64,000 nucleotides of DNA from Fragilaria crotonensis (lineage: Eukaryota > Bacillariophyta > Fragilariophyceae > Fragilariales > Fragilariaceae). Where the stretch lies: positions 1 to 64,000 of the forward strand of contig JAKSYS010000083.1 of NCBI GenBank assembly GCA_022925895.1. Reading direction: 5' to 3'. The notes beneath the pieces are model-generated. The model saw nothing but the letters and a program-made list of their open reading frames with translations. It was not told the origin of the DNA and did no database searches. Shown here piece after piece: positions 1 through 64,000 of this stretch. Position numbers and translations under genes: made by a program. Within the stretch, counting starts at the first letter, position 1. Each line of letters begins with the position of its first letter.

Positions 1-443
1 AAGTACAATGTACGTGCACCGGGTACTACTACTGGTACCAGTTTTGTTTCCGAGTATCCGAGTGCACACTTCTTCACGGTGTGCGGTAGTGGAACGATTG
101 CAATTGTGTGCAAGTACTGAAGTACCAGGTGTATCAGAGACTACAGTACAGTCCCAGTTTCTCGACACAACCTCTCGAGGTTTTGTCGCGCAGAGCTCTC
201 CCTCCGTCGCCCCTCTGCACTTGCCAACATCAGTCCCTCCCTCCGCGCAACTGCTGTCATCGAGCTAATCTCTAGTTGAGCCATCCTACTCTTCGCAGTG
301 GTGGTGCCGAGCAGACAGCAGGCAGCGTTACCGTCTCTGTTTCCTCTTTGATTATCTTCGGCTATACGATACTCTCAATACCAAGAACGCTAGTACTTTG
401 CTGTTGTACCAGTATCCAACTATTCCGGTAGCAACTTGTGGCG
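1..443. other. 5' intergenic stretch, GTAC-rich
   Basis: No convincing gene is seen. The first 150 bases are dense in the tetramer GTAC (for example GGTACTACTACTGGTACC near 30). The rest is pyrimidine-rich and probably holds the promoter and 5' UTR of the ARM-like gene starting at 444. Short ORFs here show no family resemblance. Confidence 0.5.
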
Positions 444-1784
444 ATGGACGATGCAGTGTGGTCAATGGGAGTACAAGTAGCATCGTCAGATGCTGCATCC
501 CGCAAGCGACCGAGGTCAACATCGCCGGCGGTGGTGGCACCTCCGTCGAGGCGGACAGCCGCACCCGCAGCCAGCGGAGGACATCCAGCTACCCAAGAAT
601 TGGTTCAGCATCTGCAAGATCCCGATCAGGTTAATCAGGCTCTTAACACTTTGATGCAAATGACTGCGAACCATGAGATCAATTTCACGCTGGACAATGA
701 CGAAGCGCTGCTTCAAGCATTAGTTGACTTGATTCAATATGAGAAAGGAGAGGATAATCACATTGATTCCTTAGATGATCTGATTCCTGTGAATGCCTGG
801 AAACTCATCACAAAGCGACCGACATTTCCCCTCTCGACGCTTCCGAGATTGCACGCTGTGCTGGTCATCTTCCGGAACATCTCTTTTGTGGCGGCAAACC
901 TGCGCCCAATGACGCACGAACTCTCCGTGATGGCACTTTTGATTGACTGCCTCTATCTCGATACCTCCGACCTACTGGTCTACGCGGTCTTCACCCTCGT
1001 CAATTTGGCGCCCGTGTTGGATGTGACTGGTCATAGATTGCTTGCCGACAAGCTCTTCCTCGACACGGCGAGGGAGCTCCACACCATGGGATGGGGCGGT
1101 CTTCAGGTGGCCAAGCAGTTGGATGACACGCACCAGGTCAGCGTTGATAAGGAAGTTCTATGGGAACGCACCCATCAATACGTCAAACAGGTTTGGCACA
1201 TGTTCGCAGCGCTCCATCACGTGTTGGTCTCGCCGCGAACTCCTAGACCTGTCTTGATGATGGCCATGGAATGGATGCGAGAACTCCTCGAACACCACAC
1301 TCCTTCCGCGGACCTTCCCAGCATGCACGACATTTTTCGCGATATGCCCCAAGACATGATGCAAAAATTGGTGGACTGTCTCTGGATTCCACGTTTGGGA
1401 CCGGATTCCTTGGATTATGTCAACCCCATTTGCAATTTGGTCAGTCGTGTGTCAACTCTCAAGCTCTTTATGGGGTACGATGCCACTGTAGACACGGAAT
1501 TGCGAGACCGCGCGCTTGAGGTTCTGCAGCCGCTCCTGGCCGTCGGCCTGTCCCTCCCGGCCACGCCAAGACTATACAATGCCCTCGTCCCGTGCCTCAC
1601 TACCAAGGTTGGCCGCAACGATGCGCAAGCGTTGGCAAATGGTATTTTCAAGGCGTTGGGGAAGATCAAAGAACACAGGGATGGACTCCATTATGTGCAA
1701 GGGCGGTTGTTGGTGATGGCGAGCAAGGATGCAAGAATCGCCCAAATGGCACTTAATCACTTGTTCACGGAAGAATTGAATTGA
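444..1784 (+). CDS. ARM-like protein resembling the BAF250/ARID1 C-terminal domain
   Basis: This 446-residue protein is encoded in one exon. I chose ATG 444; an in-frame GTG lies two codons earlier. Residues 1-55 are a low-complexity Ser/Pro/Ala/Arg segment with a basic KRPRS patch that could be a nuclear signal. The rest is continuous amphipathic helix in an ARM/HEAT style. The segment around VIFRNISFVAANLRPM resembles the 'ILRNLSFVPGN' core of the SWI/SNF BAF250_C domain, and ALNTLMQMTANHEINFTLD resembles the repeat before it. If that is right, the product would be a chromatin-remodelling subunit in the nucleus. No ARID DNA-binding domain is visible, so this may be a shorter relative. It converges on the kinase-phosphatase gene with 36 bases between stop codons. 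The assignment is by motif memory only. Confidence 0.55.
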   Translation: MDDAVWSMGVQVASSDAASRKRPRSTSPAVVAPPSRRTAAPAASGGHPATQELVQHLQDPDQVNQALNTLMQMTANHEINFTLDNDEALLQALVDLIQYEKGEDNHIDSLDDLIPVNAWKLITKRPTFPLSTLPRLHAVLVIFRNISFVAANLRPMTHELSVMALLIDCLYLDTSDLLVYAVFTLVNLAPVLDVTGHRLLADKLFLDTARELHTMGWGGLQVAKQLDDTHQVSVDKEVLWERTHQYVKQVWHMFAALHHVLVSPRTPRPVLMMAMEWMRELLEHHTPSADLPSMHDIFRDMPQDMMQKLVDCLWIPRLGPDSLDYVNPICNLVSRVSTLKLFMGYDATVDTELRDRALEVLQPLLAVGLSLPATPRLYNALVPCLTTKVGRNDAQALANGIFKALGKIKEHRDGLHYVQGRLLVMASKDARIAQMALNHLFTEELN

Positions 1785-1820
1785 GGACTGACGCAATTGG
1801 TTATTTAGTTTACAACGACC

Positions 1821-4800
1821 TTACTTGGGTGTTCTACCGGTAGCCCGATTCTGGTCCTTGTTACTATTCAAATCCGTGGAGTGGCTGCCGACAATCGTTC
1901 CGGACACCGAAACTCCGATGTTGTCCGTACTCCCTCGCACGTATGCCTCTTGCGTCAACCGCTCGGCCGCTTCCTGAAACGCTCCACCTTCTTCCCACCG
2001 GTTTCCTTCTGATAAACTATAAGCCTCTAGTACTTCACTCACCATGTCAACGACTTCTTGATTGCTCATGACATCCCATAGACCGTCTGAAGCGAGAACC
2101 ACGAAGCATCGTTCCAATCCGCAGCTGTCGTTCAACTCTTCCCGGGTCATAGCAACCACAGACGGTACACGGGACAAGTATTTGGACAGATTCGAGTCTC
2201 CAATCGACCTGGTAATCACGAGCTGTCCATTGACACGGTCCACTCCATTCGGAGACTTGGTCACAGTTCCACCTCGTCCAATCACCAACTCCCTTTCAAT
2301 CGGGTTTGAGGCAACGTGGTTATCAGTGAGCTGCACAAATGACAACTTCCCACGCTCGTCCTTGGAGGACATGATGGCCCGGGAATCTCCCACACTGGCG
2401 ATCAATACCACGTGGTCATTTAGGTATATAATGGTTGCCGTGGTTCCGCTTTGATCCATGACACCGACCGGTGCAAAGGAAACGGCTTCAAGGAAGTTGC
2501 GATGGATTTCTTCGAATATCCCAGTCATCTTCTTGGCTGCGTCTGCCTTCCAGGTCGACACGTACTTGGATTCGGCTGATACATTGGCGAAGCGACTCTG
2601 TAAAATGCCATAAATCACGGACGCGACATATTTGGCAGCGAGATTCCCCGTGTGGCCGTCAAAGACGCCAAAGAAATGATGGTCGGGATGCAACTGAACG
2701 GCGTGAAAGTCTTCGATTGTCCTTCGCCTTCCTTGGATATCGCAGTACCCTGAGAAGGGGTGCTCCGGCAGAAGTACGTGCGCATTGAGACATGATGGGA
2801 GCTGGCTTCGGTCATACGTACAGAACTTCGCATGCTTTCTGGAGTTGGCATGAGCATGACAGGATTTCCAGTCAGTGAAGTTTCGGCCACATTTCGGACA
2901 AGTAAATACCTCGACCATGTCACTGCCTTGTATATCCATCCGTGGGTCTAGCATCAGTGATTCGAGCGCATTTTGAGCTGTCGGGATCAGTGAATGTTCT
3001 TTCAGATCCAGTATTGTGAAGAATGGATGCAGCAAAGCTTCGGATGGGGTGTATCTCTCCAACGGATCCCAAGCCAAAAGCTTCCAGATAAGGTGCAACA
3101 GAGGATCCGCCGAAGAATCAAATCCGATTCCAAGAGGATCGCGGGCTCGCAACGCTTGATGAAAGTCCTTGATAGTACAGGATTCTCTCACCATCGAGGC
3201 TCTGTGAAGGGGGTCGCCATCTCGCATTGGCCATTTACTGGAATCGCCTTCGCTGGACGCTTCTGGGGCAAAGATGCAAAACTGACTTAACGCTGCGAGG
3301 TACAATGCCCTTTGGATGTCTTCTTGGCTAGCCCCATGCTTAGCCATGCGGTTGGTAAGGAGGACTGTCGTTCGCTGGTCAACAGAAAAGACATTGGGTG
3401 TACCGAGAAGCAGTTCCAGCGCCAAAACGCCGATGCTCCAAGAATCATAACTTTCTGGCTTGTCCGAATTAAACGGAATCCAAGAATTGCCAATGAGCGC
3501 CTCGGGTGGAGAGTACTCTTGCGTTTGTTCGTCCATACTAGGTCCCTTGGCGTATAGGTTTTGATCAGAGAAACGATCCCACGCACTCGAGAAATCGCCT
3601 ATTACACACTCAATCTTGGCGACGTCTGCATCGAAAAGGTCCAAATCCAATATGTCAACGAAATCAACATCAGTCTTGCACATGACGTTCGATGGCTTGA
3701 TATCTCGATGCACAATACCCATACCTGCCAATCGAGCGGCCGACTCCAAGATTTGACGTAGCACTTCTCTCATGAGGGCTCGACCTGCTCTGGGGTCCAC
3801 ATGTTTGTGAGGTTGGCGCCGTTCCCTCGGATTCGGTGAGCCAACGGCTGCAACGGACGTCTCATGCCCCGCGTTCTCGTTCTCAGACGGGACTGTTCGA
3901 TTGGTGGCTGCCATGCGTAGCTTTCTCCAAAAAGGGGAATGCTGGAATAGCACGAAGCCACCTGCGGAAGAAACTGGCTCATAGATGTAGGAACGCAGGG
4001 AAGATCCTGCATCTTCGAAAACAATCCACAACTCGAGGGTACGTTGCCCTGGAACTTGACGGAAGAAGTGATCCACGTATGTGGTAAAGAGTGAGCTCGC
4101 CCGACTGACTTGTCCTAGAATATTTCCAAAGTATATTTCCCGGAGACCAGCTTCTAATAGATCCATACCATGTTCTACCTTGAGCCGTTTCAAAATGAGC
4201 GGCCTTTTCGGATCACAAACCCGGGGTTTGTCCCCTGGAGCACAACGGCGACGGCCCCTCCACACATCACCATGGCTACCACCTGCAAAGCCCCGATCTC
4301 CCATGGCTTCGTAGAGTGTGGAAGACGACGATGCCGGTCGTTGTCGTGATCCCATAAAGACAAACCACCACTTCCACCATGTGGATGGAATCACATTCAA
4401 TGCCAAGGGACCTGGGGCTTTGACTTCAATACTGGCGATCGTCGAAGATGTTTCAGTATTCGACGATTCCTCTAATTCTTTGGGTAGTATATCGTATCCC
4501 CAAATCAGCGCTGGGGTATACGCATAGTCTGACGCATGTTTGGGAGTCATTCCCAGTTGTGGAACCAAAGGTCAAGTAATTCATAATTGGTGGTCCCCAA
4601 CATGTCATCATCATCGTCTGAAGGATCATACGGGGTCGTTTCACAGCGATCCACAGGATGCACTTGGATCGTCATGCCGCGGTAGGGTTCGCGGTTGCCA
4701 ACTTGTACGGTTGGATCATCGCTTCTAATCTCCAAGCTCCATTCTTGAGGCACATCGTGTCCCATCCGACGGCAGTGGCGTTTCCAATCATGACGAGTCA

Positions 4801-5011
4801 AAGGAGGAGGGCGATTGTGCTTCCGTGACAACTGATGTAACATCTTTACAATGTTACGGCGATGTTGACGTATTATGCTTTCTTTCAGAGGAGTGATGTT
4901 GGCTGGGCTGTCATCGGCGTCATTTTCTGAAGTTGTCCTGGATGATGCAACTGTTAATGTTGTAGGGAATATGCAAAACAGAAGAAACACTACTCGCTTT
5001 CTGAAACTCAT
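1821..5011 (-). CDS. Secretory-leader Ser/Thr kinase - C2H2 zinc finger - PP2C phosphatase fusion (one frameshift)
   Basis: Two minus-strand ORFs, 5011-4547 and 4550-1821, overlap by an ATGA. Restoring one missing base near 4550-4570 gives a single 1063-residue protein. The N-terminus MSFRKRVVFLLFCIFPTTLT is a good signal peptide or anchor. About 140 polar residues follow, ending in a run of Asp. The kinase has a Gly-rich loop (GGSHGDVWRG), the lysine strand LILKRLK, the catalytic loop HRDIKPSNV and a metal motif DFS in place of DFG. A finger with CPKCGRNF...CHAHANSRKH follows. A complete PP2C domain comes last: RRRTIEDFHAV, FFGVFDGHTG, SVGDSRAIM, ITRSIGDSNL, LASDGLWDVM, GSTDNIGVSV. Opposed phosphorylation activities in one chain are known in plants and algae, but the leader and the finger are unusual. 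A hydrophobic WWKWWFVFMG stretch before the kinase might be a weak membrane segment. An undetected intron instead of a frameshift remains possible. Confidence 0.82.
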
Positions 5012-5544
5012 TCTTGTGGAAATGGATGACGACGGCGGTGATGCTTCAAGATGAAATCAGCATGGTGGATGTAAATGGAAGACTAATGCAGACGCCAGTA
5101 TAGATTTGTTGATGTTGTGTCGTGAGTTGTGTGGGACGAACGGCGCACGGCACGAGGACGAGTTGCGTTTTGAAGTCTGTTGCTGTGTTGCTGTGCCTGT
5201 GCTCTTGGGAACAGTACAACAGTACAATACCCAGTACTCGCCAGATACAGTACTGCACCTGGTACACTGTACCGAGTAGACCTATGCTCCGCCTATCCTC
5301 ATTCCGACAGTGGTGGTAGTAGGAGGATGTAGCCGGTAGTAGTACAATATAGGCATATAGGATTACAGGCTACTGAGTACTAGTGTACTACTACTGGAGT
5401 ACCGTTCATGGTAGGAGTGTGGTACTGTACTACCCGGTAGTGCTTGCGCACGGCGTTTCCAGACCATTTATTCCCCATCACAGTCGTCGTCTCAAAATCA
5501 CCTTGGAGATTAACAATAGGAGCGACCGCACTATAACGTAAACA
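5012..5544. promoter_or_regulatory. Divergent intergenic region, strongly GTAC-rich
   Basis: This 533-base spacer separates the divergent kinase-phosphatase and adenylate kinase 6 genes, so it should contain both promoters. From about 5210 to 5440 it is packed with GTAC cores (CAGTACTG, GGTACACTGTACC, GAGTACTAGTGTACT). No TATA box or coding sequence was recognised. Confidence 0.4.
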
Positions 5545-6385
5545 ATGAGTGATTCGGACCAAGAGCAAGTTGAGATTGACGGTACAAGTCCAGCCACCCG
5601 AAGGAGACCTTTCATTCTCCTCACAGGGACTCCTGGGGTAGGCAAGACTGCCACGGCGTCGTTACTCATGGTACGTTCATGAATGTAACGTTAAACCCTT
5701 GTCGTCTGTCTCCACTCTAGAGCAGTTTTGACAAAGAGGCTGTGAGGCAGGATGATCCAGTGGTTGATTGTCGCGTGCACTCTCGGAAAAACATTGGACA
5801 TGGTCTCCTTCTCATGCCATTGATTTCTTTTTCAACACAAACCCTCTTCTATACTGCGCTTATCATCGTTTTGATCGTCTTCACTGGTCCCTCGACAACG
5901 CTCTACCTACTGTATAGGAAAAAACTGGTTTCGAGCACATTTGTGTCGGAGACGTGGTACGGGAACACAAATTTTACGACGGTCGTGACGACGAATTAGA
6001 TTCGTACTATCTTGATGAGGACAAACTGCTGGATCACCTAGAGGTAGTATTCAAAGAACACGAGGACACGGGCATCATTTGCGATTATCACGCCTGCGAA
6101 TTGTTCCCGGAACGGTGGTTCGATCTGGTGCTGGTATTGCGTACCAGTACGAGTGTGCTGTTTGATCGAATGACGAAACGAGGATATTCGGACTTGAAAC
6201 GAGACCAAAATATGGAGTGTGAAATCATGCAAGTCGTGCTGGAGGAAGCCAAGGAAAATTATGCGTCAGAGATTGTGCACGAAGTTACCTCAGATACCAT
6301 TGAAGATATGAATGCTAACGTTGAAAGAGTGCAAGCGTGGATTCAACAATGGATTTTGGATCAAGAAAAGGGGCACAAAACGTGA
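5545..6385 (+). CDS. AK6: Adenylate kinase isoenzyme 6 / Fap7-type NTPase, two exons
   Basis: Exon 1 is 5545-5670 and exon 2 is 5918-6385, with a 247-base GT-AG intron (gtacgt...tatag). Joining them in phase 0 gives about 197 residues. The P-loop GTPGVGKT falls in exon 1. The junction reads SLLM-EKTGFEHICVGDVV, as expected for the NMP-binding region. Family hallmarks follow: DELDSYYLDEDKLL, DYHACELFPERWFDLV, VLRTSTSVLFDRM, KRGYSDLK, ECEIMQVVLEEAKENY and TIEDMNANV. AK6/Fap7 is a nuclear and cytosolic NTPase needed for late 18S rRNA processing through Rps14, and it has weak adenylate kinase activity. The N-terminal 20 residues are a short acidic extension. The intron is the longest I found in this window. 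Confidence 0.92.
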
Positions 6386-6559
6386 AATAACAACTGAACT
6401 GGCATCGTTTTTTAAAGTATCAGATCCAACTTTCAATGATAGAATAGCAGCACTCCAACGTCGCCGATTATCCTGAGTGTTGTCCACAGCAGAATTTTCC
6501 TTGTTGTTCCACCAGAAACCTCCTCCCTAGTCGTCATTCTTCCTTGTTTACGTCTCAAG

Positions 6560-6709
6560 TTAGCTTTGTTTCTCCTTCGATTGCGCAATCTCCTTTCGCA
6601 CCAAAACGAACCAAAGGCCAAACACAACCACGTGGAAAGCAAGAGCCACGCCCAATACTATTTGTATTTGGAAAGGCAAACCATCGATGGCAGATAGAAA
6701 ATTCACCAT
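6560..6709 (-). CDS. Possible 49-residue single-pass membrane protein
   Basis: A short ORF starts at ATG 6709 in an A-rich context and stops at TAA 6560. It predicts an 18-residue N-terminus, one long hydrophobic helix (IVLGVALAFHVVVFGLWFVL) and a basic, polar tail (VRKEIAQSKEKQS). This layout is typical of small integral membrane proteins. No family was recognised, and a chance ORF is not excluded. It lies between AK6 and the inverted-repeat element starting at 6915. Confidence 0.35.
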   Translation of the reverse strand: MVNFLSAIDGLPFQIQIVLGVALAFHVVVFGLWFVLVRKEIAQSKEKQS

Positions 6710-6914
6710 TTGATTTTTATCTGCGATATGTGTGTGAGACGTATTGGCTTATGGCAGCAATATTTGTGTCAGGCGTCAAGCAAGCAGTGAATGATAACGA
6801 CGAAATAAAGATTGTACTGAGTGTGTTTACACAAAGTGAAAGCCTTCGTTGGTGTGGGTTTTGTTGTCGTGTGTCGAAATTAGAAATCGGTATGCTGTTC
6901 GCAAGTCGCAAGCT

Positions 6915-6932
6915 CTAGTGTCTAAACGCCCG
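6915..6932 (+). repeat. Left terminal inverted repeat
   Basis: CTAGTGTCTAAACGCCCG, perfectly complementary to 8368-8385. It is followed by a run of Gs and then TTTCTTTAATTAA. Confidence 0.75.
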
Positions 6933-8367
6933 GGGGGGTTTCTTTAATTAACGACAAAGTTGTCTTTTTTTAAAGATGGGCATTTTCGTACGTTTTGCAA
7001 GACGGTCAGTGTACACATTGTACCATGAACAACACAAAATTTAACATCGACAATGGCCGACCACCGGCATCAATATCATCACACATCTAGTGCTAGATTC
7101 ATCAATGATCAATTATAACCTATTCATTATTAACTGTAGAAGCTTTGTAGGTGGGTCAGAATTTGTAACTTTTGTTTTCTGGTGCAGAATCCGAATTGTC
7201 GTGGGAACTCAAAAGCATGTTCATACCGGGAGCACTTGAGCTAACCAAAGTCCATTTATCTCCTGTTCTATCACTGAGTCCATGAAGAAGCAGAGCTTCA
7301 GGCTTCTCTCATTGTTGGTCATGGGTAGTTGTGTAACAACAGCTGCAGTTTTCTTCGTCTCCTGGCTGTCCTGTCGATGCCGCTAGTATGAGTACTTCTG
7401 ATGCCAGCACTATTGTCTCACTTCATCTTGGTTTGGCGGCAATGAATGTTGTGTTGTTGTGGCTGTGGTGGCTCATTTGTAGCAGAATTCCGCGACGCGG
7501 AAACACTGTTGGATCATAACGCGAGAAAGGAATGCTCCTCGCTTCGAGTTCATCGTGCCCTGCTGCTGCAAAGCATTCAACATCATCCCTGACAGTCACC
7601 ATATGTATTCTTTTTTTGTTTACCACATTTGCAACAGAGTTATGGTTGGTGACGATTAATGTCATCGGGTTGAACTTTGGACTGGATCACAACAAACTCG
7701 GTACCACTTTCGAATCGGCATTTTTGCTTCCAGCAATGCGGTATCTGGGAGCTCAGAGGACAAGTCAAACATCACCTTTTCTTCCAATAATACAACAATA
7801 CAAGGTATCGGGTCATCTGGTTGGATTTGCATGGTCAATACAAGCGCTATACGCAACAAACGAAGTGAGAAATGGGGTGTGAATGAAACAGTGCCGGATG
7901 ACAAAAAAACTCGACTGAAATTTGTTCTCACAACTCAACAAATAACAAAAATTAGAGATTCTCGCCAGCTACATACCTTTTGTTTAAAGCACGTTCAAGA
8001 CAATTGCACTGATGCGTTATGGCTCAATCAAAATCAAAGATGATGAAGTCGATGCATGAATTGAGGCCTCATACGACAAGATTTTGTGTGGCCTGCGTAG
8101 GTCATGTACTATACATCCGGGGAAACCGTGTTATTTTTGCACCTAAAAAACCCGTGAAAAATTGGATCCAGTTTTACGTTCATGAACATAGGTCAGGAAC
8201 TATCGCTTACTAAGACATCCCCATTTGGCCCATGAGGTTTAACTCAATGGAGAACACGTTTACCGTGTTAATTTTGATGTACAAGGTGAAATGAGGAAGT
8301 TGAGTAAGGACCGAAATTGATCTTTAATTAAAGATTTTGCCAGTGGGCCATCTTTAATTAAATACAA

Positions 8368-8385
8368 CGGGCGTTTAGACACTAG
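8368..8385 (-). repeat. Right terminal inverted repeat
   Basis: Reverse complement of 6915-6932. The CTTTAATTAA subterminal motif occurs twice within the adjacent 55 bases. Confidence 0.75.
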
Positions 8386-9351
8386 TAGTGGTGGACAGTT
8401 GTGGGTTAGTTGTTGTTGTGCCGTTTTGGAATTGTTGTTTTTTATTCGCAACTCGCAGCTGGTGTAGGCTGCTCGTATACTAGAGTACTGGAGTACTTGT
8501 ATGGAGTATATCAGTATATCGTATCAATACGACTACCGGCTACCGGTAGAGCACACTGCTTGATGAGGGAATCTGTCAGCCGGTCATAGGCGACTCTTCA
8601 ACTCCATCTGCCAGCTGCTTTCTTTGGTTTTCGTTCCTATTCCTGTCAACGTAGATCAATCCTTGCAATAAACAAGTACAGAATTATCCATTGGCCAAAC
8701 TTTGAACGTACGCATATGTAGTACGTAGTGCTACAGGAGGGTACCGTTCTGTACTTCGTGCGAGATGTCACAGCGAAATCACAAAACGATATTTGCAACG
8801 ATTCAATTCCATCACTACGTTTCGGTGAAATGCCAGAATTTCCTCGTTTAAACGTTGATACGTGCTGATCCTCAGAAGACATAAATACGTTGAATGGAAC
8901 TTCCGAACGGAGGTACTACTATGTCATACTCGAAGTACCCTGGGTGCTATACAACGCAGGACTCTGGACTGCCAAGTTCCACGTAGTTGTACGTGGCACT
9001 TGAACTTTGAACTAAATACGCAGAATGTCCGCTTACGTCATTCATGGTTCCACCTATGACAGATTCGGACACCTGAGTACGCCTGAGTTTGTTTCAAATC
9101 GAACCAATCGGAACGCTTCAACCAATTGAAAACTCGGGAGTACCATAAAAAGACCGCATCGTGAATAATGGTGACACATAAACACACATCGCAGACGGAC
9201 TTCTTGCGAGTTCCGAACCTTTGGGAGGTGCCGGTACGATAGGACAAAGCAGAAGGAGGCCATGATAAAGTATGTTACAGAATTATCATCACCTGAAATA
9301 GCAGTATACTGGAGTAATCAACAAGCATGAAGGTCGTGCCCTCCTCCACGA
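8386..9351. other. Intergenic stretch without recognised gene
   Basis: It lies between the inverted-repeat element and the 3' end of the heat-shock-factor gene. It contains GTAC clusters near 8480-8510 and 8730-8760. ORFs on both strands are short and resemble nothing known to me. Confidence 0.5.
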
Positions 9352-10460
9352 CTACCTTGTGTCAAATCCGTTCCGTGCAGCCTGTAACGCTGCTGATATT
9401 ACGTTTGCATTCAGTGTTGGATTCAGAAACGAGGTGGGGTACATGGAAGTGTGTGTCAGCGCGGAAACTTCTGGCGCCGCAGCGGGGTTTGCTTGAATCA
9501 ATGCTCGCATGGCTGCTTGTACCACAGACCGAGTGTCGGCGAGCGCCAAAGGTCGACCACCATAAGTGTAGGCTGCTGGACGAGATGCTTGAATCAACGG
9601 TCGTCGCGCCTTCCCGTCTGGAATAGGATCTTTAGCAAAGAGAGAGGGGTCCACAGGTCTCTTCTTAAGGGGCTTCGACCGTGGGAACTCTATCACTGGC
9701 TGTGACTTCTTACGTTTGGCACATTTCATTACCTTGAGTTTGTCACAAGTATAGTCCTTAAAGAAGCTCTATCAAAGCAGAATATGTTAGATGGTAGTTT
9801 GAAACCTTATCAGAGGTCCCTTGATCAAGAACTTACCTTATTGAACCACGCACCCTCGTCAGGTCCACTGGCCACCCGCACAAAGTTCCAACGAGTGAGT
9901 TTTCGTGTGAACGACGTGTGTACTTTGTCGCCTTGCCGAGGTATCTGGGAAGAACGTTCTGGACAAACAGCGTCCGATCCATTACCAGAAAGGCCTTGCC
10001 ATGGGGGGGAGCCATGCGATCGCATCCTGATTCTCTGGATCCGAAAGAATTTCCTTCAGCTGCAAATTAAAAACAACCAACAGGTCAGAGAAGAACAGTG
10101 TCACACGAGGCAATCGACCTACTAGATTTGATCGCAAGCGTCCATCGCGTCGTGAACAAGCCAAAATGAATCACGTACCGTCTCAGGAAATGTTTTCGCG
10201 GTAACGCTACCGGTGCAATGGTCGTCGTCATGATCCGACATTGGTCGACAGTTGAGTCGTTCGTGGGAGTCGCCAGACGGAACCTGCGCTGTCACTTGGA
10301 CCGCCTTGGCGTTCGGCAACGGCTGCTGGCTCATCATCACGTGCGGCTGGAGAAGGAGAGGGGCTTTGTGTCTAGGAGTATTGTTAACAATGCTGTGTTC
10401 AGAGTACAGGATGGCGAGGTGAGGCGTAGAACTGTTCATTGATTTTGCGTGTTGTCGCAT
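9352..10460 (-). CDS. Heat shock transcription factor family protein, three exons (two frameshifts)
   Basis: The gene is spread over reading frames and becomes clear only when spliced: exon 1 10460-10179, exon 2 10059-9837, exon 3 9768-9352, with introns of 119 and 68 bases (gtacgt...tgcag, gtaagt...atag). The HSF DNA-binding domain spans the junctions: TFPET-LKEILSDPENQDAIAWLP, HGKAFLVMDRTLFVQNVLPR, YLGKATKYT, SFTRKLTRWNFVRVASGP and then WFNK-SFFKDYTCDKLKVM. Two indels break exon 2: a C7 run near 10008, where one base is missing, and a doubled AC at about 9918. Correcting both gives about 306 residues. The N-terminal 90 residues are polar, with His and Gln. The tail after the domain is basic, then Ala-rich. 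Diatoms have a large lineage-specific HSF family. No coiled-coil trimerisation region is obvious. Confidence 0.85.
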
Positions 10461-13372
10461 GTGTGGAAGTGGTGACAACAGAATGACTTGCGTCTTCCGT
10501 CTTTCGCTGTGATTTCGTTCGTGTGGTCAGCTTCAAACGGCATGAGTTGGCGAACCATGATTTACTGTCGTTCTCGTGGAAATGTACAGAAGCGATACTG
10601 CTGAAACCCCTTCCAGTGGATTAACTACTGACGTCTGCCAGGTGTCGCGAATTTTCCAGGATAAAGACATCAATGTGCAAGAGCACAAGTACCGGTATAC
10701 GCATTTATCCAATTTAAAAAAGGGCAGTTCAAGGGGCACACGGTCCCGCAGACTGGCACATGACTGCATTGGGACCATGGGTGTGTCATTCGGTAATGCA
10801 GGCATCGGGAAAGGTCAAACCGATACTACTCTTAAATTAGGCAGACCCGGGTACACCCACGCAAAAGTTGAAGCACGTTCAAACTTGATACTGCAGGGAA
10901 CGTACACATAATTAACGCATTTGCAGGGCAAACTACATAACTGAGAGGAGAAGCTTCGTCCTCACGTCCTCTCACTGGAGACTGGAGGAGATGGATTGGC
11001 CGGAGAGCGACAACAGTAGACAGTAGACTCACTCTCTCCACTTGCAAGTAGTAGTAGCGTACATGCAATATACAGTACGTCCATGTTCTGTATGATACAA
11101 ATATCCGTTCTCCTGACAACGTCACGACCTCGATATCCTTACGTGTTGTAAACTCTCTTAGTAGTAGAGCACGTACTGTATAACTGTATATCTGGAAGTC
11201 TGGAAGTGACAAGGTAGACTACAGTACTCCAGTACACGCTATCAGGCCCAAGGGTTATGACGTTATGACTTTCGGTGGTGTGCCTAAGATACAATCATGT
11301 CTCCTTGTATCAAAGATAAAGAGAGCTGTCCCGGTTATAATACATAATACATAAGTGAATTCCCTGCATTTTTTACCACTAAAAAATGCAACACTTGTTG
11401 GCGTGCTTAACATTCCTGCTGCTGGCATACTGCTGTTATTTCACATTTGCCATGTACCATGTTATGAAGAGCAACTTGTACTGGAGGAGGCAGGCTTTGT
11501 GTCACCAATGACACTGCCATTTCTATTGGAGCAGCAGTTGAAGTACAACTTGAGCATTCAAGGACTCAAGCGCGAAACAGCAAAAGAAAATGTGGATCAG
11601 ACATAGAGGGCATGATTGTTGTCATTTTAAAACCTACAAATAAAGTGGCGGATTGTTTGCGGATTGTTTGCGGACTGTTTTGAGTTTGTTCTCATGTTTG
11701 TCTGCTGCAGAGGAAGGCACCCCAATGAAGTTCTTCCATACGTTCTTCCATACTTGTGACCATGATATAATTTATTTGAGTTGTCAGTTTTCCATGGTCC
11801 TTCTTCATATGCCAGGTACTGGCTGAAAAACGGACAGACCATCAGCACACATTTGTGTATGTGCAAAGTACATGATGCGCCACATGAACTTCTTCCAGTT
11901 GTTTGGCAACATACACGTGATGCTGAGTAGCTACTCCGAGGACCTCGGATAATACCTCTGCGGTCTAAGCAGCCATGAAACCACATCGTATTCTTTCCTT
12001 TCCCCCGCATTGGATAGTGCCCTCCTACAATCCAGTAAACGACCGAGCGAGAAAATGAATCGTATGCATTGCAATCAATGCATAAAAATATGGTGTGCCC
12101 AATGTCCAAACAGCATTGGGGTACATGTTGGCATTTGTCACCTTGTTTGCCTCTAATCGATTGCGTGCTTCATCTGCTCAGTACATCTATTGCATGTAAG
12201 TCATCATCAATCAATTACTACTACACTCTTCACTGGCTAGTATTCCCAACTGCTGGTATTCCAGCACCTCGTCATGTCAAATAGTCAACCCTGATGGCAT
12301 CACTCCTTGGACTTTGTCAGCACTACAGCATAATGAACAACAAGAATATACACGTGCAAGAAGGGAGTTTTTAGGCTTTAGAATCATGAGCTATCAAGAA
12401 ATGACAATTTAGTACTTACCACCCAACAATTGTCGACATTATTGATGAATTCAGGTAAAATGGTATTCAAGATTGAAGTGCAGCCAGGTGTTGGTGCTGC
12501 AGATATTGGTAACAGTGGTGGACAGGGGCACGACTGTACAGACAGCATCTGTCTGGGATGTACTACTCTGAGTACTGCAGAAGATAGGCTGAAAACTGTG
12601 GCTGCTAGGCATGCTGTTGTACAGTTGCTGGTGAGAACAGTGCAGGGATTCAAAACTAGTAAGTGAAACAATTTTGCAATTTCTTACCTGCAAGGTTCTC
12701 CTTGCCCGAGAAGCTGCACAGATCATCAAGCTTCACTAGAGGCCTGTGTAGTTAACAATCAAGAAGGCCATGGGCAAGATTCCTTTAGTGCTCATGCCTG
12801 ACATTGTGAACAATTTGAATGACCTGGTGATGAAAATGGAGTTGCTTCTTGAGAACAAGTAATAGTAGTCATGCAAACAACAGCCAAGGTGCATCACAAT
12901 GATTGGGATGTTTCCAGCATGTTGGCAAAGTGCTAGTTGAACAGGAAGATGATAAAGAAATGAGCACAGAGTACAAGTAGAAGGGGCAGGTACCCATCAC
13001 AGCAACCCATGATGTGAACCTGCCTTGCGCTGAAGATCTGAAATGCCTTTGTGGAAAATGGTGGTGCTGCATTCCATTGGGAACTGTGCCTTTGACAACA
13101 TCATTGTTGTCATGGTCCACCAGCACATACAGTTATTGAGGTCGTCCCAGCAGCAGGAAGCATTGATGACATAGTAGAACTATTCTCCAACAGCAAAGAT
13201 AAATAGTGGCTGCTGTTGCGTAACAGCCTGTAACTAGTTCTTTTGTTGCAGTATTGCAGTTTTACTTTTCATTTGTCAAACATGTATGATGATGAGAACA
13301 TAACTGAGAAACAGAATATGAAATTGAAACAGCACACAACATGACAAGAGGACTGCCACCATGTGAACCCTC
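10461..13372. other. Long stretch with no recognisable gene
   Basis: About 2.9 kb upstream of the heat-shock-factor gene. A GTAC-rich patch lies at 11040-11235. Near 11648-11690 an 11-base unit (GCGGATTGTTT) is repeated in tandem. The longest ORF (12109-11627, minus) and the others have no family resemblance, and codon usage looks non-coding. It could be decayed transposon sequence, but nothing shows that directly. Confidence 0.45.
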
Positions 13373-13386
13373 CATCAGAAGGTGGG
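13373..13386 (+). repeat. Left terminal inverted repeat of the composite transposon
   Basis: CATCAGAAGGTGGG; the reverse complement occurs at 21946-21959. It is followed 18 bases further in by the shared ATATGTTAACTATTTGTTAAG block. From here to 13907 the sequence is AT-rich with no gene and probably holds the subterminal repeats and promoter of the transposase. Confidence 0.6.
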
Positions 13387-13907
13387 TTTTTGTATCACTG
13401 ACAATATATGTTAACTATTTGTTAAGAAGTTGTAATATGTTGCTTGAAGTCACGTATATGTTATCACTATTTGTATGTATTTAGTCATTCTATACTGCGA
13501 CATTTCTCAGAGTCATATACTGTGGCAAAATATATTTATATTAAACCAATGTGTGTTACCTAGTAGCATCTATGCGTATAACTTACCTTAACAGTTGCAA
13601 ATGTAACAATGTTTCTCTAAACATTTTTACTTTATACTGAATACATGTGGTAAGAGTATCGCATGTGGCTCATTAAATTGTTTGTTCTGAACAGACTCTA
13701 GATATTCATACGCCATATACATTTAAGCCATGTTTTTACGACCATCCATTGTTTGGTATTGGTTTGCGAAATTTTCAAGCTTTTGGTTTTGGGGGAGACG
13801 AGCATTTTATGAACCAACCATTTCTTGTCTCCTTCCAAATATACGCTTACGTGGGAACAAAATTGTGATATTTTGTCTTAACTCCACACACACTCTCATC
13901 CAACAAG

Positions 13908-16210
13908 ATGGTAACACCTGATCATTGTACGGTTTGCAACAAGAGTTTCAAGAGACTTTTGCACCACCTTAATCAGAGTTTGGCATGTAAATCTCATTAC
14001 ATGGCAAGTGACAAAGCAGCAACAACAGTGCCCTCCATTGTATCAAACATCGGCCACGTGAAAACCGGTAATTTGTTGCAAGGTGGTACTTCTCGCACTT
14101 TCCGTCCAAATTTGAGTTCTCCTTTGTCCGATGGATTGCTTCCAGTATTGGAGAGTGGGGGAATTGCTGGAAAGGCCGACGATGAGCTGCGTGTTGAAGA
14201 TGTCAACGAAGTCGATGACTACATTATGTTTGACGACGACGGTATTCCCGAGCAAGGCGATGCTGACGATCAAGACATTTCAGAAACTGAATCGGAGGAA
14301 GGTCCTGATCTCAGCGTTTTGGATTTGTACTTAAAACTGTTCGCTGCGAGCAAACCCGCTCGGTCTTGCGCGTTTTCTCGGGAGGAAAGAGTCCAAATTG
14401 AGTTGTTGCAGCTTCTTAGGGATCTGAAGTGTCCTCTCAAAGCATTCACCCTAGTACTTAAGTGGGCTGCTAAATCAAACGGGAGCGGCCATTCATTCCG
14501 TGAGGGATTTCAACCAACTCGTGAGAAGGTGATCGCAAATTTATTTGAAAGGTACAACATGAAAGGATTAATCCCGAAAGAGAAGAAATTGTACCTGCCT
14601 TATACACAGAGGACCGTCTCGTTGATATTCTTTGACGCCAGTGAAGTATTCGCATCGCTACTCTCATGTCCCACGCTCAATCAAGATGGGAATTATTTCT
14701 TTGACAAAGCAAAGGATCCATTTGTTGCACCAGAAACATCATCCCACGTGGGTGACATCCACACAGGCCGTTGCTACAGAAAGACATACGACGCCCTGAT
14801 TAAGAAGCCTGATGTCGACATGCTCCTCCCCTGTATCATGGCAATGGACAAGACATACATCGACATGGCAGGCAGACTCAGATGGAGCCAATAACAATCT
14901 CTCATGGTCTTCTGAACCACTCAATACGTCGGCTCCCAATTGCCATGCGAATCCTCGGATACATCAATCACAGCACCCCGCCCATCTCCCTTCAGATTCC
15001 GAAATAGATGCCGAGTTCAATGCACCCGCTGACTTGCCAAAGGGGACCGCCCGTGTTGAAGACCCGCTTCGGTGCCCCAAAGACGTAAGTTGGTCAACGT
15101 TAATCCTGAACGAGACACACATGCAGATCCAGTTCATCCTAGAGGAATCCGGTTTTTGAGATTACAGAATCATGGTTTCCGATGGGATCTTAGCTACAAT
15201 GGAAAGATCCACCCCGTCGTGTTCCACCCGTATGTACCCTTCATCATCGGTGACACAGAGGGCACGACCGTCTTTGTGGTCACTACACCGCCCGATTTTC
15301 ACAGATACAACAGCTTTGTCGCATCTGCGAATGTCCCACGTACTTGAGTGGTTATTCCAAGTCCAACTTTCGCCACCGTGTTCCCAAAAATCGATGCTCT
15401 TGTGAGTAAGGGCCACACCGTTGAGCTCCAGTTGCTGTCCCAGAACTATCTTAAGAATGGATTCGCTGAGGTTAGGTTTGGTCTCCACAATCAGCGCGGA
15501 ATATTTGGAGCCTGCCCAGGCGAAATGCTCCATTTGATTTCCCTCGGTTGGTTTAAATATTGCCTGCAGGCCTTCTCAGCCCAAGCTGGTCCCAATTCAA
15601 ACGCATTGAAACAATACGATGTGCTGTGCGCTAAGTTGGGCAGATCATTGTCCAGACAGAGCGATCGCGACATCCCCGAACGAACTTCCCAAGGGGTTTT
15701 CATCAGGATCCAATCTGATGGGGCACGAGATGACAGGGTGTCTTTTAGTCACATTATTTGCACTGCACACCACCTACTTCCGAGGCATCTTCGAGGTTGG
15801 GAAAAAGGTAGCTGTAGTAGGGGATGACCAGAGGTTTCGTTATGAAAACCACATTCAAGATTGGATAGGAGTTGTTACATCTCTCCTGGTGTGGCACCAA
15901 TGGATGAAACAACCGATGATGTCAAAGAAGATGGTCAAGCGTTCGCACACCTGCTTGCAGTGGCTGATGCGTGTTGTCGCCGAAGTGGCGCCCGTCCAGG
16001 AGCAATGGGAAACAATACGATCAAGACGCACTTGGTACTGCATCTGTGCGAAGACATCCTTGACCACGGTGTTCCCGACAACGTGAACAGCGCCTACGCT
16101 GAGTCAGCTCACATCCCACTCGCGAAGGCGACATCCCGAAACACACAGAAGCGAGCCATATCCTTCACAAAACAAGCAGCCAATCGCTATACTGAAAATT
16201 TAGTCATTTC
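13908..16210 (+). pseudogene. Decayed transposase, Plavaka/KDZ-like (CACTA-related)
   Basis: The first open stretch (13908-14894) begins in a good context (AAGATGG). It encodes an N-terminal finger CTVCNKSFKRLLHHLNQSLAC, an acidic linker, and then the core FVAPE...GRCYRKTY, LLPCIMAMDKTYIDMAGRL. One missing base at about 14880 moves the sequence into another frame, which continues QMEPITISHGLLNHSIRRLP and AMRILGYINH. More pieces follow in shifting frames: HGFRWDLSYNGKIHPVVFHP, YVPFIIGDTEG, GACPGEMLHLISLGWFKYCL, SGSNLMGHEMTGCLLVTLFA and HGVPDNVNSAYAESAHIPLA. At least five frameshifts are needed, far more than in neighbouring genes. The 'DKT(Y/N)ID..GR' block followed by a sentence about equal-length helices is what I associate with Plavaka-type transposases. 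The catalytic DDE residues were not assigned. Confidence 0.6.
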
Positions 16211-17292
16211 ACTCGCTTCTACAGACGTAGAGAATGACGTCAAACGCAACGTCGACAGCAGTGCAGCTGACGTTGACACCCGCTCTCCGATGGTAAGGGT
16301 GGTCGTCGTTTTTACCTTGCATGGGAGGAAGGCAATGAACGCGCCACATTTCGCTGGACTCGCCCGCGCTCCGGAGACAACTTGGAGATGGCCCATCTTT
16401 CGCACCGAGTAACGGCCTTTCTGAGTCGACATTGCCTGCCCAAAATGCCGAAGGGAGAGCTCCCATGCTTCACGTCCTTCAACGACGAGGACGGCAACAA
16501 TTACCGCGCCCATCCTTGCTACGACGGCAAGGCATGGAACGATTACGCGATGATCGAGTGGGAAGGGTACCCACAACCCGAACCGGTGTTCATCCACACG
16601 TTCGTTGACCTCCGCGGGCTTCCGAAGGAGACTCCATTGACATCAACTCGAATGGACAGACAAAATTGACAGCCGGGTTGTACGCCGTCGCCCACTCCTT
16701 CAATCCAGTTGACGAAGGTGACCTCAACACACCGAACACCCTCATAGGTCATTATACCCCACATTTCCATTCCTTTAACGACAGACATCCAACCCTCTTC
16801 CTGGTGGATGTTGAGTCCATAAGGTCACCGGTACTAGGTATTCCAGATGTTCAATTTGGAGTGAAACCTCCAATGAACGAGCGGCATTACCTGTTCCTGA
16901 TCCGTCGCAAAGCAGAGTGGCCCCGTGCGTGGGATTCCCTCATAAACAGGTGCCACCATGATTTGGAACATGACGTCGACGATGACACCTGGTTTGAAGA
17001 GGAGTATGAGAAAGACGAATTGATCAACCGCCTGCCAAGTGGTAGGGAAATTTACAGTGTCAAGACCCCAGAAGACTTCGCTGCGGAGGTAGCCGCGGAA
17101 AAAGCCGAAAAGGTTGCCACCAAGAAGAAGAAGGAGCACGCCGCCGCAGAGAAAGCATCCGCGAAGGCCGCGAAGGCCGCCGAAAACCCAGGCAAGAAGT
17201 CGAGTGCCCCAGCGTCCACCGCACAACGTTTGGCGGGAAACTTTAAACGCAAACGGGTGGCCCCAGCGAAGACGGGTAAGGGTAGCCAGTAG
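16211..17292 (+). pseudogene. C-terminal part of the transposon main protein or separate element ORF
   Basis: This is probably the continuation of the transposase. Open segments 16382-16669 and 16666-17292 belong together after a shift near 16625. They share a smooth passage (HTFVDLRGL then DINSNGQTKLTAGLYAVAHS). The tail (HYLFLIRRKAEWPRAWDSLI, WFEEEYEKDE) is followed by a Lys/Ala-rich basic stretch ending in KRKRVAPAKTGKGSQ, which looks like a nuclear or DNA-contact tail. No enzyme motif was recognised. It ends 21 bases from the stop of the convergent oxygenase-like ORF. Confidence 0.5.
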
Positions 17293-17313
17293 GCAGTCCC
17301 CAAGTGTTGTCAG

Positions 17314-18648
17314 CTAGGAAACTCCGCAGTAGTAGTAGAACCAGTAATCAAAGTTGAACATGTTTACTTTTTGTTTCTTCGGTATCTTGTATCGTCCACC
17401 AACCTCCAGGTCAGCGAGTTGCACCTGCCAGCCACCGAAAGTCAAGCTGTCACCGGCTGAACGTCCATCTCCCTTCCGTCCACCCACGCAGGGTGTTCCG
17501 GCACTCACCGCCACGTTTGGTTTTCGAGAACCAAAATGCAGCTCACCACCACCGCCACCAACGGCTCCGTCCTCCCGCCCGTCCGCACGGGACGGCGAAT
17601 CACCAACATCACGCTCCCGTTTGCCAGAACGGAATCGCCGCACGGCATCGGAACCTTCCGAACACAGCGGCAGCCCGATGTCAAGGAGCTCGACAGCCGC
17701 CTCCTCAGCAGACGCCAACCCGCCGGCTTGCCAACCGGGCTCCGTGGCCGCGGCACCCCCGGCTTCAACCCGAGGGCTGCCCCTCCGGCGGGGTCTCCTC
17801 CCCCTCTTCTTTTGTCGCTTCCTGCTAGCTCTCTTCGAGCCAGCCGGAGAGGGCGCCCCGGGGGGACAGTAACCGGCAGCACACGAGGCCCGTCCAGCCT
17901 TCACAATTTTCTCCTTTGCAGCCGTGAACGTTCCGTAAAGATGGTTCCGGAAGGAAGAGTCCCTCCCCCTGGTCACAAACCCGAATTCCTTCCCATCCGG
18001 ACAGGAAACAGACGTGCAGTGTCGGACAACTCTGCCATCCCAGCTGATGGCCACACCATGGCCAAGCTTCACCGCCATGCCGTGGAACTTGGTTCTTCCA
18101 TCTGGTCTTACGCCGTGTACGTTGGGGAGAACGAAGTACCAGTTCTCCCCACAGCCCGGCACTTCCTCGGTCCACAAACTGAAACCTTGCGAGGCGTCGT
18201 TCACGTCAAAGTGCGACGAATTCCCGAGGTTGACGCTCATGTCCACGGTGTACCCAACCCGTTGGCGACGTTCCAGCATCTCCATTCTCTCCCGAAGATT
18301 CTCACGCACGTTACCGCGATTGTAGTTGACGACGTCAACGTCACAATTGTCATCGTCACCGTCATCGTTGTCGTTGTCGTCGTCACAATCGACAACGTTC
18401 CCATCACCAGCACCCCCGCCGTTGACCGTCGGAAGGACGACGCCGTCCATCGGCGAAACCGGACTCAAACCGGAGTTCCCCTCGGTGTCCCTTACAACGG
18501 AGTACACCTGCGGGAAGCAACGACTCCCAAGGATCGCCAAGTCAACCTTCTTCTTCCCAGCCTTCTTCGTCCCAACCTTCCGTTCCCCATCCCTCCCGTC
18601 CACGACCACCTTTTCCACAGCATCAACGCCACGTCGATCGGGCGACAT
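17314..18648 (-). CDS. Transposon-borne protein with HxD...H pattern, possible 2-oxoglutarate/Fe(II) oxygenase fold
   Basis: A 444-residue intact ORF from ATG 18648, tail-to-tail with the transposase. The N-terminal 130 residues are basic, then strongly acidic (Asp/Asn runs). The central block, residues about 140-260, looks folded: VDMSVNLGNSSHFDVNDASQ, GFSLWTEEVPG, WYFVLPNVHG, MAVKLGHGVAISWDGRVVRH, then CTSV. HFD (codons 18213-18205) and the later His (18021-18019), 62 residues on, fit the iron ligands of a double-stranded beta-helix dioxygenase. The strand containing ISWDGRVVRHC suits the last ligand. No Arg sits at +10 from that His; the nearest candidates are Lys +10 and Arg +17. TET/JBP-type oxygenases are known passengers of fungal KDZ transposons, which makes the idea plausible. 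The C-terminal 180 residues are Arg/Gly/Ala-rich low complexity. The fold is inferred, not proven. Confidence 0.5.
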   Translation of the reverse strand: MSPDRRGVDAVEKVVVDGRDGERKVGTKKAGKKKVDLAILGSRCFPQVYSVVRDTEGNSGLSPVSPMDGVVLPTVNGGGAGDGNVVDCDDDNDNDDGDDDNCDVDVVNYNRGNVRENLRERMEMLERRQRVGYTVDMSVNLGNSSHFDVNDASQGFSLWTEEVPGCGENWYFVLPNVHGVRPDGRTKFHGMAVKLGHGVAISWDGRVVRHCTSVSCPDGKEFGFVTRGRDSSFRNHLYGTFTAAKEKIVKAGRASCAAGYCPPGAPSPAGSKRASRKRQKKRGRRPRRRGSPRVEAGGAAATEPGWQAGGLASAEEAAVELLDIGLPLCSEGSDAVRRFRSGKRERDVGDSPSRADGREDGAVGGGGGELHFGSRKPNVAVSAGTPCVGGRKGDGRSAGDSLTFGGWQVQLADLEVGGRYKIPKKQKVNMFNFDYWFYYYCGVS

Positions 18649-19786
18649 CGGGCTCTCTCCTGCTTCCTGGCAGGTGAAGGCCGCGCAATGCCTGTTCCAA
18701 CCTCACAACAACCAGCCACAGAGGATGGTTGTCGCGAGCGCGCGCTCTCCAACAAAGACAATCAACACGCAATCCTGGCGTGGACTATCTATTTGTTGAA
18801 AAGTCAGCGAGAACTATCCGACGGCGACGTGATGATGTTGCAACAAACAACCAAAACAAGAGTACTTCATGAGAGTACTCTGTCATCAGATTGTGCTTTT
18901 TTGGTGTCACCATTCACCAAAGGTACTAAAAAGCAGCAAAATCGACGTACTGTAAGTACTATGGCGAATGTAGGGCATTTTGCACCTGGGACTTCTTTCC
19001 AAGACCTCTAAATGCAGCATATATATGTTATTGATGTATATAACATTGAATTACGTTATATACACATCCATCGATTATAATAAAATTATGTATTTAGTTA
19101 AATGAAAAAGTAATTACAGTACATAGCATTTTCATGTATAGATGATACATTCGTTTCCCAGGACAGGACTACATACTGGTACAGGTACACTATACTGCAC
19201 CAGTACGTAGCAACAAATCAGTACGAACGCAAAAATTTAATGCTTGCTCAATACATGGATGTACATATATATGTAATTTACATCATGTATGCATACGCAC
19301 CACGACACCTTGAATGATTACCAAGAACTAGCTGCCGGTATAAGAACACTGGTGTTGCATACTCCGAGTACGACAACTACTGGTAGTGAAACAAGATTGC
19401 GAGTACGTCAACGCAAAAACAAGACTGCAGTGATCATCATGTCATAAATAATTTTATAGTCACACATATTCATACAAGTATATAAACGGAAAATGTGGGA
19501 AGCTAAATAGTGAACATGTAAGTGCATTTAAAAAAATAAACGACTTGCACATGTTTTGTGAATATAAGTAGTAAGCGATACATTTTTTGTATAAGTCATG
19601 TACAGGTAGAAAATGAACAAACAGGGACAACTCATACAATTTTGAAAACTGGTGGGAGATTCAAAATCCCAAATTCATCACCCAAAATTACAAGTCGTCT
19701 CATACTTGCTGCAAATTGATACAACCACTGAGACCGCTATTCTAACCCTTGCTTGCTTCTTCTTACATTTTGATTCATTCGTCCTC
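18649..19786. other. Intra-element spacer, AT-rich with GTAC clusters
   Basis: It lies between the divergent starts of the oxygenase-like ORF and the accessory ORF and should contain both promoters. From 19010 it is very AT-rich, with ATATAT runs. GTAC motifs cluster at 18860-18960 and 19120-19400. No gene was recognised. Confidence 0.45.
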
Positions 19787-21527
19787 ATGCCGAAAACATC
19801 TCCAACTAAGCAACCTTCAGTGGCTAGTACTCGGACCACGCCTCCACGCGCGACCAAGACCAAGACGAAGAACGCCGAACTTGACACACCGACAACAAGA
19901 GCCAAGAGGAATGAGATGGCGGCACAGCAAAAGGCTGAAGCTGCTAAAGCTGCTAAAGCTGCTGCTAAAGCAGCTGCTAAGAAAGCAGCGGCTAAATCTG
20001 CGGCTAAATCTGCGGCTAAATCTGCCGCTAAATCTGCGGCTAAATCTGCAGCTAAATCTGTTAAAGCATCGACGACTGCAGTTAACCCGGACCCACCAGT
20101 GCAGATCGCGACAGCAGTTAACCCAGACCCAGTGCAGATCACTGCAAAGGGACGCAAACGACGTGTTGTTCCTCCTCGTGGTAAGAAGAAGAGGAGGAAA
20201 GTGGCACCAAAAAAGGTGGTGGTGGTGAGCAGAAGGAGCGCTCCTGAGGAAATTGATGACTCCTCTTACTCAGTTGAAGAGGTTGACGATGAAGAGTTTG
20301 AAGAGGTTGACGATGAAGAGTCCGAATCAGATGATGACAGGGAGGATGAGGGGAAAAGTAATGCGGGTGATGACAACAACGTGGTGACACATGACATGTC
20401 AGATGATGACGACTCTGTTCTCAGAATGGATCAGTTTGTTAGAGATGTCGGGAAAACAGCAATGGATGCAAGACGACGTCTTGGTCAGGAGTTGAACCAC
20501 TGTGCCCAGGAAGGCGCGGAGGATCCTCCAGATGACAATGATACTCCAACGGCGAAGAAGAAGGTGTCGTCTACGCATGTTCAGCACGATGATTGCGATG
20601 ACAATGAGTCCAATGCGCCGCCACGAGAAGAGAAGCACGTGAGAAATCGAATTGTGATATACGTCAAAAACGAGTTGTTCCGTCGATGTAAGTTTGTTAA
20701 CAGTCCAGTAATGTTCCGAAGGGCGTTTCGAAAGGTGCTTGAAATCGAAAAGCCAAAAAAATCATTTCCTTTTTCAGTTGACATACGAGAAATGTTTCAA
20801 TACAGCGTTGAACCAGAAAAGGAGTACGTGTGAACAAGCTGGTCTCAGAATTGTTCGGGGCGCAATCAATAAGGATTTCAAAAAACGCGGCGAAGACTTC
20901 TTCACGTTTGAAGAATTCTGTAAGCTTAGGACAGCAACAACAGACAGGGAGAAAAGGGCCTTCTTCTTCTTCTTCAATAACTTCTTGGAGTGTGTATGTG
21001 GTGCAAATGCGTGGAGAATCGCGAAGAAAACAATGCTTGTATCGGAGGCGCGGCACAGCGACAATTCGAAAATGGTAACAACAAGTGACGAAGCGTTTGG
21101 ATTGTTGCTGATTGACAACTATTTGGAAAAATGGAAAACCGGCACGGAGTTGGTTGACGAAGACAACCCAACGGAAGCAGATGATGGGCAGAATATGACG
21201 ACGAAGAAAACAAAGAGACAAGCGGGAAAGTACACTGAAAAGAAAAAAGGAACCTGCAAGTATGGTGGGTGGAGCGATGACGGAATAAGACAGTTCAATG
21301 CACTGCGCATAATGGTTAAAGAGAACAGGGCATGCCCGCAGTCAAAAGACATGGAACGTGAGCTGCTGGCATTCTGCAGGACACGGGCAGGATTGAAGAA
21401 TGCCCGTGGCGATGAGCGGCAAGAACAGCACGACGGTACTGGTGCTGACAACAATGCATTGGAAACAGCGGTAGCAAAGGTACCTGTGGAGGCAGCATGG
21501 GACTCGGATGACGAAAATGAGTCGTAG
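19787..21527 (+). CDS. Transposon accessory protein, Ala/Lys-repeat N-terminus (one frameshift)
   Basis: Starts at ATG 19787 (MPKTSPTKQPS); the frame opens earlier but only with a GTG. Residues 45-90 are Ala/Lys repeats, including five copies of KSAA in a 12-base tandem repeat, resembling a histone H1 tail. A very basic patch (GRKRRV, RGKKKRRKV) and long acidic runs (EEVDDEEFEEVDDEESESDD) follow. The frame breaks at an A7 run near 20755. Removing one A gives a 579-residue protein that continues HFLFQLTYEKCFNTALN, AGLRIVRGAINKDFKK, FTFEEFCKL and TTSDEAFGLLLIDNYLEKWK. The last motif recurs, in my recollection, in accessory proteins of related eukaryotic transposons. The likely role is DNA binding or support of transposition, which is inference only. 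The frameshift could be an assembly error. Confidence 0.55.
19935..20062 (+). repeat. In-frame Ala/Lys-coding tandem repeat
   Basis: Units of GCTAAAGCT and then GCGGCTAAATCT recur about ten times inside the accessory ORF, encoding AAK/AAKS repeats. Variation between copies is mostly at third positions. Confidence 0.75.
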
Positions 21528-22546
21528 TTGCTTGTGATTGCGACAGCTGCTGCTGGCAGCCATAGTTCATTAAATGCATTAAAATGGTGAATGTTATGAA
21601 AACAAATGGCTAGGTTGATACAATGTATGCTGAAATGAGAACACCGCAATGCGTAAAGAACAAATATATATGGTGACTTGGCAAAATATATGTCCAAGGT
21701 ATAGCATGATATCGCCATATGTGATTTTTTATAACTATTTCATTTAAACAAATATGTTGACAAACTATTTGATATGTAACAATATGTGTCACATTGTGAA
21801 TACAATATTGCACCTAAATTGTGAAAAGATACAATATATGTTTGAGACAACATATGTGTTAGCCACTTAACATACATGTGCAGAACTTGCGATAGGGATG
21901 TCATTATCCGGTAACAATTCAAAGCTTAAAAAATAGTTAACATATCCCACCTTCTGATGTCCTCTTTCCTACCAAATTAAAGAACTGCAGGATTACTCGC
22001 CTCTCATTCAGGTAGGACCGCTGGGGCATGGTGCTGTATCAAATGGTATGGAGGAGTATTGATTAAATTGATAACAAGCAGCACCAGCAGCATGGTGTCA
22101 AAAGACGATACTACTGCTAGATGTGGAGTGCTGGTACTACGACTAGTACACCAGCAATCACTTTAGTCTATTGGGTCATTTGTTTCGGTGTTTTAGAGTT
22201 TAGTGTTTCAGCTTTCAGGCTTGTATGCGTAGTGTTGATATGTTGACGCATTTGTAAAATGTTGACCATTTTTTTGTTTTCTTTTTTTTCCATTTAAGGA
22301 CAATCCTAAGCAACAAAAATGTATGTTCGACTGTCGATCCGAGGATTCTGGATTCCCATGGTTTGACCAATTGGATTACGTTTGGATAACTTGAATTCTA
22401 CTATCAGCATACCTGGTAAAAGTACCGGACTCTCCTAGTAGTAGTAGTCGTACAAGGAGTAGTATAGTGGAGATCAAATATATCATGGATGTATGTTTGC
22501 ATATCTATTTATTTGTTTAAAGTTTAAATTCGAAACAAAACCCACC
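21528..22546. other. Right end of the composite transposon and flank
   Basis: An AT-rich subterminal region with repeated ATATGT/ACATAT words runs to the right inverted repeat at 21946-21959. Beyond it, a GTAC-rich patch lies at 22120-22460. No gene was recognised. Confidence 0.5.
21946..21959 (-). repeat. Right terminal inverted repeat of the composite transposon
   Basis: CCCACCTTCTGATG, the reverse complement of 13373-13386. The adjacent AGTTAACATAT block mirrors the left subterminal block. Confidence 0.6.
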
Positions 22547-22991
22547 ATGGATATTTGGGATGACGACTACATTGCCGAAGCAGTGTTGTTGATTATGCAG
22601 GATTCTGACACTACTGACACCTCTGACTCTGACAGTGATTCTGACTTTGACACTGACTCCTCTGACGATGAGGATGAGTATGAAGCACTTATAACTTCTT
22701 ACTATGCTTGGCGTATTAGATATCTGAATGGAATGGCGCCAAATGGACCAGTCGGCGTCATTGCGACCGAACCAAAGACCAAGATAGTCAATGGCAAGCT
22801 GTATCATTTCTGCATGAACCATAACAAAGGAAGGGGGGGCGTGGGTGGTTCATCACCCTACGAAATGCAAGAACCCGCGCCACAAACCTGAAGAACCCGA
22901 GACCGAACATCAAGGCACGAAACGCTCACTCGCAATGGCTTTCGAAGCCGAACAGGACGCAGCTGCCGACGATTTCTCCGACGAGGAATAG
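22547..22991 (+). CDS. Small acidic protein with zinc-knuckle-like motif, gag-like (one frameshift)
   Basis: Starts in an optimal context (CCCACCATGG). The N-terminal 45 residues are acidic Ser/Asp repeats (SDSDSDSDFDTDSSDD). The frame breaks at a G7 run near 22838. Removing one G gives a 147-residue protein that continues AWVVHHPTKCKNPRHKPEEP and ends DDFSDEE at TAG 22991. Across the break it reads HFCMNHNKGRG-AWVVHHPTKC, a C-x3-H...H-x4-C spacing like the knuckles in Copia-type gag proteins of diatoms. No protease, integrase or reverse transcriptase follows, so it may be a solo remnant or a domesticated gag-like gene. Confidence 0.45.
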
Positions 22992-23425
22992 GAAATAGGC
23001 CAAGACGATGTATGCAGTTCCTCGAGAGGAGGTTGAATCTCAAATGACAACAGCAAAGTCGCAAATTGGATGTTCCAGGGTACCAATCCATTCGGACCGA
23101 GCGACTCCTCGCGTCCCAAAATCACTCCGATGAAACGACCACTGACATGTCATGTGGCGATGATGCGATATACTATTACCGTAGCATAGTCTATTTCCTC
23201 CAGAACACTAGAACGACTACAACGTACATTTTTTCCTGGTGTTGTGTAACGTACAGCATGTGGCGCGCTCCAATCTAACCAACGTAAGGATTGGTGCGTG
23301 AGTCGCCCCTTTGCTTTCAGCGAACACTTAAATATTCTCGACGGCCAGGAGCAAAGCGTGATTTTGCGAATTAGCATTGTTCATTTACAGCGTTATCATA
23401 GCACATGCGCGGTTCACCACCAACC
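22992..23425. other. Short intergenic stretch
   Basis: 434 bases between the gag-like ORF and the 3' end of the glycanase gene. Nothing was recognised. Confidence 0.5.
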
Positions 23426-24952
23426 CTAATAGGAGGCGGCGGTCAAGTTAGTAATCCTTTGTCGCAGCAGCTCGGCGGTGGATGCAAGGACGGCGTCGAA
23501 TTCTGTTGTCGATTCCTCTCGCCTTTGATTGATGGTCTTAATGTCATGACTGGTGTATTTTTTCGTTAAATCTTCAATGGCAGGAAACCGATTTGGTTTC
23601 ATTTCCTTCGTGTTTGGCGGCGCGTAAAAGCCAAGAATATATGTTTGTTGTTTCCCCCATTCCTCGTACAGCAGTGGTTTGTCGACGGCAGCTTCGCATG
23701 GGTCAAGATGAATCCATTGATTGTTGTCAAGCAATATCTCAGTCCATACGTGGTCGGCCCAATCGACAATCCATCGGGCTTCGTGACCGAGACTAGAGAG
23801 CATACGATACAGGAGCATGGAGTATTCGCCGCATCGTCCTTGGCGTTTGTCGAGGACGGCCTGAGCCTTGTTGAATCGAGGGAAGCGAGTAAACGATTGA
23901 CACTTATGACATTGGTATAGCTCGGTGCGTCCCGCTTTGCCAGATATCTCGTCCTCAGAAGGGAAAACATATCCGAGGAAACTGCCCTCGTCATTCTCGT
24001 CGTTGTCCTTGCGAGCGTCCTCCTTGTAGGAACTGCCGCACGATCCGCATCGATCATAGTAGTAAGGGTATTGTGATCGAAACCATTCAAGAAAGTGTTG
24101 TAGAATGCGATACTGTTCGACTCGACCTTGTTGGTGAAACGACGTGGCGATCAATTGATTCGTTTCGTTGTTGCCGTATTCACGAAACAGCCAGTTCTTG
24201 AGCGATTCCTTCGTTTCTTCTTTTTCGTCAACCAAGATACCATAAAAGCGATCGGCATAAAGATGTAGCAGGTCGCGGAATCCACCTCGTTTCTCTTTCG
24301 GCTTGTCGGCGTCGTCGCCGCGATGTTTGTCACTGTCGTAGACAGTCATGAGCTCGGTGCGATCGCACAACAATTGTCGTGTTTTCCACTTTTCTCGCAA
24401 AGACTCTCGAACCGTTGGTGAGTTCTCCATTTCCTCTTCAAATATAAGCTCCGTCTTGGCTGGTCGACCCAAAGTATAGTTGATCCACGCTTCAAAGCGT
24501 CGCCTGGAAACGTTGAGGCCGGAATACGTTTCTTTAGATTTTGGATCCTTGTAGGATAGCAGCATCGATTTTCTTCGCTTTTTCTTCTTTTTATCTTCGT
24601 CAAGCTCTTCTGCTTTGTCGTCTTCATTGACTTTCGCCATCATGGCCTCGGAATTAAGCTTTAAATGTACGCTCTGCTGGAGTGTTGTCATGGTTGTTGT
24701 TGTGATGCTGGCGTCCTCCGCCGTGGACAACAAGGACGTCGATCGTCGTTGCGTCCACGCCAACCACAACGGAACAGACATTATTCCCGGACGTGAACGA
24801 GGATTGTATTCCAACGTGACATTCCTGTCTCGATGAATCATCGTCCGTCGATTCATCCGTTGGACCAAGTGGGAGAATGGCATGGCACGGGTGGTTGCTG
24901 TTCGTGTCAACGCACCGATAAGGAATAATGAAATTCGCAAAAGAGTCTTCAT
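23426..24952 (-). CDS. PNG1: Peptide:N-glycanase (transglutaminase-like) with an N-terminal secretory leader
   Basis: A 508-residue intact ORF. The enzyme removes N-glycans from misfolded glycoproteins by cleaving the Asn-glycan amide bond. The transglutaminase-like core is clear: RQGRCGEYSMLLYRMLSSLG with the catalytic Cys, WIVDWADHVWTEI with the His, and WIHLDPCEAAVDKP with the Asp. YEEWGKQQTYILGF closes the core. The two zinc-binding CxxC pairs are CGSCG and CHKC. Upstream, RFYGILVDEKEETKESLKNW and LLHLYADRF match the family's helical part. The unusual feature is the N-terminus: MKTLLRISLFLIGALTRTAT looks like a signal peptide, whereas yeast and animal enzymes are cytosolic or nuclear. An alternative start at the Met following TTRA would remove it. 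Residues 110-130 are Lys/Glu-rich. Confidence 0.92.
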   Translation of the reverse strand: MKTLLRISLFLIGALTRTATTRAMPFSHLVQRMNRRTMIHRDRNVTLEYNPRSRPGIMSVPLWLAWTQRRSTSLLSTAEDASITTTTMTTLQQSVHLKLNSEAMMAKVNEDDKAEELDEDKKKKKRRKSMLLSYKDPKSKETYSGLNVSRRRFEAWINYTLGRPAKTELIFEEEMENSPTVRESLREKWKTRQLLCDRTELMTVYDSDKHRGDDADKPKEKRGGFRDLLHLYADRFYGILVDEKEETKESLKNWLFREYGNNETNQLIATSFHQQGRVEQYRILQHFLEWFRSQYPYYYDRCGSCGSSYKEDARKDNDENDEGSFLGYVFPSEDEISGKAGRTELYQCHKCQSFTRFPRFNKAQAVLDKRQGRCGEYSMLLYRMLSSLGHEARWIVDWADHVWTEILLDNNQWIHLDPCEAAVDKPLLYEEWGKQQTYILGFYAPPNTKEMKPNRFPAIEDLTKKYTSHDIKTINQRREESTTEFDAVLASTAELLRQRITNLTAASY

Positions 24953-25517
24953 TTTTTAAGTTACTAAGGCCATTCGTTGGATTCTTGGTAATGGAGGAGC
25001 TTGGATTGTCAACAGAAACAAGTGAAAATGTCAACCTCTGAAGCGTTGAAATCAGGATCGTTGAAGGTTGAAGGGAGAACAGTGCATATGCGGCATGCAA
25101 CGTGCAGAATGCTATGGGTGTCGGAATTGACCAAAAGAACATCACGAATTTCGGCAGGCCAGGCTGACCCGGAGCGGAACTGCCTATCCCAGAAGATCAG
25201 AAGATATTGCACATTGCACACAATGAGACGCAATGACGGGTGACGGAAATACGCTATGACATGTGAAACTCGCTACTACAGTACTTGCCAGTACCGGTGT
25301 GGTATAATAATCCAGTACAAGTATCGTAAAATGCATTAGTACCATGTACCGGCCCCTTCTATCGTTGCATATGCCCCCTTGTTAAGCGCTAAGGTCACGA
25401 AGCTATATCCACGGTCGTCGATAGGGCAATGCCAACATCGTAACTAGGAAGTACTTGTACTACCGGTAGTAGTTCTCCTGCAGACTGTTGATAACACAAT
25501 ATTAATATTTGTGAAGT
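24953..25517. other. Intergenic stretch with GTAC cluster
   Basis: 565 bases upstream of the glycanase gene and downstream of the RCC1 gene. GTAC motifs cluster at 25275-25350 and 25450-25475. No coding sequence was recognised. Confidence 0.45.
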
Positions 25518-27643
25518 TTAACTTGAAAGACCCAGCATCTTGGATCTTCCTGACACTTCGTACTTTCCATACTTTTTCCACTTTTCAGCGGCTTTAACAG
25601 CCTCCTTTGGTTCCGGAAGACGGTGCCAAATGTTCAAGTCCTTTAGTTGTACCGGTACTCCTAACTTGCCTTCACTGTTCGCCACCTGTTGTCCATCATC
25701 AGCACCATTGATGCCAACATTGCCGCATTGATGCAAGGTCCCATCGAGTCCAACAATCAATGCATGGACGTAGCCACATTCAACATCAATGGCCTTGATC
25801 GGAGCACCAGACTTTGGGTTTGTCAGTTGGACGTGTCGGGGGATGTTCACTATGCCACTGGTTTCTCCCAACCCAATACGACCTCCGTCAGCTTTACCCC
25901 AAGAGTAAACCTTACCGTCCGTCGCCACAGCCATGCTCATGTCAACACCAGCGCTGATTTGCATTATTTTAATGTTCTCATTCACTGCATGGAAACATAA
26001 GGATTAGCAATGAACGAGGTCATTAAATTGTCAGCACACAATGCGATCGTTCGCAGACTCACCAAACTCCATCACTTTCATGGGATACATGTGAGAGCAG
26101 TTGTCTCCGTGACCGAGCGCCCGGTGACTCCAGAGCCGCACGTGTAAACGCCACCGCTATCGTCCAAAAGAATGGTGTGGCGATGTCCAGCACTGGCTCC
26201 CACAATCTTAACACCTTGCAATGAGTCAATCAGTTTGGGAATGCATTGGTCGCTAGCATCGTCCAAGGTCATGTTGATCATGTCCAGGTGTTCTTGGAGA
26301 GCTTCTTGTTCACGCATTTCGCGGACAGCCGCCAAATCTTCGACACGCGGTGCCGCTGCCACAGCTCCCTCAAATCCAACATCATCGTCCAAGTCTCCAC
26401 CGGCCAAGTTCGTGTCTGGGTCATGCTCATAAGGAGTGAACGACCGACCCAAAACGCCATACCGACCAAAGCCCATGGACCAAACTTCTCCCTCCTCCGT
26501 GATTGCCAGAGTATGTCGGCACCCACATGCCACAGATAAGACACACTCATCTTCCAATCCACCTTTCTCGACTTGTTTCGGACTCACTTGCGGTCGTTTG
26601 TCGGCATGTCCTAGCATTCCTAAAAATCCGTCGCCGAACGTGAAGAGGTCACCATCGGAATTGACTGCTGCCGAGTGAATTTCTCCCGCAGACACGCACG
26701 TTATACGCATCCCATTAAAGAATGAAATGTAGGTCGGCTTGATGTAATCTGGAAGTTGCTTGGCTCCGCTGTAACCATGTCCCAGTTGTCCATAGCTGCC
26801 ATTTCCACAACTCAAGACACGCCCGGTGTCTGTCAAAAAGAGGGAATGTGCCACTCGGACAAGACCACCGCCCGCCGAGACTTGTACCACACGGACGCCG
26901 TATCCCAAACTTCCAAAGAGACGTTCAGGGTGCGCAACATCATCGCGATGGCCCGTACCAAGCTGACCGCGACGGCCAACGCCCCAGGCGGCAGCTCCGC
27001 TTCCACCGGGTCCAGACAGGGTGCCATCACCTCCAATCCGAGTGACAGAATGTTCAGGAGAGCACGAGGCGAATCGACCATTGATGCAAGTGGGGAGTTC
27101 AATCGGCTTTTTTGGGTTGCCAGTTTTCAAGTGGCAGTAGCCACGTACACCTTCTTCCAAAAATCTCGCGTACCCGATGAACTCATCGCAATCACCTCGT
27201 CCTTGAGACTTTTTCTGTTTACGGGTGACGACTCGTTTCGTATCACCACCTCCATACGATGCCTCCACAATGGCCCGTGCCTCCGTCTGGTCAGGACACA
27301 AGCTCGTGTGCCTCAATCGGTCCGCAATGTAGTCGAGTCGCGCCTCGGCGAGAGCATAATTCCATGTTTGGCATGTGGAAATCACACATCCCAACTCCCT
27401 TGCGGACAAGAAGGTCCAAATTTGTCTGACGGCCACTTCTGGAAGATCAAGAATCCAACATGTACCGTCACTGCCGCTGCTTTTGTTCGCATTGGCGTCG
27501 GCCAAGGCAGCTTTCCGTGCGGCTTCGGCCGCATCGGCACGTGCCTTTTCCTCTTCCTTGGCTCTCTTTTTGGCCTCTCGTTCTTCCTTCTTGCGGGCCG
27601 CCGCCAGTTGGCGTTCAGCCTTTTCTTCTGCGGATCGTGCCAT
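25518..27643 (-). CDS. F-box-like, RCC1-repeat protein, two exons (one frameshift)
   Basis: Exon 1 is 27643-26063 and exon 2 is 25984-25518, with a 78-base GT-AG intron (gtgagt...tgcag). One base is missing in a G run near 26120: reading [11 protein letters not shown] onward in the next frame restores [19 protein letters not shown], the expected next repeat. About 682 residues result. Residues 1-55 are a charged Glu/Lys/Ala helix. [20 protein letters not shown] then resembles an F-box. RCC1 blades follow: [72 protein letters not shown] and [16 protein letters not shown]. The likely role is a substrate-recognising beta-propeller, perhaps in an SCF ubiquitin ligase if the F-box is real. No catalytic domain is seen. 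Confidence 0.85.
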
Positions 27644-28334
27644 TTTTCTTGTGTCTTTTGAGATTTACTATCTAATGTTGTGATGGTTGTTCGACTTTGG
27701 CAGTGCCTACAGTGAAGGCAGATTCGAAGCGAACTATGTGCACGGAATCTCGTTGGGGTGTGTTTCGTGGACGACATCCATTCCTTTTTCCGTACTCACA
27801 TTTCAGTGTTTCCTATCCTCGTGTGTCGTGTGCGCCTGTCCTTCCTACTCGGAGTCGTATATGCCAAAACTTGATGGAGGTGCACCCGTACGTGGAAAAA
27901 TATGGTACCTTGTACTTGTACACTGGAAGAGAACAAATGATAGAGTGCATTGTGGACTCCAGTTTATGTTGTACTGTACTCGAAGTACGTTGTACCTATG
28001 GCATCGAGTATAAGCGTACGGGGCAAAAGAACTTCAGTACTGTAGTACCAGGTACCGTCGTACAACAGTACTGGCGTACTCGACAGTGGACTCTTGCAGT
28101 GCAATCCATCCTATTGTGAAAGTATGGGTTTTTAATGCAATACTTTATACCACCACGTAGGGAGGCGGTAATGAGTGCTGTACATGTAATTAACACGAGA
28201 TACGCTTGCTAGAATACGCTGAGTTGTTTACTGTCATGTTTTTCGCTAGTATGATGTTCGACAAGTACAGACATGTGTATACAGATCCATGCGGATCACA
28301 TGTCATGTCGCTTCCAACATGTAAATATTTAAAA
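27644..28334. promoter_or_regulatory. Upstream region of the RCC1 gene, GTAC-rich
   Basis: 691 bases between the RCC1 start and the 3' end of the Crypton gene. Between 27890 and 28085 the GTAC core occurs many times (for example CAGTACTGTAGTACCAGGTACC). No coding sequence was recognised. Confidence 0.4.
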
Positions 28335-30579
28335 CTAAATTCTGAGATTGGGATTCAGGGTCCCATCGTTCTTTTGCTTTCTGATTCTGTTGATGATTAT
28401 TGTGACACTTGTCTGGTGTCCATAGATAGCATAAATGCTATCAATTGCTGCATCTGCAGTCATTCCACCACGCACTAAACCCGAAATAATCCGCCAAATC
28501 ACGAGTCGGCGGTGGTACTTGTACTTGCTCTTTCCACCCCTTTCCCTGCTAGTAAACAACCGAGCTGCCTTCCTCCTCCAATTCCGACTTGGTACTCCTG
28601 CCACAGTTCGAACAAATTGCGAGTTGGGCTCAGAACTGCTGGAGCTGCGCCCACTCCATTGAGTGTGGCGACCGCATCGACAGCCATGTCGTCATCATTG
28701 CCGCCCGTCGCCCTCGTCCTCCCTGTGCCACTGTACCCACGGGACCCCGTAAACCTGGTTGCAACGCGATCCTCCTGATGTTTGTATTCACCATAGTAAA
28801 GCCTTTGCGCGTTTCGACCCTATCAGCCATTTGGTTTGATCGCAACTCTTGAATCTCGCGCCGAATCTGACTCGCCAATGACTGAACTGCCAACAACTGC
28901 GCTGCTAATCCGCCAGCTGTTGATGCCATACCTCCTACCCCCCTTCCGCCAGTGCCACCGTTTGCAATACCAACGACTCCTCCCATTCCATCCACAACAC
29001 TTCCATTTTCATCAAGAGAAGGAATGATATCAATATTCACACAACCCTCGTCGCCCGTAATCACCACTGGCACTCTCTTTATAGGATTGTAAAAAGGACT
29101 GTTGCAATCGATTCCAGGATGCAAAGCCGATACGATTTCATTCCACTCAAGTCGAATCTGATCCTTAATGACCGTTGGAACGATCTCGTTTGCCGCATCA
29201 TAAGGTGAGTAAATCATCCAAAGCATTGCCTTACCAAGCACAAGCGACGCATCCTCTGACAACACCTTTCGAATATTTGGAACGACGTTGCTGAGGATGA
29301 AAGTCTTAAGCACAGGTGTCAACCCGGCGTCTCCAGCGCCAGCACCAACACCAGTAGTCGTCGCCAACAACTCATCAGGGAATAGGTAATAGCACGGACC
29401 GCCAATACACAACTTATCAGCAACCTTCGCGTCAGGAAAGGGCAATTCGACATCATCGTAAACATCTGAAACCCGCTTTGCCAACTTCCAGCGCCCGCGA
29501 ATGTCCTTATCATCCTTGTTTATTCCAGACCGTCGCACATGCGTTGACGCGAACTTACGAATTGAATGACTTCCCAATTTATCGTCGACAACACCACCAG
29601 CGAATTCGTCCATTCTGAATATTTTAGTAAAAGCATTGCCTGCAATCTCTTTTGATTTCTTACCTCCAGCAGGGACAGTGTTGTCGTTAGTAAAAGCAAA
29701 CACATAGGGGGAAAGCAAAGCATTTGGATTCGATCGAGCATGTAACTCCAACCACAAAGAGAGACAAGTGAGTACACAATATGTCGTATCCATTGCACCC
29801 AACACAATCTGCCACGGAGCATCTCGTTCCTCGGATACATTTTTCGACCAATTCATACGTGTCTTCAAAGCATTGGGATAAAAATCGTGAACCTGGATAT
29901 TTTCAATCAACACCTGTGTCGTATCGTCGATGCGGCCAATCATGTGAAACTGAAATTTTGTTAGACAGCTCAAACCATACTTCCATAGAAAGCTAGCATT
30001 GTTGCTCTGAAATATATGCTGCATCTTCTGAAACTCTTCTCGTGTTAGTGGACGTTTGACCTTTGAAGCCTTACCCTGCTTCCGGACCTCCTTTTTCTTC
30101 ACACGCCTGATAAGACTGTTCACTTCAATCGATCGTGTAGGATTCCCTTCGTTACGGCCCGACACCCATGCAGTCAAACGATCAGGCATAAAGAATGAAA
30201 GGGCCTTCTTCCAAAGCTCAAGGGAACTACTACGGCACTCTGTTGGGTTTGCATCTAAAGGAGGGTCAGGGTCATCGAAGGTTTTCACATTCATCCAAGC
30301 AACTACATCATCAGGTGTCAGAGCTCGCAATTCACCCTTTGTGTACTGGCGTTCCTTCCCATAATCAACTCCGTGGAAAAATGACATCAAACTGTCAAGG
30401 GAGGACTTGTAATCCAGTGCCACACCCTGAAGGGGTGGCACGGTGCTCGCAGCGAGTTCGTCATCGTCAGCGTAGGACACCATTTTTTGTGATCGACTCG
30501 TGTTCTCTGATCTTGTACGAAGAAATGCAAATTCTGACACACAGTCTGCTGGTGCTGGTGGATACCATATGGCATACAT
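28335..30579 (-). mobile_element. Crypton-type tyrosine recombinase with GCR1_C-like domain (two frameshifts)
   Basis: The long frame from ATG 30579 covers the recombinase. The catalytic pattern is Arg in MIGRIDDTTQV, H-x-x-R in LGSHSIRKFASTHVRRSG, then GRWK, and the nucleophile Tyr in SDVYDDVELP. CIGGPCYYLF follows, as in other diatom Cryptons. Two missing bases, near 28655 and 28565, hide the C-terminus. Restoring them gives about 748 residues with a GCR1_C-like DNA-binding domain: NLFELWQEYQVGIGG, RKAARLFTSRERGGKSKYKY, HRRLVIWRIISGLVR, AAIDSIYAIYGHQTSVTIII. That domain pairing is characteristic of Cryptons, which integrate as circular DNA by recombination. A Gly-rich linker precedes the C-terminal domain. 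The element ends were not found; Cryptons lack inverted repeats. Confidence 0.82.
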
Positions 30580-31061
30580 ACGTTTACCACGTACTGCGCA
30601 CCTCTCTGCCTCATCTTAAAGAGTGGTACAAGTGGTACTAAGGGGCTGTGAAACTCTACCGAGGGTACCACTTAGTGGTACAAGATACCTAATTCAAGTG
30701 TTAGTATAAAACCACGTGACCTACTGCAAAATACCCTACATTTTGAAATGGTATGCCAAACGTATGCTGAAAGTACGCATACGACACTTGTACACCTGGC
30801 CACGAGAAAATACCATTGTAGTGGTATTTCAGGGATAATGTACGGGTAGCCCGTGCCAGCGCACTCAAACTTCCATCCGACAACGAATCTAGCGACAAAA
30901 CCGAAGAACGACACCCATGGCACATGATTCTCATCGATTTCTCAGTGCATTTCCGCAGAGTTGACATGCTTCGACTTTGTTGATTCACCAGAGACGAACA
31001 ATCATTAGTCCGTCATCCGTTTTATTTGATTTCATTCATAGGTCATCCCAAGTCACTACAG
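30580..31061. promoter_or_regulatory. Divergent region between the Crypton and POLH genes
   Basis: 482 bases. GTAC and near-palindromic GTGGTAC words cluster between 30620 and 30840, close to the Crypton start. The 200 bases before POLH lack them. Confidence 0.4.
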
Positions 31062-33394
31062 ATGCAGGGAAATGAAGATTACGATCGTCGTGTCGTTCTG
31101 CATTTTGATGTCGATGCCATGTACGTGGCGTGCGAACGAGAGTTGAACCCTGACTTGCGAGGTGTTCCCGTTGGTGTATGCCAGTAAGTGAAACGGATCC
31201 GGTTCATGATGATCGGCTTCATCGTGTAATGTGTTGTTGTTCTTGTCAACTTGTCATTGTTCTGGATTCGGTTGTCATCGTTAACAATATGCGGAGATCA
31301 CAATGCAAGCGTCACTAACTCGTGATTGTAAACCATGCAATCTCCCTCTAAGATACAATCCTTTCGGAAAATTGCAAGAAACGAGTGCTAATGACGTTGA
31401 TCGACGCGTCATCATCCGGAATGGGACCATTCAATGTCACGACGACGCCAACGGGTCCTTGATAGCCGTCTCGTACGAAGCACGAGCTGCGGGAGTCAAA
31501 CGCAACGATCGAGGATTGGATGCAAGAATCAAGTGTCCCACCCTCACGATTGTTCAGGTTCCAGTCAAACGTGGCAAGGCAGATTTGTCGCTCTATCGGA
31601 GTGCCAGTGATCGAGTCTTTCAAGTACTCATTGATTCTATCGTCCAGTCCAAGTCGAATAATCCTACTCCGAGTTTAGTACAGGTAGAAATCGCCTCAAT
31701 CGATGAAGTCTATCTGGATGTCACCGACCTGTGCCAATTCATTTTGAACGATCAACACCATGATTGGGATTGCATCATATCAGTGGCCTCCAGTGTCACA
31801 ACGGTGGGTGGCATTGAGACCATGACCCAGGCGGCACATGTTGCCAATGCTCTCAAGAAGGATGAAGTGCGGAAGGGGTCAGCATGGCAAATCCGCGACA
31901 CCACGACCACACTGGATCCAGGTAGTTTGGAATGGTGGAATCGACGTCGAGAGGGATGGAACAATGGAGAACAAATGTTGGCCGTGGGGGCCTACTTGGC
32001 GGCAAGGGCTCGTGCGGCCATTCTAGATGCCTTTGAAGGTGTCTATACTCTCTCTGGAGGAATATCGTCCAATAAGACACTTGCCAAACTAGCGTCGGGA
32101 TTGAAAAAGCCGAATCGACAAACGCTGATACATCGAGGCAACCCAGTGGCTCTCGAGAACTATTTTATCCCCTTCCGTTGGATCGAATTCGTGGATTAGG
32201 GGTAAGCTGGGTGTCATGGTCGGTGAGAAATTGAATGTCACAACGCTGGGCCAATTGGCCCAAGTTTCCCTTGTGACGTTGACCAGTACCTTCTCAGACG
32301 ACATGGCAAGGTTTCTCTATGATATCGGAAGGGGTATTTGCCGGGATGCCGTGACGACACGGACTAAACCGAAGAGTATTTCCTGCGGCAAAACTTTTCG
32401 TGGCAAGTTGGCCATTACGGATTCTGAAAGGTTAAGAAAGTGGACCGAAGAGCTTTGTGAGGGCTTGTTGGAACGAGTCTCGGCTGATCGAGACCAACAC
32501 AATCGAATGCCGAAATTGTTAATGACAAGTATACATTTCAACTCGTCGGATAGTCATGTGTCCAAATCTGGCATGGCTCCGAGAAGTCTGGAATCCTTTT
32601 CCAAAGTTTGCGTCGATCTGATGGAAAAGCTAGCTGCTACGAAACCGGACACCCCTATTATTGGACTTACGGTTGCTGCAACCACCTTTGTGGATGTCGC
32701 CAAGGGGTCTGCCTCGATCACTGCAGCCTTCAATCGCACGGTTGCATCTGATAGTATCGGCTTAAGCAATGTATGCAATCCCCCAATGTCTGACCATGAA
32801 TCGAAACGAAGTGTCAAGCCAGCATCGGCCATGGATCAATGGCTGCAAAGTCAGAGCGCTGTCGACGAGAAGAAGGCGACGGACTGCAGAACAGTTTTCT
32901 CGAGCGTTGTCTCGCAAAAGGCAGATCGTCCAGGAGGGACGATACAGCGATTTCTGTCAAATCATTCTTTGACATCGCCCAGTAATGACTTGATGTGCGC
33001 TGATCAAGACATTGACCCGGAAGTCTGGAGGGAGTTACCGGAGGACGTTCGAATATCCTTGCAAAAGGAATGGGAAGCGATACCGCGGCGTCCGCTGCAA
33101 GCACGCCCGTCTGTTGCTTCGATAGCCAAGCGAACGTCACAAGCGAACTTCACGACAGCGCACGACATTGATCCAGAAGTTTGGAATGAGCTCCGGAGGA
33201 AATTCGATCATCGCTGCGCCGAGAGTTTGGAAAACAATCCAAGAAGGCTAGAACAGGGATTGCGTCTTTTTTCGTTCCTACCGAACGATGATGGATCATG
33301 TAATCGTTGTTTTGGAGCATTCGTTAAGAATATGAAGCGTAACAGGTTGGAGTACAAGTACTCCATTTACCACATTCCGCCTGTCGAATGGTGA
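31062..33394 (+). CDS. POLH: Y-family DNA polymerase eta, two exons (two frameshifts)
   Basis: Exon 1 is 31062-31183 and exon 2 begins at 31353, with a 169-base intron (gtaagt...ctaag). Pol eta copies past lesions such as UV dimers. Motifs: FDVDAMYVACERELN with the first catalytic Asp, PVGVCQ-YNPFG across the junction (the YNPFG signature favours eta), VSYEARAAGVKR, VQVPVKRGKADLSLYRSAS, SIDEVYLDVTDL with the Asp-Glu pair, and SGGISSNKTLAKLASGLKKP. Two missing bases near 32172 (C run) and 32203 (G run) break the helix-hairpin-helix region. Restored, it reads PLPLDRIRGLGGKLGVMVGE. The total is about 721 residues. The C-terminus has no UBZ finger. It has a UBM-like motif, DIDPEVWRELPEDVRISLQK, and a shorter second copy, DIDPEVWNELRRKF. 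REV3 follows 463 bases downstream on the same strand. Confidence 0.9.
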
Positions 33395-33857
33395 TGTCGT
33401 TCACAGCTTTCTTCGCTTCCCTGTTGTTCCCACTTCCCACCATCACAGAAAAGTCAAAACTTCCCTCCGACCTTTTACTCTGGGAGCGTACTGTTGGATA
33501 CAGAAGTACTGGAGTACCAGTACCTTGTAGCTTGTACATAATGCATTAGGGTTCTCCTGTGCCGGTACGACGTACTTCCTGCATCGCGTAACGGTATCGC
33601 AGTAGAATACTTCCTACACAGTAATCAGGGTACTCCAGTACGGCGAGTGCAACACTTCGAGTGCCAAGGAGCAAAAAGCACATCATTCACACACATGCTC
33701 GTTGCGAATCTCGAGGGTCGCACGTAACACTGTTCAAAGAGTTCCCAATTGGCGATGAGGGTCTATGATTAATGTGTCATTGTGCTTTCCCTTCCCTATT
33801 CGTCACCTTGCCTTAACTAAACCTCATGTTGATTCCGAACGCTTTCACATATAACTC
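33395..33857. promoter_or_regulatory. POLH-REV3 intergenic region with GTAC cluster
   Basis: 463 bases. GTAC cores occur at 33488, 33513-33535 and 33565-33640 (AGTACTGGAGTACCAGTACC). This is probably the promoter region of REV3. Confidence 0.4.
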
Positions 33858-36800
33858 ATGGGCGTCTTGGATGAAAGCGAGAACCATACTCCTTTCTCGT
33901 TGTCAAATGAGGACAACCTTTCATTGGATCACGACGCCACGCCCAATAGCGCAGGCTTTGCAGCTCCGTATCATGATGACAACGAGCTGGATGACGAACT
34001 TCCCTTCATTTCAGTACTCAATATTGTGATAGATCATTGTATGGTGGATCCAACTCCCATGGAACCAAAGGAATTTGAGAAGCGACAAAAGGTGCCCGTC
34101 CTTCGTGTCTTTGGTCCTGTTGTTCGTGGGGGGAGCGACGAAGAACCGTGGCAATCCTGTTGTCTGTACATCCACGGTGCATTTCCCTATCTTTTAGCAC
34201 GCCCCGTTGCGGCAGGTCCCGACGGCTCGTCGACGGCAGTTTCGGCTGGAGAAGGATATGTAGATTGGGATTCGGTCCAGTCAGTGAAGGCAATCACGTC
34301 CCAGCTGACGGACACTTTGGAAAGCATGATTCAAGAGTCCTTGGAAGGATCTCCTTCAGTCAACAGCGCAAACAAGGCTCGTCCTACCAGGATCATTCGA
34401 TCGATATCTGTAGTGGTGGGTAGAGGATTCTACACCTACTGTCCTGGCCCTGCAGCTCCCTTTTTGCGTGTTGAATACTACGACCCCAAATTGCGATGGA
34501 AAGTTAAAATGATGCTCGAACGAGGTCTCGATCTACCAAAGAGTTTCCATCCTGATCCAGAGCAATACGATCAACATCTGCCGAGTAAATCCACTACAGA
34601 CGCACTCACCTTTCATTGCTACGAAGCACACATTCCGTACACCATGCAGTTCTTCAAAGACTGGAACCTCGCCGGGATGTCCTACATCCATCTCTCTCCC
34701 GGTGGAAAATTTCGAACACCTCTTCCCAAGAGCCATCGACCTCGCACCAAGATGGTTTCCTCTCTTCCCCTTGCAAACACCTTTGTCCAAGACAATACTG
34801 ACGCGGATCACATTTGGCAAGTCTCAGCTTGTTGCAAATCTCTGAGTTACGACAGTCGGGAAGGAAATCACATGCGTCAGTCCTCCTCTGTGGAAGATTC
34901 AAGTCAAGAGTCCAACACGATGAGGCGAGATCCCGTGTGGAGCAAAAAAGAAACAAGTTGCGACCTGGAGTTTGATTGCAGTGTCGACCAAATCATGAAC
35001 ATTCGCACGGTCATGATGTCCAAGAGTGGCGATAATTCGGTTCAGTGGAGAGCAGTTCCGTCATTGCGTGAGATTTGGAGGCAGGAACGCCGACGCATGT
35101 CGCTGTTGTTACCACCTAAAGATGATTTTTTGAGTCAGCCAGAGCATCCAGCAGCACCTCCATTTACGCTCAACGTTAAGCAGGACGCCTCCGTTCCTGG
35201 GACAAGACTTGCCGTCTTGGGTATGAAAAAACTTATGCGTGTCAGTCAAGGATTGGAGCAAGAATTCAATCGCGCCATGAAGCAAATAATTCATCGGTAC
35301 TCTGCGCAAGTCCTTCGGGCGGACCAAATGTTGTCAGCACGAAAGCAATGCAACCCACTGTTGAACAGTGTTGCCCTTACCCAAGACTCATCAGGACCCG
35401 ACGATGCCGATGCCCTGGACGCACTCGCAGCACTGGGTGGTCAGTTCGGACAAGATGCTGGAGTTTCAGAGAGCCAAGTTGGTCACTTGGCAGACGTTCC
35501 GTCTTTATCACAGATTCCTGACGACGAATACGAAGGGAGTGCAGTTCTCTTCAGTCAGCGAGTCGACAGGGGAGAAAGCGTGGAAGAGAGTCAATATGAG
35601 CATGTCGAGGACTACATAGACCCAAGCACATTAGCTCCCTACGACGATTTTGAAGAGGACGAAGAGGAGTACATGGATGAACATGAGTTTGAGCTGGCAC
35701 TGACAATGCTTGAGAACGGCATTGCGAGAAAGGAGTCACATAGCACGACATACCCTCCCAGCCACTCCCAGCTGGAATCTGTTGCCTGGAGCAAGGCGGA
35801 CAGCTCTGATGAAAGCGGAGGTGACGATGAGCGGGAGCCAGTATTGAATGCAACCACTCCAATTTCGAGGTGCTCTTTACCGCCGTCGATGCCAGCCTCG
35901 ACTCCTCCCTCGACTTCCAGTCGTGTCGTAACCACTCGAATCGCCGGCACTCTCTTCGCCCCAAGCATTCTCCCGCCGTCTAGAGCACAAGTCGAATCAA
36001 GGGAAGTTACTGGTACCACGACTCGTTGTCTTTATCAACTCGAACGTCATAGGTCTGCACCAACGTGGTTGATCCACACATCCCGATACATGGCTCTGCG
36101 TGAAAATCTACTGACTCAAAAATTGGTGTCGCCCACTTGGGGACCGCGTTGGACCGAGGGAAGGTTCATCATCACCTCAGTGGCGAAACCTCCGTCCCGG
36201 TTTGAAGTCGAGTCATGGTTGAAGAAACAGGCTCGGAACAGTATCACAAAGGAAGTCTCGTCGTCAAAGCCGGAATCAAAGCACGTTGGATGTGTATCGA
36301 AACTAACGGGGGTGCAATTACAGATAGACGACAATTCCAGACAGTTGACAGCAGCGATGACCACTAATCGGAAACGACGGCGCGTTGAGTTCAACGGCGC
36401 AGTTCAAGAAGTAGAGCAAGTCGAGTGGTCGACAAGTCAACCGGTGCCTTCTCAATCTCAGTCGTGTTCTCAGAAAGATACTGCTATAAGAGCAGACGGG
36501 GGATTGGACTCGCTTTCAAAGGTTTCTAGTCCAGAAGTAGGAAACCCTCAATGTGGAAACGCATTGTCGTTCCAGATGACTGGTTCTGCCAGCAACAGTG
36601 AATCGCAAGAATCAGCACAACCTCTAGATGGAATCGGGCAGCAAGGTGGAAGGATATTTGTTGAAGGTGGGGGTGGCCTGAAGACCAAGACTAAAGCTTC
36701 ACCCAAGCGTTCAAATTTCGACGGTCAAGTGACGAACAAGAAATCAGGGATTTCCTCTCTTGATCTGCCCAACCCGCTTACGATAATGTCGATCGAGATA

Positions 36801-39800
36801 CATGTCCAATGCCGTACTGGTAGGGCTGGGGTCAGTGATTCAAAGGAAGTTGCGATGAGGCCTAACCCAGAAAAGGATAAAGTTTCGGCGGTAGTGTATG
36901 TCTACGCAAGGGATCCTGGGGGTGGCGAGGCTATGCAGTTCCTAGAAAAGGGATGTGTGTTTGTGCCATCTGAAACCGAGTTGAGAGGAGCTCCATTTGA
37001 AAACAATGTTGCAAGTCAACTCTCGAAGCGCATAGAAGCGTCACTTCCTCGTGTGACGATGGGGGTACATTCAGACGTCACCTTGGAGGCGGTTCGCGAC
37101 GAGAAGCAGCTCATGCTTCGCTTTGCGTCGATCGTTAGATGGAAAGATCCTGATATGCTGCTGTCATGGGACTCTCAAGGCAGTGGTCTTGGGTACATCA
37201 TCGAGCGAGGGTGCATTCTTGGAAGTCCGTCAATGCCTCGACGAATTCGCCAAGTAAAACAATTTCAACGGACGTCGATATGGCGCGTCTGCTTGGGAGG
37301 TTTCCAACCGCCAAACAGACCAAGGATAATAGTGCCAAATCTTTCTTTGTTGGGAATAAGGCAGAGGTCGACCGCAAGGAAGTCGATAAATCCAAAGGTG
37401 TGCCCGATGTTGTGGATAATAAGCATCAATGGAAAGGGAGTGGTCTTGGGGCCGAATGGGACGAAAGAGTTGGTCCGGGTGTCGCTGCTGCGTCCATTGT
37501 AAGTCTTCTGATTTGTTTGCTTGTTGGTTTGTTGAAAGCGAGAACTCACATAATTTGAAGGTGGGACGACTGGTATTCTCTGGGTGGAAGCTGGTGGCCG
37601 AGGAGGTTAAACACCCGAATTCGTCGTATTTGCCTGCAATGGTGACAACCGTTCTCGGAAAGAGAATTCCTTTCCACGATGATATCGTACTTACCGACTG
37701 GTATGCTCGCGATTCAGGTAGGGAAAGGTGGAGAACGATTCACCATCGATTGACCCAGGCCGTTGCCAGTCTACTCATGCTCGATGGGCTGGACATCGTC
37801 GGCCGAGCAGGCGAGGCTGCCAGGCTTAGCGGAGTGGAATTTTCGCAAAGTTTCCCTGGAATCCGAGGGTCGCAGTACAAGGTCGAAGGTGTGCTATTGC
37901 GGGCGTTGAAAAGCATTCAGTCTGACGAACGCGGAAACAAGAAAGGCGAAGTTAAGACTCCTGGACACCAAGTGCAAAGTCTAAGTAGCGAAAGCAATTC
38001 GCAGACACAAAGCCCGTGGAAACTACGACGAGGTATTGAATCGAAAGAAACGGCTTGTGTGAGTCCTATTCACAATATATCAGATCGATGCTATTTTTTT
38101 TACTCCCCTGGAGTGAATGATACAAACAATCAAGAAGCGCTGGAATGCCAGGCGTTGAATCTAGAACCTCAATCTGGCATTCAAACAGATCCTGTCATCG
38201 TTTGCGATTTCACAGCCTTGTACCCTTCTTTGGTGATCGCATACAACCTTTGTTACTCCACCATTGCAGGGAAACTGGACTACCACAGTACGAGGAGTGA
38301 AATGAGGCGTGAAGGACGCACAACGGGAAAACTGGGCCCCTTTCTGTACTCTGAACGACGAAGTGCGACTGTACTTAACCATCACATCAAATCTCTTGCG
38401 GATAACGAGAAAAATGGAATGAATACTGAGGAAGACGAAAAGTACTACAAAGACAGGGCGTACGCTGTACCAACTGGTTCTATCTATATCTCCGAGAGCG
38501 TTCTGAGAGGAGTCTTACCTCAAGTTCTCGATGAGATACTCAGCACTAGGCCATGCTCAAGAAGGCGGCGAAGCAATACAAAAGCTTGTTCTAATCTTTC
38601 ACCCGCCGTCTTGCGTCAACTTGAAGCCCGTCAGCTGGCACTCAAGTATGTTGCCAACGTAACCTATGGTTATACGAGTGCCACTTTCTCTGGGCGCTGC
38701 GCCATGCCCCTGCTGGCGGATACAATTGTCGAATGTGGACGTCGGACGCTCACCAATGCAATGAACTTAGCAAACGAATGGGGAAGAGACAAAAGTGGGC
38801 GATGGTACGGAGCAGAGGTGATTTATGGTGACACAGATTCTGTGTTTGTGAAATTACCCGGTCGTACGGTTCGAGAGGCCTTTGAATTTGGAGAGCACTT
38901 CTGCAACGTCGTGACTGCTTCCAACCCTCCACCTGTGCAGCTTAAGCTTGAAAAGGTGTATCTTGGCTCCATGATGCAAACCAAGAAGAAGTATTGCGGC
39001 ATGAAGTTTGAGTCGAAGGACCAAAAGAAGCCAACGTTCGAAGCCAAGGGAATTGAGACCATTCGAAAGGATCAATGCGCCCTCACACAGAAGGTCCTTC
39101 GGAATTCACTGGTCACACTTTTTCGCAGTGGTATTGATGACGTTAAATCGTACCTCTTCAGGCAGTGGGCGTTGATTTTGGCGGGGAACCTACCTGTTTC
39201 AGACTTTATCTTGACTGGGAGAGTTCGCAGCAAATACCGAGGCGGTCGAGTTGGTCCTGTACAAGCCGCCTTGGCCCGTCGATTATCAGAAGCAGATCCT
39301 GGACGGGTCGTTCGCGCAAAGGAGCGGTTGGCTTATGTGATTGTTGCTACTCCAGGCGTGACCTTTCGCCTCCGTGACTGCGTGTTGACACCGATGGAAC
39401 TACTCGAACAATGGGATGCCTTTACCATTCACTCTGCATATTACATTACCAAGCACGTCAATGCTGCTCTTCAACGATGTCTCGGTTTGGCTCCGTACCA
39501 TGTTAACGTGAGTGCTTGGTTCGAGTCGTGTCCCAAACCCCGCAAGAGGATCCATCATTGGCCCATTACGAGAAGCGGTAGTAACGTGATGATATCGTCG
39601 TACTTTGGTTCGGATATCTGTTCCCTCTGCGGCAGAAAGTGCCGAGCTGAAGGCAGCGCTCGGGCTGTCGTGTGCGCCGCATGCCGCAAGGACTCGGTGG
39701 AGGCGGTAACAACGGCCATGTACCGCTTGAGCCAAGCTCAAAGGGAAAGTAATTATGTTGCTTCTCAATGTTCCGCGTGCAATGGATGCTTTGAAGATGC

Positions 39801-39999
39801 ATCAACCTTTGCCGTGATGAAGGGAAATGCGTCAACCACTCGTTCTTCCTTGTTGGTCCAAGTGAAGACTACTCCAGGTATTGTTACACCCATTGCGAAT
39901 TGCACTTGTATAGACTGTCCGACGACGTTTGAAAGGCACCGCCTCCGTGAGGCTGAATTGGAGGCGCAAGCAATTTGCAAATCACTAGATTTAATTTAG
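33858..39999 (+). CDS. REV3: DNA polymerase zeta catalytic subunit REV3, two exons (one frameshift)
   Basis: Exons are 33858-37498 and 37561-39999, with a 62-base intron (gtaagt...ttgaag). One base is missing near 37220. The total is about 2026 residues, between yeast and human sizes. The N-terminal B-family domain is clear: VPVLRVFGPVVRG, CLYIHGAFPYLLARP and YYDPKLRWKVKMMLERG. A long low-complexity insert follows, as is usual for REV3. The exonuclease-like region has DPDMLLSWDSQGSGLGYIIE and, after the intron, VGRLVFSGWKLVAEEVKHPN. Polymerase motifs are A, CDFTALYPSLVIAYN (about 38206); B, KYVANVTYGYTSATFSGRC (about 38646); and C, YGDTDSVFV (about 38824). The C-terminal CysA (CSLCGRKC...CAAC) and CysB (CSACNGC...CTCIDC) are present. 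CysB would hold the iron-sulfur cluster that binds the accessory subunits. The enzyme extends from mismatched or damaged ends in translesion synthesis. Confidence 0.95.
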
Positions 40000-40624
40000 C
40001 TCAAGGGCGACGTCCCTCATTCATCAAATTAGTACCTCTTGTGCTCAATGGACCCCGGTTCATGGCATCATCTCTTGCCCCTGGGTACGACTGAAATTCG
40101 AGAATTCTATCGAGGAAACATCTCCGTCGTTATTTTCACCAACTTGTGCAGTGCCCGGATGTGATGAGCGCTCTACACACTATGCATTCGTCTGTGAAGA
40201 AAGGCAAGACGTGCGAGTGACACTTCCACAGATGTATGCACTGATTTACGCTATAGGGTGACTTGCTGCAGTGGTTTACTTCTGTTATGAAAGGATATGT
40301 TCTTTCATTCATAAATAGTAATATCTGATACACTTTTCAGCCCTCGCCAGGCTTCCGCATTCATCTCTCGTGATAATACTCCGAGTACGCAAGGTATGTT
40401 TTTCGCATGCAAAGAACTATGGTGGTGCGATGCTTATAAATTGTTGAAGAAGTTGATTCGATGACATGAATGACACGGATAATCGACTTGCACAATAAAT
40501 TACACATCGATTCAGAACCCTCGGACTCAAGACGCTAATGAAAAGCGATTTATCACAGTAGAAGAAACAGCAGAAACCACCTTGAAGCATCACATGGTAC
40601 CACGGCAGTTGGTGGTACGCAAAA
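40000..40624. other. Convergent 3' intergenic stretch
   Basis: 625 bases between the REV3 stop and the stop of the glycosyltransferase-like gene. No gene, repeat or RNA was recognised. Confidence 0.5.
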
Positions 40625-41822
40625 TTATATCCAATTCCAATTCACTTCGAGCGTATAGTTTATCAGATCGGCTGTCTCGGGTGTCAAGATCCTGGATGTC
40701 TTGAAAAATATCACCTCATCCAAGGACGGGATTCTTCCAAAATACTCGATCAGTGGTTTGCCTAACCAGATATCACCCAGAGTTTCGTTGGCGTACTTAT
40801 TCAAACAATGTGTTTTGTTGAGCCCAAAAAGGGTTGTAGGTCGCACGACAGAAGAGATCCCATATCCGGCTTGCACAATGAGTTCACTCAACTTGATCTC
40901 GTACCCCTCAATAATCTTGTACTGAAAGGTATGGAAATCCAAGCCCAAATGATCCTTTCGTTTCGTACAATCGTATATTGCACCGCCGTCCATAACAATC
41001 TGTAGCCCTTCTCGGTCCATGGCATACATCATTGACTGAACATGAGGGTGAAGGTAGGCACAGTTCATGGTGAGGCCCACCATTTTGACTCCATCTCGGA
41101 GTTTTTGTAGAAAGACGCTCGTCCAGGGTCGGTTGGCCCATTGCGGAGACGGACCCGTGACGCCGCAATTAATGTACACGAAATAGTTGTAGTACGCAGC
41201 AATCTTGGTGTTGTTGCGATTCGTCACTACCGCGGGACGGTCAGATTGTTCCGTATATTCAATGGCGACGCGTACCGAGTCCAGATCCAAACAAGAATTG
41301 TTGCGTGCAATCAACTTTACATAGTTTCCGTAGTTGCGATGGCATTTGTCGTGCAATTCGTCAATTTGCGTTTGATACTTGGACTTGACAACTTCCGTCA
41401 CGACAAGCAGGGTATCTTGGGTTTGGCAATGAATGCCGTGTCGTAAAAAGAATTCAAAGTTAAGCCGATACAGTTCCATCTTGTTATGTTTCCACGAGAT
41501 TTTTCAGGCTTGATATTCGGGTCCATCAGGTCGGTCGGCCCTGAATAAACAACAAGGATTTTATCAAAGTTGGATCTGAAGTAAGTGTCTGCTGCGTGGT
41601 GGACGTTTGTGTCTGATTGCCCTTACTCATCTCCGTTTCTGTCATGTTTGGAGTCTTGACCTGAACGGTTTGTTCCACCGGAGGCGAGTTTTCGGACGCA
41701 GCCAAAGCGGAGTCCATTAGACGTGAGGCACTCCATAGATTTTCACTGATGGACACTGTATACACCAGCGAAAGAATCACACAGACAATGATTGGAACGA
41801 GAAGATGATTCGTTTGCATCAT
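40625..41822 (-). CDS. Type II membrane protein, glycosyltransferase-like (two frameshifts)
   Basis: Two ORFs (41822-41526 and 41479-40625) plus a short piece between them in a third frame belong together. Restoring two missing bases, near 41568 and 41495, gives about 399 residues. The N-terminus has one hydrophobic anchor (HLLVPIIVCVILSLVYTVSI) and then a Thr/Gln-rich stem. The middle piece reads DKILVVYSGPTDLMDPNIKP. It joins MELYRLNFEFFLRHGIHCQT and QDTLLVVTEVV, a pattern I associate with a family in diatoms and green algae that is otherwise uncharacterised. Later segments include YFVYINCGVTGPS, PWTSVFLQKL, VKMVGLTMNC, HPHVQSMMYAMDREGLQIVM and CLNKYANETLGDIWLGKPLI. The anchor, stem and globular layout suggests a Golgi enzyme acting on glycans. 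No catalytic DxD motif was identified. Confidence 0.5.
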
Positions 41823-42307
41823 TGCCTGTTTGTTAGATTCTTGGAGATTTCATGTCTTACGTCTTACCTCATTCCAGTATAGAGTATAGCGCACTATTTA
41901 CTTCTCACTTTTCAAGTCATCGAAAATCCTTACATAGTGCCTGCGCTGCGCTCGTCAATAACGGAATCCGGAACTCCCAGGAACTCAAAACGATACGTAT
42001 AGAACCTGCGCATGCCATGAGCATCTCAGGAAAGTTAATCTTGTCGTTTCAATTTCAACTAGACTATAAGAAACACGAATACAGATATATGCATGGGTAT
42101 AAGCAGTCGTGAATACCTTGCATATTGGATGTGTATCTTAAGCCATGTTTTTAAAAGGGTCACACAGGTCAGAGGTCAGGCTCCCAGTTGTCACACTTCG
42201 AACTCCTGAATTTCGTGTTCGATGCAATTCCCATCAGTCTTGCACCTCGCACTTGCATTCTTGACTATTCTCATTTCTCAATATCGACACACAAAGAAGA
42301 CACTTCC
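41823..42307. promoter_or_regulatory. Divergent promoter region
   Basis: 485 bases separating the start of the glycosyltransferase-like gene from the start of the His-rich protein gene. Nothing specific was recognised, and GTAC motifs are rare here. Confidence 0.35.
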
Positions 42308-43663
42308 ATGTATCACTTCAAAACAACCCCCTTTCGTGGGCCCCAGCCACGATCGTTGTCCCACGATAGTGACTTTTCTGGGCGTCCGGATGACAGCACG
42401 GGATCTCCCGAGACGAATGGAATAAAAATTGCACTTCAGGAGGAACGCAGTCACGATAGGGCACAGAAGCTGCAAGCTCTCTACGAATTAAGTTCCGACA
42501 AGGATTGTTCCTTGAACAGGAATGCTGATTTTCGAACGATAGCTGCCGCCCCAATATCACTCAAGTCTGTCTCACCAAAAGAAGCAGCCGCTGCTTTTCA
42601 AAAGAGAGAAATCATGTCTCGTGATGGTCTCCAGAACAGTGACAAATCAAAACGTCATCATCACCACGAGAAGGTCCAAGCGATGGCCACGAGCAGTCAG
42701 TCAAAGAGTGGAATCGTGACACCCCCAGCATCCGAGAGCCCCCCAGCGACGAGTTCAACACGAACCTCCAAAGGATCGTCCCCTACAACAATTCCAAAGA
42801 GCCGAAGTATGGATCACCCCGAACGCCATGTTGATCGTCACAGGCAGATTCGACGGACTGGTTCCGAAGACATGGACGTTCCCAGTCTGGCGGAAATCCG
42901 AGTTGACGCTGATCATCCTTTCCATCAACAAGGGCGCACCTTGGGCGTCCAAGATAATCCGGTGCCACTTCCAAGTGAAACATCGAATCCACCGATTGCT
43001 CGTACCAACCTCGGTTCCCTTCATCGAGGTAGCTCCAAGAACGCGCACGACTCCGCCATGACGCCATCCGTTCAAAAATACGCAGGATCTTCATCAACAA
43101 ATGGCGATTTTGGTATACCTCGCAACTACACCATGGATGATGGTGATGATGATGGGGATTCAAACATCTTGTCCATCCGCCGCACAGGTTCTGGGGGTCT
43201 CATCCTGCAAGACAAGGAAGCCTACTACAGAGTCAAGGCGTTGGAATTGCAGTCACGATTGGAAAATGCCGATAATCGCGACACGAGTCTCAACAGCCAT
43301 GCCGTGTTCCATGCACATGAGGATCATCATCATCGTCACCATGACCACCACGAGCACCATGGGCACTTTAGTGCCGCCCTAAAACTCTCTGAATCCATGT
43401 CTCCCCAAGACGCTGCAGCTGTCTTTCGACTCCGGAAGCAACAGTATGTAGAGAAGCATTCGAATGACTCTTCAGATCCACTTTTGACAAGCCATGAGCG
43501 AGAGGAGAAGGAGAAAGAACTTGCCAAGGTCAAGGAGTCACTGGAAAAGGCAGGTGGACCGCCACTTGCTCGATCGCCGTTTCGTGTCCATCAACAAAAC
43601 ATTGCACCACTGGATTACCAACCGTCCAACGGCGTACTGTACGATCTCCCCACATTGTGTTGA
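42308..43663 (+). CDS. His/Ser-rich protein with two diverged internal repeats, function unknown
   Basis: A 451-residue ORF from ATG 42308 (MYHFKTTPFRGPQPRS); the longer frame begins only at a TTG. No known domain was recognised. Two related segments are present. The first is around KIALQEERSHDRAQKLQALY with SLNRNADF and then SVSPKEAAAAFQKRE. The second is around KEAYYRVKALELQSRL with SLNSHAVF and then SMSPQDAAAVFRLRK. Each ends in the same S-x-SP-(K/Q)-(E/D)-AAA-x-F motif. The second is interrupted by a His-rich block of HHHRHHDHHEHH type, which could bind metal. The middle is disordered Ser/Pro/Thr. An Asp-rich MDDGDDDGDSN stretch lies between the repeats. A structural or scaffold role is possible, but the sequence does not say. 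Confidence 0.7.
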   Translation: MYHFKTTPFRGPQPRSLSHDSDFSGRPDDSTGSPETNGIKIALQEERSHDRAQKLQALYELSSDKDCSLNRNADFRTIAAAPISLKSVSPKEAAAAFQKREIMSRDGLQNSDKSKRHHHHEKVQAMATSSQSKSGIVTPPASESPPATSSTRTSKGSSPTTIPKSRSMDHPERHVDRHRQIRRTGSEDMDVPSLAEIRVDADHPFHQQGRTLGVQDNPVPLPSETSNPPIARTNLGSLHRGSSKNAHDSAMTPSVQKYAGSSSTNGDFGIPRNYTMDDGDDDGDSNILSIRRTGSGGLILQDKEAYYRVKALELQSRLENADNRDTSLNSHAVFHAHEDHHHRHHDHHEHHGHFSAALKLSESMSPQDAAAVFRLRKQQYVEKHSNDSSDPLLTSHEREEKEKELAKVKESLEKAGGPPLARSPFRVHQQNIAPLDYQPSNGVLYDLPTLC

Positions 43664-44141
43664 GTTCTTACCTCGCTCTCTAGTAGAATGACAGTCTACA
43701 ATATTACTGGAGCATGAATAAATGACTAACTATATAATGCATGAACCTTGGTTTGAACTAATCGCCTCCGAAGTTATCTGTGTGTGAATATGTTTGCAAT
43801 TCCTAGAGCCATCAAGGGTATGGAGAATGTCGTGGTGTGAATCTGAGAGTGCTCGGGTGTCGGCCAATGTAATGGAATCGTCGCAGCCGTACTAATTTAC
43901 AGGGTGCTCGCGGCGTAGCAACGATAGCTTTCAGTGTGAGGAAGGGGTGAGGGACATCCTTGATGGCGCGAGGTTGGTGAGTGAAACGCAGGAGTCCAAA
44001 AAACATATATGATGGGGAAGCTTGAGATCAGTCGCACATAATGCCTTAGTGGTTGACAGATTCTTCAACTCTTTGAAACATCATCGATGAGCGAGAGCGC
44101 AAGCGAGGATGACGTGTGCTTGTAAGAGACGTGATGTTAGT
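43664..44141. other. Convergent 3' intergenic stretch
   Basis: 478 bases between the stop codons of the His-rich protein gene and the homeobox gene. No gene or repeat was recognised. Confidence 0.45.
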
Positions 44142-45370
44142 TCACTGTGCGTAACCAAACAGGCGGGCAGCCTCTTCGAGACTTGGGAGAGCATCATCTC
44201 TGAAGTGAGGAGCATCTTTGCAGGCGTCTCGCCAAGTAGTTGGAGCTTTCCTTCGGACGCATTTTGATCTGTCCACGTCAGCAGGGTCGCAGGATTTCTC
44301 AATCTTTTCTCTCTTCCTTTTAGTTGGTGTGACAGGAACAAAGCGACAGGGGGCAAGTGGTGTCTCTGTAAGGAAAACCCTAAGAAAATGCTTCTTGATT
44401 CGGACAATTTCCCCGTCGCGGCGACTTCGAACCTTTCAAATTTGAGAAATTGTTAGTGGATGCCAGCATCGCAAAGCAAGTCGGATGTTGATATGCTTAC
44501 CTTCTTGCGATCCGTAGCCATATCCTGCGGGAACGCATAAGCCATCATCGTATTCCGATACGACCTAATGACTCGAGATGCTGGAACATTGGATAGGATG
44601 GTGACATCCTCAATCGATGGAGTTCCTCCATTCAATGGTCGCAAAATGTGAACGTCAACACTTTCAGTGCGGATGACATCTCCGGTTGATTCGTCGTACT
44701 CGTCAGTGACCTCGTTCTCTTGCTCTTCGTTGGAGTCATCCTCGCTGCCGTTTTCATCTGATCCCGATGAGGATGCATCACTGACAGTGCGGGGGAGAGC
44801 GGAGGGAAATGTTGAGAATGCTCCGGTTCCGACAGGAAAACTCGGTACTGCAGGGGCCACTGGCACGCAGGGGACAGCAGGTGTTTCTTGCTCAATAGGT
44901 ACGGGGAGGGTCATATCGAGTGTGAAGTACGGAGTTGGGGCTGGTTGCTGTACAGCATCGCAGGCTGGTCGCTCAGATCCCGGGCTTACCAGATGGGTGG
45001 TAGTAGAAGGTGTGACTACAGCGACAACCTGCACTTGAGGTTGGTGCTGCAGACGAGCCTCAACACGGGGTTTCCAGAACCTCTTGCGGTTGTTAACAAA
45101 CCAGTTGGTGAGTTGCTTGAGCTCGATTCCGGTGTCGGACATAATTTGAGCCTTTTCTTGCTCAGTGGGGTAGGGATGAGCGACATGATCGGGGCTCATC
45201 ATCCAGGCCTTCAGATACTCAACGGTTTCTGATGGAAGGGACGATGATTTTCTTTGTGATGCTTTTCCCTTAAGCGAAGACGTCGTAGAGCTTGTCGAAA
45301 CGGAGGAACTGCTTCGAGCACGTCGAGATGAAGGGGAGTCCATAGGTCCTGTTTCAACGTTGGTTAACAT
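44142..45370 (-). CDS. TALE-class homeobox transcription factor, two exons
   Basis: Exon 1 is 45370-44501 and exon 2 is 44432-44142, with a 68-base GT-AG intron (gtaagc...gaaag) in phase 0. Together they encode 386 residues. I start at ATG 45370 (MLTNVETGPMDS); a TTG lies seven codons upstream. The homeodomain spans residues about 45-110. Its first helix is around SETVEYLKAWMMSP, the three-residue loop extension is HPYPTEQEK, and the recognition helix is LKQLTNWFVNNRKRFWKP. TALE proteins act as nuclear DNA-binding regulators, often as heterodimers. The middle is Pro/Val-rich, then acidic (SDENGSEDDSNEEQENE). Exon 2 adds a basic tail ending DALPSLEEAARLFGYAQ. Without the splice the ORF would end 14 residues into the intron. 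No KNOX or BELL partner domain was seen. Confidence 0.92.
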
Positions 45371-47241
45371 GTTTAGTACAGTTGCAGTCAATCAATCAAT
45401 CAAAGAACCCACAAGACTGCTGCTGGAATGAAAAAAAAATGCAATATGCACCGAAAGATAAGTGAGTGCAGCTCATGACATCATCTCATTGGATGAAAAC
45501 TGATGTGTGTCGGAAGAAGTGCATGGCTTGCCAGTGGTGCATGTACAAGATTTTCAAAAAGGAACCCGGAAAGTTGAACTAACTGGGACGTCAGCGAATT
45601 CTGCGATTAAATTAGCAATACAAACACGGGTAAATTTTCTAGGAGAACGAAAGCCATTTGCATTGACGTTTGAAGTATCTGGCCTTGTCATGAAAGGGAC
45701 GACATCATCACCTAATTTCGCGCGAAGGCCGTGCGCATCACTGAAATCAGGTGACGTGTGCCGGCCGACTGCTGCCAGCAAACTTTGGTCAGTGCGACAC
45801 TGACAATTTTTGAGTCACCCATCACCCTATCACCCATCAAGCAAAAGTTCCGAATGGCGAAAACTGCGTTTCACATCAGTTTCTCGAGCGGTACGATCAA
45901 TGAAACAAGCAGGCAACGATATCTCAACATTACAGCCAATTGCAATTGTAGTTCGTAGCGGCAGGCGGAATGCAAGCCGATGCGCACACTGCCTCGCAAC
46001 TTACCACGAGAGTGTTTTTTATTCTTGCGAACGTAAAAAGTGACCTCTATCAGATCGGATTTGAAATGCGATTTTTTTCAACGTAGAAATCAAAGCGAAA
46101 TGCTATGACGTATCCACTCAAAACCTGAAGATTTCATGCCCATCACATCAACGTCGGCAGAACAAATCAAGAAAATGACGATATGCGAACGACACATGGT
46201 GCGCAAAGAGAGAGCAAACGAATTGGAAAGCAATCAACGTCATGTCAAATCGGTTTCTATTGGAAAGGTGGAGCACTGGTATCTTGCAAGTGCGGCAATG
46301 ACAAAATTGGTTTGGCAATTTACTTCGTCCGAATCATATCGACATCCATAGTGCGGATACCTTCTACGCCCTTACCAGTTGAGGAATGCCACGACTTAAT
46401 CACGCATGAGTTCTCGAACACATGGATTCACCACTCGCGTGGGACTGGGCCGTCGTTACCGTCGATGTCGAAGAAGAACAAGTTTCGTCAATGTAGCATG
46501 TTTCGAGTGAGACTTGTGACCTACCTCTTAACCTTCAAGAAACGTGTACTCCGTACTGGTAATACGTGTAGCTGATAAGGAGCGCGGTTCAATCACTTCG
46601 TCGAAGCAAGAACCATCCCACCCGAAGGATGTTTGGTTTTTCAGTTGAGGAATTGATGTCATTCCACTTCGGCACAATCGACTTCCGTGTACTCGGAGCT
46701 CTGTAGCAATTGATTTTGATGGGCCGGAACCTCGGAACTCCGTCAAGCGCCATCCTCCTGTCATGTTAGTATGATATACATGTAGGTATGCATACTTGTG
46801 TGTCATACGGTGGACAGCTTTCCCGCCTCGACCTCTAGGCACGATTTAAATGTGGGTCGGAAAAAACATGTTCGCGTCGAAATAAGTTGGCTAACAAATG
46901 ACGACGACCTGGTGACGTACGCTGTCAGTGTAATAAGTTGGGGTTCGGATAAATGTCGCACTGTTGGATTCTTCATACAGCCATTGCTTCGATGCGAACC
47001 CTTAGTTTTTGGCATATTTCAGGAACAAAATGCGTACTTGACGCCGATCCCACTGTGATACCACAATGGTGACTGCTGAGCGCGATGCGCAAGGAGATTT
47101 GTCCCAATGACACCGTCCATCACTCAGGCTTCAGACCTGACTACGGCGATTACCAGTAGTGAAAGGGTACATAGTAGGGGTTCATGCACTACGGCTTAAT
47201 TCATCGATGGACATCTCTCCTTAATCAGATCGAATCACCTA
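45371..47241. other. Long intergenic stretch, nothing recognised
   Basis: About 1.9 kb upstream of the homeobox gene and downstream of ZMAT2. Short ORFs occur on both strands (for example 45507-45803 plus, 46528-46842 minus) but none resembles a known family. There are no obvious repeats, and GTAC motifs are sparse. It may be the homeobox regulatory region, since such genes often have long upstream space; that is inference. Confidence 0.45.
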
Positions 47242-47973
47242 TCATTTCTTCTTGGCGCTGCCACCAAATCCAGAGAAACCCATCATAGCAGCCATATCCG
47301 GATCCATGTACGCCTCCTCCTCATCTTCTTCTGTTGGCTCGTCAACTTTCTTCTTGCGCTCTTCCCGTCGCATTTTACGAGCTTCCTTCAGTCGGCGCAG
47401 CTCCTCATCTTTCGCTTTCACTACATCAGCCGCCGACATAGTTTCCATCGCATCCTTAGCTTTTTCTCGTTCTTTGATTAGATGGTTTAGTCGATCTTGA
47501 ACTTGGTCTTTAGTAGATCGCTCAACCCTCATGGTATACCCGAGGTTGCGTTGATGTTTGCGTCCATTAATATGATCCAGATAGGTATGCGAATCCTTCA
47601 AGAAACAGTCACACACTTTGCAATGCCATCCCACTCCCGTTTTTGTCACGCCGTCGCTGATACTCCCCGTCGATGTTTTCGTGGCGGCCACTGCCGAAAC
47701 AATTTCCGTGGACCCAACCTTGGAATCAATTTCGACCTTTTGTCGTCTGGCCTTGAGGAAGGCTCGGTCGGACTTCTCCGGCCCTGCTGCACCCTCGACT
47801 GCAGGAGTAAATTCTTCCTTGTCGCCAGGATCGAGTGGACGCTTCACCCCCACTGTCGGTGCCACCGTTTCATCTTGGGCTGCGCGAGCCGTGGCTTTGG
47901 CGGCGTAGGCTTCCTTGTCCCATTTCCGTCGTTCCACATTGGTGGCTTGTTTGTATTTGAGATCCTGTGACAT
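47242..47973 (-). CDS. ZMAT2: ZMAT2 / SNU23, U4/U6.U5 tri-snRNP zinc-finger protein
   Basis: 243 residues from ATG 47973 (MSQDLKYKQATNVERRKWDK); an in-frame GTG lies 12 codons earlier. SNU23/ZMAT2 belongs to the spliceosomal B complex and tri-snRNP and acts near the 5' splice site before activation. The family's matrin-type finger is present: GWHCKVCDCFLKDSHTYLDH then INGRKHQRNLG. It is followed by MRVERSTKDQVQDRLNHLIK. The N-terminal RRKWDKEAYAAKA motif and the FLKARRQKVEIDSKVGST segment before the finger also match the family. The C-terminus is a Lys/Arg/Glu coiled coil ending MDPDMAAMMGFSGFGGSAKK, as in the human protein. A single intact exon. Confidence 0.95.
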   Translation of the reverse strand: MSQDLKYKQATNVERRKWDKEAYAAKATARAAQDETVAPTVGVKRPLDPGDKEEFTPAVEGAAGPEKSDRAFLKARRQKVEIDSKVGSTEIVSAVAATKTSTGSISDGVTKTGVGWHCKVCDCFLKDSHTYLDHINGRKHQRNLGYTMRVERSTKDQVQDRLNHLIKEREKAKDAMETMSAADVVKAKDEELRRLKEARKMRREERKKKVDEPTEEDEEEAYMDPDMAAMMGFSGFGGSAKKK

Positions 47974-48523
47974 GATTGTATTCAAAAGATGCAAGGAGGC
48001 AAACGGCACAAGCGAACGCAGTATTTATCAATCCATTGTGTTCCATGTCATGTTGTTCATACCGTTACATGGAGGGCGGTGTTGCGAATGGCAAATGGGG
48101 TTTGCTGAGTCTCGGTGGGACGATGACGGACGGACGGGATATTCTCACATCGACTGGCTACTGTCTACTCCCTACTGTCTAAACTACCGGTAGTATCATA
48201 CTGCAAGTTGCGGTCATTCTCTTTAAACACAAAACTTGTTGACAGATGGAAGCGGCAACGTAAAGGAAAAGAAATTTATTCTGAAAGGACGATCTGTAGT
48301 ATATGTGAAACCTAAAAGAATCGATGTTCTGAAACGTCATAGATACCATATGAGACAAAGGAATAATTTCCCTTTATATACGAAACAACGAATGATTAAC
48401 AATAAATGTCGAATTTCAGTTTACTTAAGGATACAGCCTAAAATCTCCATGTACAAGACGACTGCAATCCAATGTACGAGAAATAGATTCAGAAAAAGAT
48501 ATGTCTGAATCCGAAGTTGTAGA

Positions 48524-48714
48524 GACGGAATCTGTCTAATCTCTTAAGTGAAACCTCTAAAGTTTTGTCTAATGTCTAAAGTGTTTTACGGAATCTCTCT
48601 AATGTCTAAAGTCTTTAGAGAGAATGAGACTTTAGACAAAACTTTAGAGGTTTCAAGAAATGTTTAGAGATTCTGCAGATTCCGTCATGACCACGGACGA
48701 GTTTCCACGATTCC
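48524..48714 (+). repeat. Internal unit A of the foldback element
   Basis: Starts GACGGAATCT and ends CGAGTTTCCACGATTCC. It contains its own hairpin arms (CTCTAAAGTTTTGTCTAA and TTAGACAAAACTTTAGAG) and is nearly identical to unit B. Confidence 0.7.
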
Positions 48715-48902
48715 AACTTAACCAGGTTTTAGTACAAAGTGACCATGGTGCGGTAATTCTCTCTAAACATAAATTTCGTCTCGTGGCTTCTACATACAAT
48801 CAATACTACGAAGAGATGCCTAGACAGAGATTATCGCACCTTCCACGGTCATTTCGTGCTAACTTGGGTAAGTTAACATCGTGGAAACTTGTCCGTGGTC
48901 AT

Positions 48903-49100
48903 GACGGAATCTCTCTAAACTCTTAAGTGAAACCTCTAAAGTTTTGTCTAATGTCTAAAGTGTTCCACGGAATCTCTCTAATGTCTAAAGTCTTAAGAGA
49001 GAATGAGACTTTAGACAAAACTTTAGAGGTTTCAAGAAATGTTTAGAGATTCCGAAGATTCCGTCATGACCATGGACGAGTTTTCCACGATTTCAAAAAG
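48903..49100 (+). repeat. Internal unit B of the foldback element
   Basis: A direct copy of unit A. Immediately before it, ATCGTGGAAACTTGTCCGTG (from 48879) is the inverted complement of the 3' end of unit A, adding another palindrome. Confidence 0.7.
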
Positions 49101-49383
49101 ACCAATGCCTGTCGTACTTAGGATTCCCAACAGCTTCCACGGAAGTTTTAGGTGTCATCCCTTGTAAACCAAAATAGACTTTTAATCATTCGTTGTATGA
49201 ACAACCCGTAGAAATTGTTCCTTTGTCTCATAATGATATTAGTTGTGACATTGCAGACATGAAATTTAATTTCTTTCTCTGATATGACAGATCGTCCTTT
49301 CAGAACAAATGTCGTTTTCTTTTCGGATGTCGCTTCCATCTGCGAACAAGTTTTGTGTTTAAAAGAGAATGACCGCAACTTGC

Positions 49384-49931
49384 TGGAGTACCCCGAGTAC
49401 CAACTATCCCGTATCGTCTACTGGTACAGTCATGTCGATTTTCATTGTTGGTCCTGCCCCACAAATCTTGGCCTTGTTGCCTATTGAGCTCCGAGCATTC
49501 GAGCAAAGTACAAAGTGTGTACTCCCTGAGCTACTCCGTAGTCTGGAGAGTGTGACATACAAGCACATAAGCATATAAGGCACGTCATACAAATACTCCC
49601 ACCAGTTGCAGCATGTATTCCCGGACCAGCTATGCTCAGAGCTCCGAGAACCGCACAAAGTTCAGCAATTTGCTAAGTCGGTTGTTTCTGTTTCATGGCA
49701 TTGGTACTGGTGCCACTGGTACTGATCCTGACAATGCAAAGCAAGTATAGCACACTCCAACTTGGCCTGCTGGACTGAGGCGGAACCAAAATGTTGCAGA
49801 AGGACACGAGTAGCCGAGTCCGACAAAGTTGAGATCTGCCGTCAAGGCCGAACTGTAGTTCTGCCAACGGTGTCGAGCCACGCATGACAGAAATTCATGC
49901 TTAATCGAGAATTGCGAGTATGGTTCCATGA
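49384..49931. other. Intergenic stretch
   Basis: 548 bases between the foldback element and the 3' end of the fucosyltransferase-like gene. GTAC occurs near 49388-49430 and again near 49510 and 49690-49740. No gene was recognised. Confidence 0.45.
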
Positions 49932-51211
49932 CTAGTTCCAGTCCAATGCGAACTGTGACGTGCCGGGAGTATCAAGCATCATAAAGTCGTTCGATCTGGA
50001 TCCCTCATGAATTGGGCCCACCTATCAATCGCAGCCGTTAGGTAAACGCTAAACAGGAACCAAGAGCTGCCCCGCAGACTTACCAGGACACATTTGTGTA
50101 CCACACACCAATAAAGAACTTGGCTGTCGCCATGGCATAAAGTTCGATGAAGAATTTTGAGTAATGAGCGTCGGTATCCTGCGAACGAAACCGGCAGAAA
50201 TTAGAGTTGGACAATTCATGAAATACCTTTGTCCAAGATCCTGTGAATCAAGGCACCTACCTTTTGGCTCCATTTAGCCATATCCGCTAGAGCAAAGCCA
50301 CCATGGCCAACTGCCTGTTGCTCCCTATCGCACTCGCTAACGAATCGCCACGACGGTCGCAAATCCCGGAACTCCTTCATGGCTGTGCAATCGTCCGTCG
50401 CCACAAAAATAATTGGCACTTTCCCACCAAAATGACCAGGAATCACCTGCTCTGCTGTATCAATATACTGTTGCATCGTGGCAAAGCTAAAATTCTCTTG
50501 ACTCGCCTTGTCTCCTCGTCGTACAGAAAACGTCATGAATTCTTGTCCTTGAATGTGATTTGCCAATCCGGCGCAGGTTTCCTCTCGAATGCGAGGAAGC
50601 GGTCGCCACATGCGCCGCATCATGACGCGTTTGAGTAAGTGTCCCTCAATGTTGGGATAATGGAGCGAGGCAATGTTGTCCACCTGTCCGTACATGCGGC
50701 GATTGCGAAACATCTCCCAAACGACTTTCCAATCGCGGATATCAATCTTTTGGTTCTGTTTGGCTGTCTGGACCACATTGCTGTTGTATGGAAGGCCAAT
50801 AGGTTCGAAGTAACGATTGATGAGGGAGTCGAGTGATTCTCTGGGATCCTCACGTTTGAGCAATTCGGATTGGGATTCGTCCACGAAGAAGCATCGATTT
50901 TCTTCAAAGGACAGGATGACTCCCAGCAAAAGCATTTTTAGAGAATTGGTCAGACCACCATATAGAGGAAGTGAGTTTATCACAGTCTTATCAGTGCATG
51001 TATCATACGGGAGGGGAGGAAGAATGGGAGGGCTGCACCATTCTGCGGCAGAGCCGGGTAGGTTAAATTTGAGCGCCTTTGGGGTTTCCTCCGTCGTCCC
51101 CAATAGCCTGCGACGAATTCGAAATGAATGCTCATCGGGCAATAGTATCACAAGGATTGCCAATAACAGAGCCAAGAGAGGGAGAGACCAAAGAAGGCGA
51201 CGTGATTCCAT
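49932..51211 (-). CDS. Alpha-1,6-fucosyltransferase-like (GT23-type) membrane protein, three exons (one frameshift)
   Basis: Exons are 51211-50261, 50178-50084 and 50021-49932, with introns of 82 and 62 bases (gtaggt...cgcag, gtaagt...gatag). I start at ATG 51211; the longer frame begins with TTG. The protein is about 378 residues: a short cytosolic end, one anchor (LLWSLPLLALLLAILVILLP), a stem, and a catalytic domain. The donor-site region reads EFMTFSVRRGDKASQENFSF, like the VHxRRTDK motif of GT23 enzymes with Ser in place of the His. PIIFVATDDCTAMKEF matches the 'VYLATDD' strand. Splicing adds DTDAHYSKFFIELYAMATAK, FFIGVWYTNVSWWAQFMRDP and MMLDTPGTSQFALDWN. One T appears missing near 49986. 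The likely role is fucosylation of N-glycans in the Golgi. Divergent from the bestrophin gene. Confidence 0.7.
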
Positions 51212-51590
51212 CGTGACCGTTGTATGTGGGTAGATGAGGGTCGGTGGGCATTGTCCCAAACGACCCAAAGGGTGCAATGTCTGTTGACACTCGTTAGAGT
51301 CACGAGTCCCGAAATACTCGTCGCCTTATCCGAAAGCCACAGTATTTTGCTTCTCGTGCACTCACAACATCCATTTATGATGGCGGTGCAACACGCACTT
51401 CGCACCTCAGACACGCAGGACCATCACCTGATTCTCTGATTGTGGATGTGACAGTGGATACAGCAGGTTTCAGTTTTCAGTTGTGCAGTAACAGTGGAAC
51501 AACTGAGGCCATCATGACGGCAAGAATCTTACTCTCTGGTATCTAGCGTACTTCATACAACCCAGGCTGCTCGCTTCCACTGTCATCACC
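51212..51590. promoter_or_regulatory. Divergent promoter region
   Basis: 379 bases between the start codons of the fucosyltransferase-like and bestrophin-like genes, so both promoters must fit here. No specific site was recognised. Confidence 0.35.
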
Positions 51591-52648
51591 ATGATTGTTC
51601 GTTCGGCTCGGCAGCATTCCATCCATTTGTTAACTGCTTGTCAGGGTTCTGGTAAGAAGAAGTTGCACGATGTATGTAGACACTCACATTCCACATTTCT
51701 AACGGTGGTAATCCTTGTTAAAAAGTGATCCCTGCCATTTCGTCCAAGGTTTTCGTTGCGGCATTAATTGGACTCCTGGCGAAGCTTCTGGAGGAGGGTT
51801 TATTGGGAAACGAGCCCAACCCGCCCTACCTAGAGATCTCTTTCGTCCCTTTCACTGCGTTGGGAGTGGCAATTTCTCTCTTTCTCGGTTTTCATAACAA
51901 TGCTAGCTACGATCGATGGTGGGAGGCCCGTACGTTGTGGGGTGCCCAAATTATTTCCGTCCGCAACATCATTCGCTTCGTTTTGGGATCACTCGTGCAA
52001 GACGAAGAGGCACCACCCACGGACGACAACCACAACAAACTGTGGCGTCACGATGTCATCCGTCTGTGCATGGCACAAACTCACGCCTTTCGAGCCCAAA
52101 TGCGACCCTACTGTGTCATGGACGGAGACAAGCAAGCCAATCAAGATCGGGATCGGTTTCTGACGGAACAAGAATTAGCTATCGTATCAGTATCGCCGAA
52201 TCCAGCCAATGCGATTTTACACGAGGCAGCAAAAAAAGTGGGAAGGGCTCATCGGCAGGGGCTCATTGATACGTTTTCCATGATACAGTTGAGCAAACTC
52301 ATTGATCGCCTGTGCGATATTCAGACAGCGTGCGAACGAATACACAACACCGCCCTGCCATTAGCCTACTCTCTTCTGGTACATCGGACGGCAGCCATCT
52401 TTGTTGGACTCGCTCCGTTTGCAATGGTAGGTAGTATGGGGTGGTGGACGCCACTGTTCACCGCTGTTCTGGCATATACATTCTTCGGCCTTGACGAGCT
52501 GGCTCGTCAGATCCAAGAGCCATTTGGAGACGAACCGCAGTGCTTGGCACTGTCGGCCATGTGCCGTACCGTCGAGATCGATGTGAGCGAGGCGCTTGGT
52601 CTGGAAATACCTCCCAAGTTGTCGCCTTCCCTGTCAGTGCTCATGTAG
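51591..52648 (+). CDS. Bestrophin / UPF0187-type anion channel, two exons
   Basis: Exon 1 is 51591-51651 and exon 2 is 51726-52648, with a 74-base intron (gtaaga...aaaag). The join gives TACQGS-VIPAISSKVFVAAL and a total of 327 residues. The family signature LGFHNNASYDRWWEARTLWG is unmistakable. YLEISFVPFTALGVAISLFL precedes it and forms the pore helix. The late hydrophobic pair LVHRTAAIFVGLAPFAMVGS and WWTPLFTAVLAYTFFGLDEL and the closing QIQEPFGDEPQCLALSAMCR also fit. Bacterial and plastid members are pentameric chloride or bicarbonate channels; in diatoms thylakoid bestrophins are linked to inorganic-carbon supply. This copy has a short N-terminus (MIVRSARQHSIHLLTACQGS), which could act in targeting or could be incomplete, so its location is open. 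Confidence 0.9.
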
Positions 52649-53490
52649 TTCCCTAGTTACACCGTGCTGGATGGGTTCACCATTCTATATCGCATTGGCA
52701 TGTTTGTCGATTACTGAACCAAGAGGGCGCGGTACTGAAGATCGAAGCAATTCAAGTGTATGCCCCTAATGGAAGCGTGCTCCTGACTTCTTGAATCATC
52801 CTCGCGATACAATGAAACCTTCCAACGACTCCCCAAGTCGATTATTCTGCTTAACCCCTTCGATGATTCATGAGCCATTGCAGGTGACCCACTATGCTTG
52901 GCTCCTAAACTAACTGACCCACTTTAGATCCTGCCAGATCGGTGTGAGCGTATGGCCTTACTCGATACGGCCCTGGTTCTTGACAATTGACGTTGACCGA
53001 TATGGATCGAATTGTTCCAGACAACTTGACGTTTGCCACTGTGCTTTTGGTGGTCTTATTGCATGGCGTTGTGTTTGGCAACCAAGCACTTTTAATGAAA
53101 AGGTATGGCAGCCCTGATGCGGCTGCAACAATTATTTCAAGCAATGGATAAAGCAATAGTATTGTTATTCCCTTGCATGTATAAGCCAGTTTGAATTTTG
53201 GAGGGCATGGACACACTTTGGTTGTGTCGACGAATGAGTTGATTAGCAGCAACTTCGTGAGTTCATGAGTGGTGGTATCAGAAACATCCGTTCTTGCGTC
53301 GACATCATGACGGCACCCTTGTTCAGATATTGAATCGAGCTCCGCAGATAATGTTACTGAGTACTGGAGTACTTTTATCTTCAGCTATGTCCAATGTGTA
53401 TAGAATGAATTGTAATTTATGATTTATAAGGTACTGCACAGGATGTGTAAGTGCAGGATCGGCAAGCGATCTGTATGTAGAGACATTGTA
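52649..53490. other. Convergent 3' intergenic stretch
   Basis: 842 bases between the bestrophin and ankyrin-like genes. One 115-codon minus-strand ORF (53252-52905) shows no family resemblance. There is an isolated GTAC group near 53360. Confidence 0.45.
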
Positions 53491-55343
53491 TTAATTGTGA
53501 ATCGACGAGACCAATAAATGGGGCGCCCGTCGAAGGAGATAAAAGCAAGAATCCAGATCGGAAATTGCGGCTTGCTGGAAAGGATATAGACCTGTAATGG
53601 GATCCCTTCGTTCTATAGACTCGGGATGGTGTGCAAGGAGTTTACCGACAACATCCAAACGGCAAGGTGACGATGCGAGGCCCAAGGCATAATGAAGAGG
53701 CAGACGACAGGATTTGTCATAGATTTTAGTGCCCTCGGGGAAAGAATCAAGCAGCATATCCACCCAGAAATTATTCTTGATCGATTTCGAGTCAATCTTG
53801 GTGGACGAATCACTCCCTTCATGATTCATCAGAGCGTAGTGCAATGGAAGACGACCCTTCGCATCGCCTGTTTGCGTTTTCTCCTTATGCATCCAGTGAA
53901 AAAGTATCAGAAGTGGTAAGGGCAGAGTCGGGCCGCCGCTGACGCCGGCAAGAGACGACGCAGCATGCAGAATGTATTCCCCTCCGGTGATCGCGGTGGC
54001 ATTGTGAGCCATCTGGACAACGAGGATGATTCGGTCTAGAAGGGCCCCGAAAAAAGAATGTATCTCTGCTTCCAGTCATGACTTGATTCACAGCCTTGTG
54101 AAGGAGATTACGATACATGCCTTCTTGACTGGGTGATTGGCAACGCAGCCCGCGTTCTTCCAAGGGGTAAAATGTTCGCCGTTCGTACAATCCGCCTCCA
54201 CCTTCAATGTGCCTCATCCACTCCAAATCGACAGCCGTATATCCGGAATAATTTGTGGACCATAAGAGAGGGTGAGGGCCTTCTTCTGGCATTGGGACAA
54301 CTTCTAGCGACTTTGTGAGTATCAACGTTAGTATAGGCATGGGCGATCCACAGGCGCAAGCGACGTGAAGAGGGAGATCTCCAAACACATTGCGACGAGA
54401 TAGCATGCCGCGGCTCTCTTTGGCTTCCAGCAGGAGCTGAATGAGCGGAAGTTGATCTCCCAAAATTTCGCAGGGCAACATGCAGTACGCTGCACCCTGA
54501 TGATTTGGAAACGTCGTTAATCCGAGTAGGATTCTTAAGAAGAAGATGCTTGGTACATTCGAAAATAGCAGTGACAGTGGTCGTTTCTTTCCAAGTTCCA
54601 TATCCAGGACTTCTTGACAATGATAGCAGGCGAATGATCGGGGATGCTGTACGCGACTGGTTCTCAACGACATCAACGTAGCAACGAAAGAGTTTTACAT
54701 TCAATTCGCAGGGGTCTAGATGTAGTCTCATTACCAGATGATCAATCGGAGTCAGTCCGCTTGTGTCATACATGGAAACAGCGAAGAAGTCTTGGTCAAC
54801 TTCTAGAAGAGCACGCAAGTGTTCGACTTGGCAGTTGGGAGAATGAATTAAGTCTCGCAGAGGGTTGCACCCTTTAACTTTCTGAGACGTGACGAGCTGT
54901 TGTGGAGAGGCCTTCAGAAGCGCGCGCATCAGATTCAATTTGACATCACTTGACGCTACAGAGGCGCACACAATCCCTAATGCGGTTTGTTCGTAGAGAT
55001 TAGATTTTCCTGCTGTGTCCTCCTTAATTGATGCAAGGCTCCGATCCCGTTTCCAGGGATGACCTGAATTGTCGTCCCCTGATTTCTTCACGGCGATGGG
55101 GACAGCCTCATGGGCATGCGTTTCACATCGCAACAAGACTTGGTCCCACTTATCCTGTCGACAGAGCGAAAGAAGTAGCGGTTCTGGCGGTGGGACGGGA
55201 GCGTCAAAGCTTCTCCGCTTCACCGGCTGCCTGCTTTGGGTGATATGTCGAACCCCGTGGCCGTTCTCGTTCACCACAATCGGATGAGGAATGAATGGGA
55301 TGAAAGTTGGGCGACGTAGATCATTCATATCGGACCATTCCAT
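53491..55343 (-). CDS. Ankyrin-like repeat protein (two frameshifts)
   Basis: Three overlapping frames form one protein of about 616 residues once two extra bases are removed, near 54466 (G run) and 54055 (T6 run). Across the first break it reads CSVLHVALRNF then GDQLPLIQLLLEAKES. Across the second it reads DTFFF then GALLDRIILVVQMAHNA. Ankyrin-style units include GLTPIDHLVMRLHLD, NVFGDLPLHVACACGSPMPI, YRNLLHKAVNQV, AKGRLPLHYALMNHEG and KSCRLPLHYALGLASS, ending in LYPFQQAAISDLDSCFYLLR. This 'GRLPLHYAL...' type is a large family in diatoms and is probably used for protein binding. No enzymatic or membrane domain was seen. The N-terminus is Pro-rich (FIPFIPHPIV). Confidence 0.8.
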
Positions 55344-56542
55344 AAAGCGAATGTGAATTGATGTGTCGCGGCCTTACGGGAAGATCGAAAAAAGAAAGCA
55401 GCAAGGGGCTTGGAATGTGTTTGTGGATCTTCTCGAATATAGTGGAATAAAAATGCAGAACATTTTTATGTCCATACATAGCAACATATCGAGCATCAAT
55501 CACAAAAACTCATGAGCTCATGAGAGATCGCATGCGTTGAAAATTTTAGTAGGTTCGCCAAAGGAAGATTCTTGGGGTGATTTCAGCGATACCAAAAACG
55601 AAACCCCTAACTCTAACCATTCGTTGGTGCTGGGAAGCATGTGACGTGTGAGGTTTGACGGCTTGACACAGTGACACAGTGACACAGTGACAAGTAACAA
55701 TTGAGGATGGATACTATGCACTATGCATTATGCATTGTGCATTATGCATCATACATACAAACATGTACTCTATTGGCTAGGTGTACTCGAGCGACCATTT
55801 CCTAGAGCTCAAGTCTTACGAAATGGCCTTGTCTCTTCTACTAGAGAAGACAATAGCTAGCTAGAATATACAGGCAGGAGATCATGAGACCTCATCTCGT
55901 ACTCCGAGCCAGCGTTCAAAATACCAGGTAGACACCCTACAAATCAATAACACTTCAAGATTACCTTGTACCCCGAGAGGATGTTGCCTTCTTGATTACG
56001 GATATTTCGAAACGTGCATAAGCAATGTTAGCAAAGAGCAAACGTGGTCTCGGGCCGAATTTTACACCGGAGGCGGTCATAGTATACCGGTGCAACTTCT
56101 AATGCAGTTATCTCAGAATTGATCCAGAGTGGTCATGCGGGAAACGACCTGCGCCCCGTCAATGAATCTGCCAATAACAACGATGATGGCAACTTAAAAC
56201 TGGGTTGAATATGAAAAATGGAAGCTCATGTTCCGTTGCAGCTAATGTTGGCAGAAGTGAACGCAAAGCAAGAGGATATGGTAGTGAGAGTACGACCTCC
56301 AAGAAATCAAGAGACAACAAACCCAAGAAATGCGAGGATACGGCGACCGAGTTGTGGACCACTCGCAAGGCAAGGAAGAGACCCTGCTCTTGACCAAAGC
56401 AAAGCGCTGCCTTTGTAGGTGGTCCAGCTGATCGCACGTCAACAAAGGATTCGCGGTCATCCCCTCTCCCAATCGGCCATCGACGTCCAGTTTCCAGTCC
56501 AGCGACAAATAAATTGTGCGAAGACATAATTCTCTGTTATGA
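55344..56542. other. Intergenic stretch with short tandem repeats
   Basis: 1.2 kb between the ankyrin-like gene start and the Ser-rich gene stop. It contains GACACAGT in three tandem copies at about 55670-55695 and a set of TATGCAT/TATGCAC variants at 55718-55752. The remaining ORFs look random. Confidence 0.5.
55668..55752. repeat. Short tandem repeats
   Basis: Three copies of GACACAGT followed, 25 bases later, by about five degenerate copies of a TATGCATTATGCAC-like unit. Confidence 0.6.
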
Positions 56543-58371
56543 CTAGTATTGTGGCAAAGAATCCTTCGAGTGCCTTTCGAGATTGGATCTTGCCTTGTCC
56601 CCTGACCTAGCGCTGTTCCTGGACCGACTGCCCGAGGATCGTGCACTCATCTTACTCGCCCCACCACTGGCGCCTCCCGAACTACTTCCTGATTCTGCGC
56701 TCACCGTACTCAGTCGGCTGGTGCTTCGGTCACTCACAAATGTTCGATCTGTTTCGTCACCACGATTCAAACACCTGGCAGTGCCTGTGATGCCGGGGAT
56801 GAAGAAGGCCGCTGACGAGTGGCCGAACTCAGAATCACTAGTTGCTTGCGTCGCCACTGTGCCATCTGACCCCTCCAGATGACGAAACTTGTTCCCAGAC
56901 ATGCGAGAAACATAGGAGCTCCCACCTGTTGTGGTACTACGTAACGACGAAATCCTACGTGGGCCCTGTTCCATGCGTATCGGGTCATAGATGTGCTCTT
57001 GCAGAGACGACGTCCTACGAAAGCTCGAGAGACCCACCAACGACTGGGATCTCGACGGATATGACCACGAGCCAGACTTCTCCCTGTATCGTAACTTGAG
57101 TTCGTCGTGGACAGTCGACTTGTCGGCAGTCCAGGATGATCGCGAGTAGGCGCGAGGAGCGACCTGTGGGACACAAGTATACAGCTCTTGGTGGAGCGGC
57201 ACTCGGCTGTCACTCTCGTAGTTACCATACTTGTACATGAGGGCACGAGAGCGAGACGGAGGCTTGAATTTTTTCTTTAGCTCCATGTGGAGAGAATCCT
57301 TTCTCTTGGGTGGAACTGGCGAACCGTTTTCGTTGAAACAGTCGAAAGGGCTTCGAATTTTTTCGCCATTCTCCTCCGTGTCAACAGAATGATTCTGATC
57401 ATTCGAATCTTCGCCGAAGTTAGCTGGTGCGTCGGGCTTGTACTTTTCGTCGCTAGAACAGCGTGAGTGATTGTCATTCGTTGGCTCGTTCCTATGAGAT
57501 CCAGAGTGATGAAAGAGTTTGCTAGCCCCCCAACTGGACGGAACTGGTGATTTGGATCCCGGAACATTCCGACCTTCACATCTGACATCGAAGTCCAAGT
57601 CCAACGAATTTCTGCGTGATGCAGAACGCGAATGCTCTTCAGATTCACACTCAAAGCTGGAGCGAGAGTGGTCAGCGCTACGACGAGTATCGTCGTCAGA
57701 TGAATGGCGGCGTGCACTGACATGTAACTTTGGTTCAACTGCATGCAACAAGCGATCGTCGGCAGACAGTCGTCGCGAGGTTTCCATAGATTTTGGGACA
57801 CTGTTTCGTTTCTTCCTTCTACTCTTCTTCTTGAGTTCTTCCAAGACACTGGACTTGGTTGAGCCCAGAAGACCATAGTCATCGCGGTACGGGGAATGCG
57901 TGTTGCGGCGGCTTGAACTTTTCCTCCGAATCTCGTCGAGAATATCCTTCTTTGTTATCTCCAATCTAGCTTTGCTATCGCAATCGAACTTCCCATCGGC
58001 GGCATACAGAGAGTTTCTATTGTCAGGGCTTCTGAGTTTGGTGCTCTGTTTCAGCTCTTCCTGCAGTTTCATGAACTCCTCGTTTGAACTTTCAAGGCGC
58101 GCAGACTCAGTATGCCTACTACTAGATTTCTTCTTTTTCTTCTTCTCCTTTTTCAATTCCTCCAAAACTGACCTCATATCACCTTGGACACTGTCTCCAA
58201 GGTACGACTGAGCCCAGCTTTCACTGACCGCTATCGACTTGATCTCCCCGTGGAAGGCCGTAACTTTTTCTTTGGATAATCGTACATACTTGCGGTATCT
58301 CTTCGCCTCGAAATCGCCGTCCTTCTCAATTCATTGTGGAGAGCGCTAATGTCTCCTATTGGTATCGACAT
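56543..58371 (-). CDS. Ser/Arg/Lys-rich protein, function unknown (one frameshift)
   Basis: The long intact part (58177-56543, 544 residues) extends upstream. The frame stays open to a stop near 58335, and a second frame starts at ATG 58371 with MSIPIGDISALHNELRRTAI and SRRRDTASMYDY. Restoring one missing base near 58275 joins them through SKEKVTAFHGEIKSIAVSES and WAQSYLGDSVQGDMRSVLEE to give about 609 residues. The N-terminal 90 residues therefore look like a small folded or helical module. The rest is disordered Ser/Arg/Lys. A recurrent motif, SVLEELKKEKK, SSVLEELKKKSRRKK, KDILDEIRRK and DSLHMELKKKFKPP, suggests repeated short helices. Similar headings, as far as I recall, occur in other diatom proteins of unknown function. 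Confidence 0.6.
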
Positions 58372-59016
58372 CATAGAGTGCAAATATCTTCAGTGTGAGA
58401 AGCGACCAGTGACCCCGCTATCTTTCTGCACGATGGAATGATGGAATGACGACCCAATAAAGCAATGGTGCGGATGACTTCGACGGAAACGTCAAGAAAT
58501 ATTCTACGATGTGATCGTTCGTGATTTAGTAAAGGTGAGATTCAGTACCTGGTATGCGAGTATGTACCTGAACATTATGATGCATACACATATATATATA
58601 CAGTATGTATAATATGTGGAGTATCATAGAACTCCAGTACAAGTACTGCGATTACCGCTACAGTAGCCACCTCCAGTAAGCGCTACAGTAGCCCATGTAT
58701 TACATATATCATATTCATACTTGAGGACTACATGCAGTGGATGGCTCAGTACATACATTGTACGTTCTCATCGTATTTATACATATGCATGTATGCTGTA
58801 CACGGATTACGTTTACCATCATGTGCTCGGATCTCGGATTATTTATAACATGTAACGTTTCGTTGTTTACTGTTAAATTTGAAACGGATGCTCCATAGTA
58901 TTGCGGTACGTTGAGTGGTAAACCCAAGAATAAAGCGAACGAATTGCAAGTATCGTCATCTCTCCGAACCATCACGTTCCATTTCAACAAGTTGCTTTAG
59001 TCGACCAATTCCGGCG
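58372..59016. promoter_or_regulatory. Divergent intergenic region
   Basis: 645 bases between the start of the Ser-rich gene and the start of the epimerase-like gene. A GTAC and TATATA cluster lies at 58545-58650. No gene was recognised. Confidence 0.4.
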
Positions 59017-61494
59017 ATGTCGACACCGGCGCAACGGCGCCATTCTCAGGCTGCAAAGAGGCGTTTACCATGGTATTATGGTCTTTCAAAACCTGTCAAG
59101 ATGAGCAGAGTGACGATGATTGGATTGATAATGGGAGCAATGTCGGTTAGCCGCATGTTTTCCGACTATCCTTCCAGGCACTACGTTTCGGTTGTAAAAC
59201 GCGACAAGCAACATCGCCGTGAACCCTTTGTGTTTGTGTCAGCTCCGATCACCATTTCCTTAGAAGTTGAGGATTGGGAAGTAAAGCGGCTGGAACGACG
59301 GAAACGAACACAACCGCCCAGAAAACACAGCGGGAATGTCATCCAATATGAATTACTCCTGCAGTCAGCGAATCACACCGTGGAGCCTGATTGGAAAATT
59401 ATTGAAGGATATCATCATGCCATATGTGGTAGACACGCTAAAGCTGCTGCGGACAAGATCCCACACCGCTACCCCCAGGAACTGCTTTTGGATTCAAGGG
59501 CTCGGGTAGTGATCACGAACATCTTGAGTTCAACTGGAATGCATCTAGCGCTGAAGCTCTCGAAGGAATGTGGTGTGAATGCGATCCTCGGTATTGATGC
59601 CTTTCTACCGAATACTCGTCGGAATCGAGTCGACCTAATGGAGCGTTACGCTATGCTCAAGAGAAGGATCCCTGCCTTGCAAAAGCTAATATCGTCCTAC
59701 CCAGGCGTGTTACCAAGGTTGGACGTGGAACGATTGTACTCCTTTCGGGCGACTCATATCATACACTTGATTCCAGACTATCTTCACGGTGAAGACAATC
59801 AACTGTATCCTCTTCGAGACAAAATGCAAAGCATGGAGCAACTTCTGGACCTGATACGACATACCGAGTCAAAGCCTCACTTGCTATACGCCGGCCCAGA
59901 TCTCGTGTACGAGCAAATTTTGGCGGCACACTACCATGCACACTACAATCTTCATTCTATAGGTTTAGAAATGCCTCATCTTTATGGGCCTTGGGGACAG
60001 GCGGGGTCGTGGGCCTGGAACGCTGCTGAAGGCATCGTCCGCCGACGCAATACGACACACGCTCAAGCAGGCACTCTTGAAGACAACGCGCCTTTCCTGT
60101 ACGTGGAGGATGCAGTTGACGCTATAATTGCCGCAACACAGTACGACAACGGCGTCGTGGTTCTTGGAGTAACATCCCACACTACGAAGAAGTCGCTGAA
60201 GAAAGTTTTTACAAATTTCGCCAATACGACAAAACAAAAACAATTTGACCCTGAACGCCACTGGCAGAATCAGATCCATTGGATGCCTGAAACACAGCCG
60301 TTGGCTGGCGTTCAGAGGCTCGTTTCTTGGCACTTCTCAAACACGCATCCATATGGAAGGGGTGATTATCAAAGAAAACTACCATCATCAATCAAGGAGA
60401 ACTTTCACTATCAGTTTCCGTGTGCGTCAGAGTGTTCCATTCCGGGCTCATGCATCCCGACAATCTATGACGAAGTTGCCCGCACTTCGCGCAAGCTTAC
60501 CAAGGGCTGCAAATATGTTGTCTACATGGTGGACCTATCGAGCAACGCGACAACTTTACCGCAGGCCGTCAACATACCACCAAATTACACGTCGTACGTC
60601 TGTCAAATCGCGTTCGTATCCCGATCAAGCAAAGTTGGCCGGAAAAAAGACAGACATCGTGGTTGGTCGTTGCTTAGTGTAGCGAAGGACGTTTCAACAA
60701 TGACTGAGGCTGAGTTCATGCTTCCCAAGCTTTCTCCTAGCCTTTTTTTCGACAAAACTGTCGCGAAGGCCATCTTCGTGAATCCAAATACATTTTCACT
60801 CCCTGACGGACCCGGTCTCATTGCATTCAGTCGCTCGATCGATGCTTCCTCGCGTGTTGGCAAGAATAAACCGATACGGAGATCGGGAACTGACATTATT
60901 CGTTGGGAATTGGATCGTGGGAAAGCAGCACGACTAGTAGTGTTCTTGGGTCACGAAGATCCTCAGGTGAACACATATGAATCCTTCACCTCCCGAGTGA
61001 AGGTCATTGCCGATCGCGACGGAGCGCGTTCATCGAGTCGGCAAATAAATCAGGTGCAGTTTTATGAGCACGCTGCCCACTTGGTTCAGAGTACTGAAAG
61101 TCGGCGACTGGACGAGTTGCGGCCTCCGTACTACAAGAATTTTCCGTTCCATTTTTTACAATCTAATATGGTTGTCCATGATTTGAGGGTTGACCAGGCT
61201 CGACTATTGCGGTGCGAGTGGTACGATGAACAAGTTTTTTGGGGAGTGCGCCATCTTGAAGACGTTTCTTTGGGATTCGTGCTAGCGAAACGACGAGTAC
61301 GAGGTCAGCATGGGCCTGACGAAGGTGGGTGGACGCCTCTAGTAACTCCGGTAGACGATGAGATGGAAGTTGGAGATCGCGTTACCAGCTTTGGGGGAGT
61401 AGAGCTGTTTGTGCGGGTGCTTCCTCGTCCCTTGAGTGCACTGGAGGCAGAGAAGGAGGTCATCGAAGACGAAGTAGAGGAATCACCAGAATGA
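59017..61494 (+). CDS. Membrane-anchored NDP-sugar-epimerase-like protein with extra C-terminal domain
   Basis: 825 residues from ATG 59017 (MSTPAQRRHSQAAKRRLPWY); the frame opens earlier with only a GTG. A basic N-terminus precedes a weak hydrophobic segment (VTMIGLIMGAMSVSRMF) that may anchor it in the secretory pathway. Residues about 155-430 resemble an extended short-chain dehydrogenase of the UDP-glucuronate 4-epimerase type. The Rossmann strand is ARVVITNILSSTGMHLALKL, then GIDAFLPNTRRNRVDLM, HIIHLIPDYLHGEDNQ, and the substrate-side motif LEMPHLYGPWGQAGSWAWNA. PFLYVEDAVDAIIAAT then matches the usual 'DF.yVdDvv'. The Gly-rich turn is degraded (TNILSSTG instead of TGxxGxxG), and the catalytic Tyr-x-x-x-Lys is not obvious, so activity is doubtful. 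The remaining 400 residues, with cysteines around FPCASECSIPGSCIP, are of unknown type. Confidence 0.6.
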   Translation: MSTPAQRRHSQAAKRRLPWYYGLSKPVKMSRVTMIGLIMGAMSVSRMFSDYPSRHYVSVVKRDKQHRREPFVFVSAPITISLEVEDWEVKRLERRKRTQPPRKHSGNVIQYELLLQSANHTVEPDWKIIEGYHHAICGRHAKAAADKIPHRYPQELLLDSRARVVITNILSSTGMHLALKLSKECGVNAILGIDAFLPNTRRNRVDLMERYAMLKRRIPALQKLISSYPGVLPRLDVERLYSFRATHIIHLIPDYLHGEDNQLYPLRDKMQSMEQLLDLIRHTESKPHLLYAGPDLVYEQILAAHYHAHYNLHSIGLEMPHLYGPWGQAGSWAWNAAEGIVRRRNTTHAQAGTLEDNAPFLYVEDAVDAIIAATQYDNGVVVLGVTSHTTKKSLKKVFTNFANTTKQKQFDPERHWQNQIHWMPETQPLAGVQRLVSWHFSNTHPYGRGDYQRKLPSSIKENFHYQFPCASECSIPGSCIPTIYDEVARTSRKLTKGCKYVVYMVDLSSNATTLPQAVNIPPNYTSYVCQIAFVSRSSKVGRKKDRHRGWSLLSVAKDVSTMTEAEFMLPKLSPSLFFDKTVAKAIFVNPNTFSLPDGPGLIAFSRSIDASSRVGKNKPIRRSGTDIIRWELDRGKAARLVVFLGHEDPQVNTYESFTSRVKVIADRDGARSSSRQINQVQFYEHAAHLVQSTESRRLDELRPPYYKNFPFHFLQSNMVVHDLRVDQARLLRCEWYDEQVFWGVRHLEDVSLGFVLAKRRVRGQHGPDEGGWTPLVTPVDDEMEVGDRVTSFGGVELFVRVLPRPLSALEAEKEVIEDEVEESPE

Positions 61495-61521
61495 ACTTAA
61501 TTTCGCACATGAGCATAGTCT

Positions 61522-62822
61522 CTACACTTTTACCTTCGTTTTCTTCTTCGATTTTTCCTTCGCCTGTTTCTCCAGGAGCGCTTGCTGAGCTTCCAACTTT
61601 TCATAGTGTTGTTTCGTAAGACTGTAGAGCAAGACACCGGAAATCCCAACAGCCGCACCGACGCCGGATTGAAAGGAAATTGGATTTCGGAACACCATCA
61701 CGGACGCCACCATGATGAACACTCTCTTCATCGTATTGCCGACAGCCAATGTGACAGGGTGGACGTTGGAGAGAGCCAGGTACATGACTTCGTTATTAAG
61801 GTAATGAAAGAGTCCGGAGATAACAATTTGGCGAGCCAAAACTAGCGGTGACGTTGTCTCCGTTGCTGTCTTCCAGATGCCAAGGAAGGACGTTCCTTCG
61901 AGACCCAAAAAGACTGGTACTGATACGAGGAAAGCCATCCATGTGACGAGCCCAAAGAGATTGGCTGACGTAATGTTTTCGCCGATTGGGTTGGACATTG
62001 CAGTTTTGCTACATACCGCCCGGAGGGCAAATGCCACGTTGGACGCCATGGCAGTATAAAAAGCCAACCATGAAAAGTAGCGTTCCTTCAGACACGCGTA
62101 ACCGACACCCGCAACCACTGGAATGAGTGTCGCGTACACTTGCGGTTTCATCCATTTGCCCAACATGAGGGCCGACACCAGCGCAGAGAAGAAGGGCTCG
62201 AGCGCCTTGACAATGTGAGTAAAAGAAACGGGAGCCGATTCCAAAGCAATCATGGTGAAGATTTGACCAAATGCATGGAAAAATCCAATTTGAGTGACAG
62301 CATATTTACCAGCCTTTGTGAGCGTGGGAGGAGCGCGCAACCCAGTGGTCCAGAGGAAGGAGGAATACAGTGCGCCCACCAGGAATTGCATGGAACCGAC
62401 AGTGGACGGTGCTGGTAAGACATTCAGAACTTTTTTGTTGACAACTGAAGGGGCAGAAGGAGGGAGGGGTAGGTGCGAGGTCAGCGGGGACGGTGAATTT
62501 AATACAAGTACCAGGCAGGGGTCAGAGGTGGTGCCATGCGAAGGTACGTACTGTTGTAGATAACGTTCAAGGCATACCACAGAGAAAAGTAGAAGCCGAT
62601 CTTGAGCCGTTGAACAAGAGCAGACGGTCCTGCGCCTCCTCGAATCGCCAGTTGCTCATCAATAAGAGCGACAAGGTCGACATCCCGTTGTTTGTGGGGA
62701 AGTGTTGAGCGTTGATTCGACGGGGAAACAAGGGGACTCAGAGGCTTTAAGGTGCGAGCCTCGGTAGACGATGATGCTGCAATCGCTAGCGCGACACAGT
62801 ATACTGTCGTGATGATCTTCAT
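61522..62822 (-). CDS. Triose-phosphate/phosphoenolpyruvate translocator family, two exons
   Basis: Exon 1 is 62822-62552 and exon 2 is 62444-61522, with a 107-base intron (gtacgt...ttcag). The splice restores the family signature YALNVIYN-IVNKKVLNVLPA, giving 397 residues. These carriers exchange phosphate for triose phosphate, PEP or related sugar phosphates. About eight to ten membrane helices are visible: MQFLVGALYSSFLWTTGL, QIGFFHAFGQIFTMIALESA, VSFTHIVKALEPFFSALVSA, VARQ-type helices, and HPVTLAVGNTMKRVFIMVAS. The substrate-binding Lys/Arg region KRVFIMVASVMVFRNPISFQ is typical. The N-terminus MKIITTVYCVALAIAASSST is a secretory signal peptide. In diatoms this fits a translocator of the outer membranes around the complex plastid. 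After the leader there is no clear Phe at the cleavage site, which argues against stroma-side targeting. The C-terminus is Lys-rich. Confidence 0.93.
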
Positions 62823-63406
62823 AGCAAGGGTTTGTGAGTGTGAGTTGCCTCCTGTGTGTTACCTTCACAATAGTTGAAAGTCTTGAATCATGCCAATGTC
62901 AAATAAACAGATTATCGGTAGCCTATTGTGATGTCAGAGTGTCGCAAAGTCGCATGTCTACGCGTGTCGCGTCTACCTACTACACTGTACCATCAATGAT
63001 GCCAATCAACAATCTATACAAAGTAGCACCAAGTACAGTATTCACGTCTTTCTCCAAACGTGCGTCGATCGTCGATCCCAAGCAACAGCACGCCATCACC
63101 AGAGTTTTTTGTGCGGTGTTGAGAGGAGCACCACTCCGAGCCTCGGCCGGAGGCCGGAATGACGGCGGAAGTTGTGACAGGGGAATGTGGAATTTAAACC
63201 GGACCGATTTCGTCATAAGGGACTATTTGATGAGAATTCTGAATTCTCCGTAGGCCCAGTATCTAATGTACAGTGGCTTCAAAAAGATCCAAGTCACCCA
63301 CGGAACATGGCGATCCGCATACCCGTCATGCTGGCATCAAGAAGGCAGCAACATGAATCATAAATTGCAACTGCATCGAAGTTGAACCTTCGAAGTATTC
63401 AACGCC
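62823..63406. promoter_or_regulatory. Divergent promoter region
   Basis: 584 bases between the starts of the translocator gene and the glutamate dehydrogenase-like gene. It has some GTAC motifs (62985, 63030, 63270) but no recognised gene. Confidence 0.4.
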
Positions 63407-64000
63407 ATGTTGGTCCTTCTGAAACGAGCATCCACCAATACCGCTAGACTCGGCGCCGTTGCTCGAGCTTTCTCTAGTGCTGCCCCAGATCGTACTGCCT
63501 CCAGTAAAAGATCGCTCATCACCACAGAAGAAGGCGTTCATCAAACGATGACCATCTCGAAAGAGTGGAGAAACAAACCGCTCTTCCGTCGACAGGGCGA
63601 TGTTCGCTTCAAGACCGGTCTGGAGGCAGCCAACTTGTTGGTTGGCGAAGCACAACGCCGTGACGATCACGAACATGAGTTTATCAATTCTCTCCGCTCC
63701 ACCATGCAATGCCTTTCTCCCATTTTCGATCGGAACCCCAAGTACGCTTTCGTCGCTAAGCAATTGATGGAACCAGAACGCTTCATTCAATTCCGTGTGG
63801 CCTGGATTGATGATGTCGGTGTTGTCCGTATGAATCGAGGCTTTCGAATCCAATATTCGAGCTCGATCGGGCCGTATGAAGGCGCTTTGCACTTTGGAAC
63901 GCACGTCAACAGCGCGGTGATCAAGGCCGTGGGGTTTGATACTGTCTTTTCAAATGCTTTGACAGGTTTTGACCTTGGCGCAGCGGCAGGTGGTTCTGAC
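63407..64000 (+). CDS. Glutamate dehydrogenase-like protein lacking active-site lysines, 5' part, runs off the window
   Basis: Open from ATG 63407 to the window end, 198 codons. Residues 1-27 (MLVLLKRASTNTARLGAVAR) look like a mitochondrial presequence. The following region matches hexameric GDH: FINSLRSTMQCLSPIFDRNP, ERFIQFRVAWIDDVGVVRMN, RGFRIQYSSSIGPYEGALHF, GFDTVFSNALT and then GFDLGAAAGGSD. The family norm is GPYKGGLRFHP, FKNALT and GGGKGGSD. Here the three conserved lysines are Glu158, Ser182 and Ala194, and two of the three Gly before the last are also Ala. These lysines bind glutamate and take part in catalysis, so normal oxidative deamination is unlikely. The frame is intact and the flanking motifs are conserved, so this looks like a neofunctionalised or regulatory paralogue rather than decay. 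The nucleotide-binding half lies outside the window. Confidence 0.85.
   Translation, partial: MLVLLKRASTNTARLGAVARAFSSAAPDRTASSKRSLITTEEGVHQTMTISKEWRNKPLFRRQGDVRFKTGLEAANLLVGEAQRRDDHEHEFINSLRSTMQCLSPIFDRNPKYAFVAKQLMEPERFIQFRVAWIDDVGVVRMNRGFRIQYSSSIGPYEGALHFGTHVNSAVIKAVGFDTVFSNALTGFDLGAAAGGSD

Follow-up and report, generated by a model that had tools for sequence, protein, structure and literature searches.

TET/JBP genes have been described in 11 lineages of fungal transposons (Kojima 2025, PMC12730594), and in the literature found, base oxygenases on transposons have so far been described from fungi. The PlavakaB branch, which holds all TET-positive Plavaka families of that study, has the ends CATCA..TGATG and duplications of 2 or 3 bp. 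The protein type listed there for Plavaka, PE, carries HxE, and its fold similarity to CMD1, NgTET1, and CcTET was reported. The anti-silencing function of transposon-borne TET/JBP proteins is called not experimentally validated in the same paper, the main text of which does not contain the word "diatom". Outside fungi, Plavaka transposases were reported from the green alga Auxenochlorella (PMC12633428) and from Amoebidium (PMC11244446), hosts which are non-fungal like the diatom; the passages describing these elements mention no oxygenase in them. A search of open-access literature by title and abstract found no report of such an oxygenase-bearing element in a diatom.

The window analyzed here comprises the first 64,000 nucleotides of contig C829 of the diatom Fragilaria crotonensis, the genome assembly of which is 62.1 Mb in length and consists of 881 contigs. 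A complete element, delimited by inverted repeats and by the comparison of copies, spans positions 13373–21959 of the window. Its left terminal inverted repeat, CATCAGAAGGTGGG (13373–13386, plus strand), was found by an inverted-repeat search, and the right one (21946–21959, minus strand) by an inverted-repeat search, the comparison of copies, and a terminus search. Both ends are flanked by the same 2 bp, TC, representing the target-site duplication (13371–13372 and 21960–21961). The sequence CATCAGAAGGTGSG occurs in the genome in 74 exact copies (42 forward and 32 reverse), while its reversed control yielded none. The termini CATCAG..CTGATG were found in the window element and in three other complete elements; the complete relatives on contigs C393 and C529 are 10.1 kb in length.

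Duplications were analyzed in 19 element pairs (15 likely pairs and 4 whole elements), of which 16 had both flanks available and 3, located at contig ends, were left unscored. A matching 2-bp duplication was present in 15 of the 16 elements, the exception being C109, and a 3-bp duplication in none of them. Each of three shifted controls gave 1/16, and mismatched flank pairs gave 35/240. On contigs C29, C37, C85, C87, C331, C507, and C563, the termini of a pair are separated by 3.1 to 7.1 kb only, and every pair shows a 2-bp duplication; these short elements are probably non-autonomous relatives. At the locus L051 5342 (C637:27841), part of the oxygenase-like gene of one copy runs straight into the terminus of another element, apparently the result of one Plavaka element having inserted into another.

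The decayed transposase of the window element is encoded on the plus strand (13908–17292) in several frames, e.g., 13908–14894 and 16666–17292, the former of which matched the Plavaka profile PF18759 below the cut-off (E 5.6e-4). The transposases of two relatives, L024 and L026, matched the same profile above the cut-off (E 1.1e-7 and 6.3e-8, respectively). In the transposase of L024, an open frame of 1159 aa, inspection by eye of this one protein revealed the C(2)C motif (CRVC), the H(3)H motif (HLVLH), and the following Glu (AYAES). The characters of PlavakaB were thus found at the termini, in the 2-bp duplications, in the Plavaka domain of L024 and L026, and in the C(2)C and H(3)H motifs of L024. 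The fungal TET-positive PlavakaB elements (PMC12730594) share with the diatom elements the C(2)C and H(3–4)H motifs of the Plavaka transposase, the CATCA..TGATG ends, and 2-bp duplications. The element is a copy of a cut-and-paste DNA transposon of the Plavaka type from a diatom, which carries three genes and has a full length of about 10 kb. The earlier note on this DNA had suggested a parallel with fungal KDZ transposons that carry TET/JBP oxygenases. The parallel with fungal TET/JBP transposons is retained for the element and for the HxD...H layout of its second gene, but KDZ identity was rejected because the ends, the duplications, and the transposase are all of the Plavaka type, the ends being those of PlavakaB.

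The third gene is represented in the window by two overlapping plus-strand frames (19652–20833 and 20739–21527, together 19652–21527). Of the 91 genome matches of the relative P0002 (305 candidates, 74 scored), one lies at 20751–21323. No Pfam family was found for it above the cut-off; a stretch KYGGWSxxGxxRFN was observed in it. This third gene, common to the diatom elements, distinguishes them from the fungal TET-positive PlavakaB elements (PMC12730594), as far as the latter are described there.

In the long-frame copies examined, the transposase is followed by the oxygenase-like gene, oriented tail-to-tail to it, and then by the third gene in the direction of the transposase. All three genes were seen in L024 and two genes each in L023 and L026, within the stretches examined. 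The tail-to-tail position of the window ORF next to a decayed transposase, as described in the earlier note, was also observed: the broken transposase lies on the plus strand. Collapsing 63 matches by hand left 38 distinct transposase loci, 25 of which had an oxygenase-like match within 8 kb, in a tail-to-tail orientation in 24 cases. The other 13 loci had no listed partner. Two of them were examined: on C869 the gene is present (E 1.6e-118), and in the 3 kb examined beside the transposase locus of C249 it was absent. Of the 42 Plavaka hits with an early entry into the profile, as seen for the window element, 24 lay no more than 8 kb from an oxygenase-like match, at most 3.4% being expected, against only 1 of the 38 hits with a later entry. 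Conversely, a Plavaka profile hit was found within 8 kb of only 27 of the 133 oxygenase-like matches, a shortfall which may come from fragments and from transposases missed by the profile.

Six transposases were 46–48% identical to that of L024. Four of them (C134, C161, C340, and C829) lie tail-to-tail with an oxygenase-like match, and the other two (C1:85687 and C832) have no such match among those listed. The partnership of the two genes thus looks old. Beyond the window, positions 109788–120084 of C829 hold a second element, of the deeper clade, in which the three genes are arranged alike: the third gene on the minus strand, the oxygenase-like gene on the plus strand with an open frame of 1291 aa, and the transposase on the minus strand.

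The ORF which drew attention to this locus (17314–18648, minus strand) had been described as intact. It is indeed open over 444 aa; however, compared with the element on C393, about 1450 bp (some 480 codons) are absent from the window copy, so the gene is not intact. The window element aligns with the C393 element in three blocks, which are 96.6%, 93.9%, and 98.6% identical. The blocks bordering the loss overlap by 4 bp, placing the deletion junction with its 4-bp microhomology at 18543–18546, and the loss falls almost wholly within the oxygenase-like gene. Residues 1–34 of the window ORF represent the original N-terminus of a longer protein, the C-terminal half of which follows directly; the long members of the family have open frames of about 700–950 aa, and for the deeper clade, frames of up to 1494 aa were listed. 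The window ORF is real, and most of it corresponds to the C-terminal half of the proteins of a family carried by transposons.

The same deletion junction was found in a copy on C39, which matched that of the window over 100 of 100 bp. The C39 element occupies a different site with its own 2-bp duplication, and its oxygenase-like frame is interrupted. Since the junction is common to two separate insertions, each with its own duplication, the deleted form was mobile after the deletion arose. That the frame is open in the window copy is thus no sign of separate selection, and the copy is probably a non-functional relic. The earlier proposal of separate selection, made because the ORF stays open next to a broken transposase, is not upheld for a copy with a deletion of about 1450 bp that falls almost entirely in this gene. 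That the host has kept the window ORF independently of the transposon is accordingly very improbable, although the frame is open while the transposase is broken and the core has a dN/dS of 0.149 between the window and C393 copies. The divergence from C393 may predate the deletion, the value over residues 35–426 is 0.377, and the deleted form recurs in C39 with an interrupted frame.

In its own genome, the protein encoded by the window ORF had at least 106 matches (403 first-look candidates, of which 95 were scored), and at least 131 (292 candidates) were obtained when a remoter family member served as the query; both numbers exceed chance. In three copies (L022, L018, and L021), acidic simple repeats, i.e., runs of Asp or DDNY units, lengthen the linker before the core domain, very variably between copies. 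Twelve comparisons of the oxygenase-like gene were made for dN/dS; dS was computable in nine and saturated in three. Seven of the nine gave values of 0.05–0.17; two of these are nearly saturated, with dS near 2, and one, that of the window core, is nested in the longer window comparison. The remaining two values were 0.36–0.38 (L010 with L011, and the above comparison of the window with L009 over residues 35–426). The oxygenase-like family is thus under purifying selection. Of the four transposase comparisons, a short stretch gave 0.41 and two were saturated; the fourth, in which the reading frames did not correspond (28% identity), was discarded.

The conserved core domain corresponds to residues 125–272 of the window ORF (17833–18276, minus strand), as judged from alignments of 40, 18, and 23 copies. 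The alignment of 40 cores was obtained with tblastn; identical rows and one stop-bearing row were dropped, and L001 and L002 were omitted as repeats of the window and L009. The earlier note had pointed to HFD followed by a distal His, and these residues are located at 146–148 (18205–18213, minus strand) and 210 (18019–18021, minus strand), with 61 residues separating Asp148 and His210. In the ungapped rows of the 40-core alignment, His146 was invariant in 37/37, Asp148 in 38/38, and His210 in 40/40; the HxD motif and the second His are thus kept in homologues, all of them copies from the same genome. Asp151, three positions after HxD (18196–18198, minus strand), was conserved in 37 of 38 ungapped rows. 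His146, Asp148, Asp151, and His210 were all invariant in the alignment of 23 rows, which includes a clade with 41–46% domain identity, and His146 and His210 are the sole invariant histidines of the domain.

A third alignment of 43 rows was built by pattern search; the pattern itself set its HxD columns, which are therefore not counted as evidence for HxD. In this alignment, His210 was present in 42 rows, and position 194 (Lys in the window; 18067–18069, minus strand) was Lys or Arg in all 43, as well as in 39 of 40 rows of the tblastn alignment; this position is a candidate for the basic residue of the co-substrate site. Other conserved residues noted in the core are Arg206, Arg209, and Lys245. 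We failed to find a conserved Arg or Lys at +10 to +17 after His210 in the 40-core and 23-row alignments, which agrees with the earlier remark that Arg is missing at +10: Lys220 occupies this position in the window, in a variable column. The family alignment is shallow (Neff 2.2), and all its sequences come from one genome.

Among the readings of this conserved set, a non-catalytic accessory of transposition, e.g., a DNA-binding partner of the transposase with purely structural invariant residues, is improbable. Elements of the CACTA type often carry a second gene that is DNA-binding, and the diatom element also has a third gene; on the other hand, both histidines and several Asp and Arg residues are invariant down to 41–46% domain identity, a pattern that would be more typical of an active site.

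Several features of the core recur in TET/JBP proteins. Besides HxD...H, common to the diatom family and to NgTET1, CMD1, CcTET, and phage Tet_JBP, the arrangement G198-x6-G205-x4-H210 after HxD was found in 23 of 23 rows of the family, and HxD..G-x6-G-x4-H also in NgTET1 and in 8 of 15 phage Tet_JBP-like proteins. The G-x6-G-x4-H spacing occurred in none of 47 cyanophage-type 2OG oxygenases, and the whole pattern, which was picked after the sequences had been seen, in 68 of 9200 shuffled family sequences. The phage set comprised 15 of the 19 loci L095–L113, and the one tested, L095, matched Tet_JBP below the cut-off (E 4.3e-6); for the cyanophage set, 51 of 81 loci were chosen and 4 with stops were dropped. 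The Asp three residues after HxD, present in 23 of 23 rows, corresponds in position to D234 of NgTET1 and D350 of CMD1, in which it is the base-reading residue (PMC7854593).

Database searches with the protein and its core gave no comparable likeness. Pfam returned nothing above the cut-off, and the weak, unrelated names obtained (RCDG1, LydB, FAM221, and DUF7693; best E 0.033), all below it, were taken as chance. The PHROGs and NCBIfam searches yielded no family for the oxygenase-like protein, and the PDB sequence searches no relative of the 2OG type; the best PDB matches were to chains of arenavirus GP1 (E 0.012 and 0.1) and were also regarded as chance. A scan of viral contigs with the core gave 31 stretches with the pattern and no relative, and no Tet_JBP matches were found in the diatom genome up to E 1. 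With hhalign, the domain alignment reached 0.3% against NgTET1 and 0.1% each against phage Tet_JBP-like and cyanophage 2OG proteins, values within or below the range of reversed and column-shuffled control alignments; the positive control, phage Tet_JBP-like against cyanophage 2OG profiles, gave 83% (E 9e-6). A Chou–Fasman sketch placed strand-like stretches around the motifs and is too crude to be weighed. Thus, the case for an oxygenase rests on the invariant residues, their spacing, and the context, and not on detected homology. The 2OG/Fe(II) layout proposed for the ORF in the earlier note holds in that HxD...H is kept at 41–46% domain identity, but the profile comparison is at noise level and the classical Arg is absent.

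The second gene of the fungal TET-positive PlavakaB elements (PMC12730594) likewise encodes a protein with HxD/E...H that stands very far from the known TET/JBP proteins. Unlike these elements, the present one resides in a diatom and not in a fungus, and its protein has HxD in all ungapped rows while the PE type, with its reported fold similarity to CMD1, NgTET1, and CcTET, has HxE. The diatom family further differs from TET/JBP in that no profile similarity to it was detected and Arg is not conserved downstream of the distal His. Typical of the diatom family are also a conserved N-terminal region of about 400 residues, Lys or Arg at 194, and Arg at 206 and 209. CMD1 (PMC7854593), a TET homologue from an alga, shares HxDxxD...H and the lack of a basic residue placed for the C5 carboxylate of 2OG, and it uses vitamin C. 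It differs in that the consulted portions of that paper mention no link of CMD1 to transposons; its likeness to the diatom family, as noted here, is one of residues.

The absence of a conserved 2OG-binding Arg and of profile similarity to the 2OG oxygenases tried could also suit a metal enzyme with a different fold (e.g., a nuclease, hydrolase, or protease), in which HxD and His would bind zinc or magnesium and assist transposition by cleaving, joining, or processing ends; the conserved H, D, D, H, Arg206, Arg209, and Lys245 would fit a hydrolytic center as well. We consider this unlikely, if somewhat less so than the non-catalytic accessory, because the G-x6-G-x4-H spacing and HxDxxD agree with NgTET1, PlavakaB is the very branch reported to carry TET/JBP (PMC12730594), and none of the nuclease or hydrolase families was matched above the cut-off.

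The reading we prefer, with a probability of about 0.6, is that the gene encodes an Fe(II)-dependent base-modifying oxygenase, TET/JBP-like in its working though not necessarily a member of TET/JBP, which acts for the transposon and helps it to escape from silencing. The full-length product would most likely adopt a double-stranded beta-helix, in which His146, Asp148, and His210 would hold Fe(II) and a flipped base would be taken with the help of Asp151. The base, probably 5-methylcytosine, would be oxidized on the transposon DNA, and the removal or change of the host silencing mark may then allow the element to be expressed and to move. As for the co-substrate, candidates are a site involving the always-basic residue 194 and a co-substrate other than 2OG, as in the algal CMD1.

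A mark to be removed is plausible in this host, the genome of which contains 13 matches to DNA_methylase (PF00145), not necessarily corresponding to 13 genes. In another diatom, Phaeodactylum tricornutum, methylation was reported to be confined to transposable elements (PMC12344493). More tentatively, the diatom Plavaka elements might carry DNA-base oxygenases that form a separate family and descend from none of the known TET/JBP types. The co-substrate site of this family would be altered, either by the placing of the basic residue on another strand or by the use of a co-substrate other than 2OG, as in CMD1, and the enzymes would undo or re-mark host methylation; self-modifying transposons would then have an independent, non-fungal origin. 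Should the diatom family, with an equal type of transposon and equal ends and a very different protein, prove to act in this way, Plavaka would pair with base-modifying enzymes across distant eukaryotes. A methylating alga offers a direct test of whether such enzymes shield transposons from silencing, and an enzyme without the 2OG Arg might use another co-substrate and produce a new base.

Some other genes were observed in the genome. In the window, a protein kinase domain and, after it, a PP2C phosphatase domain are encoded by a single ORF (1824–4571, minus strand). For the silicon transporter family PF03842, 19 matches were found in the genome, 18 of them over the cut-off (best E 4e-193), with none of 14 control genomes over it, a result that marks the host as a diatom. 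Three tandem silicon transporter domains were encoded by one open frame of 1456 aa (C97:29749–33762).
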